Shown piece by piece: positions 1-64,000 of a DNA stretch of 64,000 nucleotides. Below the pieces are notes generated by a model, which searched no databases, was not told where the DNA came from, and was given only the letters and a program-made list of their open reading frames with translations. The stretch's first letter is position 1; every line of letters begins with the position of its first letter. Origin of the DNA: Bacteroidota bacterium (GTDB lineage: Bacteria > Bacteroidota > Bacteroidia > Sphingobacteriales > Sphingobacteriaceae); NCBI GenBank assembly GCA_013286325.1, contig JABDFZ010000002.1:1-64000 (forward strand), written 5' to 3'. The translations under genes were made by a program, and so were the position numbers.

Positions 1-76
1 TGGTGCAGAAGGGTTATCAAGCTTCAAGTGTCCCATAAGCAGAAAAATATTGTTTGGTATAAACGTTGGATTTTAA
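1..76 (+). CDS. C-terminal fragment of SusC/RagA TonB-linked outer membrane protein (cut by left edge)
   Basis: Frame 2 reads GAEGLSSFKCPISRKILFGINVGF-stop (TAA 74-76), a typical SusC C-terminal beta-strand ending, directly before a SusD gene. Confidence 0.8.
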   Translation, partial: GAEGLSSFKCPISRKILFGINVGF

Positions 77-86
77 TTAAACAGAC

Positions 87-1607
87 ATGAAAAATATAAA
101 ATATATAAAAATAGTAGTTACCATGTGTATTGCAGTAATGCTGCTTAACGCATGTAAAAAAGTTGAGCCTTCCACAGCAATTGATGAACGCTCAGCATTA
201 ACTAATCCAGGTGATATTTACACCTCTACAATAGGCAATTATGCTGAATTAAGAGACCCTGACTATACCCGGAGTGGGCATTTCCTGATGGAATATCCAA
301 GTGATAACGTTGCACAGGGACAGCCATCGTCTGATGATCTTTCCAGATGCTATAGGTATGCTACACAGATCCCTACAGGTGCTCATGCTACCGCTTTTTG
401 GACAAAAGGATACCACATTATTTTTGCGGCCAATAAAATTATTGGAGCGATACCCGATAATGCAAGCGCTGATTTAAAGCTGTTAAAAGGCGAAAACCTA
501 TATATCCGCGCAATGGTTGATTTTAATTTAGTGCGCATTTTTGGCCGGCCTTATACTCAAGGGAATGGTAACAACCCCGGCGTTCCATTATTAACCGAAA
601 GCAGTACAGATCTTTCACCCGCCAGAAGCTCTGTAAAGGATGTTTACACAGCTGTTATTGCCGATCTTCTAAAGGCCGCAGACTTGATGACAATTCCGGC
701 TACTGCAAGCCCTAAAAGCGATATCTTTGCATCGAAAGAGGTTGCTCTTGCTCTACTGTCGCGTGTGTATTTATATATGAATGATAATGCAAACGCCATT
801 AAATACGCCAACCTGGTAATTAATTCTGGTCGTTATACATTACTACAGGGAAGTGCTTATCAGGGCTACTTTAGCGTTGCACCTGAAGGTAATACAGAAA
901 CTATATTTTGTATCAGGCATACAACAACACAGGATCAGGGCTTTAGCGCCATCGGTTCAATGTACTATAGCGGATTAGGACCTGATGGAACAAGCTCCTT
1001 GACCACCCCTGGTGGACAAGGAAATACCGGATGGGGTGAGGTTTATGCATCAAAAACTTATGTAGCCGATCTTGATAAAAATCCGGGCGATCTTCGTCAT
1101 AGCTTTATTGCTCCATATACCATTAATGGTGTTTTGCAGATGAATCAAAAGCTTACACCAAACACGCCAATGTACTATATCACCAAATACAGTTTCCAGG
1201 AAGGTATTGTAACATTAAGCTCTCCGGTTTACCTGCGTTTGGCCGAAATGTATCTGAACCGTGCCGAGGCTAATGCAAAACTGGGCAACAGCCAGGCAGC
1301 TATTGATGATGTTAATATTATCCGTACCCGCGCAGGGATCCCAACTCTTACCGTTGCAAGCGCAGGAGATGTGCTTGGAGCGGTGCTTGAAGAGCGTAGA
1401 TTGGAGTTTGCCTTTGAAGGCCAGCGTTCATACGATTTGTTCAGGAACAACCTGCCTTTGATAAGAGATTATCCGGGTACACATGCATTGAACAATGTGC
1501 CGACAACAAACATTATGCAAACTATTTTGCCTACCGATGCAAGGGTAATATTTTATATACCTCAAACAGAAATAGCCATTAATCCAAAGCTTACCCAAAA
1601 TCCATAA
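87..1607 (+). CDS. RagB/SusD family nutrient uptake outer membrane lipoprotein
   Basis: Lipoprotein signal (LLNACKK), SusD-like TPR region, C-terminal RLAEMYLNRAEANAKLG and LEERRLEFAFEGQRSYDLFR motifs. Confidence 0.95.
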   Translation: MKNIKYIKIVVTMCIAVMLLNACKKVEPSTAIDERSALTNPGDIYTSTIGNYAELRDPDYTRSGHFLMEYPSDNVAQGQPSSDDLSRCYRYATQIPTGAHATAFWTKGYHIIFAANKIIGAIPDNASADLKLLKGENLYIRAMVDFNLVRIFGRPYTQGNGNNPGVPLLTESSTDLSPARSSVKDVYTAVIADLLKAADLMTIPATASPKSDIFASKEVALALLSRVYLYMNDNANAIKYANLVINSGRYTLLQGSAYQGYFSVAPEGNTETIFCIRHTTTQDQGFSAIGSMYYSGLGPDGTSSLTTPGGQGNTGWGEVYASKTYVADLDKNPGDLRHSFIAPYTINGVLQMNQKLTPNTPMYYITKYSFQEGIVTLSSPVYLRLAEMYLNRAEANAKLGNSQAAIDDVNIIRTRAGIPTLTVASAGDVLGAVLEERRLEFAFEGQRSYDLFRNNLPLIRDYPGTHALNNVPTTNIMQTILPTDARVIFYIPQTEIAINPKLTQNP

Positions 1608-1627
1608 TATATAACAATTGTTTATCC

Positions 1628-1660
1628 AACCCGCCCCTATAGTTTAGGGGCGGGTTTTTT
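1628..1660 (+). terminator. Rho-independent-like terminator after susD
   Basis: aacccgcccct-atagttt-aggggcgggtt followed by a T-run. Confidence 0.85.
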
Positions 1661-1774
1661 ATTTGTACGGGGTTAGGCCATTTGTTGCTGCGATAGGTAA
1701 ATACAATTCATTTTTCAGGTCGCTGTATCAAATTAAATTGTTTAATTTTAATACCAATTTCAAACCAATCAAAC

Positions 1775-2221
1775 ATGAAACCAAGTCATTTCCGTACCTG
1801 TATATTAGTAGCCTTTTTATGTGCTTCAGTAATTCAGGCCAGGGCACAGTCAGCTTCTCATTCAGAAGAAACAGCAATTATTTCAGCCATGAAAAACTCT
1901 GAAAACGATTGGAATAACGGAAACCTTGACAATTTTATGAAGATGTATACTGATTCATCAACCATGATGATGCCAACCGGGCCGGTTGGATTAAGCGCTA
2001 TCTGGGCGCTTTACCAGGATCATTATTTTAATGGAAAAATGCCTAAACAAAAGTTGCATTACGATGAGCTTAAAGTAACATTCCTGGGTGCAAAGTATGC
2101 ATTGTTAACCGGGAAGTTCATTCTTACGGGTAATAACCTGCCAGAGCGTTCCGGCCGTTATTCGCTGGTGATGGTGCGCACCAAAAATGGCTGGAAAATT
2201 TTGCATGATCATTCAAGTTAA
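1775..2221 (+). CDS. Secreted SnoaL/DUF4440-like (NTF2 fold) protein
   Basis: Signal peptide; ENDWNNGNLDNFMKMY...SGRYSLVMVRTKNGWKILHDHSS pattern. Confidence 0.75.
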   Translation: MKPSHFRTCILVAFLCASVIQARAQSASHSEETAIISAMKNSENDWNNGNLDNFMKMYTDSSTMMMPTGPVGLSAIWALYQDHYFNGKMPKQKLHYDELKVTFLGAKYALLTGKFILTGNNLPERSGRYSLVMVRTKNGWKILHDHSS

Positions 2222-2231
2222 CTGGGAGCCA

Positions 2232-3257
2232 TTACAGCGAATTCCGATAAGTAACCTTAAAGGGTATAGCCAGGTGCTCCTTACTGTTTGTGAGCACCAT
2301 TTCGGCAGCTTTTTCTCCCATCAGTTTAAAGTCTGTCGAAATGGTAGTAATACCGTTTAGTATGATCTTTTTTAAAGGCGTTTCGTTATAACTTATCACG
2401 CCTATATCTTCACCGATCTTTAATTTATCACCTATAATTTTTTCTATCAGCTCAACAAGGTCATCTTCCATTAAATTAATATAGACAGTGCCAGGTTGAA
2501 GAGTTTCGTTTTTGAGGTGATGGATAATATCGTATTCAAAAGCATATTGTCCGCAAAAATTCAGGAACCCGGTCAGTATCTCTTTCGAGTAGTAACTATT
2601 TTCAGGGAAGATGATCTTTAGTGTGTTGTACCCGCTTAATTTTTCGAGTAGTTGCTCCAGGGCATAATAAATATCCTGCTCAAATTTTTCATATACTGCA
2701 CCAAAGTTTCCTGTTATTCCGTCGGGCAGTTTATCCATTAATATCAGCTTGTCCTTTGGTAGTTCATTAAGTACAGGGAAAGCGTTTTCGGCGTTTTCTA
2801 TAAAATGCGGAATGATAACCAGCTTTGAATAATGATCGGTATTATTGGCGAGCAGTTTTTTAAAAACATTAAAGTTATTGTTATAGATATAAAAATCGAT
2901 AGCAGCATTACTACCCAGCGTTTCGGCAAAAGCATCATAAATGATCTTTTTATGGCTGCTCAGCTTGTTAAATAATAACAACACTTTTATTGGCTGATTG
3001 AAAGAAGTATTCGATATAAAATAGCCCTTGCCGGCTATTGACTTGATAACATTATATCTCCTTAACTCCTTATATGCGCGCTCAATAGTATTACGAGAAA
3101 CCTCGAAGGCAATGCTAAGATCATTTATTGATGGCAGGATATCATCCTTTTCAATTTTTTGGTCCTCAATTCCGCGTAAAATAGAATTGCTTATCTGCAG
3201 GTACTTAGGGGTGATGGAGTATTCATCAATATGAATGATCTTTAAATAGTTTTTCAT
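2232..3257 (-). CDS. GntR-family transcriptional regulator with periplasmic-binding-like effector domain
   Basis: N-terminal GntR wHTH (LPSINDLSIAFEVSRNTIERAYKELR) and LacI-like C-terminal domain. Confidence 0.9.
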   Translation of the reverse strand: MKNYLKIIHIDEYSITPKYLQISNSILRGIEDQKIEKDDILPSINDLSIAFEVSRNTIERAYKELRRYNVIKSIAGKGYFISNTSFNQPIKVLLLFNKLSSHKKIIYDAFAETLGSNAAIDFYIYNNNFNVFKKLLANNTDHYSKLVIIPHFIENAENAFPVLNELPKDKLILMDKLPDGITGNFGAVYEKFEQDIYYALEQLLEKLSGYNTLKIIFPENSYYSKEILTGFLNFCGQYAFEYDIIHHLKNETLQPGTVYINLMEDDLVELIEKIIGDKLKIGEDIGVISYNETPLKKIILNGITTISTDFKLMGEKAAEMVLTNSKEHLAIPFKVTYRNSL

Positions 3258-3313
3258 CAGGCTAAAACCGGCTTTTGCTTTAAAAAGTAAAGCTAAATAA
3301 ATTGAAACTATTT

Positions 3314-3374
3314 CCCCTACCCTCTTTGCGGACAGAAGTGAGTTGACAAGCGTAGCGAAGTTGGGCTGAGTTTA
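3314..3374. repeat. Degenerate copy of the CCCTCTTT...CAAGCGNAGCG...TGAGT dispersed repeat
   Basis: ccctaccctctttgcgg...gttgacaagcgtagcgaagttgggctgagttta resembles 18461, 52050 and 63393 copies, but stem 1 is lost. Confidence 0.5.
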
Positions 3375-3468
3375 GGAAAATGTTACATCATAAGACAGTA
3401 CAGGATGGTTAACTAAAAGCATTTTCCTTAACTTGCCTATACAATTAAATACAACCTAATTACCAGAG

Positions 3469-6186
3469 ATGAGAAAGCTTATTATTTTGCTTACTGCCCT
3501 AACCATCGGAACAGCCTGTTTAGCGCAGGTAAAAGTTCAGTATTTACTTACCGAAAACAAAGTCGACCCTAATAGCATAGATGCAATTAACCCGAGGTTT
3601 AGCTGGCAAATAAATGCGGGCGACAAACGGGATGTGATGCAAACAGCTTACGAAATAAAGGCAAGCGCAGCAAAAGATAAGCGCGAAGTTTGGAAAACCG
3701 GAAAGGTAATGTCCGATCAATCAATGTACATAACTTACAAGGGCGCTCCACTGGTATCAGGACAAAAATATACATGGCAGGTAAGGATTTGGGACAACGC
3801 CGGCAAAGCCTCCGCCTGGAGCGAACCGGCTACCTGGCAAATGGGACTGCTTACCCCAGCCGACTGGAAAGCCAAATGGATAACCCCAGGTTTTAAGGAA
3901 GATTCGGTAAACCGCCCAAGCCCATTATTTCGCAAAGGGTTTTCGCTAACAAAGAAAGTAAGATCAGCAATGGCCTATATTACCGCACATGGCTTATATG
4001 AGGCACAGATAAATGGCCATCGTATTGGCGATGCCTATTTAACCCCCGGATGGACCAGTTATAACAAACGCCTGGAATATCAGGTTTACGACGTTACCAG
4101 TTTATTACAGCCTGGCCAAAATGCAGTAGGCGCTATGCTTGGCAATGGCTGGTACAGGGGATATTTTGGTTACGACCCTAAGCCGAATCTATATGGAAAA
4201 GATATTGCCTTGTTATTCCAATTGGAGGTTACCTATACCGATGGAAGTACTGACACTATCATCTCCGACGATAGCTGGAAATCATCAACAGGACCGGTGA
4301 GGTTTGCGGAGATTTATTATGGTGCAACCATTGATAACCGGATGCAGCAAAAAAACTGGTCGACTGTGAGTTTTGATGATAAAGGCTGGTCGGGCGTAAC
4401 AGTGAAGGATTTTTCGAAAGATGTTTTGATCGCTACCTATAATGAACCCGTAAGGAAACACGAAACCTTTAAACCGGTTAAGATATTTAAGACACCAAAA
4501 GGCGAACAGGTAATTGATTTTGGGCAAAACCTGGTTGGCTGGGTACAAATGAAGGTTAAAGGCCATGCTGGCGACACCATAAAGATTTCGCATGCAGAGG
4601 TTATTGACAAGATCGGCAATTTTTATACTGAGAACCTGCGTACAGCAAGATCGCAGGATATTTATATTCTTAAAGGCGGCGAAGAAGAAACTTTTGAACC
4701 ACAGTTCACCTGGCAGGGTTTCAGATTTATAAAAGTTGAAGGTTATCCCGGCGATCTGAAACCTGAAAACTTTACAGCTATTGCACTTTATTCGGATATG
4801 AAGCCTGCAGGTAATTTTTCCTGCTCAAATGCGTCCATTAATCAACTACAGCACAATATACAATGGGGGCAAAAGGGTAATTTTTTAGATGTACCTACCG
4901 ATTGCCCGCAGCGGGATGAACGCCTTGGCTGGACTGGCGATGCGCAGGCATTTTCGCGCACGGCAACTTTTAATATGAACGTGCATAACTTTTTTACCAA
5001 ATGGCTTAAAGATGTTGCTGCTGATCAATATTCAAGCGGGAGCATACCTTTTGTAATACCCAATGTATTAAGAGCAGGTAACTACGAAATGGGAGGAAGT
5101 ACAGGATGGGCCGATGTTGCTACCATTATTCCCTGGAATATGTACCTGGCCTATGGTGATAAACAGATACTGGAGAACCAGTATAATAGCATGAAGGCTT
5201 GGGTAAAATACATGCAGGATAAAAGTAAAAATGACCTGTGGAACACCGGGAACCACTTTGGCGACTGGCTTTTTTACAGCGTAAATGATGATACAGATGG
5301 TAGCTCGGCCATTACCAGCAAATATTTAATAGCACAATGCTTTTATGCACATTCAACCCAGCTGGTTATTAACGCAGCTAAGGTTTTAGGTAAAAAGGAT
5401 GATGAGGCTTATTATACAGATCTGCTTGCAAAGGTGAAAAAGGCTTACATCAATGAATATGTAACACCGAACGGGCTGATCTCGTCCGATACGCAAACCG
5501 CTTATGTGCTGGCACTGGAGTTTGATATGCTGCCCGAAAATTTAAGGCAGCAGGCCGCCGACAGGCTGGTTAGTAATATCCGCAGATACGATAATCACTT
5601 AACAACGGGCTTTTTAGGTACGCCCTACCTGTGCCGTGTGCTGAGCCGTTTTGGGCATGCCGATGTGGCTTACAGGTTATTATTGCAGGATACTTATCCA
5701 TCATGGCTATATCCTGTAAAAATGGGTGCAACCACTATTTGGGAAAGATGGGACGGTATCCGTCCTGACGGAACATTCGAAGCGCCATCAATGAACTCTT
5801 ATAATCACTATGCCTACGGTGCAATTGGTGATTGGATGTACCGTGTTATTGCAGGCATTGATACCAAAGAGGATGCCCCTGGTTATAAACAAATAATAAT
5901 AAAACCAACTATCGGTGGGAACCTGCAAAACGCATCAGCTGATTATGAGACCAATTATGGAAAAGTAAGCTCGCATTGGAAACTGGATGGCACTAACCTG
6001 TTGCTCGATGTGGAGATTCCGGCAAATACAACGGCAACCATTTATATCCCCGGCAGTAGCGCCATTTTAGAGAGCGGTAAGCCAATTTCATCTGAACCGG
6101 AGATAAAACCTGGCGACGCTATTGCTGGATATACAGTGGTTAATGTTGGTTCAGGTGTTTATCATTTTAGTACTATAAAACCATAA
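3469..6186 (+). CDS. Alpha-L-rhamnosidase (GH78)
   Basis: VPTDCPQRDERLGWTGDAQAFSRTA, GATTIWERWDGIRPDG motifs; signal peptide. Confidence 0.95.
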   Translation: MRKLIILLTALTIGTACLAQVKVQYLLTENKVDPNSIDAINPRFSWQINAGDKRDVMQTAYEIKASAAKDKREVWKTGKVMSDQSMYITYKGAPLVSGQKYTWQVRIWDNAGKASAWSEPATWQMGLLTPADWKAKWITPGFKEDSVNRPSPLFRKGFSLTKKVRSAMAYITAHGLYEAQINGHRIGDAYLTPGWTSYNKRLEYQVYDVTSLLQPGQNAVGAMLGNGWYRGYFGYDPKPNLYGKDIALLFQLEVTYTDGSTDTIISDDSWKSSTGPVRFAEIYYGATIDNRMQQKNWSTVSFDDKGWSGVTVKDFSKDVLIATYNEPVRKHETFKPVKIFKTPKGEQVIDFGQNLVGWVQMKVKGHAGDTIKISHAEVIDKIGNFYTENLRTARSQDIYILKGGEEETFEPQFTWQGFRFIKVEGYPGDLKPENFTAIALYSDMKPAGNFSCSNASINQLQHNIQWGQKGNFLDVPTDCPQRDERLGWTGDAQAFSRTATFNMNVHNFFTKWLKDVAADQYSSGSIPFVIPNVLRAGNYEMGGSTGWADVATIIPWNMYLAYGDKQILENQYNSMKAWVKYMQDKSKNDLWNTGNHFGDWLFYSVNDDTDGSSAITSKYLIAQCFYAHSTQLVINAAKVLGKKDDEAYYTDLLAKVKKAYINEYVTPNGLISSDTQTAYVLALEFDMLPENLRQQAADRLVSNIRRYDNHLTTGFLGTPYLCRVLSRFGHADVAYRLLLQDTYPSWLYPVKMGATTIWERWDGIRPDGTFEAPSMNSYNHYAYGAIGDWMYRVIAGIDTKEDAPGYKQIIIKPTIGGNLQNASADYETNYGKVSSHWKLDGTNLLLDVEIPANTTATIYIPGSSAILESGKPISSEPEIKPGDAIAGYTVVNVGSGVYHFSTIKP

Positions 6187-6196
6187 ACATCCATTT

Positions 6197-6229
6197 TGTC
6201 ATTGCGAGGAACGAAGCAATCTCGTCGCT
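6197..6229. repeat. Half copy of the TGTCATTGCGAG-type intergenic repeat
   Basis: tgtcattgcgaggaacgaagcaatctcgtcgct matches the left part of the 13101-13193 element. Confidence 0.75.
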
Positions 6230-6277
6230 ACTTAACGAATAGAAAGATGACGGACATACATATTTAATCAACCAACA

Positions 6278-7357
6278 ATGGGCACAATATTTGGCGTTTT
6301 TTTTCACTTCCTGGGGGGCTTTGCCTCGGGCAGCTTTTATATTCCGTATAAAAAAGTAAAAGGCTGGGCCTGGGAAAGCTTCTGGATAGTTGGGGGGATA
6401 TTTTCGTGGCTTATTGTGCCGCCGCTGGCTGCCTGGCTTACCATCCCGGGTTTTGCGGAGATCATCAAAAGCACAGGTATTGATGTTATCGGGTGGACAT
6501 ATCTGATGGGGCTTTTGTGGGGGATCGGCGGTTTAACATACGGCCTTGGGGTAAGGTACCTGGGGGTATCATTAGGCAGCACAATCATACTGGGGCTTTG
6601 CGCAGTTTTTGGTTCGCTGGTTCCATCGGTATATTATAAATTTTTCCCGAAGGCTGGTAAAGATACTATAACCACGCTCATCAATGCGCATTGGGGGCAA
6701 ATGGTATTGCTGGGTATATTCATTTGCGTTATCGGCATAATTATATGCGGCAAGGCAGGCACAATGAAAGAAAAAGACCTCGCCAAAAACTCATCAGCAA
6801 AAGAAGAAAATAAAGACTATCGCTTTGGGCTTGGCATTTTTGTGGCTATTGTATCGGGTATTTTAAGTGCCTGTTTCAACTTTGGTTTGGAAGCCGGCAA
6901 ATCAATGGCCGATACGGCCAATACCATTTGGGTAGCCGCACATCCAGCACAGGGAAATTTTCTGTTCAGGAATAACGTGGTCTATATTGTAGTGTTATGG
7001 GGCGGCCTTACCACTAATTTTATATGGTGCATGATACTGAATGCCCGTAATAAAACATTTAGCAATTATACCGACGCTAAAACCCCGTTGCTCAAAAACT
7101 ACCTGTTTTCGGCATTGGCCGGCACAACCTGGTTTTTGCAGTTCTTTTTTTATGGAATGGGAGAAAGCAGGCTCGGTAACGGAGCAAGCTCATGGATTTT
7201 GCATATGGCCTTTATTATACTGATAGCCAACGTTTGGGGGCTGATTTTAAAGGAATGGAAGGGTGTAAGTAAAAAAGCATTTACGACAGTTATTTTAGGG
7301 ATAGCTGTAATTATTTTATCAGTTATTGTAGTTGGCTACGGTAACGCTATTAAGTAG
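6278..7357 (+). CDS. rhaT: L-rhamnose/H+ symporter RhaT
   Basis: Multi-TM protein, FHFLGGFASGSFYIPYKKVKGWAWESFWIVGG; located in rhamnose locus. Confidence 0.92.
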   Translation: MGTIFGVFFHFLGGFASGSFYIPYKKVKGWAWESFWIVGGIFSWLIVPPLAAWLTIPGFAEIIKSTGIDVIGWTYLMGLLWGIGGLTYGLGVRYLGVSLGSTIILGLCAVFGSLVPSVYYKFFPKAGKDTITTLINAHWGQMVLLGIFICVIGIIICGKAGTMKEKDLAKNSSAKEENKDYRFGLGIFVAIVSGILSACFNFGLEAGKSMADTANTIWVAAHPAQGNFLFRNNVVYIVVLWGGLTTNFIWCMILNARNKTFSNYTDAKTPLLKNYLFSALAGTTWFLQFFFYGMGESRLGNGASSWILHMAFIILIANVWGLILKEWKGVSKKAFTTVILGIAVIILSVIVVGYGNAIK

Positions 7358-7415
7358 AGGGGGGAGTTGGGAGCCATGACGTTCTTTGCTCTTTCTGTTA
7401 ATAAACATTAAAAAC

Positions 7416-9536
7416 ATGTCTGTCAGAAAAACAAATTTTAAGTATGTAAGCTATTTATGGGACGATGCCAAAGCCGCTGAGCTTGCTGGCGATGAAGTAG
7501 CTTTACTTATTTACCGCTCAAATCTTTTAGGGGCCGATCTGCGCCTCACAAATTATGGTGGTGGCAATACATCGTGCAAGGTTACGGCCAAAGACCCTTT
7601 AACAGGTGAAGATACCGAAGTAATGTGGGTAAAAGGATCGGGCGGCGACCTTGGGACGTTAAAAAAAAGCGGACTGGCAGTCTTGTATGTTAACCGCTTG
7701 CGCAGCCTTACCAATGTTTATCGCGGTATTGAGCACGAGGATGAAATGGTTGAGCTATTTAATCACTGCATTTTCGATCTTAGCTCAAAGGCGCCATCAA
7801 TAGATACCCCGCTACATGGCTTTTTACCTTTCAAGCATATCGACCACCTGCACCCCGATGCTGCAATTGCTATCGCGGCAGCAAAAGATGGTAAAAAAAT
7901 AACCCGGGAGCTTTTTAAAGGTACAATCGGCTGGGTTGAATGGCAGCGGCCCGGCTTTGATCTGGGATTGAAGTTAAAGCAATGCCTCGACGAAAATCCC
8001 GGCATAAGAGGAATAATGCTTGGTTCGCATGGTTTATTTACCTGGGGCGATACCGCGTATGAAAGTTATATGAACACCCTTGAGGTAATTGAGCAAAGCG
8101 CTGAATACCTGGAGCAGAGCTATGGCAAAAAGAGCCTGGTATTTGGCGGGAGTAAAGTTATTAGCCCAAATGAAGAAATCCGCAGAAAACAGGCCATTGC
8201 AATAGCTCCTGTTCTTAGAGGTTTTTGCTCGGGAAACGTCAGGATGGTTGGTCATTTTACAGATGACAGCAGGGTACTTGAATTTATCAATTCAAATGAT
8301 TTAGACAGATTAGCTCCAATGGGTACCAGCTGCCCGGATCATTTTTTGCGGACAAAGATAAGCCCGTTGGTATTAGCCCTTGCGCCTGAAGAAGATCTGG
8401 GCGATACCCAATCTATAAAAAATAAGCTTGCACCGGCTTTTGAGGCTTATCGTAAAATGTATGCAGCGTATTACGAAAGCTGCAAGCACCCGAACAGCCC
8501 GGCCATGCGTGATGCCAACCCGGTAGTTGTTTTGTACCCGGGTATAGGGATGTTCACCTTCGCAAAAGATAAACAAACTGCACGCGTAGCCGCCGAGTTT
8601 TACATTAACGCCATTAATGTAATGAAAGGCGCCGAAGCAATATCTGAGTATACTTCCCTGCCACGGCAGGAAGCATTTAATATTGAGTATTGGCTGCTGG
8701 AAGAAGCAAAATTGCAGCGCATGCCAAAACCCAAAGCACTTTCGGGCCGTATTGCGCTTGTTACAGGCAGCGCCGGGGGCATAGGAAAAGCTATAGCCAA
8801 AAAGTTTGCCGATGAAGGCGCTTGTGTAGTTATAAATGACAATGACGCCACCCGACTGGCACATGCCGCAGATGAGTTTTTGAAACAATACGGTAAGGAT
8901 GTTTACACTTCGGCATTGCTGGATGTAACCGATAAAGCGGCTATAAATAAAGCATTTGAAGCCGCAGTTTTAGCTTTTGGCGGTGTAGACCTCATTGTGA
9001 ATTGTGCTGGCCTATCTATCTCCAAACCAATTGAAGATCACACCGAAAAGGACTGGGACTTGCTTTATGATGTGTTGGTAAAGGGCCAGTTTTTGGTTAC
9101 ACAGGCCGGGGTTGAAATTATGCGGAAGCAGGACTCAGGCGGCGATGTATTAAATATTGTAAGCAAAAACGCATTGGTATCGGGGCCTAATAATGCAGGC
9201 TATGGTTCGGCAAAGGCCGCTCAGCTACACCTAAGCCGCCTGAACGCAGCCGAATTAGGTAAAGACAACATCCGTGTAAACGTAGTTAATCCTGATGCTG
9301 TAATAGCCGACAGTAAAATATGGGAAGGCGATTGGGCGGCAGGCCGTGCAAAAGCTTATGGGGTAACCGTAGAAGAATTACCTGCCTACTATGCTAAAAG
9401 AACATTGCTGAATGAGATCATCCTCCCTGAAGATATCGCTAACGCATGCTTTGTTTTTGTTGGCGGCTTGCTCAATAAATCAACAGGTAATGTTTTGAAT
9501 GTAGATGGCGGGGTTGCAATGGCATTTGTGCGGTAG
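7416..9536 (+). CDS. Bifunctional rhamnulose-1-phosphate aldolase / short-chain dehydrogenase
   Basis: N-terminal class II aldolase (TNYGGGNTSCK) and C-terminal SDR (GRIALVTGSAGGIGKAIA); ATG at 7416 preferred over TTG at 7386. Confidence 0.93.
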   Translation: MSVRKTNFKYVSYLWDDAKAAELAGDEVALLIYRSNLLGADLRLTNYGGGNTSCKVTAKDPLTGEDTEVMWVKGSGGDLGTLKKSGLAVLYVNRLRSLTNVYRGIEHEDEMVELFNHCIFDLSSKAPSIDTPLHGFLPFKHIDHLHPDAAIAIAAAKDGKKITRELFKGTIGWVEWQRPGFDLGLKLKQCLDENPGIRGIMLGSHGLFTWGDTAYESYMNTLEVIEQSAEYLEQSYGKKSLVFGGSKVISPNEEIRRKQAIAIAPVLRGFCSGNVRMVGHFTDDSRVLEFINSNDLDRLAPMGTSCPDHFLRTKISPLVLALAPEEDLGDTQSIKNKLAPAFEAYRKMYAAYYESCKHPNSPAMRDANPVVVLYPGIGMFTFAKDKQTARVAAEFYINAINVMKGAEAISEYTSLPRQEAFNIEYWLLEEAKLQRMPKPKALSGRIALVTGSAGGIGKAIAKKFADEGACVVINDNDATRLAHAADEFLKQYGKDVYTSALLDVTDKAAINKAFEAAVLAFGGVDLIVNCAGLSISKPIEDHTEKDWDLLYDVLVKGQFLVTQAGVEIMRKQDSGGDVLNIVSKNALVSGPNNAGYGSAKAAQLHLSRLNAAELGKDNIRVNVVNPDAVIADSKIWEGDWAAGRAKAYGVTVEELPAYYAKRTLLNEIILPEDIANACFVFVGGLLNKSTGNVLNVDGGVAMAFVR

Positions 9537-9646
9537 CGTCGCGTCACCTATGAATTAATGTTAGCCAGTAGTATTTATACAAAAAGTGTAAACCATGTTT
9601 TTTTCAAAAAAAGCAATTCAAGAAATTGATTAACAGATACTTATAT

Positions 9647-9695
9647 GTGGGTTTACATTGAAAAGTGTAAACCCAATGTAAACCCACTTTTTTTT
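9647..9695 (+). terminator. Terminator-like hairpin with T-tract
   Basis: gtgggtttacattg / caatgtaaacccac perfect 14-bp arms followed by T8. Confidence 0.75.
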
Positions 9696-9769
9696 ATTTG
9701 ATTCAATTTCAATGCAAGGCAATACGTCAATTTGTGGTGATATAACAGTAGAAAATAAATTCATTATTT

Positions 9770-10222
9770 GTGGTTAAAATAGAACTGTTGACCCATATTA
9801 ATGCCCCCATTGAGCGATGTTTTAATATTGCACGCAGTATTGATGTGCATGTAGCATCAACTAAACAAACCGGGGAACAAGCCATCGGCGGACGTACAAG
9901 CGGGTTAATTGAGTTAGGTGAGACAGTTACCTGGAGGGCCAAACATTTCGGCATCTGGCAAAACCTGACTTCAAAAATCACAGAATTTGAGTATCCCAAT
10001 TATTTCACAGATGAGATGGTAAGCGGCGCCTTTAAAAGCTTTCGGCACGAGCATCTTTTTTATGCCGTGAATGATCAAACCGTAATGAAGGATATATTCA
10101 TATTCGAGTCTCCATATGGAATATTGGGAAAGGTTGCCAATTTTCTTTTTTTAGGCAGATACATGCAAAACCTTTTAATCAAGCGGAATAAGGTAATAAA
10201 AGAGGTTGTCGAAAAGCAATAA
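9770..10222 (+). CDS. SRPBCC family protein
   Basis: LLTHINAPIERCFNIARSIDVHVAS...HEHLFYAVNDQTVMKDIFIFESPYG; GTG start. Confidence 0.8.
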   Translation: MVKIELLTHINAPIERCFNIARSIDVHVASTKQTGEQAIGGRTSGLIELGETVTWRAKHFGIWQNLTSKITEFEYPNYFTDEMVSGAFKSFRHEHLFYAVNDQTVMKDIFIFESPYGILGKVANFLFLGRYMQNLLIKRNKVIKEVVEKQ

Positions 10223-10249
10223 TCGCTGTGATTTATTCCAATTTAACCA

Positions 10250-10376
10250 CGCAGTCGCTCGGCTCTGCCGGGTGACGATTATATTGAGGCGTCTCGCCAA
10301 GATGTAAACAAATATCTATTGAATATAGGCCAGAGGCCCGTTAATACTGGTCACTAGGCAGAGCCGAGCGACTGCG
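10250..10376. repeat. MITE-like element with 20-bp perfect inverted termini
   Basis: CGCAGTCGCTCGGCTCTGCC (10250-10269) / GGCAGAGCCGAGCGACTGCG (10357-10376). Confidence 0.8.
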
Positions 10377-10389
10377 GAGTAATGCCCTC

Positions 10390-11352
10390 TTAATTATAAA
10401 GCTTAAACTCAAATGGTTCATATGAAACCCCTTCATTACGAACCTTGATGTTTTTCTTTTCCAGATCTGCTTTCAATTCCATCCACCTTTTATTACGTAA
10501 AGTAGAGGCAGGGTACAATGTGTTTTCAAAATCATTGGTAATAATTCTTAACGATGTTGGCCTTTTATAAGGCTGTTCAAATACTATTTCTTTAATATCA
10601 GAAAGTCGATATACCTTTTTAAACCAAGGTATATTGTGTAGCCTCATCTCAAAATAATTGTCCGAAAGTTCAAAATAATACATTTTGAATCCCCAAAAAA
10701 AGAACCAGATAATGCCAAACGCAACGAAGCCTATCATTTGGTCAATGTTAAATATTAATGCAGCTTTTATAAATAAAAATATTGCAGGGGTTAAAAGAAA
10801 CCACATCATTATTCCTGTAAAGCTTAGAAGCTGATAGCCGTTGTATTTAATAAATGTCTCATGGATAACACTTGGTACAGGTTGTAATTTTATAGCTTCA
10901 ACAGCGCTCTTATCAACAACAACTTGCTGAATAAATACTTTAATTTGCGATGAATTACTGTACATATCGTCAAAAATATACTTTTCACGTTCTCCTTTAA
11001 ATTTGAGAGTAACGGCTTCTCTCCTGTCAAAATCCATAAAGCTGAATGATTTTTTGCCAGTAAGATCTATTTTTTCAAGATCAGTCCAATACAACTTCTC
11101 AGAATGATTAAATGTGATTGACTCCAAGTTAAGTTTAACCGCTGGAGTGTTTTTGAAAAACACGACTATGGAAATAACACTTAAAAATATCAGCCCTAAG
11201 CCCATCAATATCAATATGTATTCACCAATTTTTGAAGTTGCCTGATTATGCAATGTAAAAGCTATTGTGGCAAGTACTCCAAAAAACAGCAGGCGAAAAA
11301 ACAAGAATAAATAAAATTTTATAAGGTGCCGATGCGCAGTAATATCTGTCAT
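10390..11352 (-). CDS. Hypothetical membrane protein, possibly STM3941-like
   Basis: Two pairs of TM segments with PH-like intervening strands. Confidence 0.6.
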   Translation of the reverse strand: MTDITAHRHLIKFYLFLFFRLLFFGVLATIAFTLHNQATSKIGEYILILMGLGLIFLSVISIVVFFKNTPAVKLNLESITFNHSEKLYWTDLEKIDLTGKKSFSFMDFDRREAVTLKFKGEREKYIFDDMYSNSSQIKVFIQQVVVDKSAVEAIKLQPVPSVIHETFIKYNGYQLLSFTGIMMWFLLTPAIFLFIKAALIFNIDQMIGFVAFGIIWFFFWGFKMYYFELSDNYFEMRLHNIPWFKKVYRLSDIKEIVFEQPYKRPTSLRIITNDFENTLYPASTLRNKRWMELKADLEKKNIKVRNEGVSYEPFEFKLYN

Positions 11353-11445
11353 AGCGCTAATTTATATAAAAGAAAATTGCGGCAAAAGGTGCAAAATATT
11401 TTCATTTATTACATTGACCATGAACCATCAACTATGAACTTTCCC

Positions 11446-12630
11446 TCAATTCCCCAACTGCTTAACGGCCAGGTAAGCCATTAATCCTGTAGAAATTTTA
11501 AATGCATCTTCTTCCACATCGAAGGTAGGCGTATGAACTGACGAGGTAATGCCCCGGCTTTCGTTACGGGTGCCTAAGCGGTAAAAGCACGAGTCTGCAA
11601 CTTGCGAGTAATAGGCAAAATCTTCAGCAGCCATCCATATATCAAGGTCGAGCACGTTTTCTTTTCCAAGGTAGTCTTCAGCATGGCCACGGGTACTGGC
11701 AGTTAACTTTTCTTCATTGATCAGGAATGGGTATCCCCGCATTATATTGAATTCACAACTGGCGCCCATGCTTTCGCAAATGCCCTCAGCCATTTTTTTC
11801 ATTTTGATATGAGCCTCCTTGCGCCACTTTTCATCCATTGTGCGGAATGTGCCTTCCAGGTAAACCTCGTTAGGGATCACATTTGTTGCACCATTAGCTA
11901 TAACTTTACCAAATGAAAGCACCGAAGGGCTTTTAGGGTCGGCAAAGCGGCTTACTATCTGCTGCAATGCAGTTAACATATGTGCAGTGATAATAACAGG
12001 GTCAATATTTTGCTGTGGTTGTGCACCATGACCCCCTTTACCCCTTACGGTAACATATAGCTCATCGGTTGAAGCCATGTATTTTCCGGCACGGAAACCT
12101 ACTTTTCCTGCGTCAATCAACGGCATCACATGCTGACCTAAAACGGCCTGCGGCTTCGGATTTTCCAAGACTCCTTCTTTAATCATCAGGCTTGCCCCGC
12201 CGGGCAGTTTTTCTTCTGCCGGCTGAAAGATCAGCTTTACAGTTCCGCCAAACTGGCTTTTCAGATCAGTTAATATCTTAGCTGTCCCTAATAGTGAAGA
12301 GGTATGTGCGTCATGTCCGCAGGCATGCATCACGCCCACATTTTGCGATTTGTAGGAAACTTCATTAGCCTCGGTAATAGGCAAAGCATCCATATCTGCA
12401 CGAAGGGCAACCACGTTGTCCGAAGGTTTATCACCTTTAATTAAAGCCACCAGGCCGTTATCAGCCATTCGTTGATACTGTAGCCCCAGTTCATCAAGTT
12501 TTCCAGCCACAAAAGCAGAAGTTGCAACCTCGTGGAACGAAAGTTCAGGATGTGAATGAAGATGGCGGCGGTTAGCAACCACATCGTTAAAAATATTTTT
12601 TGATAACTGCTGTATCTGCTCTTTAATCAT
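11446..12630 (-). CDS. M20 family amidohydrolase / N-acyl amino acid amidohydrolase
   Basis: HSHPELSFHEVATS, GVMHACGHDAHTSSLLG, RGKGGHGAQPQQNIDP motifs. Confidence 0.94.
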   Translation of the reverse strand: MIKEQIQQLSKNIFNDVVANRRHLHSHPELSFHEVATSAFVAGKLDELGLQYQRMADNGLVALIKGDKPSDNVVALRADMDALPITEANEVSYKSQNVGVMHACGHDAHTSSLLGTAKILTDLKSQFGGTVKLIFQPAEEKLPGGASLMIKEGVLENPKPQAVLGQHVMPLIDAGKVGFRAGKYMASTDELYVTVRGKGGHGAQPQQNIDPVIITAHMLTALQQIVSRFADPKSPSVLSFGKVIANGATNVIPNEVYLEGTFRTMDEKWRKEAHIKMKKMAEGICESMGASCEFNIMRGYPFLINEEKLTASTRGHAEDYLGKENVLDLDIWMAAEDFAYYSQVADSCFYRLGTRNESRGITSSVHTPTFDVEEDAFKISTGLMAYLAVKQLGN

Positions 12631-13087
12631 TGGGGGTATCCGTTTTTGGAGGGTTGATCTTTTCCGAAATAATAAACAGGCTGGTAAACATACCGGAGAT
12701 TTCGGTTACCAGCTTTTGTGCCTCAAGGCGTGTGCGGAAATCGCCCGCCCGCACCTTAAAATTTGGTTCGCTGTAGCTAATATAGGTACGCAGCTCAGGA
12801 TATTCTTCATTGAATTTAGCCTGGGCATTATAGGCCGCTTGCCTGCTCGAGCCAAAAAATATCTGCACACGATAACCATTTGAAGTTTCGCTGCCTGCGA
12901 AAGTGTTTTTATTAAAAGAGGCCCGTTTTGCCATCAGGGTATCAATCAACGGGTCTTTTATTACTTCAACCGTACCACGAGTTTGCGCAGCGGCTAATAA
13001 AGGCAAAAAACCAATTACAAAAAAAATGCAGAACCTTATCCGGCTTAATTTAGCTTTATAATAAGATACTGCGTTTTTCATTGTCAT
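12623..13087 (-). CDS. SPOR domain-containing protein
   Basis: YRVQIFFGSSRQAAYNAQAKFNEEYP...VRAGDFRTRLEAQKLVTEI; signal peptide; overlaps the M20 start by 8 nt. Confidence 0.85.
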   Translation of the reverse strand: MTMKNAVSYYKAKLSRIRFCIFFVIGFLPLLAAAQTRGTVEVIKDPLIDTLMAKRASFNKNTFAGSETSNGYRVQIFFGSSRQAAYNAQAKFNEEYPELRTYISYSEPNFKVRAGDFRTRLEAQKLVTEISGMFTSLFIISEKINPPKTDTPND

Positions 13088-13100
13088 AATATCAATCTAT

Positions 13101-13193
13101 TGTCATTGCGAGGAGGAACGACGAAGCAATCTCGTCGCCAATCATGGCGATCATGCATAGCGAAGAGATTGTCACGCTTCGCTCGCAATGACA
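13101..13193. repeat. MITE-like inverted repeat element (TGTCATTGCGAG termini)
   Basis: TGTCATTGCGAG ... CTCGCAATGACA perfect 12-bp termini, internal gcaatctcgtcg / gcgaagagattg pairing. Confidence 0.85.
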
Positions 13194-13212
13194 AGTTTGT
13201 TATTTGTGCCCC

Positions 13213-16200
13213 TTACGCCTGGCCTGCGCCGTGGCAGTTTTTATATTTTTTACCGCTTCCGCAAGGGCAGGGATCATTTCTGCCCACCTTCTGCTCAACT
13301 CTTACAGGTGTAGTTTTCTGTAGCTCGCGCATATCCTGCATAGCAGCGCCGTTTGCTTCGCTTACCAGCTCTGGCTTTGAAGTACGCATTTTTTTCAGGT
13401 CGAGCTTTGGTTGTGGCTTAGCCTCACGTATTTCCTCGGCATCCTGCTGAACCGGGATACCCCCCCTGAACAGGAAGCTCACCAAATCTTTATTTACACT
13501 GGCCAGCATCTGGCGGAACAATTCAAAAGCTTCAAATTTATAAACCAACAACGGGTCTTTTTGTTCGTAAACAGCGTTTTGTACCGACTGTTTTAACTCA
13601 TCCATCTCACGTAAATGCTCTTTCCAGGCATCATCAATCAGGTACAGCGTCACATTCTTCTCGAATGATTTAAATACTTCTATCCCTTTATTTTTGATGG
13701 CTTTTTTTAGCGGAACAGAAACCTGGATACCATTTATACCATCGGTAAATGGTACTACAATGTTTTCTACATATTCGCCGCGGGTGTCAAAAACATCTTT
13801 TAAAACCGGATAGGCTTGAGCGGCAATAGCATCCTGTTTACGTTTATAAAAATCGTTTACCTCGGCAAATACTTTGTCTACTATTTTGTTTATCGGTTTA
13901 TCGGTAAATTCATCATGGGTCAGCTCAACGTCAACCGAGAATAACCGAATCATTTCAACTATAAAACCTTCATAGTTGTTCGATTCTTTGTACTCCGTTA
14001 CCACATCTTCAACCACATCAAAAATGGTGTTGTTGATATCTACTTCCAAACGTTCGCCAAAAAGAGCATTTTTACGTTTTGCATAAATAACGGTACGCTG
14101 TGAGTTCATCACGTCATCATATTCCAGCAAACGCTTACGTATCCCGAAGTTGTTTTCTTCTACTTTCTTCTGCGCACGTTCAATAGAGCTGGAGATCATG
14201 GAGTGTTGTATCACTTCGCCTTCTTCAATACCCATACGCACCATAAGGTTAGAAATCCTTTCAGAACCAAACAAACGCATCAGGTTATCCTCCAGCGATA
14301 CAAAGAACTGTGACGATCCCGGATCGCCCTGTCTGCCCGCACGACCACGTAACTGGCGGTCAACACGGCGCGATTCATGGCGCTCAGTACCTACAATGGC
14401 TAAACCACCAGCATCTTTTACGCCAGGGCCTAATTTTATATCCGTACCACGACCAGCCATGTTGGTAGCTATGGTTACGGTACCAGCCATACCAGCCTCG
14501 GCAACAATATCAGCCTCTTTCTGGTGTAATTTGGCATTCAGTACGTTATGTTTTATACCGCGCAGCTTAAGCATACGGCTCAGTAATTCCGAAATTTCAA
14601 CCGATGTTGTACCTACAAGTACCGGGCGACCAGCTTGTGTCAGGGCTGCTATCTCTTCGGCAACAGCGTTGTATTTTTCCCGTACTGTGCGGTAAACCAG
14701 ATCTTGCCTGTCATCACGGCTGATATTGGTATTGGTCGGGATTTCAACCACATCAAGCTTGTATATTTCCCAAAACTCACCCGCTTCAGTAACTGCAGTA
14801 CCCGTCATACCGCAAAGCTTGTGGTACATACGGAAGTAATTTTGCAGGGTAATGGTAGCAAACGTTTGAGTGGCATCTTCCACCTTAACATTTTCCTTGG
14901 CCTCAATTGCCTGGTGCAAACCATCAGAGTAGCGGCGGCCATCAAGTACACGGCCTGTTTGCTCATCAACAATCTTTACCTTGCCTTCATCTAAAATGTA
15001 TTCTGTGTCTTTTTCAAAAAGGGTATAGGCCTTTAAAAGCTGGTTAACCGAGTGGATACGTTCCGATTTGATCGAGAAATCGCGCATCAATTCATCCTTG
15101 CGGCTAACTTTGGCTTCGGCAGGTAAGTCCGATTTTTCAATTTCCGATATTTCTGTACCTACATCAGGCATTACAAAAAAGTGAGGGTCTTCACCTGAGG
15201 CGGTGATCAGCTCAATACCTTTTTCAGCAAGCTCAACCTGGTTGTTTTTTTCGTCAATCACAAAAAACAGCTCCGCATCAACCTTATGCATTTCCTTGCT
15301 TTGGTCCTGCATATAAAAGTTTTCCGATTTTAATAGTAACTGCCTGTTTCCACCTTCGCTCAGGTATTTAATCAGTGCTTTGCTTTTTGGCAACCCTCTA
15401 AAGGCACGTAATAAGGCTAATCCACCTTCATCAGGGCCGCTTTTGCCTTCGGCAATTAATTTTTTGGCTTCATTTAAAATACCGTTCACATAGTTTTTCT
15501 GTGCATTAACCAGTCGCTCAATGCGTGGTTTCAGCTCATAAAACTCATGCTCGTCACCGCGAGGTATAGGGCCCGAAATGATCAAAGGTGTACGGGCGTC
15601 GTCAATTAATACCGAGTCAACCTCATCCACCATGGCATAATGCAGTTTTTTCTGAACCAGTTCTTCTGGGCTGCGTGTCATATTGTCACGCAGGTAGTCG
15701 AAGCCGAACTCATTGTTGGTGCCAAAAGTGATGTCGGCCATATAGGCTTTGCGCCTTTCTTCCGAATTTGGCTCATGCTTGTCAATACAATCAACCGATA
15801 AGCCGTGGAATTCATACAAAGGCCCCATCCATTCAGAGTCACGGCGTGCCAGGTAATCATTCACTGTTACTATATGTACACCCTGGCCAGCTAAGGCATT
15901 AAGGTAAGCGGGCAGCGTAGCTACCAGCGTTTTACCTTCACCTGTCGCCATTTCCGATATCTTTCCCTGGTGCAATACAATACCACCTATTAGCTGTACA
16001 TCGTAATGCACCATATCCCAGGTAACTTCATTGCCTGCAGCTAACCAGGTATTATGGTGGATAGCCTTGTCACCTTTTATAATTACGTTTGATTTACGTG
16101 CAGCCAGGTCACGGTCGAACTGATTTGCAGTAACTTCAATTGTTTTATTTTCTTTAAACCTTTTGGCAGTTTCCTTTACAACGGCAAAGCCTTCGGGCAA

Positions 16201-16521
16201 AATGCGCATTAAAATTTCTTCCAGCTCTTTGTTGCGGTCTTTTTCAAGCTTATCCAGTTGGGTATAAAGCTCAACCTTTTCATTTACATCAATGTCGGGG
16301 TTGTTTTCGGTCCGTTCCTTAATTGCAGCTATTTCGCTGTCAATCTGGGCAAGGCCTTCTGCTATAGTTGCTTTAAAACCTACTGTCTTATCCCTAAGTT
16401 CGTCATTGCTTAATCCGCCAATTTTGGCAAATTCAGCTTTAACCTTTTCAACAATAGGCAATATGCTTTTAACGTCTCTATCTGATTTGCTTCCGAAAAG
16501 CTTACTTATAAAATTTAACAT
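13213..16521 (-). CDS. secA: Preprotein translocase subunit SecA
   Basis: [30 protein letters not shown]-terminal zinc motif [18 protein letters not shown]. Confidence 0.98.
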
Positions 16522-16803
16522 GCTATTTTTATATCTGTTGCAACAAACTCAACAATTGCGCCACGGCAATTTATGAGCCATTATGACAGGCAAAGTTACA
16601 GTTTTTGAGGGATTACACCGATTTCGATCACTGATTTTTACTGATTAAAGGGATTTAACTGATTATTTGATCGCTAATGATATTATTTAACTTATTATAA
16701 AAAGGAAAATCCTTTAATCATTTGAAGCAAGGTCATTAGATTAAAGGATATCTTTAATAAATTATTTATCTGCTAAATCACAATCATCAGCAAAAATCAG
16801 TGA

Positions 16804-17688
16804 TTACTTTTCCTGGGCGTTCATAATACCACCTACAATTTTACCATAGGCAAGCACGGGTGCAGCAGCGTACGAGATTTTTTTCTTCCAGTTAACGTAG
16901 CGGTCGTTTATAAAATTATCCCAGTTATTGCCGTTCAGTTGGGCACGGCCCAGGGAGATGCATGGCTCAGTGATTTTTGTGGTATGCCACCAGCCTGAAG
17001 GAAAAAGCAATGTTTCGCCTTCCTGTAAAGTAAATTCTATTGGTTTTGCCTCTTTAAACAATGGGAATTTTTCATAATCAGGGTCGAGGAAATTCACTTG
17101 CGAAAATTTCGGATTATCCTCAAATGGGTACATGCTTGGTGTTTGCTCTGGTGGGTACATTATAAAAACCTTCGACCCATATACCTGGGTAATCTGCGTA
17201 TGCATAAACAACGCATCATAATGCAAAAACGGAAAGCTTGAGCCTTTGCCGCCTAAAAATATTTCATACAATACTGTACCCTGCAACATTTTGCGGGGCA
17301 TTAGCTTATGGTTTATCCTGTCAATTTTTCCGTAAATAATTTCCGGTAAAAAATCTTTCATTAATTCAGGAAAAACCTTCTCTACATCAAAATTATATGG
17401 ATATGGCGCCGGGTTTTCGGCTGTGGAGGTTAGCATCTGGTCGATGAAATCGCCCATATTATGGGTAACCCCGTTTATATTTTTGTTTATGTGTGAATAA
17501 TTTTCTTTGAAATAAGCAGGTGTGAGCTTTTTCATGGCCTTCCAGTCCTTAGCGGCATCAGTAAGCACTACCGGAAGCGATTTTTTAACATACTCGTTTA
17601 AAAACTCTTCCTGCGAAAGGTTTGTCCGTCTGTCAACGCCTTTAATATCACTATACATTGGTTTTGCTTGTAATTGCTCAGTAACCAT
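16804..17688 (-). CDS. Cupin-like / JmjC-type protein
   Basis: LPVVLTDAAKDWKAM...LHYDALFMHTQITQVYGSKVFIMYPPEQ...ETLLFPSGWWHTTKI. Confidence 0.88.
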   Translation of the reverse strand: MVTEQLQAKPMYSDIKGVDRRTNLSQEEFLNEYVKKSLPVVLTDAAKDWKAMKKLTPAYFKENYSHINKNINGVTHNMGDFIDQMLTSTAENPAPYPYNFDVEKVFPELMKDFLPEIIYGKIDRINHKLMPRKMLQGTVLYEIFLGGKGSSFPFLHYDALFMHTQITQVYGSKVFIMYPPEQTPSMYPFEDNPKFSQVNFLDPDYEKFPLFKEAKPIEFTLQEGETLLFPSGWWHTTKITEPCISLGRAQLNGNNWDNFINDRYVNWKKKISYAAAPVLAYGKIVGGIMNAQEK

Positions 17689-17766
17689 ATTGCTTCTATT
17701 TAAAAATCACAGATTCACTTATACGGTTTTGAAAGCGACAGAGTTATAACAAATTACAGGTGGGGG

Positions 17767-18285
17767 CTACTGATTATCCTCCGGATCAATATCGTCCTCA
17801 TCGTCATCTTCAAATTCATCAAAAAAGCGGTCTTCGTCAAACATCAGCTCTTCCAGTTTTTCCTGTTCGGGAGTACTGGTATCAAAACGGATAGCCCAAT
17901 TATCGGGGATATCATAAGTTTTATCAAAACCCCTTATCCAGTCAACAAAAACTACCCTGAACTCTTCAACTTTATCACGCATCAGGTCTACATAATCCTC
18001 TTCGTTTATCTCCATCATAGAAGCAAACGATACAGCATTAAACATATCATGCACCGCCAGCTTTATTAAAACCGCATTTTGCATCCGTAACGAATATAAT
18101 CCGCCGCCTTCAGCGCCTGCTATTTTGGCTTGTATCAATGCAGCATTGCTAAACATTTGTGCCGCTAGGTCTTCCTTCCGGTCGTTTTCTTTTAATGCAT
18201 CGGCAATTATCTCTACCAGGTCAAATAGTTCCTGCGCCATTTTGTAAACCGGCAGTTTCTCATATTTTTCTAATCGACGGGGCAT
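17767..18285 (-). CDS. Conserved hypothetical helical protein with acidic C-terminus
   Basis: Long ORF, helical, EDRFFDEFEDDDEDDIDPEDNQ tail. Confidence 0.7.
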   Translation of the reverse strand: MPRRLEKYEKLPVYKMAQELFDLVEIIADALKENDRKEDLAAQMFSNAALIQAKIAGAEGGGLYSLRMQNAVLIKLAVHDMFNAVSFASMMEINEEDYVDLMRDKVEEFRVVFVDWIRGFDKTYDIPDNWAIRFDTSTPEQEKLEELMFDEDRFFDEFEDDDEDDIDPEDNQ

Positions 18286-18460
18286 GGTATCAGAGACTGG
18301 AGGTTAGAGACCAGAGATCAGTTTATTAAAAAACGAATATAATAAAATATAGTCGCAGAATTCATATAAAGGATATGAGGTGCAAATCAAATTGTCACGT
18401 GTATTGTTTACTCACCTCTATAGGAGTCCTTCGGACCGGACTTCTGTAGCTTCAATTTTT

Positions 18461-18520
18461 CACCCTCTTTTTTGCTTGCAAAAGAGAGGGTGGTCAAGCG
18501 AAGCGATGACCGGGTGAGTT
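18461..18520. repeat. Two-hairpin dispersed intergenic repeat (copy B)
   Basis: CACCCTCTTTTTTGCTTGCAAAAGAGAGGGTGGTCAAGCGAAGCGATGACCGGGTGAGTT. Confidence 0.8.
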
Positions 18521-18616
18521 GAATAGGCGACAATTTGAATCGCAGCCAGGAAACGGGCATTTACTAACTGTTAAAAATAACTAACCTCTGATCTCTAACC
18601 TCTAATCACTAAATAC

Positions 18617-18624
18617 TATCTTTG
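18617..18624 (+). promoter_or_regulatory. Bacteroidota -7 promoter element TATCTTTG, 4 nt before purD ATG
   Basis: Exact TAnnTTTG match; ATG at 18629. Confidence 0.6.
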
Positions 18625-18628
18625 ACCC

Positions 18629-19903
18629 ATGAATATCCTGCTCCTCGGTTCGGGCGGAAGGGAAAGCGCCTTCGCCTGGAAATTATCGCAAAGTCCAAAA
18701 TGTGAAAAGCTTTTTATTGCCCCGGGCAATGCAGGCACCGGCCAATACGGGACAAACATCGATACAAAAGTGACCGATTTTGAAGGCATCAAACAGATTG
18801 TTTTGAACAATAATATCGATCTTGTTTTGGTAGGCCCCGAGGAACCGCTTGTTAAAGGAATTCATGATTTTTTCCTGGCCGATGAAAAATTAAAAAGCAT
18901 CCCTGTAATTGGCCCGCAGCGCGAAGGGGCACAACTGGAAGGCAGCAAGGATTTTTCCAAACAGTTTATGGTACGCCACAATATTCCGGCGGCAGCATCA
19001 AAAACCTTTACGAGGGAAACCATGCAGGAGGGCTTTGAGTATCTGGCAACCATAGGTTTGCCAATTGTATTAAAGGCCGATGGCCTTGCTGCTGGTAAGG
19101 GCGTACTAATTTGCCTTACTGTTGTTGAAGCGCAACAGGAATTAATAGAAATGCTCACCGAAGCCAAGTTTGGCGAAGCAAGCTCGAAAGTTGTGGTTGA
19201 GCAATTTTTGCAAGGTATTGAGCTTTCGGTTTTTGTGCTGACTGATGGAAATAACTATAAAATGTTGCCATCTGCCAAAGATTATAAGCGCATTGGCGAA
19301 GGCGATACTGGCTTAAATACAGGTGGCATGGGCTCTGTTTCACCAGTTCCTTTTGCTGATAAAGAATTTTTGCAGAAAGTAGAGCAACGCATTGTTATAC
19401 CAACCATAAACGGGTTAAAACAGGAGAACATTCCTTATAAAGGATTCATCTTTATTGGATTGATGAATTGCGGTGGCGACCCTTACATGATTGAATATAA
19501 CTGTCGCATGGGTGACCCCGAAACCGAAAGTGTTTTGATGCGGATAGAATCAGACCTGGTTGATTTGTTGCAAGGTGTTGCCGATGGGAACCTTAATGAG
19601 AAAGAATTAGTCATATCCGACAAAATAGCCACAACAGTAGTTATGGTTGCCGGTGGTTATCCCGGAGAATATTTAAAGCATAAAACAATAACCGGTATTG
19701 AAAACGTACGCGATTCGCAGGTTTTTCATGCTGGAACATATCTCGATGGAGAAAATATAAAAACTTCAGGCGGACGGGTTTTGGCTATAACATCACTACA
19801 AAACGACCTGTTTACAGCATTACAACAAGCAACGGCCGATGCAAGCCGCATTTATTACGACGGCATGTATTTCCGCAAGGATATTGGGTTTGATTTGTTG
19901 TAA
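18629..19903 (+). CDS. purD: Phosphoribosylamine--glycine ligase
   Basis: MNILLLGSGGRESAFAWKL, GLAAGKGV, GDTGLNTGGMGSVSP, NCRMGDPETE. Confidence 0.97.
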   Translation: MNILLLGSGGRESAFAWKLSQSPKCEKLFIAPGNAGTGQYGTNIDTKVTDFEGIKQIVLNNNIDLVLVGPEEPLVKGIHDFFLADEKLKSIPVIGPQREGAQLEGSKDFSKQFMVRHNIPAAASKTFTRETMQEGFEYLATIGLPIVLKADGLAAGKGVLICLTVVEAQQELIEMLTEAKFGEASSKVVVEQFLQGIELSVFVLTDGNNYKMLPSAKDYKRIGEGDTGLNTGGMGSVSPVPFADKEFLQKVEQRIVIPTINGLKQENIPYKGFIFIGLMNCGGDPYMIEYNCRMGDPETESVLMRIESDLVDLLQGVADGNLNEKELVISDKIATTVVMVAGGYPGEYLKHKTITGIENVRDSQVFHAGTYLDGENIKTSGGRVLAITSLQNDLFTALQQATADASRIYYDGMYFRKDIGFDLL

Positions 19904-19905
19904 GA

Positions 19906-20059
19906 GAGTCTGAAAGTCGGGAATGTCCGAAAGTCCGAAAGACGCTGCAGCTTGTTGCGCATATACTACAGCCCCCAATGATTTAAACAAAAAAGTCCCG
20001 AAGAAAAGTTCTATAACTCTTTCTTCCGGACTTTCCGTCTTTTCCGACTTTCGGACTGA
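19906..20059. repeat. Imperfect inverted repeat between convergent purD and tlpA-like genes
   Basis: gagtctgaaagtcgggaatgtccgaaagtccgaaag / cttccggactttccgtcttttccgactttcggactg. Confidence 0.6.
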
Positions 20060-20060
20060 A

Positions 20061-21191
20061 TTAAATCTTCCCGAAAATCTCTTCTAATTTGGCTTCAAGA
20101 TCATCACCTCTAAGGTTTTTGCCAACTATCTTTCCGTTAGGGTCAAGCAAAAAGTTTTGCGGTATGCCTCTAACTGCATATAATCCAGCTGCTTTACTAT
20201 CCCAGAATTTAAGATCAGACAATTGTGTCCAGGCTAAACCATCCTTATGAATTGCCGCTAACCATTTGTCCCTGCCAGTTGGCCGGTCAAGCGATACTCC
20301 TACTATTGTAAATTTCTGGCCTTTATAATGATTAAATGCTTTTACCACATTCGGATTTTCGTGACGGCAAGGGCCGCACCATGATGCCCAAAAATCAATC
20401 AAAACATATTTTCCTCTGAATGAAGAAAGACTTACCATTTTACCGGCAGTATCGGCTTCGGCAAACTCAGGTGCTATTGCACCCATGGCAACTGCCTTTA
20501 ATTTGGGCAACCTTTCTCCAAATTCCTTTCCACCTTTCGATTCTTTTATTGCAGGTGTTAAATTATTATACAAGGGGGCAATGTCAACATAGTCAGCACT
20601 GTAAGCAAAGTTTTCCAATACATTTAAGCTGATGTATGAATCAGGGTTATCCTGAATGAATTTTTTATCTATCTGCGAGCTTTGTGCGTCAATTAATTTC
20701 TCTGCTTTGTTGCTTTCTTTTTGAAAAGCTTCAGATTTTTGTTCTTCCGGCGAAGCTGCTTTTTGTTTTGCTGATAATGCAGCATAAGCATCGTTTATAG
20801 GTTTTGTTGCCTCTTCATATTTCGCGTTTTCGAGGTTGGTTTTTGTGCCTGCAACCTTTGCATTAGCAAGAGTGTCTGTACTGCTTACAGTAATTGTTCC
20901 CTTTTCAAGGTAGATGGATTTATAATCCCGGATGCCGTTAGCGCCTGTACCTTTTTGATTAAATACCAGGTAAGCGTTCATGGGTGTTGCACCAGCAGAT
21001 CCGCTAAAGCTAAACTTACCATCCTTCATCACTACAGAGTCCGTAACGGCTTTGCCGTCTTTGCGGTATTCCATATACATTTTAGCAGGTGCGTTAAACT
21101 TACCTACAGAACCCTGAACAGTATATTGGCTATCCTGGGCAAAAACAAATGCAGGCAAACTTGCCAGCGCCATTAAAACAATCTTCTTCAT
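20061..21191 (-). CDS. TlpA family disulfide reductase with DUF4369-like N-terminus
   Basis: DFWASWCGPCRHENPNV; signal peptide. Confidence 0.93.
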   Translation of the reverse strand: MKKIVLMALASLPAFVFAQDSQYTVQGSVGKFNAPAKMYMEYRKDGKAVTDSVVMKDGKFSFSGSAGATPMNAYLVFNQKGTGANGIRDYKSIYLEKGTITVSSTDTLANAKVAGTKTNLENAKYEEATKPINDAYAALSAKQKAASPEEQKSEAFQKESNKAEKLIDAQSSQIDKKFIQDNPDSYISLNVLENFAYSADYVDIAPLYNNLTPAIKESKGGKEFGERLPKLKAVAMGAIAPEFAEADTAGKMVSLSSFRGKYVLIDFWASWCGPCRHENPNVVKAFNHYKGQKFTIVGVSLDRPTGRDKWLAAIHKDGLAWTQLSDLKFWDSKAAGLYAVRGIPQNFLLDPNGKIVGKNLRGDDLEAKLEEIFGKI

Positions 21192-21266
21192 CCCTTTTAC
21201 TTTTTTATTAAGATCGTAAACTTAATAATATTCTTTATTATCTGTATAATCAGGGCTAAAAAACTA

Positions 21267-22403
21267 TTATTTTAATACCTCTTTTAGTTTATCGTCAAGG
21301 TCGTCTCCGCGCAAGTCTTTGGCAATTATCTTTCCATCGGGGCCTATCAGGAAATTCGCCGGGATAGATGATACATAATACAAGGCCGCAGCCTGGTTGT
21401 TCCACCATTTTAGGTCCGATACCTGAGTCCAGACCAGGCCGTCGTTTTTAATAGCGGCCAGCCAGTCGGCCCGGCCTTCTGCTTTATCAAGCGATACACC
21501 GAGTATGGTGAAGTTTTTATCCTTATATTTATTATAAACACGCACTACATTGGGGTTTTCCTCTCGGCAGGGGCCGCACCACGATGCCCAAAAATCAACC
21601 AGAACATATTTGCCTCTGAGCGATGAAAGTTTAACCGGCACGCCATTCACATCATTCTGGATAAAATCTGGGGCCATCACACCCGGAGCGGTATGTCTTA
21701 CAGGCTCAAGCGCTTTTTGAAAAACTTTAGCTGCTTCCGAGCTTTTTAACGTTGGAGATAATGTATTGAAAAGCGAATCAAGCTCCACCGGGTTTGGCGA
21801 TGGTCCATCTACAGAATACAAGGCCATCAGACTGAAATAGCTATCAGGGTTTTCTAAAATAAATTTTTTGATAACTGTTTTCTGTTCAGCCTGCAATGCC
21901 TTATACCTGCCCTGTAAATTACTTCTGAATGCAGGTGTATTCTGCTCAGCCGTAACTGTGCGCTTTATTGCCATCAGGTTTTTAGCTTTATTGTTTATTG
22001 GTTCTAACAGCGCCTTTAGCTTTTTATCTTCGTCGTTTATTTTTGAGCCGGTTATTTGGGCTTTGGATATGGAATCTGTACCGCTTACAGCAAATTCACC
22101 TTTATCAAGGTAAAGATTCAGTTTATCAACGGTACTGTCCAGCTTTTCAAAGCCAACACCTTTATGGTCAATAAATAATATCGCATTTGATGGAGTTAAT
22201 ATCTGTCCGTTAAAATCAAAGTTTCCGGCGCTTATTTGTGCCGAATCAATCACCTGGTTAGCGCCTAATTGGTAAATAAGATAGGCTCTCGACGGCGCAT
22301 TTAAATTACCTATCTTACCTTTTATAGTAAAAGTATCCTGCGTTTGTGCCAATGCCAATACAGGCAGCAACGTTATTGTTATATATAAAAAAACTTTCTT
22401 CAT
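21267..22403 (-). CDS. TlpA family disulfide reductase with DUF4369-like N-terminus (tandem paralogue)
   Basis: DFWASWCGPCREENPNV; same architecture as 20061-21191. Confidence 0.93.
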   Translation of the reverse strand: MKKVFLYITITLLPVLALAQTQDTFTIKGKIGNLNAPSRAYLIYQLGANQVIDSAQISAGNFDFNGQILTPSNAILFIDHKGVGFEKLDSTVDKLNLYLDKGEFAVSGTDSISKAQITGSKINDEDKKLKALLEPINNKAKNLMAIKRTVTAEQNTPAFRSNLQGRYKALQAEQKTVIKKFILENPDSYFSLMALYSVDGPSPNPVELDSLFNTLSPTLKSSEAAKVFQKALEPVRHTAPGVMAPDFIQNDVNGVPVKLSSLRGKYVLVDFWASWCGPCREENPNVVRVYNKYKDKNFTILGVSLDKAEGRADWLAAIKNDGLVWTQVSDLKWWNNQAAALYYVSSIPANFLIGPDGKIIAKDLRGDDLDDKLKEVLK

Positions 22404-22463
22404 CTGTTTATCAGCGTATACTAAGCTGTGATAACGTTAAAATACGGATTGAATTATAACCTG

Positions 22464-23648
22464 TTAGTTTAATTTTTGATAAGTGCGCCACCAAAGGTCA
22501 GGCATTTCGCCGGATACGGCAGTCTTATAATCGTCATATTGGCAGGGTACCAAATGGAAACGTTCGTTTTTTGAGCCGCCTGCCGGGTAAGGCACCTGCA
22601 TCCACCAGCGGTCTGATTTTTTGCTTTTTACAAAAACCACTTCGTGATCATCGTGTTTCAGGCTGGTTTTATAAATAAGATATTGCGATTTAGGATTAAG
22701 CGGAAAATCTTTTTTCCGGTTATAAACGCCGTCAATAAAATACCACAACATCTGGGCAAGCAATGTTGCTGTTTGCCCGTTATTGTCGTAAGCCGGGTTA
22801 AACTCATAAAAGCCGATAGAACTCAGTTTATCATTAAATCCTGCGTAACGTGCTATCTGACAAGCCTCCTCGCCATAAAAGCCATTGGGACTGGCATTGG
22901 CATTTCCAACCGAATCAGATGAACGGATAGCGCCCATGTCAAAACTGATCATGCTTGCATTGCGGATAATAGGTTCAGAAACCGCAACATTGCCGCTTAA
23001 TTCGCCTAATCGGTGTACATCAAAATAAAGCTTTTCCATCACCCTTAAACTATCCTGGCTGGCAAAATAGGTTTGGTAGCCCAGGTTGCTGTAATTAAAC
23101 AGGTAATTAGGCTCGTGTAAAAATATTTTATTCAGATATGATTCTGATGTCGTTTCAATCCCTTCTGAATTATTGACGTCATCATCCAGATCAAAATGCG
23201 AATCCACAATTACAAGGTCTACCTTTTGTTCCAGGGTTTCATAAGCAAGGTATTGGGCATAGGTAAGGTCCTGTCCGCCGCCAATTATAACGGGGATTAT
23301 ATCTTTCTTTACCAATTCGTTGACTACCGTTTTCAAGGCTATATAAGTATCGGTTACGGTAGCGCCCTGCCTGATGTTTCCTAAATCGACGATCTTTGTG
23401 TTGTAGTTACCTTCGTTCAGCCGGTATAACTTCTCACGAACATAATCAGGTGCAAGCGCACAGCCTGGATTATTAACCGCATTCCGGTCTTCCTGAACGC
23501 CTATAATGGCAATATCCGTTTTATCTTCCATTGACGGAAAATCAACAGCATAATATTCAATCTTACTGCCTAACTGACTGGTATAATATCCCTTTGCCGG
23601 GACGATCTTCTTTTGATCAACAGGTGTAAAAAAATCGGATAATGACAT
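22464..23648 (-). CDS. Formimidoylglutamase / arginase family hydrolase
   Basis: IPVIIGGGQDLTYAQY, IVDSHFDLDDD, SFDMGAIRSSDS; ATG at 23648 preferred over 23771. Confidence 0.88.
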   Translation of the reverse strand: MSLSDFFTPVDQKKIVPAKGYYTSQLGSKIEYYAVDFPSMEDKTDIAIIGVQEDRNAVNNPGCALAPDYVREKLYRLNEGNYNTKIVDLGNIRQGATVTDTYIALKTVVNELVKKDIIPVIIGGGQDLTYAQYLAYETLEQKVDLVIVDSHFDLDDDVNNSEGIETTSESYLNKIFLHEPNYLFNYSNLGYQTYFASQDSLRVMEKLYFDVHRLGELSGNVAVSEPIIRNASMISFDMGAIRSSDSVGNANASPNGFYGEEACQIARYAGFNDKLSSIGFYEFNPAYDNNGQTATLLAQMLWYFIDGVYNRKKDFPLNPKSQYLIYKTSLKHDDHEVVFVKSKKSDRWWMQVPYPAGGSKNERFHLVPCQYDDYKTAVSGEMPDLWWRTYQKLN

Positions 23649-23778
23649 TTGTTTGATTGCCCAGCAGTATGTGCAGGATGCAGCTATGCAAATGTGCAGA
23701 TTTTTTGTGAACCGGATTGGTGATTTTTTGTGATTAGGTAATTTCGCGGATAACGCGCACACAGTGCACATTCAGATT

Positions 23779-23883
23779 TTCTGTGTAGAGACGCAATACT
23801 TTGCGTATCCCACCATGCAGAACAGGACATGCAAGGTTGGATTTGTACGCAAAAGACGCAAAGTATTGCGTCTCTACACAGAA
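23779..23883. repeat. MITE-like element with 27-28 bp perfect inverted termini
   Basis: TTCTGTGTAGAGACGCAATACTTTGCGT / ACGCAAAGTATTGCGTCTCTACACAGAA. Confidence 0.85.
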
Positions 23884-23902
23884 TTACCATCTTTCAGGTT
23901 TC

Positions 23903-24658
23903 TTACAAATTATACATCCCACCATCTGCAATAAGCTCGGCGCCTAAAACAAATGTTGAATCGTCGGACGCAAAGAAGGTTGCTATTTTAGCTATTTCTT
24001 CTGCTGTTCCGAAACGACCAACCGGGATTTTTTGAGTAAGACCCTCGCCCATACTTTTTAACTGCTCTTCGGTAAGGCCCAGTTTTTCACTGGTATGCAG
24101 CGGGGTAACCACAGGGCCGGGACTAATTGCATTAACCCTTATCCTGCGCGATAAAAGCTCTGCCGATACATTTTTAGCTAATGAGAGCAAGGCTGCTTTG
24201 CTGGCTGCATAAACACTTGCGCCTGCCATGCCTATATGTGCGTTTATGGATGTATTTAATATAATAGAGCCGCCATCATTAATTAACGGTATCAGTTGCT
24301 GCAAGCTAAAATATGAACCTTTAAAGTTTACGTTCATTATTTCATCAAACATATCCTCCTCCATACTTTCGGTGGAGTTGAACTTACCTACACCCGCATT
24401 AATAAAAACAATATCAATTGCTGGCGATAGTTGCTTAACCTTTTCGCCTAATTGTTTTACTTGTTGAATATCGCCCAAATCAGAAACAAGGCCTTTTGCA
24501 TTTTCTCCCAAAAATAAAACGGCCTCCTTAACCGATGCTTCATTGCGCCCGGTGATGATCACTTTTGCACCTTCGGCTATAAATTCTTTTGCTGTAGCCA
24601 GGCCAATGCCACTGTTACCGCCTGTTATAATTGCTGTTTTACCTTCTAATCTTTTCAT
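23903..24658 (-). CDS. SDR family oxidoreductase
   Basis: GKTAIITGGNSGIGLATA, YAASKAAL, SPGPVVTP. Confidence 0.95.
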   Translation of the reverse strand: MKRLEGKTAIITGGNSGIGLATAKEFIAEGAKVIITGRNEASVKEAVLFLGENAKGLVSDLGDIQQVKQLGEKVKQLSPAIDIVFINAGVGKFNSTESMEEDMFDEIMNVNFKGSYFSLQQLIPLINDGGSIILNTSINAHIGMAGASVYAASKAALLSLAKNVSAELLSRRIRVNAISPGPVVTPLHTSEKLGLTEEQLKSMGEGLTQKIPVGRFGTAEEIAKIATFFASDDSTFVLGAELIADGGMYNL

Positions 24659-24713
24659 TATCTTTATATTTTATTGATCAAATTGACCTATAAATACTGA
24701 TCTGCACAAGAAT

Positions 24714-24737
24714 GCACTATTAAGTGCGGAACGCACT
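24714..24737. promoter_or_regulatory. Candidate HxlR operator (overlapping palindromes)
   Basis: GCACT-ATTA-AGTGC overlapping AGTGCG-GAA-CGCACT in divergent SDR/HxlR intergenic region. Confidence 0.5.
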
Positions 24738-24789
24738 GCAAAGTATGTTTTGGGTTAGGAATGAATAGAAGGGCATCCCCCATTTTATT

Positions 24790-25140
24790 ATGACAGAAAA
24801 AAGACAAGAATATTCATGCTCAATGGAAGCCGCTTTAAGCATTATTAGTGGTAAGTGGAAATTAACCATATTGAACAGGTTATTGCCAGGCCCGCAACGC
24901 TATAGTGATATTAAAAAACTGATCCCCGCCATTACCGAAAAAATGCTCACCCAGCAGCTAAGGGAAATGGAAGAAGATGGTATTATAAAAAGGAAAGTAT
25001 ACCCAGTAGTACCACCAAAAGTTGAATATTCCTTTACGGAGTTAGGCGAAGAATTAAAAGGAATTTTTCATTCCCTTTCTGCCTGGGGTCAAAACTTTGT
25101 ATCCACAGAAACAGCAAAAGAGAATGTAGAAGTGGTATAA
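24790..25140 (+). CDS. HxlR family helix-turn-helix regulator
   Basis: CSMEAALSIISGKWKLTILNRLLPGPQRYSDIKKLIPAITEKMLTQQLREME. Confidence 0.95.
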   Translation: MTEKRQEYSCSMEAALSIISGKWKLTILNRLLPGPQRYSDIKKLIPAITEKMLTQQLREMEEDGIIKRKVYPVVPPKVEYSFTELGEELKGIFHSLSAWGQNFVSTETAKENVEVV

Positions 25141-25212
25141 CCAATCCTCGTTAGTCCCACCTGCTTATATGAATCTATTTAGGCATTGAACTAACAGAAA
25201 AAAAAATCAGAC

Positions 25213-25346
25213 TGTCATTTCGAACGAGGAACGAGGAGAAATCTTCTACAATATCTCTGTCGGCTACTTGTATAGCGCCAATGTTAGCTGTAGAAGATTT
25301 TTCACTACGTTCAAGAGATAGTTTCTCTCTGTCGTTCGAAATGACA
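25213..25346. repeat. MITE-like element with 15-bp perfect inverted termini and internal IR
   Basis: TGTCATTTCGAACGA / TCGTTCGAAATGACA; internal AAATCTTCTAC / GTAGAAGATTT. Confidence 0.85.
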
Positions 25347-25482
25347 ACCTTTTTATAAACACGCTTTGAGTCCCCGAAAAATTCGATAGCTAAACACGTT
25401 CTATTTAATATTCACGTGTATCAAGAAATAGGCAATGATAATCAAAACTTAGCTTTTGGCTTTCTGCATTCAGCTTTTAGCA

Positions 25483-27756
25483 TTATTTAAACTTATTCTT
25501 TAATGCCGCTAATTTAATGGCGATATCTGTTTCGGGTTGTTCCTGTGGCTTTTTATTGAAAGTTGGTTTATTAACAAATGGTTTCCTTTCGTCATTTCTT
25601 CTTTCCCGTTCCGCTGGCTTGGGCTCATTTTCTTTCATCGATAAGGCAATACGTTTGCGGCTAATATCTACATCGGTAACCGTTACCTCAACCTTTTGAT
25701 GCACTTTAAGCACCTCATTGGCATCTTTAATAAAACGATTGGTTATCTGGCTCAAATGCACCAAACCATCCTGGTGAACGCCAATGTCTACAAAGGCCCC
25801 GAAATTGGTAATATTTGTTACAATGCCGGGTAGTTTCATCCCAAGTTTCAAATCACCAATAGCATTAACACCATCGGTAAAACTAAATGCCTCAAATTGC
25901 TCACGCGGATCACGGCCGGGTTTTGACAGCTCCGCCATAATATCATTTAGTGTCGGCAAACCGGCATCTTCAGTAATATATTTTTGCAACGGGATGCTTT
26001 TGCGTAGTTTGTCATCACTCATCAGGTCCTTTATGGAGCATTTAAGGTCTTTGGCCATTTGTTCAACCAAAGCATACCTTTCCGGATGCACGCCGCTGGT
26101 ATCTAAAGGATCTTTCGCATCGCGGATGCGCAGGAAACCTGCTGCCTGTTCAAAAGCCTTATCACCCAGGCGGGGTACTTTCTTCAGCTCATCACGGCGC
26201 TTAAATGCGCCATTTGCGTCGCGGTAAGCAACAATATTTTGCGCCAGCTGCGGACCTAACCCCGATACATAAGCCAGTATTTGTTTCGATGCGGTGTTCA
26301 ACTCAACACCTACCGCGTTTACGCAGCTCATCACGGTATCATCAAGCGATGTTTGCAGTTTGGTTTGATCCACATCGTGCTGATACTGGCCTACCCCAAT
26401 TGATTTTGGGTCTATCTTTACCAGTTCGGCCAATGGGTCCATCAACCGGCGGCCTATTGATACCGCACCACGCACGGTAACATCCTTATCCGGGAATTCC
26501 TCTCTCGCAACATCAGATGCCGAATAGATAGATGCACCGCTTTCGTTTACCATTACAATCGCCACGCCCGGTAAATTAAGGTTACGGACAAATTGTTCTG
26601 TTTCTCTGCCGGCAGTACCATTGCCAATGGCAATAGCTTCAATATTGTATTTTTTGAAAAGAAATTCGGTTGTTTTTTCTGCTTCCTTTGCCTGCCCAGC
26701 ACCTGTATGCGGAAATATGGCTGTATATTCCAGCAGCTTTCCCTGCTCGTCCAAACAAACCACCTTACATCCTGTACGGAAGCCTGGGTCAATGGCCATT
26801 GTGCGTTTTTGGCCAAGCGGGGCACTTAGTAAAAGCTGCCGTGCATTCTCCGCAAAAACCCTGATCGCCTCTTCATCGGCCTGCTTTTTGGTAAACAGGC
26901 GTACCTCTGTTTCCATCGATGGCTTTAGCAAGCGTTTATAACCATCGGCAATGGCTTGTTTTACCTGATCGGCGCTTGGGTTGTTGCCAATAACAAAAGC
27001 ATCATCCAGTAATGCTACCGCCTCTTCTTCAGCAGGTTTTATATCCAGCCATAAAATTTCTTCCTTTTCACCACGGCGCATAGCCAGTATACGATGCGAT
27101 GGCGCCGATTTTACAGGCTCCGTCCAGTCAAAATAATCTTTATACTTTATGCCTTCCTGCTCTTTGCCTTCAATCACTTTCGACTGGAAGGTTCCCTTTT
27201 CAATAAACAGGCTGCGCATACGGGTACGTACTTCGGCATTCTCGCTGATGAATTCTGCAATAATATCCCTTGCTCCGGCTAACGCCTCCTCAAAGCTTTT
27301 TACGCCCTTTTCTTCATCAATATATTTAGCAGCCTCAGTTTCCGGATCAATGCGTTTTTGCTCCATCAACAGGTCGGCAAGGGGTTGCAGGCCTTTTTCG
27401 CGGGCTGTGGTAGCGCGCGTTTTGCGTTTGGGGCGATAAGGCAGGTAAATATCTTCCAGCGAAACCATAGTCTCGGCTTCGTTTATCTGCTTTTCCAATT
27501 CTGGAGTAAGCTTAACCATTTCAGTAAGCGATTTCAGGATAGCTTCACGGCGTTTATCCAGATCGCGCAATTGCTGTACCCTGTCGCGGATGGCGGCTAC
27601 CTGCACCTCATCCAAAGTGCCGGTAAGCTCCTTACGGTAACGCGAAATAAACGGAACAGTGGCGCCCTCATCAAGCAGGGCAACAGTAGCGCTAACCTGT
27701 TTTTCGGCAATAGAAAGTTCGGCAGCTATTTTTTTATGGTGATTACTCATATTCAA
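25483..27756 (-). CDS. tex: Tex family RNA-binding transcription accessory protein
   Basis: GATVPFISRYRKELTGTLDEVQ, AIDPGFRTGCKVV, C-terminal S1 domain. Confidence 0.96.
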   Translation of the reverse strand: MNMSNHHKKIAAELSIAEKQVSATVALLDEGATVPFISRYRKELTGTLDEVQVAAIRDRVQQLRDLDKRREAILKSLTEMVKLTPELEKQINEAETMVSLEDIYLPYRPKRKTRATTAREKGLQPLADLLMEQKRIDPETEAAKYIDEEKGVKSFEEALAGARDIIAEFISENAEVRTRMRSLFIEKGTFQSKVIEGKEQEGIKYKDYFDWTEPVKSAPSHRILAMRRGEKEEILWLDIKPAEEEAVALLDDAFVIGNNPSADQVKQAIADGYKRLLKPSMETEVRLFTKKQADEEAIRVFAENARQLLLSAPLGQKRTMAIDPGFRTGCKVVCLDEQGKLLEYTAIFPHTGAGQAKEAEKTTEFLFKKYNIEAIAIGNGTAGRETEQFVRNLNLPGVAIVMVNESGASIYSASDVAREEFPDKDVTVRGAVSIGRRLMDPLAELVKIDPKSIGVGQYQHDVDQTKLQTSLDDTVMSCVNAVGVELNTASKQILAYVSGLGPQLAQNIVAYRDANGAFKRRDELKKVPRLGDKAFEQAAGFLRIRDAKDPLDTSGVHPERYALVEQMAKDLKCSIKDLMSDDKLRKSIPLQKYITEDAGLPTLNDIMAELSKPGRDPREQFEAFSFTDGVNAIGDLKLGMKLPGIVTNITNFGAFVDIGVHQDGLVHLSQITNRFIKDANEVLKVHQKVEVTVTDVDISRKRIALSMKENEPKPAERERRNDERKPFVNKPTFNKKPQEQPETDIAIKLAALKNKFK

Positions 27757-27884
27757 AAATGGATTGCGAAGTTGGGCAGAAATGAATTTAAAATCAAAAA
27801 ATGTTTATCAACAAATAATGATATCTATGTAACGATTTTATACCGAACAAGTATGTCCCCTCCGGTTAAAGCTCTATAAACGAT

Positions 27885-28877
27885 TTAACTTTCGTCGAAA
27901 AGATTAAAATCAACCTCTTGTGTTGAATGCACATTTGACATATTCATATCCCAATATTGAGCAAATTTTTCTCTCGTAATTTTGGGAATACTATCAAATA
28001 AACTAACCGCCATACACCAGCTTTCTACTTTAGTAGCTATTAAATTTGTTAGCCTGTTCTGTAAAGCTGTTTTGTCAAGATTTGCCCACGAATCTAAAAA
28101 ATCCGTAATCCATTTGTCCTTAAAATCTTTATGATACCCCGTTATAATTATTAACTGGCCTTTTTGCGGTATTATATTTATATAAACAGTGTTGAGGGGT
28201 TCTTTCTTTTCAAATGATTTTTTTAAAATATTAATTTCCGGATCAAGAGGACTAAATACTGCAGAGGCGCAAACCTTCATTTCATCATATATAAATGTTT
28301 TGAAAACGAAGCTTTGAGCTTCCGTAAACTGCAGATCGTTCTCCATTGCCGTTTTAAATACGTTTATGTCAAGTATACCTGTTTCAAACCCTTTTTTAGA
28401 AACCTCAAGTGCTGAATTTTTATGAGATGGATTTGAATTAAGAATGTTTGAATTTAAAATTCTCTTAAACGTTTCAACAGCGTTTTCTTTTTTCCTTAAT
28501 TCAGCGCATAGCGAACGATATGAAAAAAGAAGCTGAACACGATAATCTTCAAAATCAATTGGGTAAGTTTCAACTGTTTTAAATACCTCTGTATCATGTT
28601 TATTGCAAAACAAAGGAAAGGAAATAGCATTTTTTACCCCGACACTTTTAAAACTCAGGCGGCCCATCTCCTCCATTTTAAACATATCGTTCGCCTTTAT
28701 TTCTATTAAATGGCCATTTTCTACTATGTTATTTAATATGCCGTTACGCTGTAGCAAATGCGAATTAATGGCATCATCCTTACATCCCGGATGTAAGCAT
28801 TTCCATTTTTTACTATCTACATTTTTTTGAATACCGGCAATTACTTTAAGCCTTTCTTTATCAGCTTTTTTATCCAT
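27885..28877 (-). CDS. Hypothetical protein with N-terminal Cys/His cluster
   Basis: KWKCLHPGCKDDAINSHLLQ...FPLFCNKHDTEVF; inner ATG (MDKKADKERL) at 28877 preferred over 28952. Confidence 0.65.
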   Translation of the reverse strand: MDKKADKERLKVIAGIQKNVDSKKWKCLHPGCKDDAINSHLLQRNGILNNIVENGHLIEIKANDMFKMEEMGRLSFKSVGVKNAISFPLFCNKHDTEVFKTVETYPIDFEDYRVQLLFSYRSLCAELRKKENAVETFKRILNSNILNSNPSHKNSALEVSKKGFETGILDINVFKTAMENDLQFTEAQSFVFKTFIYDEMKVCASAVFSPLDPEINILKKSFEKKEPLNTVYINIIPQKGQLIIITGYHKDFKDKWITDFLDSWANLDKTALQNRLTNLIATKVESWCMAVSLFDSIPKITREKFAQYWDMNMSNVHSTQEVDFNLFDES

Positions 28878-28970
28878 ACGATAAGGTTCAGGGGAATTAG
28901 ACAAATTGGGATGAAGGCAGCAAAGGTTATTGCAAAGGCCTTTAACAGACAAGCTTATAGGATGATAGCT

Positions 28971-29171
28971 TTATGAAAGCTTCTTTTCTTTCCGGTATTT
29001 TATAAAATTTAAAATTACAGCTGCAGTTATCAGCATCAAAGAAATCGAACCGATAACAATCCGCCACGTTTCATGATACTTAATACCGCCAAGAATGGTA
29101 GTAATGCTTATAACAAATACACAAATGAATATAATGTACTGGCTTGTTTTGGGGCTGCTTTTCATAAACAA
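28971..29171 (-). CDS. Small two-TM hypothetical protein (HETWRIV motif)
   Basis: Paralogous to 29177-29389. Confidence 0.65.
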   Translation of the reverse strand: MFMKSSPKTSQYIIFICVFVISITTILGGIKYHETWRIVIGSISLMLITAAVILNFIKYRKEKKLS

Positions 29172-29176
29172 ATGTA

Positions 29177-29389
29177 TTAGGCTTTTGAAGCTGCTTTTCC
29201 GTTTTTATAATTGGCATATACCAACAAACCCGCCATCCCAACAGAGATGAACCCGCCAATAGAAGCCGAAACAATCCGCCAGGTTTCATGATGTTCAATT
29301 CCCTTAAAAAGTGAATTTATGCTTACCACAATAAAGCCTATGAATATTATAAACGGAATTATTGCTCTTTTTTTAAACTGCTGTTCCAT
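29177..29389 (-). CDS. Small two-TM hypothetical protein (HETWRIV motif)
   Basis: Paralogous to 28971-29171. Confidence 0.65.
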   Translation of the reverse strand: MEQQFKKRAIIPFIIFIGFIVVSINSLFKGIEHHETWRIVSASIGGFISVGMAGLLVYANYKNGKAASKA

Positions 29390-29407
29390 AAGTTGCTTAT
29401 AAAGTTA

Positions 29408-29938
29408 TTACTGATGTTTGTTGCTGATCTTTCCGGCGTCTTCAAGTTCACTGTCCATCTGGTCGTCGTATTTAAACCGGTACAACACCCAGTCGTTTTG
29501 CGGTTTATAGAACATAAAGGTAAACCTTATTGGCTGAATTTCATGCTTTACCAGGAAACTATAAAAAACCAGGCTGTTTGATGCACTTTTTTGAACAATA
29601 AGATCTTTCCCTAAATATGCTCCTACCGATTGGCGTAACGAATCCAGTTTGCCTTTCAGTGTGGATATACCTGCACTGTTTGTAAAATATTTATTGGTGC
29701 CGAAAATATAATCAATTGCGGGGCCGGTACCTTCATCCTTATATTTTTTAAAGAAAGTATTAACCAGGTCCATCGCACCCTTAACTACAGGAGTCTTTGC
29801 GGTTGCAGCGGCGGCATCTGCGGGTTTGGCTGCAGGCTTAGCTGCCGTTTGTGCATCTGCATAAAAAGTAAAGCAGCAAGTAACGGCAATTAGTACAATC
29901 GTGATGCGGAGGTACTGTTTTAAATCTGAATATTTCAT
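29408..29938 (-). CDS. Secreted hypothetical protein
   Basis: Signal peptide, Ala/Lys-rich linker (TAAKPAAKPADAAAATAK), conserved-looking C-terminal domain. Confidence 0.7.
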   Translation of the reverse strand: MKYSDLKQYLRITIVLIAVTCCFTFYADAQTAAKPAAKPADAAAATAKTPVVKGAMDLVNTFFKKYKDEGTGPAIDYIFGTNKYFTNSAGISTLKGKLDSLRQSVGAYLGKDLIVQKSASNSLVFYSFLVKHEIQPIRFTFMFYKPQNDWVLYRFKYDDQMDSELEDAGKISNKHQ

Positions 29939-30095
29939 AGTGTAGCGTTTGAAAAATCAAAGTAAATAAAAAAGCCCGCCATTTTTTATAGCGGACTGAA
30001 AATATTTTAGTTAGATATACTGATTTGATAATTTTCGTTGACTAAACTTTGTTTTTTAACTCAGTCAACCACTCACTTAATCAACCCAATCAACC

Positions 30096-31079
30096 TTATT
30101 TAGTAACATACATTACTTCCTTAACCGCCTTGATTACTCTTTCGGGGTTTGGAAGATATTCCTGTATCAGTGTTGGTGCGTAAGGTAACGGAACATCACC
30201 GCCCATAATGCGCAAAACAGGTGCATCCAGGTAATCGAACGCGTCTTTTTGTACTTTAAAGGCAACTTCAGTAGCTATAGAGCCTAATGGCCAGCTTTCT
30301 TCAATAATTACCAAGCGGTTTGTTTTTTTAACCGAGTTGATAACAGTGTCATAATCAATAGGGCGTACAGTACGCAGGTCGATAACCTCGGCATGGATGC
30401 CTTCTTTTTCCAGTTCGGCAGCAGCAGCGTTGACCACTTTCATGATCTTACCGAAACCAACCAGGGTAACGTCCGATCCCTCTTTGGTTACATTAGCTTT
30501 TCCTAAAGGAATATAATAAGTTTCTTCCGGAACCTCGCCCTTGTCACCATACATCAGTTCCGACTCCATAAAAATAACCGGATCAGGATCAAGTATTGCC
30601 GATTTTAACAGTCCTTTTGCATCGTAAGGATTAGATGGTACAACCACCTTTAAACCTGGGCAATTGGCATACCAGCTTTCAAAACACTGGCTGTGCTGCG
30701 AGCTTAGCATCCCTGCGTTACCGGTTGGGCCACGGAACACGATAGGTACAGAGAATTGACCACCGCTCATTGACATGATCTTAGCTGCGCCGTTGATGAT
30801 CTGATCGATAGCCACTAACGAGAAGTTAAAGGTCATGAACTCAACAATCGGACGTAAACCATTCATCGCCGAGCCGATACCGATACCGGCAAAGCCGCAT
30901 TCAGAAATGGGAGTATCAATTACGCGTTTAGCGCCAAATTCGTCCAGCATTCCCTGGCTTACTTTATAGGCGCCATTGTATTCGGCAACCTCTTCACCCA
31001 TCAGGTATATTTTATCGTCGCTGCGCATTTCTTCGACCATTGCCTCGCGAAGCGCTTCTCTGAATTGTATTTCTCTCAT
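30096..31079 (-). CDS. pdhB: Pyruvate dehydrogenase E1 component subunit beta
   Basis: MREIQFREALREAMVEEMRSDDKIYLMGEEVAEYNGAYKVSQGM; inner ATG at 31079. Confidence 0.95.
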   Translation of the reverse strand: MREIQFREALREAMVEEMRSDDKIYLMGEEVAEYNGAYKVSQGMLDEFGAKRVIDTPISECGFAGIGIGSAMNGLRPIVEFMTFNFSLVAIDQIINGAAKIMSMSGGQFSVPIVFRGPTGNAGMLSSQHSQCFESWYANCPGLKVVVPSNPYDAKGLLKSAILDPDPVIFMESELMYGDKGEVPEETYYIPLGKANVTKEGSDVTLVGFGKIMKVVNAAAAELEKEGIHAEVIDLRTVRPIDYDTVINSVKKTNRLVIIEESWPLGSIATEVAFKVQKDAFDYLDAPVLRIMGGDVPLPYAPTLIQEYLPNPERVIKAVKEVMYVTK

Positions 31080-31283
31080 CGTATTATAAAATATGCTTTT
31101 TAGCGAACGCAAATATAATCACTAAAGTGTGATTTGCAATTTTGCTTGCCCTCTACCAATTTTTAAGGCGTTTACTACAAATATTTTACAAAAAATTAAC
31201 TAAGTGGCTTTCCCATCTATATGCACTTTCGACTAAAAGATGATCTTTGCCAAACCCTGTGGATAATATATTACTGATTTATC

Positions 31284-32132
31284 ATGGAAGAGTTACGGCC
31301 CTTGTTAATTACGTACGCTTATAATTTGTTAGGTGTTTTAGAAGAGGCAGAAGATGTGGTTCAGGATGTGTTTCTTAAATTTATTCAAATAGAGACACAA
31401 AATATACAGGATAAAAAAGCTTACCTGGTGCGTATGGTGATTAACCATTCAATCAATCAAAAGAAAAAGTTAAACAAAAAAATAATTGCATACCCGGGCG
31501 ACTGGCTGCCTGAACCTGTTGCCACTAACAAAACTGACGACGGTATAAACCGGAAAGAAATACTATCGTATTCATTAATGGTGCTGCTCGAAAGGCTGGA
31601 CCCCAAAGAGCGTGCAGTATTCATCCTGAAGGAGGCTTATGATTACGATCATAAAGAAATTGCAGCCGTATTGGCAATCAGCCACGATAATTCAAGGCAA
31701 TTGTTAAGTAGGGCCAAAAAGCAACTTAAAGTCGATACATCTGTACCTGAAAAAAACAAGTATGACAATGATCTCAATAAATTCCTGGAGATCATTCAAA
31801 AAGCAGACATGCAAAAACTAGAGCAGATGCTGTATGAAGGTATTGCTATAACTTCAGATGGTGGCGGCAAGGTACTGGCTGCAATAAAGGTAGTATCAGG
31901 CAGGAAGCTGGGGATGTTAATGCTGACTAATCTTTATAAAAAATTCCATAAATGGCAAATGATGATTGGAGAAGTTAACCATTCACCCGCATTGTTATAT
32001 TATGAAAAAGAAAAGCTGGTTAACTGCCAGGTTTTTACTTTCGCTAATAGCGTTTTAATCAATGTGTACTTTATAAGGAATCCGGATAAACTTAAATTTC
32101 TCCAAAAAAACCTTTCATTATTGTCACAGTAA
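31284..32132 (+). CDS. ECF41-type sigma factor with SnoaL-like C-terminal regulatory domain
   Basis: Sigma region 2/4 plus WLPEP, DGGGK and NPDKL motifs. Confidence 0.92.
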   Translation: MEELRPLLITYAYNLLGVLEEAEDVVQDVFLKFIQIETQNIQDKKAYLVRMVINHSINQKKKLNKKIIAYPGDWLPEPVATNKTDDGINRKEILSYSLMVLLERLDPKERAVFILKEAYDYDHKEIAAVLAISHDNSRQLLSRAKKQLKVDTSVPEKNKYDNDLNKFLEIIQKADMQKLEQMLYEGIAITSDGGGKVLAAIKVVSGRKLGMLMLTNLYKKFHKWQMMIGEVNHSPALLYYEKEKLVNCQVFTFANSVLINVYFIRNPDKLKFLQKNLSLLSQ

Positions 32133-32148
32133 AATGGCCGTATTTGTC
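32122..32148 (+). promoter_or_regulatory. Candidate ECF41 target promoter TGTCACA-N16-TGTC
   Basis: TGTCACA 32122-32128 overlapping the end of the sigma CDS, TGTC 32145-32148, downstream ATG 32176. Confidence 0.6.
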
Positions 32149-32175
32149 TATAGAACCATATAATTTTTTAGTACT

Positions 32176-32625
32176 ATGGAAAGAATACAAAGTCACGAAA
32201 TCCCAAAGGGACTAATGGAAGCCATGCGGCAGGTAGAAACTTATTTGCGCGGAACATCGGTCGATTACTCGTTGTATAAACTGTTAAAAGTCAGGGTTTC
32301 ACAGATAAACGGATGCGCCTATTGCCTTGATATGCATTATAAAGAAGCAATGCATGCAGGTGAGTCAGTTTCGCGGCTGATGCTGCTATCAACCTGGCGC
32401 GAAGCACCAATTTACACACCAAAAGAAAAAGTAGTGCTTGATTTTGCTGAAAAACTAACCCGGATTGCGACAGAAGACCTGCCGGAAGATTTGCACGACG
32501 AGCTAAAGAAGTTCTTCTCAATAGAGGATATTGCAAATCTTTCACTTGCTACCGCACAAATCAACTCATGGAACCGGATTATGCGTTCATTCGGGACAAC
32601 AGCAGGTAACTATAAAGTTCAATAA
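32176..32625 (+). CDS. Carboxymuconolactone decarboxylase / AhpD-like protein
   Basis: LKVRVSQINGCAYCLDMHYKEAMHAGES. Confidence 0.94.
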   Translation: MERIQSHEIPKGLMEAMRQVETYLRGTSVDYSLYKLLKVRVSQINGCAYCLDMHYKEAMHAGESVSRLMLLSTWREAPIYTPKEKVVLDFAEKLTRIATEDLPEDLHDELKKFFSIEDIANLSLATAQINSWNRIMRSFGTTAGNYKVQ

Positions 32626-32688
32626 GAATAAGAAAAACGTAAATGCATCAACGATGGCTATAGTTATTCGCCAAGCCGTTGATGCATT

Positions 32689-34137
32689 TTATGGTTGCTG
32701 CAAACTCAATTTTCTGAGTCTTTGCAGTAATAGGACTATAATTACAAGGTAGATGGTCATGAAAATTAAGGAGAAAGCATACGCAGTAGAAAAACTTATA
32801 GCGCGGCTTTGAAGGCACGAGAGAAAAATACCGCCAATTATGCTTACACCCAATGCCGAACCAAGCTGCTGAACAGTAGAATAAACCCCGCCTGCCGTGC
32901 CTGCAAACCGGGAATGAACACCCTTTAACGAAACATTCATTAATGAAGGTAACACAAGGCCATTACCTACTCCGTAAATAGCAAGCAGCAACGCAAGTAC
33001 AATATACGATGGCTGATTTATATTAAAATAAATAGTCTGCCCTATAAATGAGGCCCCCATTAGTAAACAGCCGTATTGAAGCATCCTTACGCCATAGCGC
33101 GATGCGTTTTTTATTGACCAGTAAGCAGCCAGCATAAAGCCCAGCCCAAAAACAGAAAAAAAGTAGCTGGATACCTTTGCCGAAAAGTGATATCCGTTTT
33201 GTAAAAGCAACGCGCAGTTTAGCAAAAAGCCATTATGCACCCCAAAAAAGAAAAGCACGCTTAACAAGCCCAGGTTGAAGTTTTTCACTGAAAATAATTC
33301 CATATTGATCAACGGAGATCTGTTTAAATGGGTTTTATTTCTTTGGTCCATGATGAATACTATCAATAAAATAATAGAGAAAGCCAGCATAATAATCGAC
33401 CATAACGGGAAACCTAATTCCCTGCCCCTTGTAATAGGCACAACAAGGGTAGATAAGCCGACCGTTAACAAGGCAATCCCCGAATAATCAAACTTCCGCA
33501 TCTGTTCTTCTTTCGATTCATTAAGTAAAAATGCCGCAGCAACGGTGGCTATAATTCCAAGGGGGATATTGATCAGGAAGATTAACCGCCAGCTATCAGT
33601 AATCAGGTGCGATGAAATAAAATAACCGCCCAGTAGCTGCCCTATAATTGCAGCCAGGCCTGAGCAAATACCAAAAATGCCGTAGGCTTTATCCCGCTTT
33701 TTACCATCCTGAAAATACAAATGGATCAATGTATATGATTGCGGCCCCGTAAATGCAGCCGAAACACCCTGCAAAAACCTGAAAATAATTAACTGCTGAA
33801 TAGTATGCGCCCATCCGCACCCTGCCGATGCTATGGTAAACGCAATAATACCAACACAAAATATTCGTTTACGGCCATACCTGTCGCCGGCACGGCTGCC
33901 GGTAATTAAAAAAATAGTATAGCCAATTAAATATGCAGCAACTATTAACTGCACATAAGCAGCAGTGGAATGATAATAGTTTTGAATAGTTGGCAAAGCC
34001 ACATTCACAATAAAAATGTCAATGATTATCATGCTCGGGGCAAATAAAATAATACCAAGCGAGATCCATGGGTTTTGTCTGTATTTCAAAAATCGAACAG
34101 ACTGGTTTGTATTTATCATGATAAAAAAATTATGCAA
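32689..34137 (-). CDS. MFS transporter, DHA2-like
   Basis: About 14 TM segments; GSRAGDRYGRKRIFCVGIIAFTIAS; start may be inner Met at 34119. Confidence 0.92.
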   Translation of the reverse strand: MHNFFIMINTNQSVRFLKYRQNPWISLGIILFAPSMIIIDIFIVNVALPTIQNYYHSTAAYVQLIVAAYLIGYTIFLITGSRAGDRYGRKRIFCVGIIAFTIASAGCGWAHTIQQLIIFRFLQGVSAAFTGPQSYTLIHLYFQDGKKRDKAYGIFGICSGLAAIIGQLLGGYFISSHLITDSWRLIFLINIPLGIIATVAAAFLLNESKEEQMRKFDYSGIALLTVGLSTLVVPITRGRELGFPLWSIIMLAFSIILLIVFIMDQRNKTHLNRSPLINMELFSVKNFNLGLLSVLFFFGVHNGFLLNCALLLQNGYHFSAKVSSYFFSVFGLGFMLAAYWSIKNASRYGVRMLQYGCLLMGASFIGQTIYFNINQPSYIVLALLLAIYGVGNGLVLPSLMNVSLKGVHSRFAGTAGGVYSTVQQLGSALGVSIIGGIFLSCLQSRAISFSTAYAFSLIFMTIYLVIIVLLLQRLRKLSLQQP

Positions 34138-34693
34138 TTAAATTGGAAACAATTTTCCGGGTACGTTCTATAGGCGCAGTAGATTTTAATAAAGAAGACT
34201 CAATGCCGCAGCCTTCATAAAGGGTATAGATCATTTCTGTTAATTCTTTTTGCCTGTCAGCGTTAATTTGCGGAATAAGTGATAATTGTTTGCTGATAAA
34301 TGATTTTACGGCTGATTTATATTGACGGATCAGTTCAGCAGCCCTTTCTTCCAGATTTGGTAATTCATAGGCGAGGCGTACAAAAGCGCAGCCTTTATAT
34401 TGCTTTTTAATAGCTGATTGTTTGCGGTAATCAAATAATGTTAGCATGTTTTTTTTCGGATCTTGTTCATCCCCAACTAATTTGTATAAACCTTCAAACC
34501 ATTCCTTATTCGAAACAAGAAGGTATTCTATGAGCAAGTCTTCCTTCGATTTAAAATGCTGATAAAGGCTCGATTTGGCAATATCAGCTTCTTCAATAAT
34601 CTGGTTAATGCCGGTTGCCAGGTAACCTTGTTCATAAAACAACCTGCAGGAGTTGTCCACTATTCTTTCTCTAACGCCTGATGCTTTTTTCAT
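34130..34693 (-). CDS. TetR/AcrR family regulator
   Basis: ATGINQIIEEADIAKSSLYQHFKSKEDLLIEYL; overlaps MFS ORF. Confidence 0.93.
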   Translation of the reverse strand: MKKASGVRERIVDNSCRLFYEQGYLATGINQIIEEADIAKSSLYQHFKSKEDLLIEYLLVSNKEWFEGLYKLVGDEQDPKKNMLTLFDYRKQSAIKKQYKGCAFVRLAYELPNLEERAAELIRQYKSAVKSFISKQLSLIPQINADRQKELTEMIYTLYEGCGIESSLLKSTAPIERTRKIVSNLIA

Positions 34694-34869
34694 CTGCCAA
34701 AACTAAACACTAATTAAAAAACATACAAGTCTGTCTGATTTTTAATTCTCTTTTTTACAAACAGATGAAACACATGGCATAGGCTTTACAAAACATACAT
34801 TTACATCCTGCATTTATTCTATCTTTAGACCGCAATTATATACCCGGAAGTATCCATCGATAGCCCTTT

Positions 34870-36864
34870 ATGAAACGCTTTTATTTTATTTTAACCATTG
34901 TTTGTATAACCATGCTCGCATCTTTTAAACCTGCTCAGCAAACCGACGCTTTTAATACTTATCCGGTATATTCCGGGAACGATCTCGGGGTTAATTATTC
35001 GCCAACACAAACGGTTTTTAAAGTTTGGGCTCCAAAGGCATCCGAAGTAAAATTACGGTTATATAGTGCCGGAGACGGTGGGGAAGCAATCAGTGCAACA
35101 AACATGATTAAAGGGATTGACGGCACCTGGCAATTAACAGTCAGCAAAAACCTGAAAAATAAATATTATACCTTCCAGGTTATGCAGGACGGCAAATGGT
35201 TGCTGGAGCGGCCCGATATTTATGCAAAAGCTGTTGGTGTTAACGGGAACCGTGGCATGATAGTGGACATGGCAGCCACCAATCCAGTAAATTGGAAAAA
35301 CGACAAAAAACCACCACTTAAAAACTTTACAGATATTATCCTTTACGAATTGCACATCCGGGATATTTCCATGAGCCCAAATTCAGGGATTCAACATAAA
35401 GGAAAATTTTTAGGGCTGGCAGAAACCGGTACTAAAAGCCCGGATGGCGAACCAACCGGACTCGACCACATCAAACAGCTTGGTGTAACGCATGTGCATT
35501 TGCTGCCCTCATTCGATTTTAACTCGGTTGATGAAACAACCCCGGAGGCTAATAAATACAATTGGGGTTACGATCCGTTGAATTATAATGTGCCCGAAGG
35601 AAGTTATTCAACCAACCCTTATGATGGTAACGTGCGGATAAAGGAATTTAAACAGATGGTACAAACCCTGCATAAAAACGGATTAAGGGTAATATTGGAT
35701 GTGGTTTATAACCATACCAGCGATATAAAAGGTTCAAATTTTAGCCAGTTTGCTCCCGGTTATTTTTACAGGCAAAACGCTGATGGCTCTTATGCCAACG
35801 GAACTGCCTGCGGTAACGAGGTAGCATCTGAAAGGGCTATGGTACGTAAATTCATGATCGAGTCGGTAGTATACTGGGCAAAAGAATATCACCTGGATGG
35901 TTTTCGGTTCGACTTAATGGGGGTACACGATATTGAAACCATGAACCAAATCAGTTCGACATTACATAAAATTGATCCAACCATTTTTATTTATGGCGAA
36001 GGCTGGACGGCAGGAAATACGCCGTTGCCCGAAGATCAGCGCGCCATAAAAAAGAATATGGCTAAACTTAATGAAGTTGCTGCCTTTGGCGACGACCTGC
36101 GCGATGGCTTAAAAGGTGGCTGGAGCGATATAAAAGAAAAAGGCTTTGTAAGCGGAGCTACTGATAAAGCCGAAAGTGTAAAATTCGGTATAGTGGCTGC
36201 TACACCTAACCCTCAGGTTGATTATAGCAAAGTAAATTACTCAAAAGCTCCATGGGCTGCAGAGCCATTTCAAGCCATAACTTATGTATCTTGTCATGAC
36301 GATAATACCTTATTCGACAGGTTGAAAATATCAAACCCCAATGCTACAGAAGCCGATCTGATTAAAATGGATAAGCTTGCAAATGCAATTGTGCTTACTT
36401 CGCAGGGTGTTGCGTTTTTACATTCAGGCGCCGAGCTATTGCGAACCAAGCAGGGTATCGCCAACTCTTATAATTCTCCCGATTCTATCAATCAAATTGA
36501 TTGGGCCCGTAAAACCAGGTACAAAGCAGTGTTTGATTATTATAAAGGCCTGGTCGCTTTGCGGAAGGGTCACGCTGCATTCCGCATGCCATCAACCAAA
36601 ATGATCCAGGATAACTTAAAATTTATAGAAACTAATGACCCCGGTTTAATAACTTACCAGATAAGCAACAATGCAAACGGAGATAAATGGAAAAACATCC
36701 TGGTGATTTTAAATGGAGGAGCAACCAGCAAGCCTGTTAAGGTGCCAAAAGGTAAATGGACTTTAGTTGCTGATGAAAATACTATAAACGAGAAGGGAAT
36801 AAAGCCTGTAAGCGGAGAAATAACCATTCCTGGTACTACGGCATATGTTTTATTTAGTAACTAA
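34870..36864 (+). CDS. Type I pullulanase (CBM48-GH13)
   Basis: YNWGYDPLNYNVPEGSYSTNPYDG, VILDVVYNHT, DGFRFDLMGVHD. Confidence 0.95.
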   Translation: MKRFYFILTIVCITMLASFKPAQQTDAFNTYPVYSGNDLGVNYSPTQTVFKVWAPKASEVKLRLYSAGDGGEAISATNMIKGIDGTWQLTVSKNLKNKYYTFQVMQDGKWLLERPDIYAKAVGVNGNRGMIVDMAATNPVNWKNDKKPPLKNFTDIILYELHIRDISMSPNSGIQHKGKFLGLAETGTKSPDGEPTGLDHIKQLGVTHVHLLPSFDFNSVDETTPEANKYNWGYDPLNYNVPEGSYSTNPYDGNVRIKEFKQMVQTLHKNGLRVILDVVYNHTSDIKGSNFSQFAPGYFYRQNADGSYANGTACGNEVASERAMVRKFMIESVVYWAKEYHLDGFRFDLMGVHDIETMNQISSTLHKIDPTIFIYGEGWTAGNTPLPEDQRAIKKNMAKLNEVAAFGDDLRDGLKGGWSDIKEKGFVSGATDKAESVKFGIVAATPNPQVDYSKVNYSKAPWAAEPFQAITYVSCHDDNTLFDRLKISNPNATEADLIKMDKLANAIVLTSQGVAFLHSGAELLRTKQGIANSYNSPDSINQIDWARKTRYKAVFDYYKGLVALRKGHAAFRMPSTKMIQDNLKFIETNDPGLITYQISNNANGDKWKNILVILNGGATSKPVKVPKGKWTLVADENTINEKGIKPVSGEITIPGTTAYVLFSN

Positions 36865-36870
36865 TAACAA

Positions 36871-37236
36871 TTAGGCCGCCAATTGATACTCTACCTTTTC
36901 AATTAAACAATTAATATCAAAGGGTTTGTGTAATACATCATCAGGTGCGCCTTTCTTATTTAATGATTCGTCGATTGATTCATCACCCGAACACATAATG
37001 ACCGGCAAGTTTTTAGTGGTCTTGTTAAGTTTTATTAATTGGCATACTTCCCGCCCATCAATGCCAGGTAATATGGCATCCAATATAACGAGGTCTGGAT
37101 TATTAGCTTTGATATTATTGAACACTTCGCTGCCATTTGATACAGCAAATACCTCATATCCATTACTAATTAATATGTAGGTCATCACTTCTATCATCAA
37201 CTCATTATCATCTACTATTAATATTTTCTTTGGCAT
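36871..37236 (-). CDS. Single-domain response regulator
   Basis: ILIVDDNELM, PDLVILDAILPGIDG, DDVLHKPFD. Confidence 0.92.
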   Translation of the reverse strand: MPKKILIVDDNELMIEVMTYILISNGYEVFAVSNGSEVFNNIKANNPDLVILDAILPGIDGREVCQLIKLNKTTKNLPVIMCSGDESIDESLNKKGAPDDVLHKPFDINCLIEKVEYQLAA

Positions 37237-37431
37237 CAGCTTACTGTTTTAACATTCGGATATTATTATAGCACAAAGTATATGCCAATTACTATAACAT
37301 AAAATATAACTGTTTAGTTTTGAGGTTTTAATACTTAGGTAGTTATATTTACATCGTATTAAAACTAATTTTAAAACACAATACACAACTTTTACTACAT
37401 TTAGTGGCTACAAAAACCGATTTGCGTAAAA

Positions 37432-38442
37432 ATGGATAATATTAATATTAAGATACTTGCGAAGGAATTAAATATCTCAACTTCTACCATTTCAAGAGCA
37501 TTTAACGGCAGCCCGGATATTAATAAGGACACTAAAGAGAAAATTTTAGCATTTGCCCGCGAACATAATTTTTTACCAAACCACTATGCCAGTAACCTGC
37601 GCGATAAAAAAAGCCGCACCCTTGCTGTAATAGTTCCCGAAATAGCGAACGACTTTTTTTCGCAGGCTATAAACGGCATTGAGGAGGTTGCCCGTAAAAA
37701 GGGTTTTTATATTTTACTGTACCGCACGGATGACGTTTTTGAAAAGGAAGTATCGTTTGTAAATTATTTAAATAATGGTAAGGTTGATGGTATCATCATG
37801 TCGGTATCAGGTGAGGCCAACGATCATAATTACCTGCGTAAGCTGGAGCAAAAAAACGTCCCCGTAGTATTTTTCGATCGTGTTTATGAAGATATTGAAG
37901 CGGCAAAGGTTACCACGAATGACTATGACAGCAGCTTTGCCGCCACCGAGCATTTGCTCGAGACCGGCTGTAAAAAAATAGCGTACCTGGTTATAAATAA
38001 AAGTATTTCCATCGGTAAGGTACGTATGCAGGGTTATGTTGACGCCCTGCAAAAACACAACGTCCCTTTTGACGATAGCCTGGTAATTGACTGCAGCAAC
38101 GACGAAAAAATTAACTATACAATACTAAAAAAAGTATTGGAAGAGAAAAAACCTGACGGCATATTCAGCTCGGTTGAACGCCTCGCTTTTGCTACTTATT
38201 ACGTGTGTTACGATATGAATATCGATATCCCGCGCGATTTGAAGATCATCAGTTTTTCGAGCCTTGGGATTGCGCCATTACTATGCCCTGCCCTTTCAAC
38301 CATTACACAGCCTGCTTATGAAATGGGCATAAAAGCCGCTACCTTGTTATTTGATGAGCTCGAAAAAAAGGGAGTTGGCGTTCAGAAAAAGGAGCACGTT
38401 TTAAAGTCGAAATTATTTATACGGAAATCTTCCGGAGGATGA
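37432..38442 (+). CDS. LacI family transcriptional regulator
   Basis: INIKILAKELNISTSTISRAFNGSPDINKDTKEKI; periplasmic-binding-like domain. Confidence 0.95.
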   Translation: MDNINIKILAKELNISTSTISRAFNGSPDINKDTKEKILAFAREHNFLPNHYASNLRDKKSRTLAVIVPEIANDFFSQAINGIEEVARKKGFYILLYRTDDVFEKEVSFVNYLNNGKVDGIIMSVSGEANDHNYLRKLEQKNVPVVFFDRVYEDIEAAKVTTNDYDSSFAATEHLLETGCKKIAYLVINKSISIGKVRMQGYVDALQKHNVPFDDSLVIDCSNDEKINYTILKKVLEEKKPDGIFSSVERLAFATYYVCYDMNIDIPRDLKIISFSSLGIAPLLCPALSTITQPAYEMGIKAATLLFDELEKKGVGVQKKEHVLKSKLFIRKSSGG

Positions 38443-38588
38443 TAAATATTGTTTGCAGTTGCCGGTGTGCAGTTTGCAGTTATATGTTTGAAATATTCTG
38501 CTAAACCTCCTATGGTTAATCGGCGCAGGCATGAATAGCACATTCAGATACATTAAACAATTTTGAACAATGGGTTTATCGGCTATTT

Positions 38589-38687
38589 TTGGCTAAAGCC
38601 CAAACGCTATATTATCTCTGTATCCGTCCCATAAATGGGACGGCAATGAATCCTGTTTTTTTCATTGCCGTTGGCTTTAGCCAACGG
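38589..38687. repeat. Nested multi-hairpin intergenic element
   Basis: TTGGCTAAAGCC (38589-38600) / GGCTTTAGCCAA (38673-38684); GTCCCATAAATGGGAC; CGGCAATGAA / TTCATTGCCG; CCGTTGGCT-TT-AGCCAACGG. Confidence 0.8.
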
Positions 38688-38789
38688 TAGAGATGACCAA
38701 ATGGGGGCTTCAGCCAAATACTATTCAATATTTTATACGCTTGCTTTGGTGAATCATACAAGCCTTACAGTCATTTAAACTATACTTTG

Positions 38790-38797
38790 TACATTTG
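38790..38797 (+). promoter_or_regulatory. Bacteroidota -7 element TACATTTG, 4 nt before hisS ATG
   Basis: Exact TAnnTTTG; ATG at 38802. Confidence 0.6.
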
Positions 38798-38801
38798 CCG
38801 C

Positions 38802-40178
38802 ATGGCATCCATCAAACCATCAGTACCAAAAGGCACCCGCGACTTTTCACCTACCGAAATGGTAAGGCGTAATTTTATTTTCGATACCATTAAAAGCGTT
38901 TTCCGCAAATATGGTTATCAGCAGATAGAAACGCCGACGATGGAAAAGCTCTCTACGCTTACTGGTAAGTATGGAGAAGAGGGGGATAAGCTTATTTTTA
39001 AGATACTGAATAATGGTGATTTTTTGGCTGATGCCGGTATTACAGAATCAAGCATTACAACAGATAGCAAAAAGCTGGCATTTCAAATCTGCGAAAAAGC
39101 CCTCCGCTATGATCTTACTGTCCCCTTTGCCCGTTACGTTGTACAGCACCAAAATGAGATAACTTTCCCATTCAAGCGCTTTCAGGTGCAGCCTGTTTGG
39201 CGCGCCGATAGGCCGCAGAAAGGGCGCTATCGCGAATTTTACCAATGTGATGCCGATGTAGTGGGATCTGAATCATTATTAAACGAAGCTGAATTTGTGA
39301 TGATCTACGACGAAGCTTTAAGCAAGCTTGGGTTAAAAGATTTCACCATAAAAATCAATAATAGAAAAATACTATCAGGTATCGCTGAAATTATAGATAA
39401 AGCTGATAACATCATTGATTTGACTGTGGCTATCGATAAACTGGATAAAATTGGCCTTGATGGTGTGATAAAAGAGTTAATGGAAAGAGGCTTTTCAGCA
39501 GGAGATATAGAAAAAATAAAACCTGTTATTTTACTCGAAGGATCGAATACTGAAAAACTGGTTAGCCTGCGTAAAGCATTGGTTAATTCAGCCACAGGTT
39601 TAAAAGGCTGCGACGAAATTGAAACCGTATTCAACTATATCGCAAACTGTCCGCTGCAAACTGCCAACTTAGAGCTTGATATTACACTCGCACGTGGGTT
39701 AAACTATTATACGGGAGCAATCTTCGAGGTGAAGACAAACGAAGTTGCTATGGGCAGTATCGGTGGTGGTGGCAGGTACGACGATCTTACGGGCATGTTT
39801 GGGCTTAAAGGCCTTACAGGAGTAGGTATTTCCTTTGGTGCCGACAGGATCTACGATGTAATGGAAGAGCTTAACCTGTTTCCCGAAACATCAAACCAAA
39901 CCACGCAATTGCTCATTTGCTGTTTTGATAAAGAAGGTGAAAATTTTGCCTTGCCCATCCTGCAGCAATTACGTAAGCAGGACATCAATGCAGAACTATA
40001 TCCGGCCGGAGCTAAATTGAAAAAGCAGCTGGACTATGCCAATAACAAAAACATCCCATTCACCATTATCATCGGCAGCGAAGAAATAGAGAGTGGCTTA
40101 CTTACCATAAAAAATATGCAAACCGGAACCCAGGGCAAATACACTGTCGATCAGATAGTAGGAACCATAACCCGGTAA
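38802..40178 (+). CDS. hisS: Histidine--tRNA ligase
   Basis: [56 protein letters not shown]. Confidence 0.97.
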
Positions 40179-40454
40179 ATTTTATAGTTCCACAACTTTT
40201 CCAACCCTACTTTACCGCTTGCGTAAGAGACGGTCGTACAGCGGAGTATTGGCGGAATAAATCTACACCCGCCAATGCATTAACTCCATCACTTCCATCT
40301 ACATTGTCCGCTTTAAAATACGCCTTACTATGTAACAATTACACACACCCATGCGTCTTAATATCAAAACAGATTTACCTATTTGTCAATTGGTAAATTG
40401 TCGTATTTTTACAAGTGCTGGCGATCAAATAGCTTTTAATTTGCGGTAACATCA

Positions 40455-40583
40455 ATGCTACTCGAAATGAAAATGCTGATTAAGATCCTGATTGTTCTTT
40501 TTACCTGTTTACACAACCTTATTAATATTGCAAATCACCATTTGTGCCCAATGGTGCTTTACATGCTAAAAATGTTTAAATAA
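40455..40583 (+). CDS. Putative 42-aa small hydrophobic ORF coupled by TAATG to the next gene
   Basis: MLLEMKMLIKILIVLFTCLHNLINIANHHLCPMVLYMLKMFK-TAA; stop overlaps the ATG at 40583. Confidence 0.35.
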   Translation: MLLEMKMLIKILIVLFTCLHNLINIANHHLCPMVLYMLKMFK

Positions 40584-41839
40584 TGTATAAATTTTTATCA
40601 GTTAGCATGCTGCTTTTATTAAGCAGCATACTCTATGGGCAAACCAACCAACAAAATTCAAAAAAAAAGGCAGATAGCTTATATCGAAAGAAAGACTATG
40701 CTAACGCTGCTCCGTTCTACCTTGCCGCCGCTGCAAAAGACGAATTTAAAATAAATAAACAGGCGTATTTTTACAGGGCTGCCCAATGCTATGCATTAAC
40801 AGGAAAAGCCGATAGCGCATTCGTTTTCTTAAATCTGTCTGTTAAAAACGGCAATAAAGACGTTGAAAATATAAAGACCGATCCCGGCCTTGCTTCCCTA
40901 TACCCTCTTCCGCAATGGCAGGTATTTGTTGCCTCCTTAAACCGCATCTCAAACAGTTCTCCCGATCCATATAAGGCAAAGCTGGTAACCACCGATGTGA
41001 AGAACTTCTGGAAAGCGTATGATCTTGGTCAAAAAGACACCGCGCACCGTGCAGAAATCTACAAAAAATATTACCTGGATGCAGGAACAGAAGGTCTGCA
41101 TGATTATTGGGCGCTCAAAGTAAAAAGCATGAAAACGTTTGTTGCCGTGCATGATAAAAAGCCGAACTTTTACGCAGCTATGCGGAAAAGCACCTTTGCT
41201 GTTGATTCGGAAAAGCCGGAAATACTGAAGTGCTTTGTGAAAATGAAAGAAATATACCCTGAAGCCCAGTTCCCTGATATCTATTTTGTAATGGGCTGCC
41301 TTACTTCGGCCGGTACTGTATCAGGGAACGGCCTCCTGTTGGGGGTTGATCAATGTGCCCGCACAGCCGATGTCCCGGTTAACGAGCTTTCCTTATGGGA
41401 GCAAAACAATAGTAAAGACCTTAAATATCTGTCTGGCCTCGTCTCGCACGAGATGGTGCATTTTAACCAGCAGAACTTAGCCGACGATACCACAACCCTG
41501 CAAATGGTACTGATAGAAGGTATGGCCGATTTTATAGGCGAAAAGGTATCCGGACAAATAGCAAATCAGCGGCTGCACACCTGGGCCAAAGGAAAAGAAA
41601 AGCAGGTTTGGGCAGAATTTGAAAAAGATATGTTATTAAACCGCGCATATAATTGGATAGGCAATGCAAAGCAGGAAACTAAAGATAAACCCGCTGATCT
41701 TGGTTATTGGATCGGCTACCAGATATGTAAAGCATATTACGATAAAAGCCCGGATAAAAAACAGGCTATAAAAGATATGCTGAATATCAAAAATTATAAA
41801 GATTTCTACGAAAAAAGCGGCGCTGATAAACTGTTTTAA
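40583..41839 (+). CDS. Secreted DUF2268-like putative Zn-dependent protease
   Basis: LSGLVSHEMVHFNQQNL (HEMVH), IEGMADFIGEKVSG; signal peptide. Confidence 0.75.
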   Translation: MYKFLSVSMLLLLSSILYGQTNQQNSKKKADSLYRKKDYANAAPFYLAAAAKDEFKINKQAYFYRAAQCYALTGKADSAFVFLNLSVKNGNKDVENIKTDPGLASLYPLPQWQVFVASLNRISNSSPDPYKAKLVTTDVKNFWKAYDLGQKDTAHRAEIYKKYYLDAGTEGLHDYWALKVKSMKTFVAVHDKKPNFYAAMRKSTFAVDSEKPEILKCFVKMKEIYPEAQFPDIYFVMGCLTSAGTVSGNGLLLGVDQCARTADVPVNELSLWEQNNSKDLKYLSGLVSHEMVHFNQQNLADDTTTLQMVLIEGMADFIGEKVSGQIANQRLHTWAKGKEKQVWAEFEKDMLLNRAYNWIGNAKQETKDKPADLGYWIGYQICKAYYDKSPDKKQAIKDMLNIKNYKDFYEKSGADKLF

Positions 41840-41841
41840 TA

Positions 41842-42210
41842 ATGGTTATGGATGTGAAAGAAACTCAGATAACACCAACCCTTAATCGGGTAAAAATGGT
41901 GGTGATTAAAACCGCGCGCAACGGGGTAGTAAATGAAGATACGCTATTTGAATTTTCAGAAGAAGATAACGCTATCTCCGCTGTTTATTCAGGAGGAAAA
42001 ATTGCAAAAGGTTTTTTGGTGGGGACAAGGGTTTTGGATAATCTGTCCTTTTCCTATTGTCAGCTGCAAACCGATGGAAAATTGGATAATGGATCGTCCC
42101 ACTGTTACCTGAAATTAAATGAAGAAGGAAAGATACAACTGGTCGAGAACTTTGAATGGCAATCCCGCCCCGGCGAAAACGGCATAAATATCTTTCAGCA
42201 GATCAATTGA
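41842..42210 (+). CDS. Conserved hypothetical protein
   Basis: ORF 2 nt after the previous gene; GGKIAKGFLVGTRVLDNLSFSYCQLQTDGKLDNGSSHC. Confidence 0.7.
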   Translation: MVMDVKETQITPTLNRVKMVVIKTARNGVVNEDTLFEFSEEDNAISAVYSGGKIAKGFLVGTRVLDNLSFSYCQLQTDGKLDNGSSHCYLKLNEEGKIQLVENFEWQSRPGENGINIFQQIN

Positions 42211-42264
42211 TATTCACACTACAGATGATATTCACACTACAGAGACACAGGGTATTGTGTCTCT
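42208..42264. repeat. 18-bp tandem duplication followed by hairpin
   Basis: TGATATTCACACTACAGA x2 (42208-42243, including the stop codon) then AGAGACACA-GGGTAT-TGTGTCTCT. Confidence 0.8.
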
Positions 42265-42277
42265 GCAGCGCTGGTTC

Positions 42278-42685
42278 TTAATATGCTAATATAGAATTAG
42301 CATCCACGGGCTGTTTTGCCCTTAGCTCCAGTTTTTTATGATACAGAACATAAGATGCGGCCAGGAAAACAATTGGCAGGATAATAAATATCAATTCCGG
42401 AAAAGACCTGCCAAGGGCAATATTCGAATATAAGGCGCCCAAGACATCAAATGCAAATCCGGCATAAGCCCATTCTTTAAGCCGTGGATAACCAGGAATA
42501 ACGATCACAACAATGGCAAGAATTTTGGCAAAACCGAGAAAAGGGACAAGGTAAGCCGGGTATCCCAGTGCGGTAAAAATTTTAACAGAATCGGCAGCCG
42601 AGATAGTTTCAAATATGGAGCCGAAACCCACAGGGCCAAATACTAAAACTGTACAGATCCAGAAAGCTATGTTAATCTTTTTCAT
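42278..42685 (-). CDS. DoxX-like family membrane protein
   Basis: Four TM segments; ALGYPAYLVPFLGFAKILAIVVIV. Confidence 0.85.
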   Translation of the reverse strand: MKKINIAFWICTVLVFGPVGFGSIFETISAADSVKIFTALGYPAYLVPFLGFAKILAIVVIVIPGYPRLKEWAYAGFAFDVLGALYSNIALGRSFPELIFIILPIVFLAASYVLYHKKLELRAKQPVDANSILAY

Positions 42686-42951
42686 TTTTTAATGATTATA
42701 ATATAATATTGCTGTTATAGTTTGATGAAGCAAAAATATGAGCAATAATCCTTTTGCATAGTGTGGTAATCCGACAATGTTATGTAGGGTATTGCGACAA
42801 ATATAAAACCGTTATAAAAGAGCTGATTTTATTAAATAAACTCTTGACCTATAGCTGAATTTAATAAAACTCGATATATTTACAATCTGCTTGCTCTACA
42901 ATGGCAGGTATTTCTAAATAGAATTTATACAACTTGTAACCTAAACCTTTT

Positions 42952-43311
42952 ATGGAAAGTTCTCATATAGAAAAAGAGGTAAATTATGCTGTTGAGCAGT
43001 GGATTAGCCTTCAAGCCGAAAATGGTATTTCATTTAGCATAACACCAAGGGCTATTTATTTTATTTCCGAATTAATTGCTAATATTCAACTAGACCCATC
43101 CGAAAACTGGCAAAAGCTGGAAAATTATAATTCCGCTCAGGAACAAGCAATCTCTTTAATCCCTAAAGCATTAAATGATATAGCGCAGTTTTGGAGACTT
43201 AGATATAGAAACCATAGCAACCCAGTTAAAATTAGTAGCTGGGAATTGTGGGGTGCTTTATCGACTGTATTTACCAGGTTTTGTTTTATCCCTGAAAAAG
43301 ATCTGCAATAA
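42952..43311 (+). CDS. Hypothetical protein
   Basis: ORF 5 nt upstream of 43317 ORF; no recognised family. Confidence 0.6.
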   Translation: MESSHIEKEVNYAVEQWISLQAENGISFSITPRAIYFISELIANIQLDPSENWQKLENYNSAQEQAISLIPKALNDIAQFWRLRYRNHSNPVKISSWELWGALSTVFTRFCFIPEKDLQ

Positions 43312-43316
43312 ATAGT

Positions 43317-43928
43317 ATGACTACTACGCAGACGCAGCCACAGACCCCGGCAGATATAACCGAAGCATATAAAGCCGTTATAGACTTTAACAAAGTTGTT
43401 ATTTCAATTTCATCGGCAATTTTAGCTGCATTGATATCTTACCTGGTTTCTCAGGATTTTTCCTTTGCACCTAGAAATTTTGCAAGTCCAATAGTTTTAA
43501 CGATCTCTATTGCTTGCTCTTTATTGGGTTTCGGTCGCGCCATCGGGGCAATCAATAAAAAGGAGCCAAGAATAAATGCTGTTAAATTTTCCAATGTTGC
43601 TGGCGGTGCAATGTTATTGGGAATATTATCGATTGGCTTTATTAAGAAAAATGAAGAAAAAAAGATCGACGATATTTTAAAAGAGATTGATAAAACTTCA
43701 TCGATTCTTGAATATAAGCTTCAACCTGCAAATTGCACCGGGTTCGATCTCAGGGAGAAAACCTATGTTCTACACTACGCTTATGATACTATTGCCGTTC
43801 AGGTTGATTATTCATTAGAGAAAAGCAAAATCCTGTCACTTAATAAAACAATTATCCCTGCGCCTAAAAAACAGATAATCTATATAGAAAAAAAGAAGGT
43901 AAAGAGAAGAAAAAAGGATTGCCATTAA
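43317..43928 (+). CDS. Hypothetical membrane protein
   Basis: TM segments in N-terminal half, basic C-terminus (KKKVKRRKKDCH). Confidence 0.6.
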   Translation: MTTTQTQPQTPADITEAYKAVIDFNKVVISISSAILAALISYLVSQDFSFAPRNFASPIVLTISIACSLLGFGRAIGAINKKEPRINAVKFSNVAGGAMLLGILSIGFIKKNEEKKIDDILKEIDKTSSILEYKLQPANCTGFDLREKTYVLHYAYDTIAVQVDYSLEKSKILSLNKTIIPAPKKQIIYIEKKKVKRRKKDCH

Positions 43929-44026
43929 AAAGCAGTAACTACAAATAATCTTTTATTTAAGTGCCATACTGCAAACAGATTTTGTGGCTTTAATCGATTA
44001 CAAAACCAATCAGCTATAAACTGCCG

Positions 44027-45160
44027 TTATTTTTGATTTAAACTATTTTTGAGGTCTTTTTCCCACAGTTTAATGGCTTTTTTCTCTGCTGCTATCGCAC
44101 TTAATTTATCACCCCCATGCCTATACCAGTCAGCCATTTCCTGATATATTTTTGCCATATCACTGGGTAATGCATAAGCTGGCGACCGATCGATCTTAGC
44201 CTTGCAACATTCAGCGCCTAGCAGGTAGATTTCTTTCGTAGGAGTATTCAATTTGCGCACGTCTTCCCGGATATCATCGATAATACTGCCATAAGCATAC
44301 CATTTATAGGAAGATGCTATTGCCTGTTTGCCAAACTCATAAGCCTTATGCGGGTCGGTTCTAAGTAATGCTGTAAAGGTATACCTGGCTATCTCGGGAG
44401 CATATTTTAATTTTGGCTCCATTTTAACCATTTCATCAATTACCATCAGGGTGGAATCAGGTAAGCCCATGTCATTCAGGTCGGTATACTTACCCTGGTA
44501 GCGGCGCACTTTGGATGGCAAACTATCATCCAAATTTCCTAAATAATTTTCTGTACTATCTGCAAGCCTTCTTTTCGATGATTCTATTTCAATATCCCAA
44601 GTGTTTTTTATTATTTTCTTTAAAGCCGTATCAAGGCTGAGCGGATCTCCAATCCAGGCAATTCTGCCCTGTCTGTCAACAACAAAGGTGGTTGGGATAT
44701 ATTGCTGATTATAATCTCTCAGCCAGTCTTTTACAGTAGAATTGGTGTCTTCCGAAGCTACATTAAAATCCATTTTATTGCCCATCGCCCCAACAAAAGC
44801 CCTGAGTTTTTCCGGAGTATTGCCTTTGGTTTCCCTGTCTTCATGAACGCTTACCGCTGAAAAAGTAACCTTGCTTTTGTATTTACGGGCTAAACCCGAA
44901 AGATGAGGCATGGATGCAACACAGGGGGCGCACCAAGTTGCCCAAAATTCAACCACATACATTTTGCCCTTTTCAAAACCTGGTACGGGAGTACCTTTAA
45001 TCCACTCCCGAACCCGCAGAGGCGGAGCATAATCACCAATGTTACACATGAACGAGGTGTCTTTTTTTGCCTTGGCAAATGTAGCAGAAGTATCTTTTTG
45101 CGCACTCGCAGTTAGGGTTAGCAGGCAGAATAGCAACAATAATTGAATTTTAGGATTCAT
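44027..45160 (-). CDS. TlpA-like thioredoxin-fold disulfide reductase
   Basis: EFWATWCAPCVASMPHLSGL; signal peptide. Confidence 0.92.
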   Translation of the reverse strand: MNPKIQLLLLFCLLTLTASAQKDTSATFAKAKKDTSFMCNIGDYAPPLRVREWIKGTPVPGFEKGKMYVVEFWATWCAPCVASMPHLSGLARKYKSKVTFSAVSVHEDRETKGNTPEKLRAFVGAMGNKMDFNVASEDTNSTVKDWLRDYNQQYIPTTFVVDRQGRIAWIGDPLSLDTALKKIIKNTWDIEIESSKRRLADSTENYLGNLDDSLPSKVRRYQGKYTDLNDMGLPDSTLMVIDEMVKMEPKLKYAPEIARYTFTALLRTDPHKAYEFGKQAIASSYKWYAYGSIIDDIREDVRKLNTPTKEIYLLGAECCKAKIDRSPAYALPSDMAKIYQEMADWYRHGGDKLSAIAAEKKAIKLWEKDLKNSLNQK

Positions 45161-45482
45161 AACATTTCAATCTTATCTCATTGGATTACTCAACTTATTA
45201 GGTAAAAGGCAGCTAATGTTATACTCCTGTTGCGCTTTTATTTATTGAAAGATAAGAATTTACGATTAAAACGAGGAGATAAAAGGAACAACCTTTAGTC
45301 AAGTAATGCATGTCGGTTACAAGAGGCCTGATTTTAAGACATATTTAATTATTAAGGGCAGTTGCTGGATATATATTCACAACAGTCCAATCTACGATGG
45401 CATCAGAGATAATTAATTTGCTTGAAGTTTTAATTATCGATATTAACTTCAACGGTATATCTGTTTTATACAAAACTTCAAA

Positions 45483-45514
45483 GCAGGTTACAAAGATTTA
45501 CCAGTGTAACCTGC
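45483..45514 (-). terminator. Hairpin downstream of the Cys-rich peptide gene
   Basis: GCAGGTTACA / TGTAACCTGC perfect 10-bp arms; weak T-tract on minus strand. Confidence 0.5.
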
Positions 45515-45529
45515 CTTGGCGGATTAAAC

Positions 45530-45715
45530 CTATTTGCAGACTTTGGTAACTGTACCAGATTTGCTTATACATTCAGCGGATCCGGTTCCTCCCCAACAAA
45601 GGCCTGTACAACTGGTAATTACAGCCGACTGCCCTGGGGGGCAAGACGCAGAACAGCCTAGTCCACCCAATACATTTCTCATCTCAGCTCTGCTGAGTTT
45701 GTTAAACTTTGACAT
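45530..45715 (-). CDS. Cys-rich GG-leader peptide, putative RiPP/bacteriocin-like precursor
   Basis: MSKFNKLSRAEMRNVLGG leader, core LGCSASCPPGQSAVITSCTGLCWGGTGSAECISKSGTVTKVCK with six Cys. Confidence 0.75.
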   Translation of the reverse strand: MSKFNKLSRAEMRNVLGGLGCSASCPPGQSAVITSCTGLCWGGTGSAECISKSGTVTKVCK

Positions 45716-46250
45716 AAACTTAATTTATAGAGAAGTTTATTAATTTTACCGCATCCACGCCCCGGTATTCAGGCTGCATGTATTGCAAAGTGCATGCTCC
45801 TTTACTTTGGTCAAAAAGTGTCTTATTATTGGCGGATTGTGAAAATAAGGCAGACGTCAATTGTTAAGTATTATAGCCTTAACAATTGGCATTTGCTTAT
45901 TTCAATCCTTCTTATTTAAAATCAGTTTAATTAATTGTATAAGGTCTAGGTAAACACAGGTGATTATTTACGAGAGTAAAATAACACGGGGTTAATATTT
46001 TAAAGATAGAGATAAAATTTTTAACGGAACAAATTTATTTTATACAATTGCTCTATAGCATTTCCGGAACATTCCGCCTTCCCATCCTTCTCCCCAAGTA
46101 ATTCAAAAAAATAACACAACATGTTCTTACAAAACGTATCTTTGCACCCCGACAAGAAGAAATACCGGATTGCGGAATGCAGGATACACAATTTCGGAAG
46201 TTTTAAGTTGGCATTTCGCAGCAGGCAGCTTTCTTGAATAAAAAAAGAAC

Positions 46251-49067
46251 ATGCCCAAAGACACCTCCATAAAATCCGTTTTAATTATTGGTTCCGGTCC
46301 TATTATTATAGGCCAGGCCTGCGAGTTCGATTATGCCGGTTCGCAAGCTGCCCTCTCCCTCAAAGAAGAGGGCATTTCCGTATCCATCATCAACAGCAAC
46401 CCTGCTACAATCATGACGGATAAAGTAATTGCCGATCATGTTTACCTCCTTCCACTTACCAGCGACAGTATCGAAAAGATCCTGAAGGAACAGCAAATTG
46501 ACGCCGTATTGCCAACCATGGGCGGCCAAACTGCGCTTAACCTTTGCATCGAAGTTGCCGAACGCGGTATTTGGGAAAAATACGGGGTAAAGATTGTAGG
46601 TGTGGATTTGGCTGCAATCGAAAAGACAGAAAACCGGGAAGCATTCCGCCAGCTAATGGTTGACATTGGTGTAGGCGTGGCTACCTCAAAAATTGCCAAT
46701 TCGTTTTTGGAAGGAAAAGAAGCTGCGCAGGAGATAGGCTTTCCACTGGTTATTCGCCCAAGTTATACACTTGGTGGTAAAGGCGCAGGCTTCGTACATA
46801 AAAAAGAAGATTTCGACGCAGCATTGAGCCGAGGCTTGCAGGCCTCGCCAACCCACGAAGTATTGGTGGAGCAGGCTGTTTTGGGCTGGAAAGAATATGA
46901 GCTGGAACTGCTGCGCGATAGTAACGATAACGTGATCATCATCTGCTCTATCGAGAACTTCGACCCAATGGGTATCCATACCGGCGACTCAATAACCGTT
47001 GCCCCGGCAATGACACTGAGCGACCGCTGCTACCAGTCTATGCGTAACCAGGCCATCAAAATGATGCGCGCCATAGGTAATTTTGCAGGAGGTTGTAACG
47101 TACAGTTCTCGGTAAACCCTGCTGACGAAGCCATTATCGCCATAGAAATTAACCCACGAGTATCGCGCTCGTCGGCCCTTGCATCAAAAGCAACCGGTTA
47201 TCCAATCGCCAAAATAGCTGCAAAGCTGGCCATAGGTTATAACCTCGACGAAATAGAAAACCAGATCACTAAAACAACCTCGGCTTATTTTGAGCCAACG
47301 CTCGATTATGTGATCGTAAAGATCCCACGCTGGAACTTTGATAAATTTAAAGGCGCTAATCGCGAGCTTGGCCTGCAGATGAAATCTGTTGGCGAGGTAA
47401 TGGGTATAGGCCGCAGCTTTATTGAGGCTTTGCAGAAAGCTTGTCAGAGCTTAGAGATTGGCAGGGCTGGTCTTGGAGCCGATGGCCGCCAAAGCCGCAA
47501 TCTCGAAGAAATTATGCACAGCCTTGAGCATCCAAGCTGGGACAGGTTGTTCCACATTTACGATGCCCTAAGCCTGGGGGTGCCAATCGAATCAGTTCGT
47601 AAGGCTACCAAGATCGACCGCTGGTTCCTGAACCAGATAGCTGATGTGGTAAACCTCGAAAACGAACTTCGCCGTTACTCATTAAATAACATCCCCGAAG
47701 ATTTCTTCTTCACCCTTAAACAAAAAGGATTTTCAGATACACAAATAGCCTACATTTTAGGCAATGTTACCGAAGAGGATGTATATCAGCGTCGCAAAAG
47801 CCTGGGCATCCGCCGGGTTTATAAAATGGTAGATACCTGTGCTGCAGAGTTCCCTGCAAAAACACCATACTATTACTCCACATACGAGGGTGAGAACGAA
47901 TCCATTGTATCCGATAAGAAAAAGATAATTGTATTAGGCTCGGGCCCTAACCGCATTGGTCAGGGTATTGAGTTTGATTATAGCTGTGTGCATGGTTTGC
48001 TTGCTGCTAAAGAAAGCGGTTTTGAAGCTATCATGATTAACTGTAACCCAGAAACCGTATCAACCGACTTTAATATGGCCGATAAGCTGTATTTCGAACC
48101 GGTTTATTGGGAGCATGTCCGCGAGATCATCGAGATGGAGAAACCTTACGGGGTTGTTGTTCAGCTTGGCGGTCAAACAGCCTTGAAAATGGCCGAGAAA
48201 ATGCACGAGCATGGCATCCGCATTATAGGCACATCGTTCAATAACATGGATATTGCCGAAGACCGCGGTCGTTTCTCCGACTTGTTGAAAGAGCTTGACA
48301 TTCCTTATCCAAAATATGGTGTAGCCGAGAGTGCCGAAGAAGCGCTGGAAGTTGCCCACGAAGTAGGATACCCGGTATTGGTACGCCCAAGCTATGTATT
48401 AGGCGGCCAGGGTATGAGTATTGTGATTAACGATGAGGATTTGGAGAAAGCGGTAGTTGGCCTGTTAAAGAATCTGCCAGGCAACCGCGTGTTGATAGAT
48501 CACTTCCTTGACCGCGCTGCAGAAGCAGAGTCTGACTCTATAAGCGATGGCGACGAAGTACATATAGTTGGCATTATGGAGCATATTGAACCCGCAGGTA
48601 TCCATTCAGGCGATTCATTTGCAGTGCTGCCTCCGTTCGATCTGTCTGACAGCGTGATCAGCCAGATAGAAGAATATACCGTTAAAATAGCAAACGCACT
48701 AAATGTTATTGGCTTGCTTAATATACAGTTTGCCGTTAAAAACGATAAAGTGTATGTGATAGAGGCTAACCCACGCGCGTCGCGTACGGTTCCGTTTATT
48801 GCAAAAGCTTATGATGTACCTTACATAAACATTGCCGCAAAGGTAATGCTGGGCGTTAACAAGTTGAAAGATTTCACTATCGAGCGTAAATTATGGGGCT
48901 ATGCCATAAAAGAACCTGTGTTCTCATTCGATAAATTCCCGGAAGTAAATAAAGAGCTTGGCCCCGAAATGAAATCAACCGGCGAAGCTATCCGTTTTAT
49001 ACCCAACCTGCAGGATCCCTACTTCAGGCATTTGTATAAAGAAAAATCAATGTATTTAAGTAAATAG
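46251..49067 (+). CDS. carB: Carbamoyl-phosphate synthase large subunit
   Basis: VLIIGSGPIIIGQACEFDYAGSQA and VLGSGPNRIGQGIEFDYSCVH duplicated ATP-grasp halves. Confidence 0.97.
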   Translation: MPKDTSIKSVLIIGSGPIIIGQACEFDYAGSQAALSLKEEGISVSIINSNPATIMTDKVIADHVYLLPLTSDSIEKILKEQQIDAVLPTMGGQTALNLCIEVAERGIWEKYGVKIVGVDLAAIEKTENREAFRQLMVDIGVGVATSKIANSFLEGKEAAQEIGFPLVIRPSYTLGGKGAGFVHKKEDFDAALSRGLQASPTHEVLVEQAVLGWKEYELELLRDSNDNVIIICSIENFDPMGIHTGDSITVAPAMTLSDRCYQSMRNQAIKMMRAIGNFAGGCNVQFSVNPADEAIIAIEINPRVSRSSALASKATGYPIAKIAAKLAIGYNLDEIENQITKTTSAYFEPTLDYVIVKIPRWNFDKFKGANRELGLQMKSVGEVMGIGRSFIEALQKACQSLEIGRAGLGADGRQSRNLEEIMHSLEHPSWDRLFHIYDALSLGVPIESVRKATKIDRWFLNQIADVVNLENELRRYSLNNIPEDFFFTLKQKGFSDTQIAYILGNVTEEDVYQRRKSLGIRRVYKMVDTCAAEFPAKTPYYYSTYEGENESIVSDKKKIIVLGSGPNRIGQGIEFDYSCVHGLLAAKESGFEAIMINCNPETVSTDFNMADKLYFEPVYWEHVREIIEMEKPYGVVVQLGGQTALKMAEKMHEHGIRIIGTSFNNMDIAEDRGRFSDLLKELDIPYPKYGVAESAEEALEVAHEVGYPVLVRPSYVLGGQGMSIVINDEDLEKAVVGLLKNLPGNRVLIDHFLDRAAEAESDSISDGDEVHIVGIMEHIEPAGIHSGDSFAVLPPFDLSDSVISQIEEYTVKIANALNVIGLLNIQFAVKNDKVYVIEANPRASRTVPFIAKAYDVPYINIAAKVMLGVNKLKDFTIERKLWGYAIKEPVFSFDKFPEVNKELGPEMKSTGEAIRFIPNLQDPYFRHLYKEKSMYLSK

Positions 49068-49093
49068 CGGTTAAACCAGCTATTAAAATATAA

Positions 49094-49124
49094 AGCCTGC
49101 TGATGCTTATGGCATCGGCAGGCT
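49094..49124 (+). terminator. Strong hairpin between carB and the next ORF
   Basis: AGCCTGCTGATGC-TTATG-GCATCGGCAGGCT (one G:T), ends 1 nt before ATG at 49125. Confidence 0.6.
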
Positions 49125-49841
49125 ATGGTTTCACTTAGTGAATTAGTTTTGAAAGTTAATTTTAAGAACAACTATCCGGCCTTCAATTTAAACAACGTTG
49201 ACCCGGATAATATTGACAATGTGCTGGGTAAGATCCAAAGATCATTTGATATCAAGTTTGAGGAAGAAGACCTGCACAACGTTAAAACATTTGGTAACTT
49301 ATGCGACGCCGTTGTTAAAAAAGTAAAGCTCAAAAACTCCGATGGCTGCACAACACAGCACGCTTTTTACAAGCTAAGGAATGCTATAAACACAACCATA
49401 GCTGCCGATAAAGAGCTGATAAAACCGCAAACCAAACTTTCAGATATTTTCCCCAGAGATACCCGTTTGCAGGTAATTGCCGAAATTGAAAAAGAAATGG
49501 GCTTTAAAATGAACCTGCTGAAACCAAAGGGCTCTATAGTTTTCCTGTTTTCATTAATATTAGCCTCCTCAGTAATTGGCCTATTCTTTTTCCCTGCAAT
49601 AAGCGGCTTTGGAGCAGTTATTGCCATTACCGGATTAATTTTGGCAGGTAAATTTGGTAAAGAAATGCAGGTTAAAACCCTGGGCGATCTTGCCGAAAAA
49701 ATCGCCCGTGAACATTATCTCAACTGCCGCCGCAATGCATCAACAGTTAACCGCACCGAAATTGCCGAAAAAATAAAAGAACTTTTCACACACGAACTAT
49801 ATCTCGAACCATCAGTAGTAAGGCGCAACAGCAAGTTTTAA
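49125..49841 (+). CDS. ACP-like membrane protein (degenerate)
   Basis: ACP-like NVDPDNIDNVLGKIQRSFDIKFEEEDLHNVKTFGNLCDAVVKKV; two TM segments; KTLGDLAEKIA. Confidence 0.6.
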   Translation: MVSLSELVLKVNFKNNYPAFNLNNVDPDNIDNVLGKIQRSFDIKFEEEDLHNVKTFGNLCDAVVKKVKLKNSDGCTTQHAFYKLRNAINTTIAADKELIKPQTKLSDIFPRDTRLQVIAEIEKEMGFKMNLLKPKGSIVFLFSLILASSVIGLFFFPAISGFGAVIAITGLILAGKFGKEMQVKTLGDLAEKIAREHYLNCRRNASTVNRTEIAEKIKELFTHELYLEPSVVRRNSKF

Positions 49842-49965
49842 AGAATAAAACATCAGCTCATAATTGATGTATCTGATTAACTCCTTTGTTGCAAAATAAT
49901 GCCTAGGCCTTGCCTCAGTAAAGAGAAGCGAAAAAGTTTTAGGGAACAAACATCTTCTTCGGTAC

Positions 49966-50036
49966 TGACCCATCGGGTCTGCCCCTTTGTAGTCAAAACC
50001 ATACCCCCTGATCTTTGCCTCGTAGAGGCTACCCTT
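49966..50036 (+). repeat. REP-like unit 1
   Basis: TGACCCATCGGGTC...CCCCTTTGTAG...TGATCTTTGCCTCGTAGAGGCTACCCTT. Confidence 0.85.
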
Positions 50037-50503
50037 CACCCGTCTAATAAGTCTTGAAAAATATATTTTTCATCGTATTCAACAGCATAATCTCTTAACA
50101 TTTCAAGATATTCTTCTCTGAATGTCTTTTTTGCATGATGTTCTTTTTGATTTAAAATATATTTAACCACACCGTCAATATGTGATCGGCTGTTACTAAA
50201 TGCGCCATAGCCATCCTGCCAATGAAATTTCCTTTGTGTAAAGCCTTCCTTATTTATAAATTCTGAACTATCGCCTTTTACCAGCTTCATTAATTCTGAA
50301 ATAGACTGTTTGGGATTAAGCCCGACAAGCATGTGTAAATGGTCGGGCATCGTATTTATTGTTATTAATTTGTGGCCGTTATTTTGCACAATCCCGGTCA
50401 TGTATTTTTGAAGACGATCTTCCCATTCCTCCAATATTGCGGCTTTTCTATATTTTACAGCAAATACAAAATGAATATATAATTGTGTGTAAGTGTTTGA
50501 CAT
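50036..50503 (-). mobile_element. IS200-like / REP-associated tyrosine transposase (Y1, TnpA)
   Basis: INTMPDHLHMLVGLNPKQSISELMKLVKGDSSEFIN...FHWQDGYGAFSNSRSHIDGVVKYILNQKEHHAKKTFREEY. Confidence 0.92.
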
Positions 50504-50541
50504 AATGATCTCTATACCTACAAAATTAATAAAAGCGGATC

Positions 50542-50610
50542 AAGGGTAGCCCTTACAGGGCAAAAATCTCTTTTGCCGTTTTTCTACAAAGGGGTTGACC
50601 CTATGGGTCA
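50542..50610 (-). repeat. REP-like unit 2 (inverted)
   Basis: Reverse complement reads TGACCCATAGGGTCAACCCCTTTGTAGAAAAA...GCCCTGTAAGGGCTACCCTTG. Confidence 0.85.
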
Positions 50611-50618
50611 TGCCTTAT

Positions 50619-50743
50619 GTTTCTGAATTATAGGATTATCTCTTTTTTATAGACCCTAAGAAATATGACCCGATGGGCGATGCATAAAATTTCCGAATTA
50701 ATAGGATTATTTCTCTTTTATAGACCCCAAGAATCATGACCCA
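50619..50743 (+). repeat. Two direct copies of a ~50-bp sequence ending at the REP hairpin
   Basis: tttctgaattataggattatctctttttt-atagaccctaagaaatatgaccc and tttccgaattaataggattatttctcttttatagaccccaagaatcatgaccc. Confidence 0.8.
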
Positions 50744-50807
50744 TAGGGTCAACCCCTTTGTAGAAAAAATCGTGCTCCTGATCTTTGCCTCGTAGAGGCT
50801 ACCCTTT
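50737..50807 (+). repeat. REP-like unit 3
   Basis: TGACCCATAGGGTCAACCCCTTTGTAG...TGATCTTTGCCTCGTAGAGGCTACCCTT. Confidence 0.85.
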
Positions 50808-50933
50808 CGCTAATAAAATTTCTTACTTCCCCTTGTGCAATTTGACGACATCTCAGTTTGAAAAACATTGTTTTTTCAGGGCTTCTGTTACTAACTTTAC
50901 CTCCATTAAAGAGATTAAGGAAAATAACGAATA

Positions 50934-51491
50934 ATGAATGATGATCGCACCAGAATAATCCACAGAAGGACACCAGAATCAGCGGCTATGGTAGCAAACG
51001 TCAAACGAGCGATGTCAATCACTGCCGCACTTAACCGCTTGACGTTCGACGATGCAGACGGGATCCGTGCCTTGTTTAGCGAGCTCATCGGTAAAAAAGT
51101 AGACGAGAGCTTTTCACAGATTCCACCATTCTACACTGCGGGCGGGAACGAAATCCGGATAGGGCATAATGTCTTCATAAATCAGAACTGTACTTTCTAC
51201 GACCTTGGTGGCCTCGACATCGCAGACGACGTAATGATCGGGCCGAATGTAAACATCATCACCACGGGGCATCCCCTTGATCCTGCACAGCGTCGCACCA
51301 CTACAATCGGAAAACCCATCGTGATTGAAAGAAACGTCTGGATCGCAGCTGGCGCAACCATCATAGGCGGGGTAACAGTAGGCGAAAATTCAGTTGTGGC
51401 TGCAGGTTCTGTGGTCACCAGGGATGTTCCACCAAATACCCTTGTCGGAGGAAACCCTGCACAGATTATTCGTTCAATTGGGGATGATTGA
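50934..51491 (+). CDS. Sugar O-acetyltransferase (maltose/galactoside acetyltransferase-like LbH)
   Basis: VFINQNCTFYDLGGLDIADDVMIGPNVNIITTGHPLDP...GVTVGENSVVAAGSVVTRDVPPNTLVGGNPAQIIR. Confidence 0.93.
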   Translation: MNDDRTRIIHRRTPESAAMVANVKRAMSITAALNRLTFDDADGIRALFSELIGKKVDESFSQIPPFYTAGGNEIRIGHNVFINQNCTFYDLGGLDIADDVMIGPNVNIITTGHPLDPAQRRTTTIGKPIVIERNVWIAAGATIIGGVTVGENSVVAAGSVVTRDVPPNTLVGGNPAQIIRSIGDD

Positions 51492-51524
51492 AATTCAAAC
51501 AGAAACGCTATTGCAATTTTACCT

Positions 51525-51989
51525 TTACCTGTCCACCATCAATCCCCTCACCTCAAAAGTCAATCTTTTTGAAGGATTGGTTTTAACACTGTGCTGCTTT
51601 TTCCCCCGAACCGTATCCCCGGCAAAATGCTGCAGATCGTCGGCAATAAATTGCTTTGCAGCAACGCCCTCAGCAATCACATATTTACCCCTTAATGCTT
51701 CCGGTATATTTATTGCATAGTTTTTAAAATGCGCGGCTATTGTTTTTCCATTACCCGCATCTAACTCAAACCAGCCGCCTTTCTGTTTAATTACTTTCAC
51801 CACCCTGCCTTTTATGGTTGTGCTGATGCGCGTTTTTTTACCCATAAAGGCTTCAACTTTTTCTGCATTAAGTATCTCAGCAGTATCAGGTTTTGCGCCA
51901 AAAACAGTACCATGCGGCAGGGGAACATGTTTTTGCGTAAAAGCAGCTGTAGAAAAAAACAAAGCGAAAATAAAGAGTATTGCTTTCAT
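51525..51989 (-). CDS. DUF4920-like secreted protein
   Basis: Signal peptide; KKTRISTTIKGRVVKVIKQKGGWFELDAGNGKTIAAHFKNYAINIPEALRGKYVIAEGVA. Confidence 0.75.
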   Translation of the reverse strand: MKAILFIFALFFSTAAFTQKHVPLPHGTVFGAKPDTAEILNAEKVEAFMGKKTRISTTIKGRVVKVIKQKGGWFELDAGNGKTIAAHFKNYAINIPEALRGKYVIAEGVAAKQFIADDLQHFAGDTVRGKKQHSVKTNPSKRLTFEVRGLMVDR

Positions 51990-52049
51990 GGTTTAGTATA
52001 AACAATAAATAATGCACATGGTTTCAGGCTGATGGCCGATATGAATTTT

Positions 52050-52110
52050 CACCCTCTTTCCGCCGCAGGCGAAGAGAGGGTCGGCAAGCGCAGCGATGTC
52101 GGGGTGAGTA
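52050..52110. repeat. Two-hairpin dispersed intergenic repeat (copy C)
   Basis: CACCCTCTTTCCGCCGCAGGCGAAGAGAGGGTCGGCAAGCGCAGCGATGTCGGGGTGAGTA. Confidence 0.8.
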
Positions 52111-52318
52111 AACTGGCTGCAGATAAATTTTTACCTCACAGCCATATATACTGTTGCGTTTTAAACCTTAAACACGTTATGCTATTGTACCAATGTTGTT
52201 AATGTTTGTTAAAAGTTTCCGCATATATAATATGAATGATATAATTGTAGTTGATAATAAAAACTATAAGCGCGAGCTGTATGGAATAAAAATTTTTACA
52301 TCCTTATCTTTTATTTGC

Positions 52319-53725
52319 ATGAAAACCCCCTATTTCCGCAAAGCCTCTTTGCCTGCATTATTTTTATTGACAATGATATTCGCGGCAGGCTGCAAAAAAA
52401 GCACTCCGGCTGCAACAAATTCGGTAGTCGCACCAACAATCACAACCTCCGGGCTTATCATTAATTTAACCTCAACCACGGCACAGAGTGGTGGTACTAT
52501 TTCCAATGATGGGGGGGCTGCCATAACAGCAAATGGTGTTTGCTACAGTTCAACCAATCACACGCCTACAATCTCTGATAGCAAAACATCAGAAACGGTA
52601 AGTACCAGTGGGGTTATCCCAATAGACTTTACAAGCAGTTTGAACGGCCTTACAGCGGCTACAACGTATTATGTAAGAGCTTATGCCACCAATAGCGTTG
52701 GCACATCATACGGAAGTGTTGTGCAATTTACCACGAGTACAAGCGTAGCCAATGTTACGGCTACGGTAAGTACCCTGGCAGGAAGCGGAACAGCTGGTTA
52801 TGCTGATGGCACAGGCCCGACAGCGCTGTTTAATAACCCAGCCGGAATAGCAGTTGATGCCAGCGGAAAAATTTATATTGCCGACTCCTACAATAACCGT
52901 ATTCGTACCCTTACATCGGCGGGAATTTCAGGTTCACTGGCAGGAAACGGCACTCTTGGTTATAACGAAGGTGCTGCCGCAACAGCTGAATTTTATGGCC
53001 CGAGCGGACTGGTTGCTGATGCACAAGGCAATGTTTATGTAGCCGATTTTGGTAATAACGTTATCCGCAAAATATCATCAACCGGCATAGTAAGTACTTA
53101 CGCTGGTAATGGCACAGGAGGTTTTTCAAACAATACAGTAGCCACATCTGCCGAATTCAGTAATCCGGCAGGGGTAGCAATAGATGCATCAGGAAATATG
53201 TATGTGGCCGATCTGGGCAATAACGTTATCCGTAAAATAACTTCAGCAGGGGTAGTAACCACATTTGCCGGGACAAAAACCGCTGGATATGTAAACTCAA
53301 CTACAGGAACATCGGCGTCGTTTAATAAACCAAGTGGTGTAGCTGTTGATGCAAGCGGTAATGTTTATGTAGCAGACCAGGGAAACTCTGCCATCCGTAA
53401 GATCACACCAGCGGGGGCAGTAACAACCATTGCCGGCGGTACATCGCAAACCCAGCTGCTTAACTTTCCGGCAGGGATAGCCCTTGATAAACAAGGAAAT
53501 ATATTTATTGTGGATGAAGGCGGCCGGATAATAGAATGTACCACAAACAATGTGCTCTATTATTTAGCAGGAAGCTTAAACGTTACAGGCCTTGTAAACG
53601 GGGCTGGCGCTACAGCATTGTTCAATAATCCGCAGGGAATCGCTGTTGATGCAAACAATAATATTTACGTTGCCGATCAGAACAATAACTGCATCCGTAA
53701 GCTTACGGTAACAGTAACCCCATAA
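52319..53725 (+). CDS. NHL-repeat lipoprotein with fibronectin-like N-terminal domain
   Basis: Lipobox FAAGCKK; repeated GIAVDASGKIYIADSYNNRIRTLT-type units; ATG at 52319 preferred. Confidence 0.9.
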   Translation: MKTPYFRKASLPALFLLTMIFAAGCKKSTPAATNSVVAPTITTSGLIINLTSTTAQSGGTISNDGGAAITANGVCYSSTNHTPTISDSKTSETVSTSGVIPIDFTSSLNGLTAATTYYVRAYATNSVGTSYGSVVQFTTSTSVANVTATVSTLAGSGTAGYADGTGPTALFNNPAGIAVDASGKIYIADSYNNRIRTLTSAGISGSLAGNGTLGYNEGAAATAEFYGPSGLVADAQGNVYVADFGNNVIRKISSTGIVSTYAGNGTGGFSNNTVATSAEFSNPAGVAIDASGNMYVADLGNNVIRKITSAGVVTTFAGTKTAGYVNSTTGTSASFNKPSGVAVDASGNVYVADQGNSAIRKITPAGAVTTIAGGTSQTQLLNFPAGIALDKQGNIFIVDEGGRIIECTTNNVLYYLAGSLNVTGLVNGAGATALFNNPQGIAVDANNNIYVADQNNNCIRKLTVTVTP

Positions 53726-53794
53726 AAGTGGGAAGCTAAAAGATCAAAGCAAAAAGCAAGTAAAAAGTAGTACTCTCTTGTGTGATTTTACCTT

Positions 53795-54355
53795 TCAGCT
53801 TTCACCTTTCTTCCCCAGTTTTTCAAGCGCATAAAATAGCCCGGTACAATGGAGTGCCTGGGCTATTTTATTTTCAGCAAGCAGTTGTCTCACCTCTTCT
53901 ATTGTAAAAGTTTCAATAATTATCTGCTCCTGTTCATCCAATTGCTGTTCCTGCACTTTCCTTCCGCCTCTGGCCAGGTAACAAAAGGTTTTATTATTCG
54001 CGGTTGATGGGTTAGCGTAAATAGTGCACAGCAGCTCAAAATCATCAAACTGGTAACCTGTTTCTTCCAGCAGTTCACGGCGCAGGCCAACCTCAGGAAG
54101 TTCTCCATCCTCTATTACCCCTCCCGGAATTTCGAGGGAAACAATACCTGCAGCATGGCGGTACTGATGCACAAGCAGTATCTTGTTGTCTTCAGTTATG
54201 GCAACTGCATTTACCCAGTTGCTGTATTCCAAAACATAATAGTCCTCAACAATATGTCCGCCAGGCATTTCACACCTGTCCGACCGTAATGTGGCCCATG
54301 GGCCCTTATGTATGTAATGTGATGATAGTTTTTTCCATTTCAGATCAATACTCAT
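53795..54355 (-). CDS. NUDIX hydrolase
   Basis: GGVIEDGELPEVGLRRELLEETGY. Confidence 0.94.
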   Translation of the reverse strand: MSIDLKWKKLSSHYIHKGPWATLRSDRCEMPGGHIVEDYYVLEYSNWVNAVAITEDNKILLVHQYRHAAGIVSLEIPGGVIEDGELPEVGLRRELLEETGYQFDDFELLCTIYANPSTANNKTFCYLARGGRKVQEQQLDEQEQIIIETFTIEEVRQLLAENKIAQALHCTGLFYALEKLGKKGES

Positions 54356-54544
54356 AGATCATGGCTCATAGTAGAACCCGGGCTAATGTAGGAAATAGCC
54401 GGCTAAGTTCATAAACAAACAGGTCCTTTGTCGAGGTCCCCCAATAATAGATTTTTGTATATATAAATTCTTTTCCAATCTGAATTTCATATACAAAACC
54501 ACCAGGAACTATGGACTATCGACCATGGTCTATGGACTTCCCCA

Positions 54545-55348
54545 CTACCAACTACCACTCGATCCGCCGCCGCCGAAATCGCCGCCGCCAAATCCGCCGA
54601 AACCACCACCGCTGTCTCCGCCTGATCCGCCGCCAAATCCACCATCACCATTGGAGAATCCTCCCCAGCCGCCGCTTCCGCGACCAAGCATGGCCCCACC
54701 GAGGAACCACCAGAACGGACTTGCGCCACCCCTGTCGCCAATAATATGGCCGCCACCACCGCCGCGACTGCGTAATACAATAATTAAGATAACTACAACA
54801 ATAATTATAATAAACCCGATTGGCGTGCCTCCGCCATCATCAGTCTGATTTGGCTTTTTGGTGGCTTTGTATTCGCCTTTCATGTATTTCATCAGGCTGT
54901 TTGTTCCGTCATCTAAACCAGCGTAATAATCGTTGTTCTTAAAACGGGGGGTAATATCGTTTTTAATTATCTGTTGAGTAACAATGTCTGGTACGCCACC
55001 TTCCGAGCCATAGCCTGTAGCAATTGCAACCTTGCGGTCAGATAATGCAACAAGCACCAGTATGCCATTATTTTTGCCCTTCTGACCAATGCCCCAGGCA
55101 CGGCCAAGTTTCTGCCCGTAATCAATAATATCATAATCACCAACCGACTTTATAATTACAATCGCAATTTGGGTAGAGGTCGAATCATTAAAGGCAACCA
55201 GCTTCTGTTCCAGCAGGCCTTTTTCCTGACTGTTAAGCACATCAGTATAATCGGTAACCAGTGTGTTCGATTTTGGGGGAAGCTGCTGCGAAAAGGCCAC
55301 AAAGCCTATCAGCAAAAAAGTAAGAAATAAAATAAGTTTTTTGAACAT
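54545..55348 (-). CDS. TPM domain protein with Gly-rich tail (YgcG-like)
   Basis: VTDYTDVLNSQEKGLLEQKLVAFNDSTSTQIAIVIIKSVG; TM; GGGFGGFGGGDFGGGGSSGSW. Confidence 0.93.
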   Translation of the reverse strand: MFKKLILFLTFLLIGFVAFSQQLPPKSNTLVTDYTDVLNSQEKGLLEQKLVAFNDSTSTQIAIVIIKSVGDYDIIDYGQKLGRAWGIGQKGKNNGILVLVALSDRKVAIATGYGSEGGVPDIVTQQIIKNDITPRFKNNDYYAGLDDGTNSLMKYMKGEYKATKKPNQTDDGGGTPIGFIIIIVVVILIIVLRSRGGGGGHIIGDRGGASPFWWFLGGAMLGRGSGGWGGFSNGDGGFGGGSGGDSGGGFGGFGGGDFGGGGSSGSW

Positions 55349-55358
55349 GGGTTTATGT

Positions 55359-55793
55359 TTAATCGCCATCCATAAAGGCTATATCGTCTGATAATTCGTT
55401 GCTGCCGTCAGGCTTGTGTGGGAAGAATTTTTGTAAATGCTCCCCGGCAATTTTTAACCCGGTAACAATACCTTCAACCAGGTTACCATATTTAAAATGG
55501 CTCAGCATATCTTCTTTAGTATCGTCCCAAAAATTAGCAGGCACCACTTTGTTAATGCCGGCATCACCAATAATGGCAAATTTCCGGTCCACAGTAGCTA
55601 CGTAGATGAGCACCCCATTGCGCAGGCGGGTTTTATGCATGTCCAGCTGATGAAAATATTTGGCTGCACGATCAAGCACCTCTTCATTGCAGGTTTTTTC
55701 AATGCAAACGCGGATCTGCCCTGAAGTATACTTTTCTGCGTCCTCAATCGCTGCCCTTATGCGTTGCTGCTCGTCGTCGGTAAATAATGCCAT
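55359..55793 (-). CDS. TPM domain-containing protein
   Basis: IRAAIEDAEKYTSGQIRVCIEKTC...GVLIYVATVDRKFAIIGDAGIN. Confidence 0.9.
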   Translation of the reverse strand: MALFTDDEQQRIRAAIEDAEKYTSGQIRVCIEKTCNEEVLDRAAKYFHQLDMHKTRLRNGVLIYVATVDRKFAIIGDAGINKVVPANFWDDTKEDMLSHFKYGNLVEGIVTGLKIAGEHLQKFFPHKPDGSNELSDDIAFMDGD

Positions 55794-55963
55794 AGTTTAA
55801 TGTTTATCAATTAAGTATGAATTAGCGGGTTATTGAATTAGTGATTTTTTTGCTGATGAATCATAAGCTTTTAAAAACTACCCAGAAAAATTATATCAAT
55901 CACTAATTCAATCAATCGCTAAATCACTAATTATATTCAATCACTAAATCAATCCTTCACTAA

Positions 55964-56542
55964 TTAAAATGCCACTTTCGGCGCTTTGTCCGCCCCGGCT
56001 TCTGCTGCAAAGCTTCCCTTTTCGTTAAAGCCAAATATTTTGGCAGTTATAACAGCAGGGAACGAGCGGATAGTTGTATTATAATCCTGCACTGCGCCGT
56101 TAAAATCCAGGCGGGCAACGTTAATGCGGTTTTCAGTTCCTTCAAGCTGTACTTGTAACCCGGTAAAGTTCTCGTTCGATTTTAATGTCGGATAATTTTC
56201 CGATGCAACCAGCAATCTGCCTAAAGCGGTGCTTAATTGTCCTTGCGCAGCCTGGTATTTCTGGATAGTTTCAGGAGTTAACTTTGTTGGATCAACCTGT
56301 ATACTGGTTGCCCTTGCGCGGGCCTCGGTAACATCAACCAAAGTGCTCTTCTCAAAATTGGCAGCGCCCTTAACTGTAGCAACCAGGTTGGGGATCAGAT
56401 CACTGCGGCGTTGATATTGTGATTGCACAGCGCCCCATTTAGCCTTAACATTTTCGTCCTTGGTTACCATGCCATTGTAGCTACATGAGCCAATTAAGCA
56501 GATCACGATGATGATTGCCAGTACTATTAATAGATTCTTCAT
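55964..56542 (-). CDS. lemA: LemA family protein
   Basis: VKAKWGAVQSQYQRRSDLIPNLVATVKGAANFE. Confidence 0.95.
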   Translation of the reverse strand: MKNLLIVLAIIIVICLIGSCSYNGMVTKDENVKAKWGAVQSQYQRRSDLIPNLVATVKGAANFEKSTLVDVTEARARATSIQVDPTKLTPETIQKYQAAQGQLSTALGRLLVASENYPTLKSNENFTGLQVQLEGTENRINVARLDFNGAVQDYNTTIRSFPAVITAKIFGFNEKGSFAAEAGADKAPKVAF

Positions 56543-56717
56543 GTCTTTTTAGGGTTTTAGTAATGTGAATTTACAGTATTTAGATTACAAAACACATACC
56601 GATGTTACAAAAGCCGGTTTCACGTGCCAATATGGCAAGAGGGTAAGGTATGCTTTTATTATTAGAAAGCGAGCAAACACAAAATGTTGTAGTGTGAAAT
56701 TCCTTTAAAAAACCTCT

Positions 56718-56840
56718 ATCATGCCGAATTTATTTCGGCACCTCACATACAGGTAAATAAGAGAAAGGTCTGCAATAATCAGATCGCAGACTTAGCAAGC
56801 GTAAATATCCTATGAGATGCCGAAATAAATTCGGCACGAC
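56718..56840. repeat. Palindromic inverted-repeat element
   Basis: TGCCGAATTTATTTCGGCA (56722-56740) and TGCCGAAATAAATTCGGCA (56818-56836); internal GTCTGC / GCAGAC. Confidence 0.8.
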
Positions 56841-56888
56841 GTCCGCTTCTTTACTTTGAACATCCACAGGCTACTGGGAAAGCCACAA

Positions 56889-57329
56889 TCAATACCCATC
56901 GCCTACATTAAATTCATCCATTCCTTCGGCATTACCTTCAAATATATTTTTGCGATCATAACGGTCATCTCCGGAATAACTCCTGTCCCCAATGCGAACA
57001 ACCTTAATGTTTTTTAAATCAGCCTTGACAATATTTTTCTCCGTTACGCCAGCCTTTTTCAATGCCTCTACCTGACTGACCAACTCTTTAAAGAAAGCCT
57101 CATCTTTAACCAGTTCCAAAAGGCGGTCTTTGGTTTTGTTTTCGGTTTCTTCATCATCCGGCTTGCTTTCAATTTCGGGCACGGTTTTAACAATGTGGGG
57201 TTTTATCCATCCCCAAAACTTGCTCAATGCCGAGTTCTCAGCATCCTTTACAAGTTTGGTATCTCCGGCAGCTTTAAAAATATATTTCAACGCCGAAATC
57301 AGTATTACACTTATAGTTACAGGTTCCAT
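56889..57329 (-). CDS. Small hypothetical protein, companion of STAND NTPase
   Basis: N-terminal hydrophobic helix, C-terminal EGNAEGMDEFNVGDGY; 2 nt downstream of the TPR ORF. Confidence 0.65.
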   Translation of the reverse strand: MEPVTISVILISALKYIFKAAGDTKLVKDAENSALSKFWGWIKPHIVKTVPEIESKPDDEETENKTKDRLLELVKDEAFFKELVSQVEALKKAGVTEKNIVKADLKNIKVVRIGDRSYSGDDRYDRKNIFEGNAEGMDEFNVGDGY

Positions 57330-57331
57330 AA

Positions 57332-59268
57332 TTATTTATTTTCGTTTAGCTTATTTTTTATTTCTTCATTCCACCAAATAGCTGTTTCTATTATAGGGTG
57401 TCCTTCAGGTAAATTTTTTTTAAAGATAGTTACTGATTTATCCGAGAGTTCTAGAGCATACGGATAATCTCCCAACTCATAATACACTGTTGCTAAATTA
57501 AGGCATTCGTATGCTATTGCTGGGTGCAAATTTCCAAAGGTTTTTTCATCAGAGGAGAGCGCTTTTTCTAAAAGTTGTTTGGCCTCCTGGTAATCCCCCA
57601 AATCTTTAAGCACAAGCCCCAGGTTTGAATAACTTGTGGCCGTATTAGGATGTAGTTCACCGAAGTTTTTTTCATTCGAAGCGACCGCTTTTTCCAAAAG
57701 CTCTTTGGCTCCCCTGTAATCACCCAAATCTTGAAGCACCGTAGCCAGGTTGGAATAACTTATTGCTGTATTAGGGTGTAATTCACCAAAGTTTTTTTAT
57801 CAGAAGCTAACGCTTTCTCCAAATGTTCTTTTGCCTCAGGGTAATCGCCCAGATCCTGAAGAACCAAAGCCAGGTTTGAATGCCTGGTTGCTGTTTCAGG
57901 GTGCAATTCGCCAAAATTTTTTTCAGATATGGCGAGGGTCTTTTCTAAAAGTATTTTTGCTTCATTATAGTCACCTATATCTTCGAATCTTAATGCCAGG
58001 TTATTTTGTAAAACAGATATTTCAATAGTAGTTTCATTTTTAAGGCAGTCAAGCAATGCTTTACCAAAAGGAATCCAGATAAATTTATCTACCGGGTTAT
58101 CTTTTGTAGAGTCTAAATTTAAACAGCTCGTAATGTTTTCAATCAAAAACGCTACATCTTCAATTTTTATTGGGTCTTTAATTTTTACCACATCAGCAAT
58201 GATCCGGTGCATTTTATAACTGTCTGCAACACCCTTTTTTTGCAGCAGCCAGCCCTTTGCAGCCAATGCTGTTAAAGTCTTCGCAAAAACATCCTTATAA
58301 ACGCCTTCTTTATCTATTATCAGATCTTTAAGAAGCGAATAAGTGTGAAAATCCGGAGGCAGACAGGCAAACTGCTTCATAAGCCAAGTCTCAGCTTCGT
58401 TTAGCCAGCTAATATTAAACACTGTGCCTAAATAAGATGCTATTTTTGTTGTTTTTCCCTGTTTCTTATTATGGTTTACGTTTAAATTTGCCTCCAAATC
58501 CGCATCCATTGCCTCTTGCAATGTGCCAATATCATACCTTAATACTTCTGCTGTTTTTGCCAGTATCTCAATGGTTAAGGTATGGCGGTCAACCATCTGG
58601 ATAAGACCAATTATCTGTTCATCTGTTAGCGATTGATGGGTATAATGCTTTTTAAAAAGCTCAATAGCTTTTTGTTCATTTAAAAAATCAAGTTGCTTGG
58701 TGTGCAGGTTGTCAATTTCTTCGCGCGAGGTAACCAACAAATGCCAGTCTGGCTGTGTCGGTAATTCATCAATAAACTGGTTTAACGATTGTTCAGCGTT
58801 ATCAATCACCAGCAGGTTGGGCTTATTGGTGATGCATTTTAATTTCCGGAGAATCTCCTCAAATAAAAGCTTTGGATCAAGGCCATTTTTATCAATTTCC
58901 AGATTTGCAACAAGTCCTGCAGTATTGGCAATATCGTTTGTGATATTATCCGAATCTTGTGTTATCCAGGCAATATGACTATATTCATCATAATATTTAC
59001 TTACGTAAGTTTGTGCAAGTGTTGTTTTGCCTATGCCACCTAAGCCATTAACCACTACAACTCTTTTTTGCTTGCTTAACAGGTCATGCAATTCATCAAG
59101 GTCATCTTCACGTCCAATAATATCATCAGGATGGGTTTTGGGTAGCTTAATGGTAAGCTCTTTTGGCGTTGGCTTTTCAAAACCATGATAATGGTCACCT
59201 ACATTAATAGTACCAATGTCTTTAAAGTTGCCATCTAATTTATTTTTGTCTTGCCCGTCTTGCATCAA
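57332..59268 (-). pseudogene. STAND/NB-ARC-like NTPase with five 42-aa TPR repeats, split by a frameshift near 57798
   Basis: P-loop VVVVNGLGGIGKTTLAQTY, LLVIDNAEQ, LLVTSREE; ORFs 57760-59268 and 57332-57739 are continuous TPR sequence after restoring 1 nt. Confidence 0.85.
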
Positions 59269-59444
59269 CGTGTAGGATTAAGGTTAAGGAAGCTCTAAAT
59301 TAACACTTTATCATTAACAATTGGAAATATGTCCTGGTGATGGTCATAAAATATGGCGACATTCTCAAATCCTATAAATCCAGCTCGTGCAAACACTATA
59401 AATCAACGGTTAATATTATATTTGGCCTTTACGATCTCCAGCAA

Positions 59445-61736
59445 ATGAAGAAAATACTGACCGTCCTTTTCTGCTGTGCAACCGTCATTGCATCGGCACA
59501 AACAAAAACTAACGATAACCTTGTTCAATACGTAAAGCCCATCATTGGTACTCAGCGCATGGGGCATACTTACCCGGGTGCCACTGTCCCATTTGGCATG
59601 GTACAGCTTAGCCCTGAAACAGATACGCCAAGCTATGAGCTGAATGGTAAATACAATCCCGATGTATATAAATACTGCGCCGGGTATCAGTACGATGATA
59701 AAACAATAGTGGGTTTCAGTCATACCCATTTCAGCGGCACAGGCCATTCTGATTTAGGCGACTTTTTAATTATGCCAACAATTGGCCCGGTTCAGTTAAA
59801 TCCCGGCGTAGCTGATAAACCCGGCAGCGGGTACCGCTCAGCTTTTTCACACGCCAATGAGGTAAGCGAGGCCAATTACTATAAAGTTAAGCTCGATGCC
59901 AGCGGTATTATTGCCGAAATGACCACCAGCACCCGTGTAGGCTTTCATCAGTACACTTTTCCCAAATCAGACAATGCACATATTATCCTCGACCTGATGG
60001 CGGGGATCTATAACTATCCTGATAAAAACGTTTGGACATACCTGCGCATGGTGAATGACAGTACCGTAGTAGGCTACCGCTCAACAAATGGCTGGGCACG
60101 TACCCGTACGCTGTATTTCGCCATGACGTTCAACAAGCCATTTATCCAGATGGGCTATAAAAACTTCAGCAAACGCGAAGTGTATGGCGGCTTTTGGGGC
60201 AAATTTGCAAGGGTAAAGAACTTTCCCGATCTGGCAGGACGTCAGCTAAAAACATACTTCGATTTTAAAACTACCGAAGGCGAGAAGATAAAGATAAAGT
60301 TTGCCATTTCCCCGGTGAGTATCGACGGCGCTCTAAACAATATGAAAGCAGAAATTCCCGGCTGGGATTTCGACAAAGTAAAGAACGACGGGCAAGCGCA
60401 ATGGGAAGCAGAACTGCATAAAATTGTGATTGATGGCAGCAAGGATGATAAGATAAACTTTTATACCTCCATGTACCATGCGATGATCAACCCTACTATC
60501 TATATGGATGTGGATGGTCAATATAAAGCGCTCGATCAGAACATTCACAAAGCCGAAGGGTTTACCAATTATACCACTTTTAGCCTTTGGGATACACATC
60601 GCGCCTTGCACCCGCTGTTTAACATCATCGACCAAAAACGAAACGCCGACATGGTACAAAGCATGATGGCTCATTTCGACCAAAGCCCCGAGCACATGCT
60701 GCCAATATGGAGCAACTCGGCCAACGAAAATTGGTGTATGAGCGGCTATCACAGCGTATCTGTTCTGGCCGATGCCGTAGTAAAAGGAAATGCTCCGTTC
60801 GATGCCAATAAAGCACTGGATGCCTGTGTAACCACTGCTCGTCACCGCGATTACGAAGGTATAGGCTATTATATAGATATGGGCTACATTCCCGATGAAA
60901 AGAATGGCAATTCCGTATCATCAACTGAGGAATATGCTTATGACGATTGGTGCATAGCCCAGATGGCCAAAAAGCTGAACCGCATGGATATTTACAACGA
61001 TTTTATCAAACGGTCGCAAAACTGGAAGAATGTATACGATCCTAAAAGCGGCTTTATGCATCCAAAACTTGCAGACGGAACTTTCCGCAAAGCGTTTGAT
61101 CCGTTCACAACCATTAACCAGGGCTTTATTGAGGGCAACGCCTGGAACTATACGCTGTATGTTCCGCATGATCCGGAAGGATTGATAAAAATGATGGGCG
61201 GCAACAAGCGGTTTGTAACTTATGTCGACAGTCTTTTTAGTTACAATCTGCCGGATAAATACTTTGCCGAAACTGAAGATATCACCCGCGATGGTATAAT
61301 AGGTAACTACGTACATGGCAACGAACCATCGCACCATGTAGCTTACCTGTACGACTGGACAGATAAACCCTGGAAAACCCAGGAAAAGATCCGCATGATA
61401 TTGCCACGTATGTACAAACCAACCCCCGATGGGTTGGGCGGCAATGATGATACTGGCCAAATGAGCGCCTGGTACATTTTCAGTGCTTTAGGGTTTTACC
61501 CGGTAGCTCCGGCGTCTGATCAGTATGCTATTGGCAGCCCTGCAGTAAATCACGCAGTGATCCAGGTTGGCGAAGGCAAAACCTTTACCATTAACGTAAA
61601 AAATCAAAGCGATAAAAACGTATATATCCAAAAAATCACCCTGAACGGACAGCCACATAATAGCCTGTTTTTAAGTCACGCTGATATTATGAACGGGGGC
61701 GAAATAACTTTTGTAATGGGAAGCAAGCATAAGTAG
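59445..61736 (+). CDS. GH92 family glycosyl hydrolase (alpha-mannosidase type)
   Basis: VKPIIGTQRMGHTYPGATVPFGMVQLSPETD, FSHTHFSGTGHSDLGDFL, GNDDTGQMSAWYIFSALGFYPV; ATG at 59445 preferred. Confidence 0.95.
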   Translation: MKKILTVLFCCATVIASAQTKTNDNLVQYVKPIIGTQRMGHTYPGATVPFGMVQLSPETDTPSYELNGKYNPDVYKYCAGYQYDDKTIVGFSHTHFSGTGHSDLGDFLIMPTIGPVQLNPGVADKPGSGYRSAFSHANEVSEANYYKVKLDASGIIAEMTTSTRVGFHQYTFPKSDNAHIILDLMAGIYNYPDKNVWTYLRMVNDSTVVGYRSTNGWARTRTLYFAMTFNKPFIQMGYKNFSKREVYGGFWGKFARVKNFPDLAGRQLKTYFDFKTTEGEKIKIKFAISPVSIDGALNNMKAEIPGWDFDKVKNDGQAQWEAELHKIVIDGSKDDKINFYTSMYHAMINPTIYMDVDGQYKALDQNIHKAEGFTNYTTFSLWDTHRALHPLFNIIDQKRNADMVQSMMAHFDQSPEHMLPIWSNSANENWCMSGYHSVSVLADAVVKGNAPFDANKALDACVTTARHRDYEGIGYYIDMGYIPDEKNGNSVSSTEEYAYDDWCIAQMAKKLNRMDIYNDFIKRSQNWKNVYDPKSGFMHPKLADGTFRKAFDPFTTINQGFIEGNAWNYTLYVPHDPEGLIKMMGGNKRFVTYVDSLFSYNLPDKYFAETEDITRDGIIGNYVHGNEPSHHVAYLYDWTDKPWKTQEKIRMILPRMYKPTPDGLGGNDDTGQMSAWYIFSALGFYPVAPASDQYAIGSPAVNHAVIQVGEGKTFTINVKNQSDKNVYIQKITLNGQPHNSLFLSHADIMNGGEITFVMGSKHK

Positions 61737-61765
61737 AGATTAGGCTGTACATATTAGTATTTGCC

Positions 61766-63187
61766 TCATCTAACCGTAATTACTGCAGCGCTGCCTGCCG
61801 GCACTGTAACTACAAAGCTCTTGCTGTTTACCATTTGTAAGGTTGATGAAGGCGAGAACAAGCCACTGTCGGTTACGGTGCTGCCAGCAAAGGTAATACT
61901 TGTAGTTGAGGCAATTGAAGGAGCGGTGAGCCTGTCGACAATCATAGTCGAAGCCTTTTTGCTTAGCTGTATAGTAAAGGCAAAATCTTTCGATTCCTCT
62001 TTGTTGATCAAAGTAATCAGGGTTGCATTATCAGGCCCTGCACAGGCATAAACCGAACAGTTGTTGTAACTACGCGGATCCGAAATTATTGCCGGAATAA
62101 TTGATCCACCGTTGCTCCCATATTTAAAGGCAAGCATGGCATAATATTCAGGGCGTGCTGTAACAGTGCTATTATTCATTGTTATGGGCGAGTAGGCAAA
62201 ACGAGGCGGGCCGCCATGAAAATTAATGCCCTGTCCCTTGTTTTCAGCCACAGTCCACATAAAATCAAGCGCCCATAATGAAGAAGCAAAAACATCACTA
62301 ACACCGGGTTTGCCGCCACCCCAAACACTGTTACATTCAGAGATGCGGTAAGGTAAATGATGATAGGCTGATATTTTGGAAAGCTGTAACAGGTCAGTGA
62401 TTAATTTATCATTTGGTTTTAAAATATCACTGTAAGAAATTGATGGGTTTGATGCCGGCCCGGTGCTGTAATAATGTCCATCAATCAGCCTGATATTTTT
62501 TTGCTCGTTCCTGGCAAAAGCAGATACCCAGTTTGGATCGAAAGGATCAGCGTCCGGTCCTGCAAAATGGGCATTTGGTACGAGGCTTTTTATTATATCG
62601 AAATAACCGTTCCATTCGTGCTGATAATCTGCATAGTTGTAACCTGGTTCGCGCAGATGGAATTTAAATACATCCGGTTCATTACCCGATTGAAAGGCGT
62701 ATAAGTCTTTTTGTAGGCTGTTATAAACATACATAGCTTCATTTCCGGCAGCTGTAGGGTTATTGTCACCCAGGTTTAAGCCGAATAACACCCGCCAGCC
62801 AATGGCCTTTGAAAATGCTGATAAGCGATCGATATCAGAAGTCGTCAGTAAGTTTTTTGGCGTATTATCCTTGCGGGGAAGCCCAGTCCACGACGTTTCG
62901 TCGCTGGTGTTTCCCCCTATGCGTAAAATACCATTGCCCAGGTTTTTTATAAGCTGAATAAGCACGGTATTGTTTGCATTTAAAAACTCCGGGTCCTCGC
63001 CTAACAAACCGGTTTCATAACTTAACCCTTCAAAGTCCGATGGTATCCTGTAGCTGGGGCGGCTTTCGTCTATTGCCACGGTAATGGGTATACTTTTACC
63101 TTTAGGCTGAACTGTACCAAATTCTGCTTTTCTGCACGAAAATATACCGGTTGCCATTAGAAGAATGGCCAGCCATTTTTTATTCAT
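61766..63187 (-). CDS. GH79-like secreted/lipoprotein glycosyl hydrolase
   Basis: FEGLSYETGLLGEDPEFL, GILRIGGNTSDETSW, FQSGNEPDVF; lipobox IFSCRK. Confidence 0.8.
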   Translation of the reverse strand: MNKKWLAILLMATGIFSCRKAEFGTVQPKGKSIPITVAIDESRPSYRIPSDFEGLSYETGLLGEDPEFLNANNTVLIQLIKNLGNGILRIGGNTSDETSWTGLPRKDNTPKNLLTTSDIDRLSAFSKAIGWRVLFGLNLGDNNPTAAGNEAMYVYNSLQKDLYAFQSGNEPDVFKFHLREPGYNYADYQHEWNGYFDIIKSLVPNAHFAGPDADPFDPNWVSAFARNEQKNIRLIDGHYYSTGPASNPSISYSDILKPNDKLITDLLQLSKISAYHHLPYRISECNSVWGGGKPGVSDVFASSLWALDFMWTVAENKGQGINFHGGPPRFAYSPITMNNSTVTARPEYYAMLAFKYGSNGGSIIPAIISDPRSYNNCSVYACAGPDNATLITLINKEESKDFAFTIQLSKKASTMIVDRLTAPSIASTTSITFAGSTVTDSGLFSPSSTLQMVNSKSFVVTVPAGSAAVITVR

Positions 63188-63392
63188 TTAATCAGGGGAG
63201 TGATAAGCGTTATTTAACCAGTAACAACAATTTTACAGGGCGCAATTTATTAAAAAAAGGTTAAATCAAAATGTCATTTACGTTATTTTTCAGACACTTA
63301 GCAATCAGGAAGAAGTATTAGCAGGTGATAGGCTTCAATTTGTTTCCGAAGCGGAATTAAACAGATTGTACTATTAGAAACATCATTCATTT

Positions 63393-63450
63393 TCCCTCTT
63401 TGCTGCTTGCAGCAGAGAGGGTGATCAGGCGCAGCGCAGATCGGGTGAGT
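63393..63450. repeat. Two-hairpin dispersed intergenic repeat (copy D)
   Basis: CCCTCTTTGCTGCTTGCAGCAGAGAGGGTGATCAGGCGCAGCGCAGATCGGGTGAGT. Confidence 0.8.
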
Positions 63451-63464
63451 TAATAAGCGTGGGT

Positions 63465-64000
63465 TTACCCTGCCATATAATGCATTTCGTTAACAGTAAG
63501 CTTGTTGATCATCTCCTTTAAAATTGCGCGTGCGCGGTGCAGGTTTGTGCGCGATAATAATTCAGTGATACCTAATTTATCGCCGATTTCCTGGTGCGAG
63601 TAGCCTTCAATGGCATACATATTAAATACCGAACGATAGGTTTGTGGCAGTTTCTGGATCATTTTCAACAGGTCCTTAGCTTCCAATCCATGTGCGTTGT
63701 ATCCATTGCTGAAAGAAGTATTATCCTCCGGAAATTCTTCAACTAAAACCATTGGCTTTAGCTTGCGGTATCTTGATATGGCACAATGTACCATAATACG
63801 ACGGATCCATCCTTCCAGGTTTCCCTCGCCACGGTAGTTGTGAACGTTTTTGAACATTTTTATAAACCCTTCCTGCAAAATATCCTGTGCCTCATCTTTA
63901 TCGTGTGCATAGCGCATACAAACTGCCAGCATCCTGGGTGCAAGGGTCTTGTACAAAAGCTCCTGTTGTTTACGGTCGTTTTTCAGGCAGCCTTCCCATA
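63465..64000 (-). CDS. RNA polymerase sigma factor (ECF), N-terminus beyond the right edge
   Basis: DEAQDILQEGFIKMFKNVHNYRGEGNLEGWIRRI; the frame stays open to the edge (WEGCLKNDRKQQELLYK), so 63956 is not the real start. Confidence 0.92.
   Translation of the reverse strand, partial: WEGCLKNDRKQQELLYKTLAPRMLAVCMRYAHDKDEAQDILQEGFIKMFKNVHNYRGEGNLEGWIRRIMVHCAISRYRKLKPMVLVEEFPEDNTSFSNGYNAHGLEAKDLLKMIQKLPQTYRSVFNMYAIEGYSHQEIGDKLGITELLSRTNLHRARAILKEMINKLTVNEMHYMAG

Follow-up and report, generated by a model that had tools for sequence, protein, structure and literature searches.

A subclass 1.2 Y1 transposase gene between inverted two-hairpin units, and dispersed copies of the unit in Bacteroidota genomes

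In a 64,000-nucleotide stretch (hereafter the window) of a genome assembly from a Mucilaginibacter-like soil member of the Bacteroidota, a single gene for an IS200-like Y1 transposase lies between two inverted repeat units, each made of two hairpins. The locus is probably a REPtron-like element, in which a single subclass 1.2 Y1 transposase is enclosed by inverted two-hairpin ends and its lineage maintains and spreads the same unit in intergenic regions. Partnerships between REPs and transposases are already known; the apparent novelty is that subclass 1.2 has a cognate repeat, dispersed and built of tandem hairpins. A full-text search of the open-access literature found no mention of REPs in this subclass, and a report beyond that search may exist. 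A sequence-only reading of the locus had proposed a Bacteroidota REP-RAYT pair. The pairing itself stood, since a Y1 transposase and dispersed intergenic repeats, often in inverted pairs, are associated across genomes, but the enzyme is not a RAYT.

The module, its units and its site

The features of the locus are as follows.

49966-50611: discrete element of ~645 bp, consisting of a two-hairpin unit, the TnpA gene and an inverted two-hairpin unit (borders from blastn)
49964-50036, forward strand: unit 1 (covariance model R1, 72.4 bits)
50036-50503, reverse strand: TnpA, 155 aa, IS200-like HUH-Y1 transposase (Pfam Y1_Tnp, NCBIfam IS200, conserved residues, AlphaFold model)
50542-50612, reverse strand: unit 2, inverted (covariance model R1, 79.7 bits)
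50630-50671 and 50701-50742, forward strand: two 42-nt direct repeats, 88% identical, bridging units 2 and 3 (sequence comparison)
50667-50681, forward strand: degenerate A-like hairpin TGACCC-GAT-GGGCGA between units 2 and 3 (sequence; pattern match with 2 mismatches)
50735-50806, forward strand: unit 3, beyond the 645-bp element and head to head with unit 2 (covariance model R1, 83.4 bits)

The sequence-only reading had placed three two-hairpin units here, and both the sequence and the covariance model (72-83 bits) bear this out. Each unit is ~72 bp long and contains hairpin A, a short linker whose last two nucleotides are termed NN, TTTGTAG, a spacer of ~22 nt, hairpin B and CTACCCTT, in this order. 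NN is CC in the window units, and the linker of unit 1 is CCCC. Hairpin A of these units reads TGACCC-ATN-GGGTC(A). For hairpin B, units 1 and 3 share GCCTC-GTA-GAGGC, and unit 2 has GCCCT-GTA-AGGGC. Because two adjacent pairs of this stem differ on both sides, the compensatory change that had been claimed is a true one. GTAG stands at hairpin B in all three units, and GCAG or GTTG is found instead at hairpin A. Units 2 and 3 are perfectly complementary over 34-nt arms (50579-50612 and 50735-50768). In folding as single-stranded DNA, units 1 and 3 form both hairpins with z of about -2.5. Unit 2 reaches a z of -4.0 against shuffles, and in its minimum-energy structure a rival 7-bp hairpin replaces hairpin B. 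Units 1 and 2 bracket the TnpA gene closely: unit 1 shares the last base of the stop codon, and unit 2 sits 38 nt upstream of the start codon. The overlap with the stop codon, the degenerate hairpin at 50667-50681 and the homology borders described below are additions to the earlier reading.

The borders were defined by blastn. The whole of 49966-50610/50611 aligns with loci in other genomes (L200, 79%; L189, 78%; L188, 77%; L195, 77%), and the homology to L200, L189/L116, L188 and L195 ends at the outer hairpins, with unrelated flanks. Again, L191 and L192, from two related genomes, are 92% alike across the module stretch and have unrelated flanks. Since homology ceases at the outer hairpins and the flanks are unrelated, 49966-50611 is a discrete module with inverted two-hairpin ends, and these alignments suggest that it is mobile. 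The gene to the left, orthologous to 49125-49841, is present in 19 relatives, most of which also have a DUF4920 gene nearby, to the right. The DUF4920 gene (51525-51989 in the window) is only about 80-210 bp from the left-hand gene in L265-L268 and L282. At the same spot the window has about 1.7 kb more, which includes the module, unit 3 and a gene for a hexapeptide acyltransferase. Judged by gene order, the window locus is an insertion relative to this synteny, and its empty site can be placed at most approximately, the nearest relatives being ~79% identical. The acyltransferase gene (50934-51491) belongs to the same ~1.7-kb insertion, and none of the relatives compared was seen to have it here.

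The transposase

TnpA scores 107 bits with Pfam Y1_Tnp. Its signature is D54-H-L-H57, W95-Q and Y115---Q119--H122-H123 (DHLH, WQ, YILNQKEHH), and the catalytic residues H55, H57, Y115 and Q119 are invariant across 38 homologues. The protein had been described as IS200/RAYT-like, and the first half of this label is the one that holds. With the NCBIfam IS200 model TnpA scores 89 bits, above the cut-off of 55, but with the REP-associated model (REP_Tyr_transpos) it reaches 37 bits, below the cut-off of 80. The tyrosine motif of class 2, Y---NP, is not present in the window TnpA or its homologues, which have Y---Q--HH instead. The solved structures closest by sequence are the TnpAs of ISDra2 and IS608 and other IS200 transposases, and the fold of the AlphaFold model (pLDDT 83) matches ISDra2/IS608 TnpA best. 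TnpAREP (4er8) ranks 30 by fold and gave no match by sequence search. Identity as a RAYT (class 2 TnpAREP) was thus ruled out by the Y---Q--HH motif, the NCBIfam scores and the solved relatives. No TnpB ORF is present at the locus, in agreement with the earlier description of a lone transposase.

Subclass 1.2 of Y1 transposases has been defined by Y---Q--HH, DH[IV]H, WQ and a length of about 148 aa (Quentin et al., 2018; PMC6006769). By its motifs DHLH, WQ and YILNQKEHH and its 155 aa, the window TnpA fits this IS200-like subclass, with one departure from the published table, L in DHLH versus the printed DH[IV]H. The group studied here shares with subclass 1.2 the motifs Y---Q--HH, DH[IVL]H and WQ, a length of about 150 aa, occurrence in Bacteroidota and low copy number. 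Cyanobacteria are another phylum in which subclass 1.2 is present. The difference is in the repeats: Table 1 of PMC6006769 records no REPs for subclass 1.2, whereas cognate repeats with 5-bp stems are seen here, shorter than the stems of at least 7 that the automatic REP search of that study demanded. A missing REP is a claim of absence, so the units extend membership in subclass 1.2 and do not exclude it. A group of transposases that was credited in 2018 with neither IS nor REP features thereby gains a role and a candidate substrate.

The TnpA paralogues sampled within a genome are diverged. Those of genome G121 share 79% and 83% identity with the window protein, within-genome paralogues are divided between NN groups on the TnpA tree, and several near-identical copies per genome were not seen among the sampled paralogues. 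Plasmid-borne homologues are all below 60% identity. The host also has a second Y1 transposase (L005; contig C53, 1408-1851, minus strand, 147 aa) with a Q--HH motif, beside which TTTGTAG units are absent.

The repeat family in related genomes

The earlier reading named absence of the repeat elsewhere in the host genome as evidence against itself, and the incomplete host assembly (218 contigs, 61% complete) comes close to such absence. Strict and loose DNA patterns gave no match there beyond the window locus, and the covariance model found one further copy, which is degenerate (C65:1810-1880, 52.6 bits). Either the gaps in the assembly or a genuinely low copy number may account for this. Despite the near-empty host assembly, the idea that repeat and transposase belong together is rescued by the repeats in relatives. 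The covariance model, whose construction had been suggested, recovers the three window units and also dispersed units in relatives, and the stems covary. In 150 genomes, 906 copies of the motif CWACCNNTTTGTAGNA were counted (at most 61 per genome), versus 168 of the reversed control. Its median count in these 150 genomes is 17 with a subfamily-1 TnpA and 1 without (p=6e-11), and the reversed motif is flat. As had been proposed, relatives were searched for the transposase together with the repeats. Among 61 same-genus genomes, which include named Mucilaginibacter, the covariance model (its E-values being rough) found units in 34 of the 35 with a close TnpA homologue (E <= 1e-45; median 22) versus 8 of the 22 in which no homologue was detected (median 0; Fisher p=5e-7). 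Units lie beside most of the close homologues. There are exceptions in both directions: G074 has TnpA and no units by the covariance model, and G045, G054 and G144 have 11-18 units and no detected TnpA homologue, so that their units are either orphan repeats or partners of missed enzymes.

The stems themselves are conserved as pairs. In alignment A1, 98% of positions are paired and 70 double-change cells occur in both hairpins (0/500 shuffles), and pairing drops to 30-54% in slid versions of the alignment. The units of A1 had been chosen for good, indeed perfect, stems, so covariation was examined again on motif-selected sites. Of 146 sites, selected mainly through the linker motif and with some loci fetched by the covariance model, 86 have a stem A of 5 perfect pairs closing a 3-nt loop, versus 19.7 with reshuffled arms, in 13 distinct stem sequences. 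Since part of these loci were fetched by the model, a strictly motif-selected set with one site per genome was also examined, and stem A is perfect in 13 of 30. The loops are conserved (GTA, ATA, ATC), the stems vary and the spacer is mostly 20-26 nt.

Intergenic, covarying hairpins of this kind could also be host RNA elements, such as terminators or structures at mRNA 3' ends, unconnected to the transposase. Indeed, only 1 of the 118 units in fetched loci lies in an ORF of at least 120 codons, whereas 67% of positions drawn at random from these loci do. This explanation is nevertheless very improbable, because the presence of units tracks TnpA, 14 of the 22 same-genus genomes without a detected TnpA having no units, because terminators do not typically occur as inverted dimers or tandem arrays, and because no Rfam family was matched at its cut-off in a search of the units. 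Weak Rfam matches (MIR821 etc.) were far below the cut-offs and were rejected as reflections of palindromic DNA.

The copy numbers bear on a second possibility, that the element is an ordinary IS200-group insertion sequence, with palindromes in its ends by chance, and that the other repeats are its decayed ends. An IS200-like protein and sharp element ends would be expected of it. However, in five TnpA carriers (G010, G027, G062, G121, G138) the covariance model found 43-94 units, greatly exceeding the 3-7 TnpA homologues per genome; three genomes without TnpA have zero. Precise gene-less inverted dimers of about 150 bp, with TTCGCGAA often at the centre, are also common in many copies. Furthermore, the ends are inverted, in contrast to the same-strand left and right hairpins of IS200/IS605, and the subclass to which the protein belongs, 1.2, has been described as low in copy number and unlike an IS (PMC6006769). 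A plain insertion sequence is therefore unlikely.

Roughly a third of the dimers are found within shells with outer terminal inverted repeats of three kinds, listed here.

L132, L143, L144, L156, L160, L175: shell kind 1, TTAACGTGAGTTCGATATAAG, with A/T-rich direct target repeats of 8-10 bp
L155, L161, L163: shell kind 2, CAGGGAAATCGCTTTTAA, outer inverted repeats
L147, L150: shell kind 3, TGACGGATAGT, outer inverted repeats

These terminal repeats are unrelated, and the shells resemble MITEs; some of the dimers may thus owe their spread to other transposases. It could then be supposed that the units are in general passengers, palindromic cargo or terminators, in MITEs moved by unrelated DDE transposases, and that TnpA was inserted alongside; the direct target repeats of one shell kind would suit this. 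Most dimers lack a shell, unit copy number depends on the presence of TnpA, and the geometry of the units around TnpA is conserved across Bacteroidota, all of which make the passenger explanation quite unlikely. Spread of the unit by the lineage of this transposase remains the preferred reading.

The same layout of hairpin, linker, TTTGTAG, spacer and hairpin is also found beside homologous TnpAs of other, distant Bacteroidota lineages. The foot of hairpin A differs among them (CTACC, TTAAAGC, CTATC, CGACC and others); a GTAG foot as a universal tag was dropped for this reason. GTAG-hairpins are about 10-fold denser within 300 bp of TnpA genes (2.0/kb) than at 400-1400 bp (0.21/kb). NN is identical on the two sides of the TnpA gene in 22 of 30 cases versus 6.4 expected, a count in which the window, actually CC/CC, enters as a mismatch through a chance TTAAT match. 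On the TnpA tree, where the corrected window row (CC) was used, NN changes 17 times versus 35.8 when shuffled. As the units flank the gene, this pattern may come from plain co-inheritance rather than co-evolved specificity. Away from the gene the agreement is partial: NN is GC in all 15 copies listed for G010, but in G014 mostly TA, plus TG, CA and AA.

Possible mechanism and relation to known systems

In IS608 and ISDra2, TnpA binds subterminal hairpins in single-stranded DNA, and the cleavage site is chosen via a guide 5' of the hairpin; TnpAREP acts with GTAG 5' of the hairpin and cuts at CT or CA (PMC8266576). By analogy with these systems, the TnpA described here would bind one folded single strand through the loop T and the stem, and the tetranucleotide at the hairpin foot would act as the guide. 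The invariant CTAC, complement of the GTAG in TTTGTAG, is a candidate cleavage and joining site, its position and strand being predicted. On the strand that reads 5'-GTAG-hairpin B-spacer-CTAC-AAA-NN-foot-hairpin A, CTAC follows hairpin B and precedes hairpin A, the same placement between hairpins as in the right-end/left-end junction of IS200. In L037, tandem arrays keep the CTAC register at a repeat length of about 49 bp. Cutting and joining at CTAC by TnpA could copy or move single hairpin units and inverted dimers. The dispersed non-coding repeats would then be the same unit, single or as gene-less inverted pairs, spread by this transposase lineage, and the gene-less dimers would be its miniature, non-autonomous form. 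Because the ends are inverted, no strand combines a left end with a right end on the two sides of the gene, which would keep the gene from classical IS200 excision and points to REPtron behaviour.

REP-RAYT systems or REPtrons with class 2 TnpAREP (E. coli, Stenotrophomonas, Marinomonas) share with this element a single low-copy Y1 gene between inverted hairpin repeats, dispersed intergenic repeats and inverted dimers; Marinomonas REPs also have 5-bp stems (PMC8266576). GTAG beside short perfect hairpins is a partial likeness, seen at hairpin B of the window units. In contrast, the transposase here is of class 1 (subclass 1.2), the unit consists of two tandem hairpins, and the inter-hairpin CTACAAA/TTTGTAG tag is the most constant part while the GTAG foot varies by clade. 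The IS200/IS605 elements IS608 and ISDra2 have the closest solved transposases, hairpin ends and an expected cleavage site 5' of the left-end hairpin, but here the ends are inverted, gene-less dimers are abundant and TnpB is absent. Pseudomonas REPINs (PMC3116915) are likewise inverted repeat pairs that serve as miniature mobile units needing a resident transposase; the pairs here differ in having two tandem hairpins per half and often TTCGCGAA at the centre. Non-canonical REPs ('atypical structures') are known from TnpAY1 class 3 and subclass 2.6, the latter also in Bacteroidota, and both differ in protein motifs (Y----Q in class 3, YIH[QN]NP in 2.6). The comparison points to an origin of transposase-repeat partnerships in each of two branches of the Y1 family, the IS200-like and the TnpAREP.

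A broader view can be offered tentatively, as an idea with somewhat less than even chances. Subclass 1.2 and its tandem two-hairpin units might form a separate, phylum-wide REP system, in which CTACAAA/TTTGTAG is a universal cut and join site, foot and NN serve as a recognition code particular to each lineage, and four-hairpin miniatures that spread themselves arise from inverted ends. The many natural variants of stem, foot and NN, with matched proteins, make rules of recognition testable, and the units are an unannotated part of many Bacteroidota genomes.

Repeat regions beside TnpA also vary by tandem duplication. In two close Mucilaginibacter species, duplications of about 180 and 470-600 bp are seen, and the species-pair comparisons are listed below with two tandem arrays near TnpA.

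L201, 1940-2360, versus L202: tandem-duplication difference
L233, 1940-2660, versus L239: tandem-duplication difference
L037, 628-1186: array of about 11 repeats of a ~49-bp one-hairpin monomer
G015, contig C26, ~417.2-417.9 kb: array of three copies of a 259-bp unit
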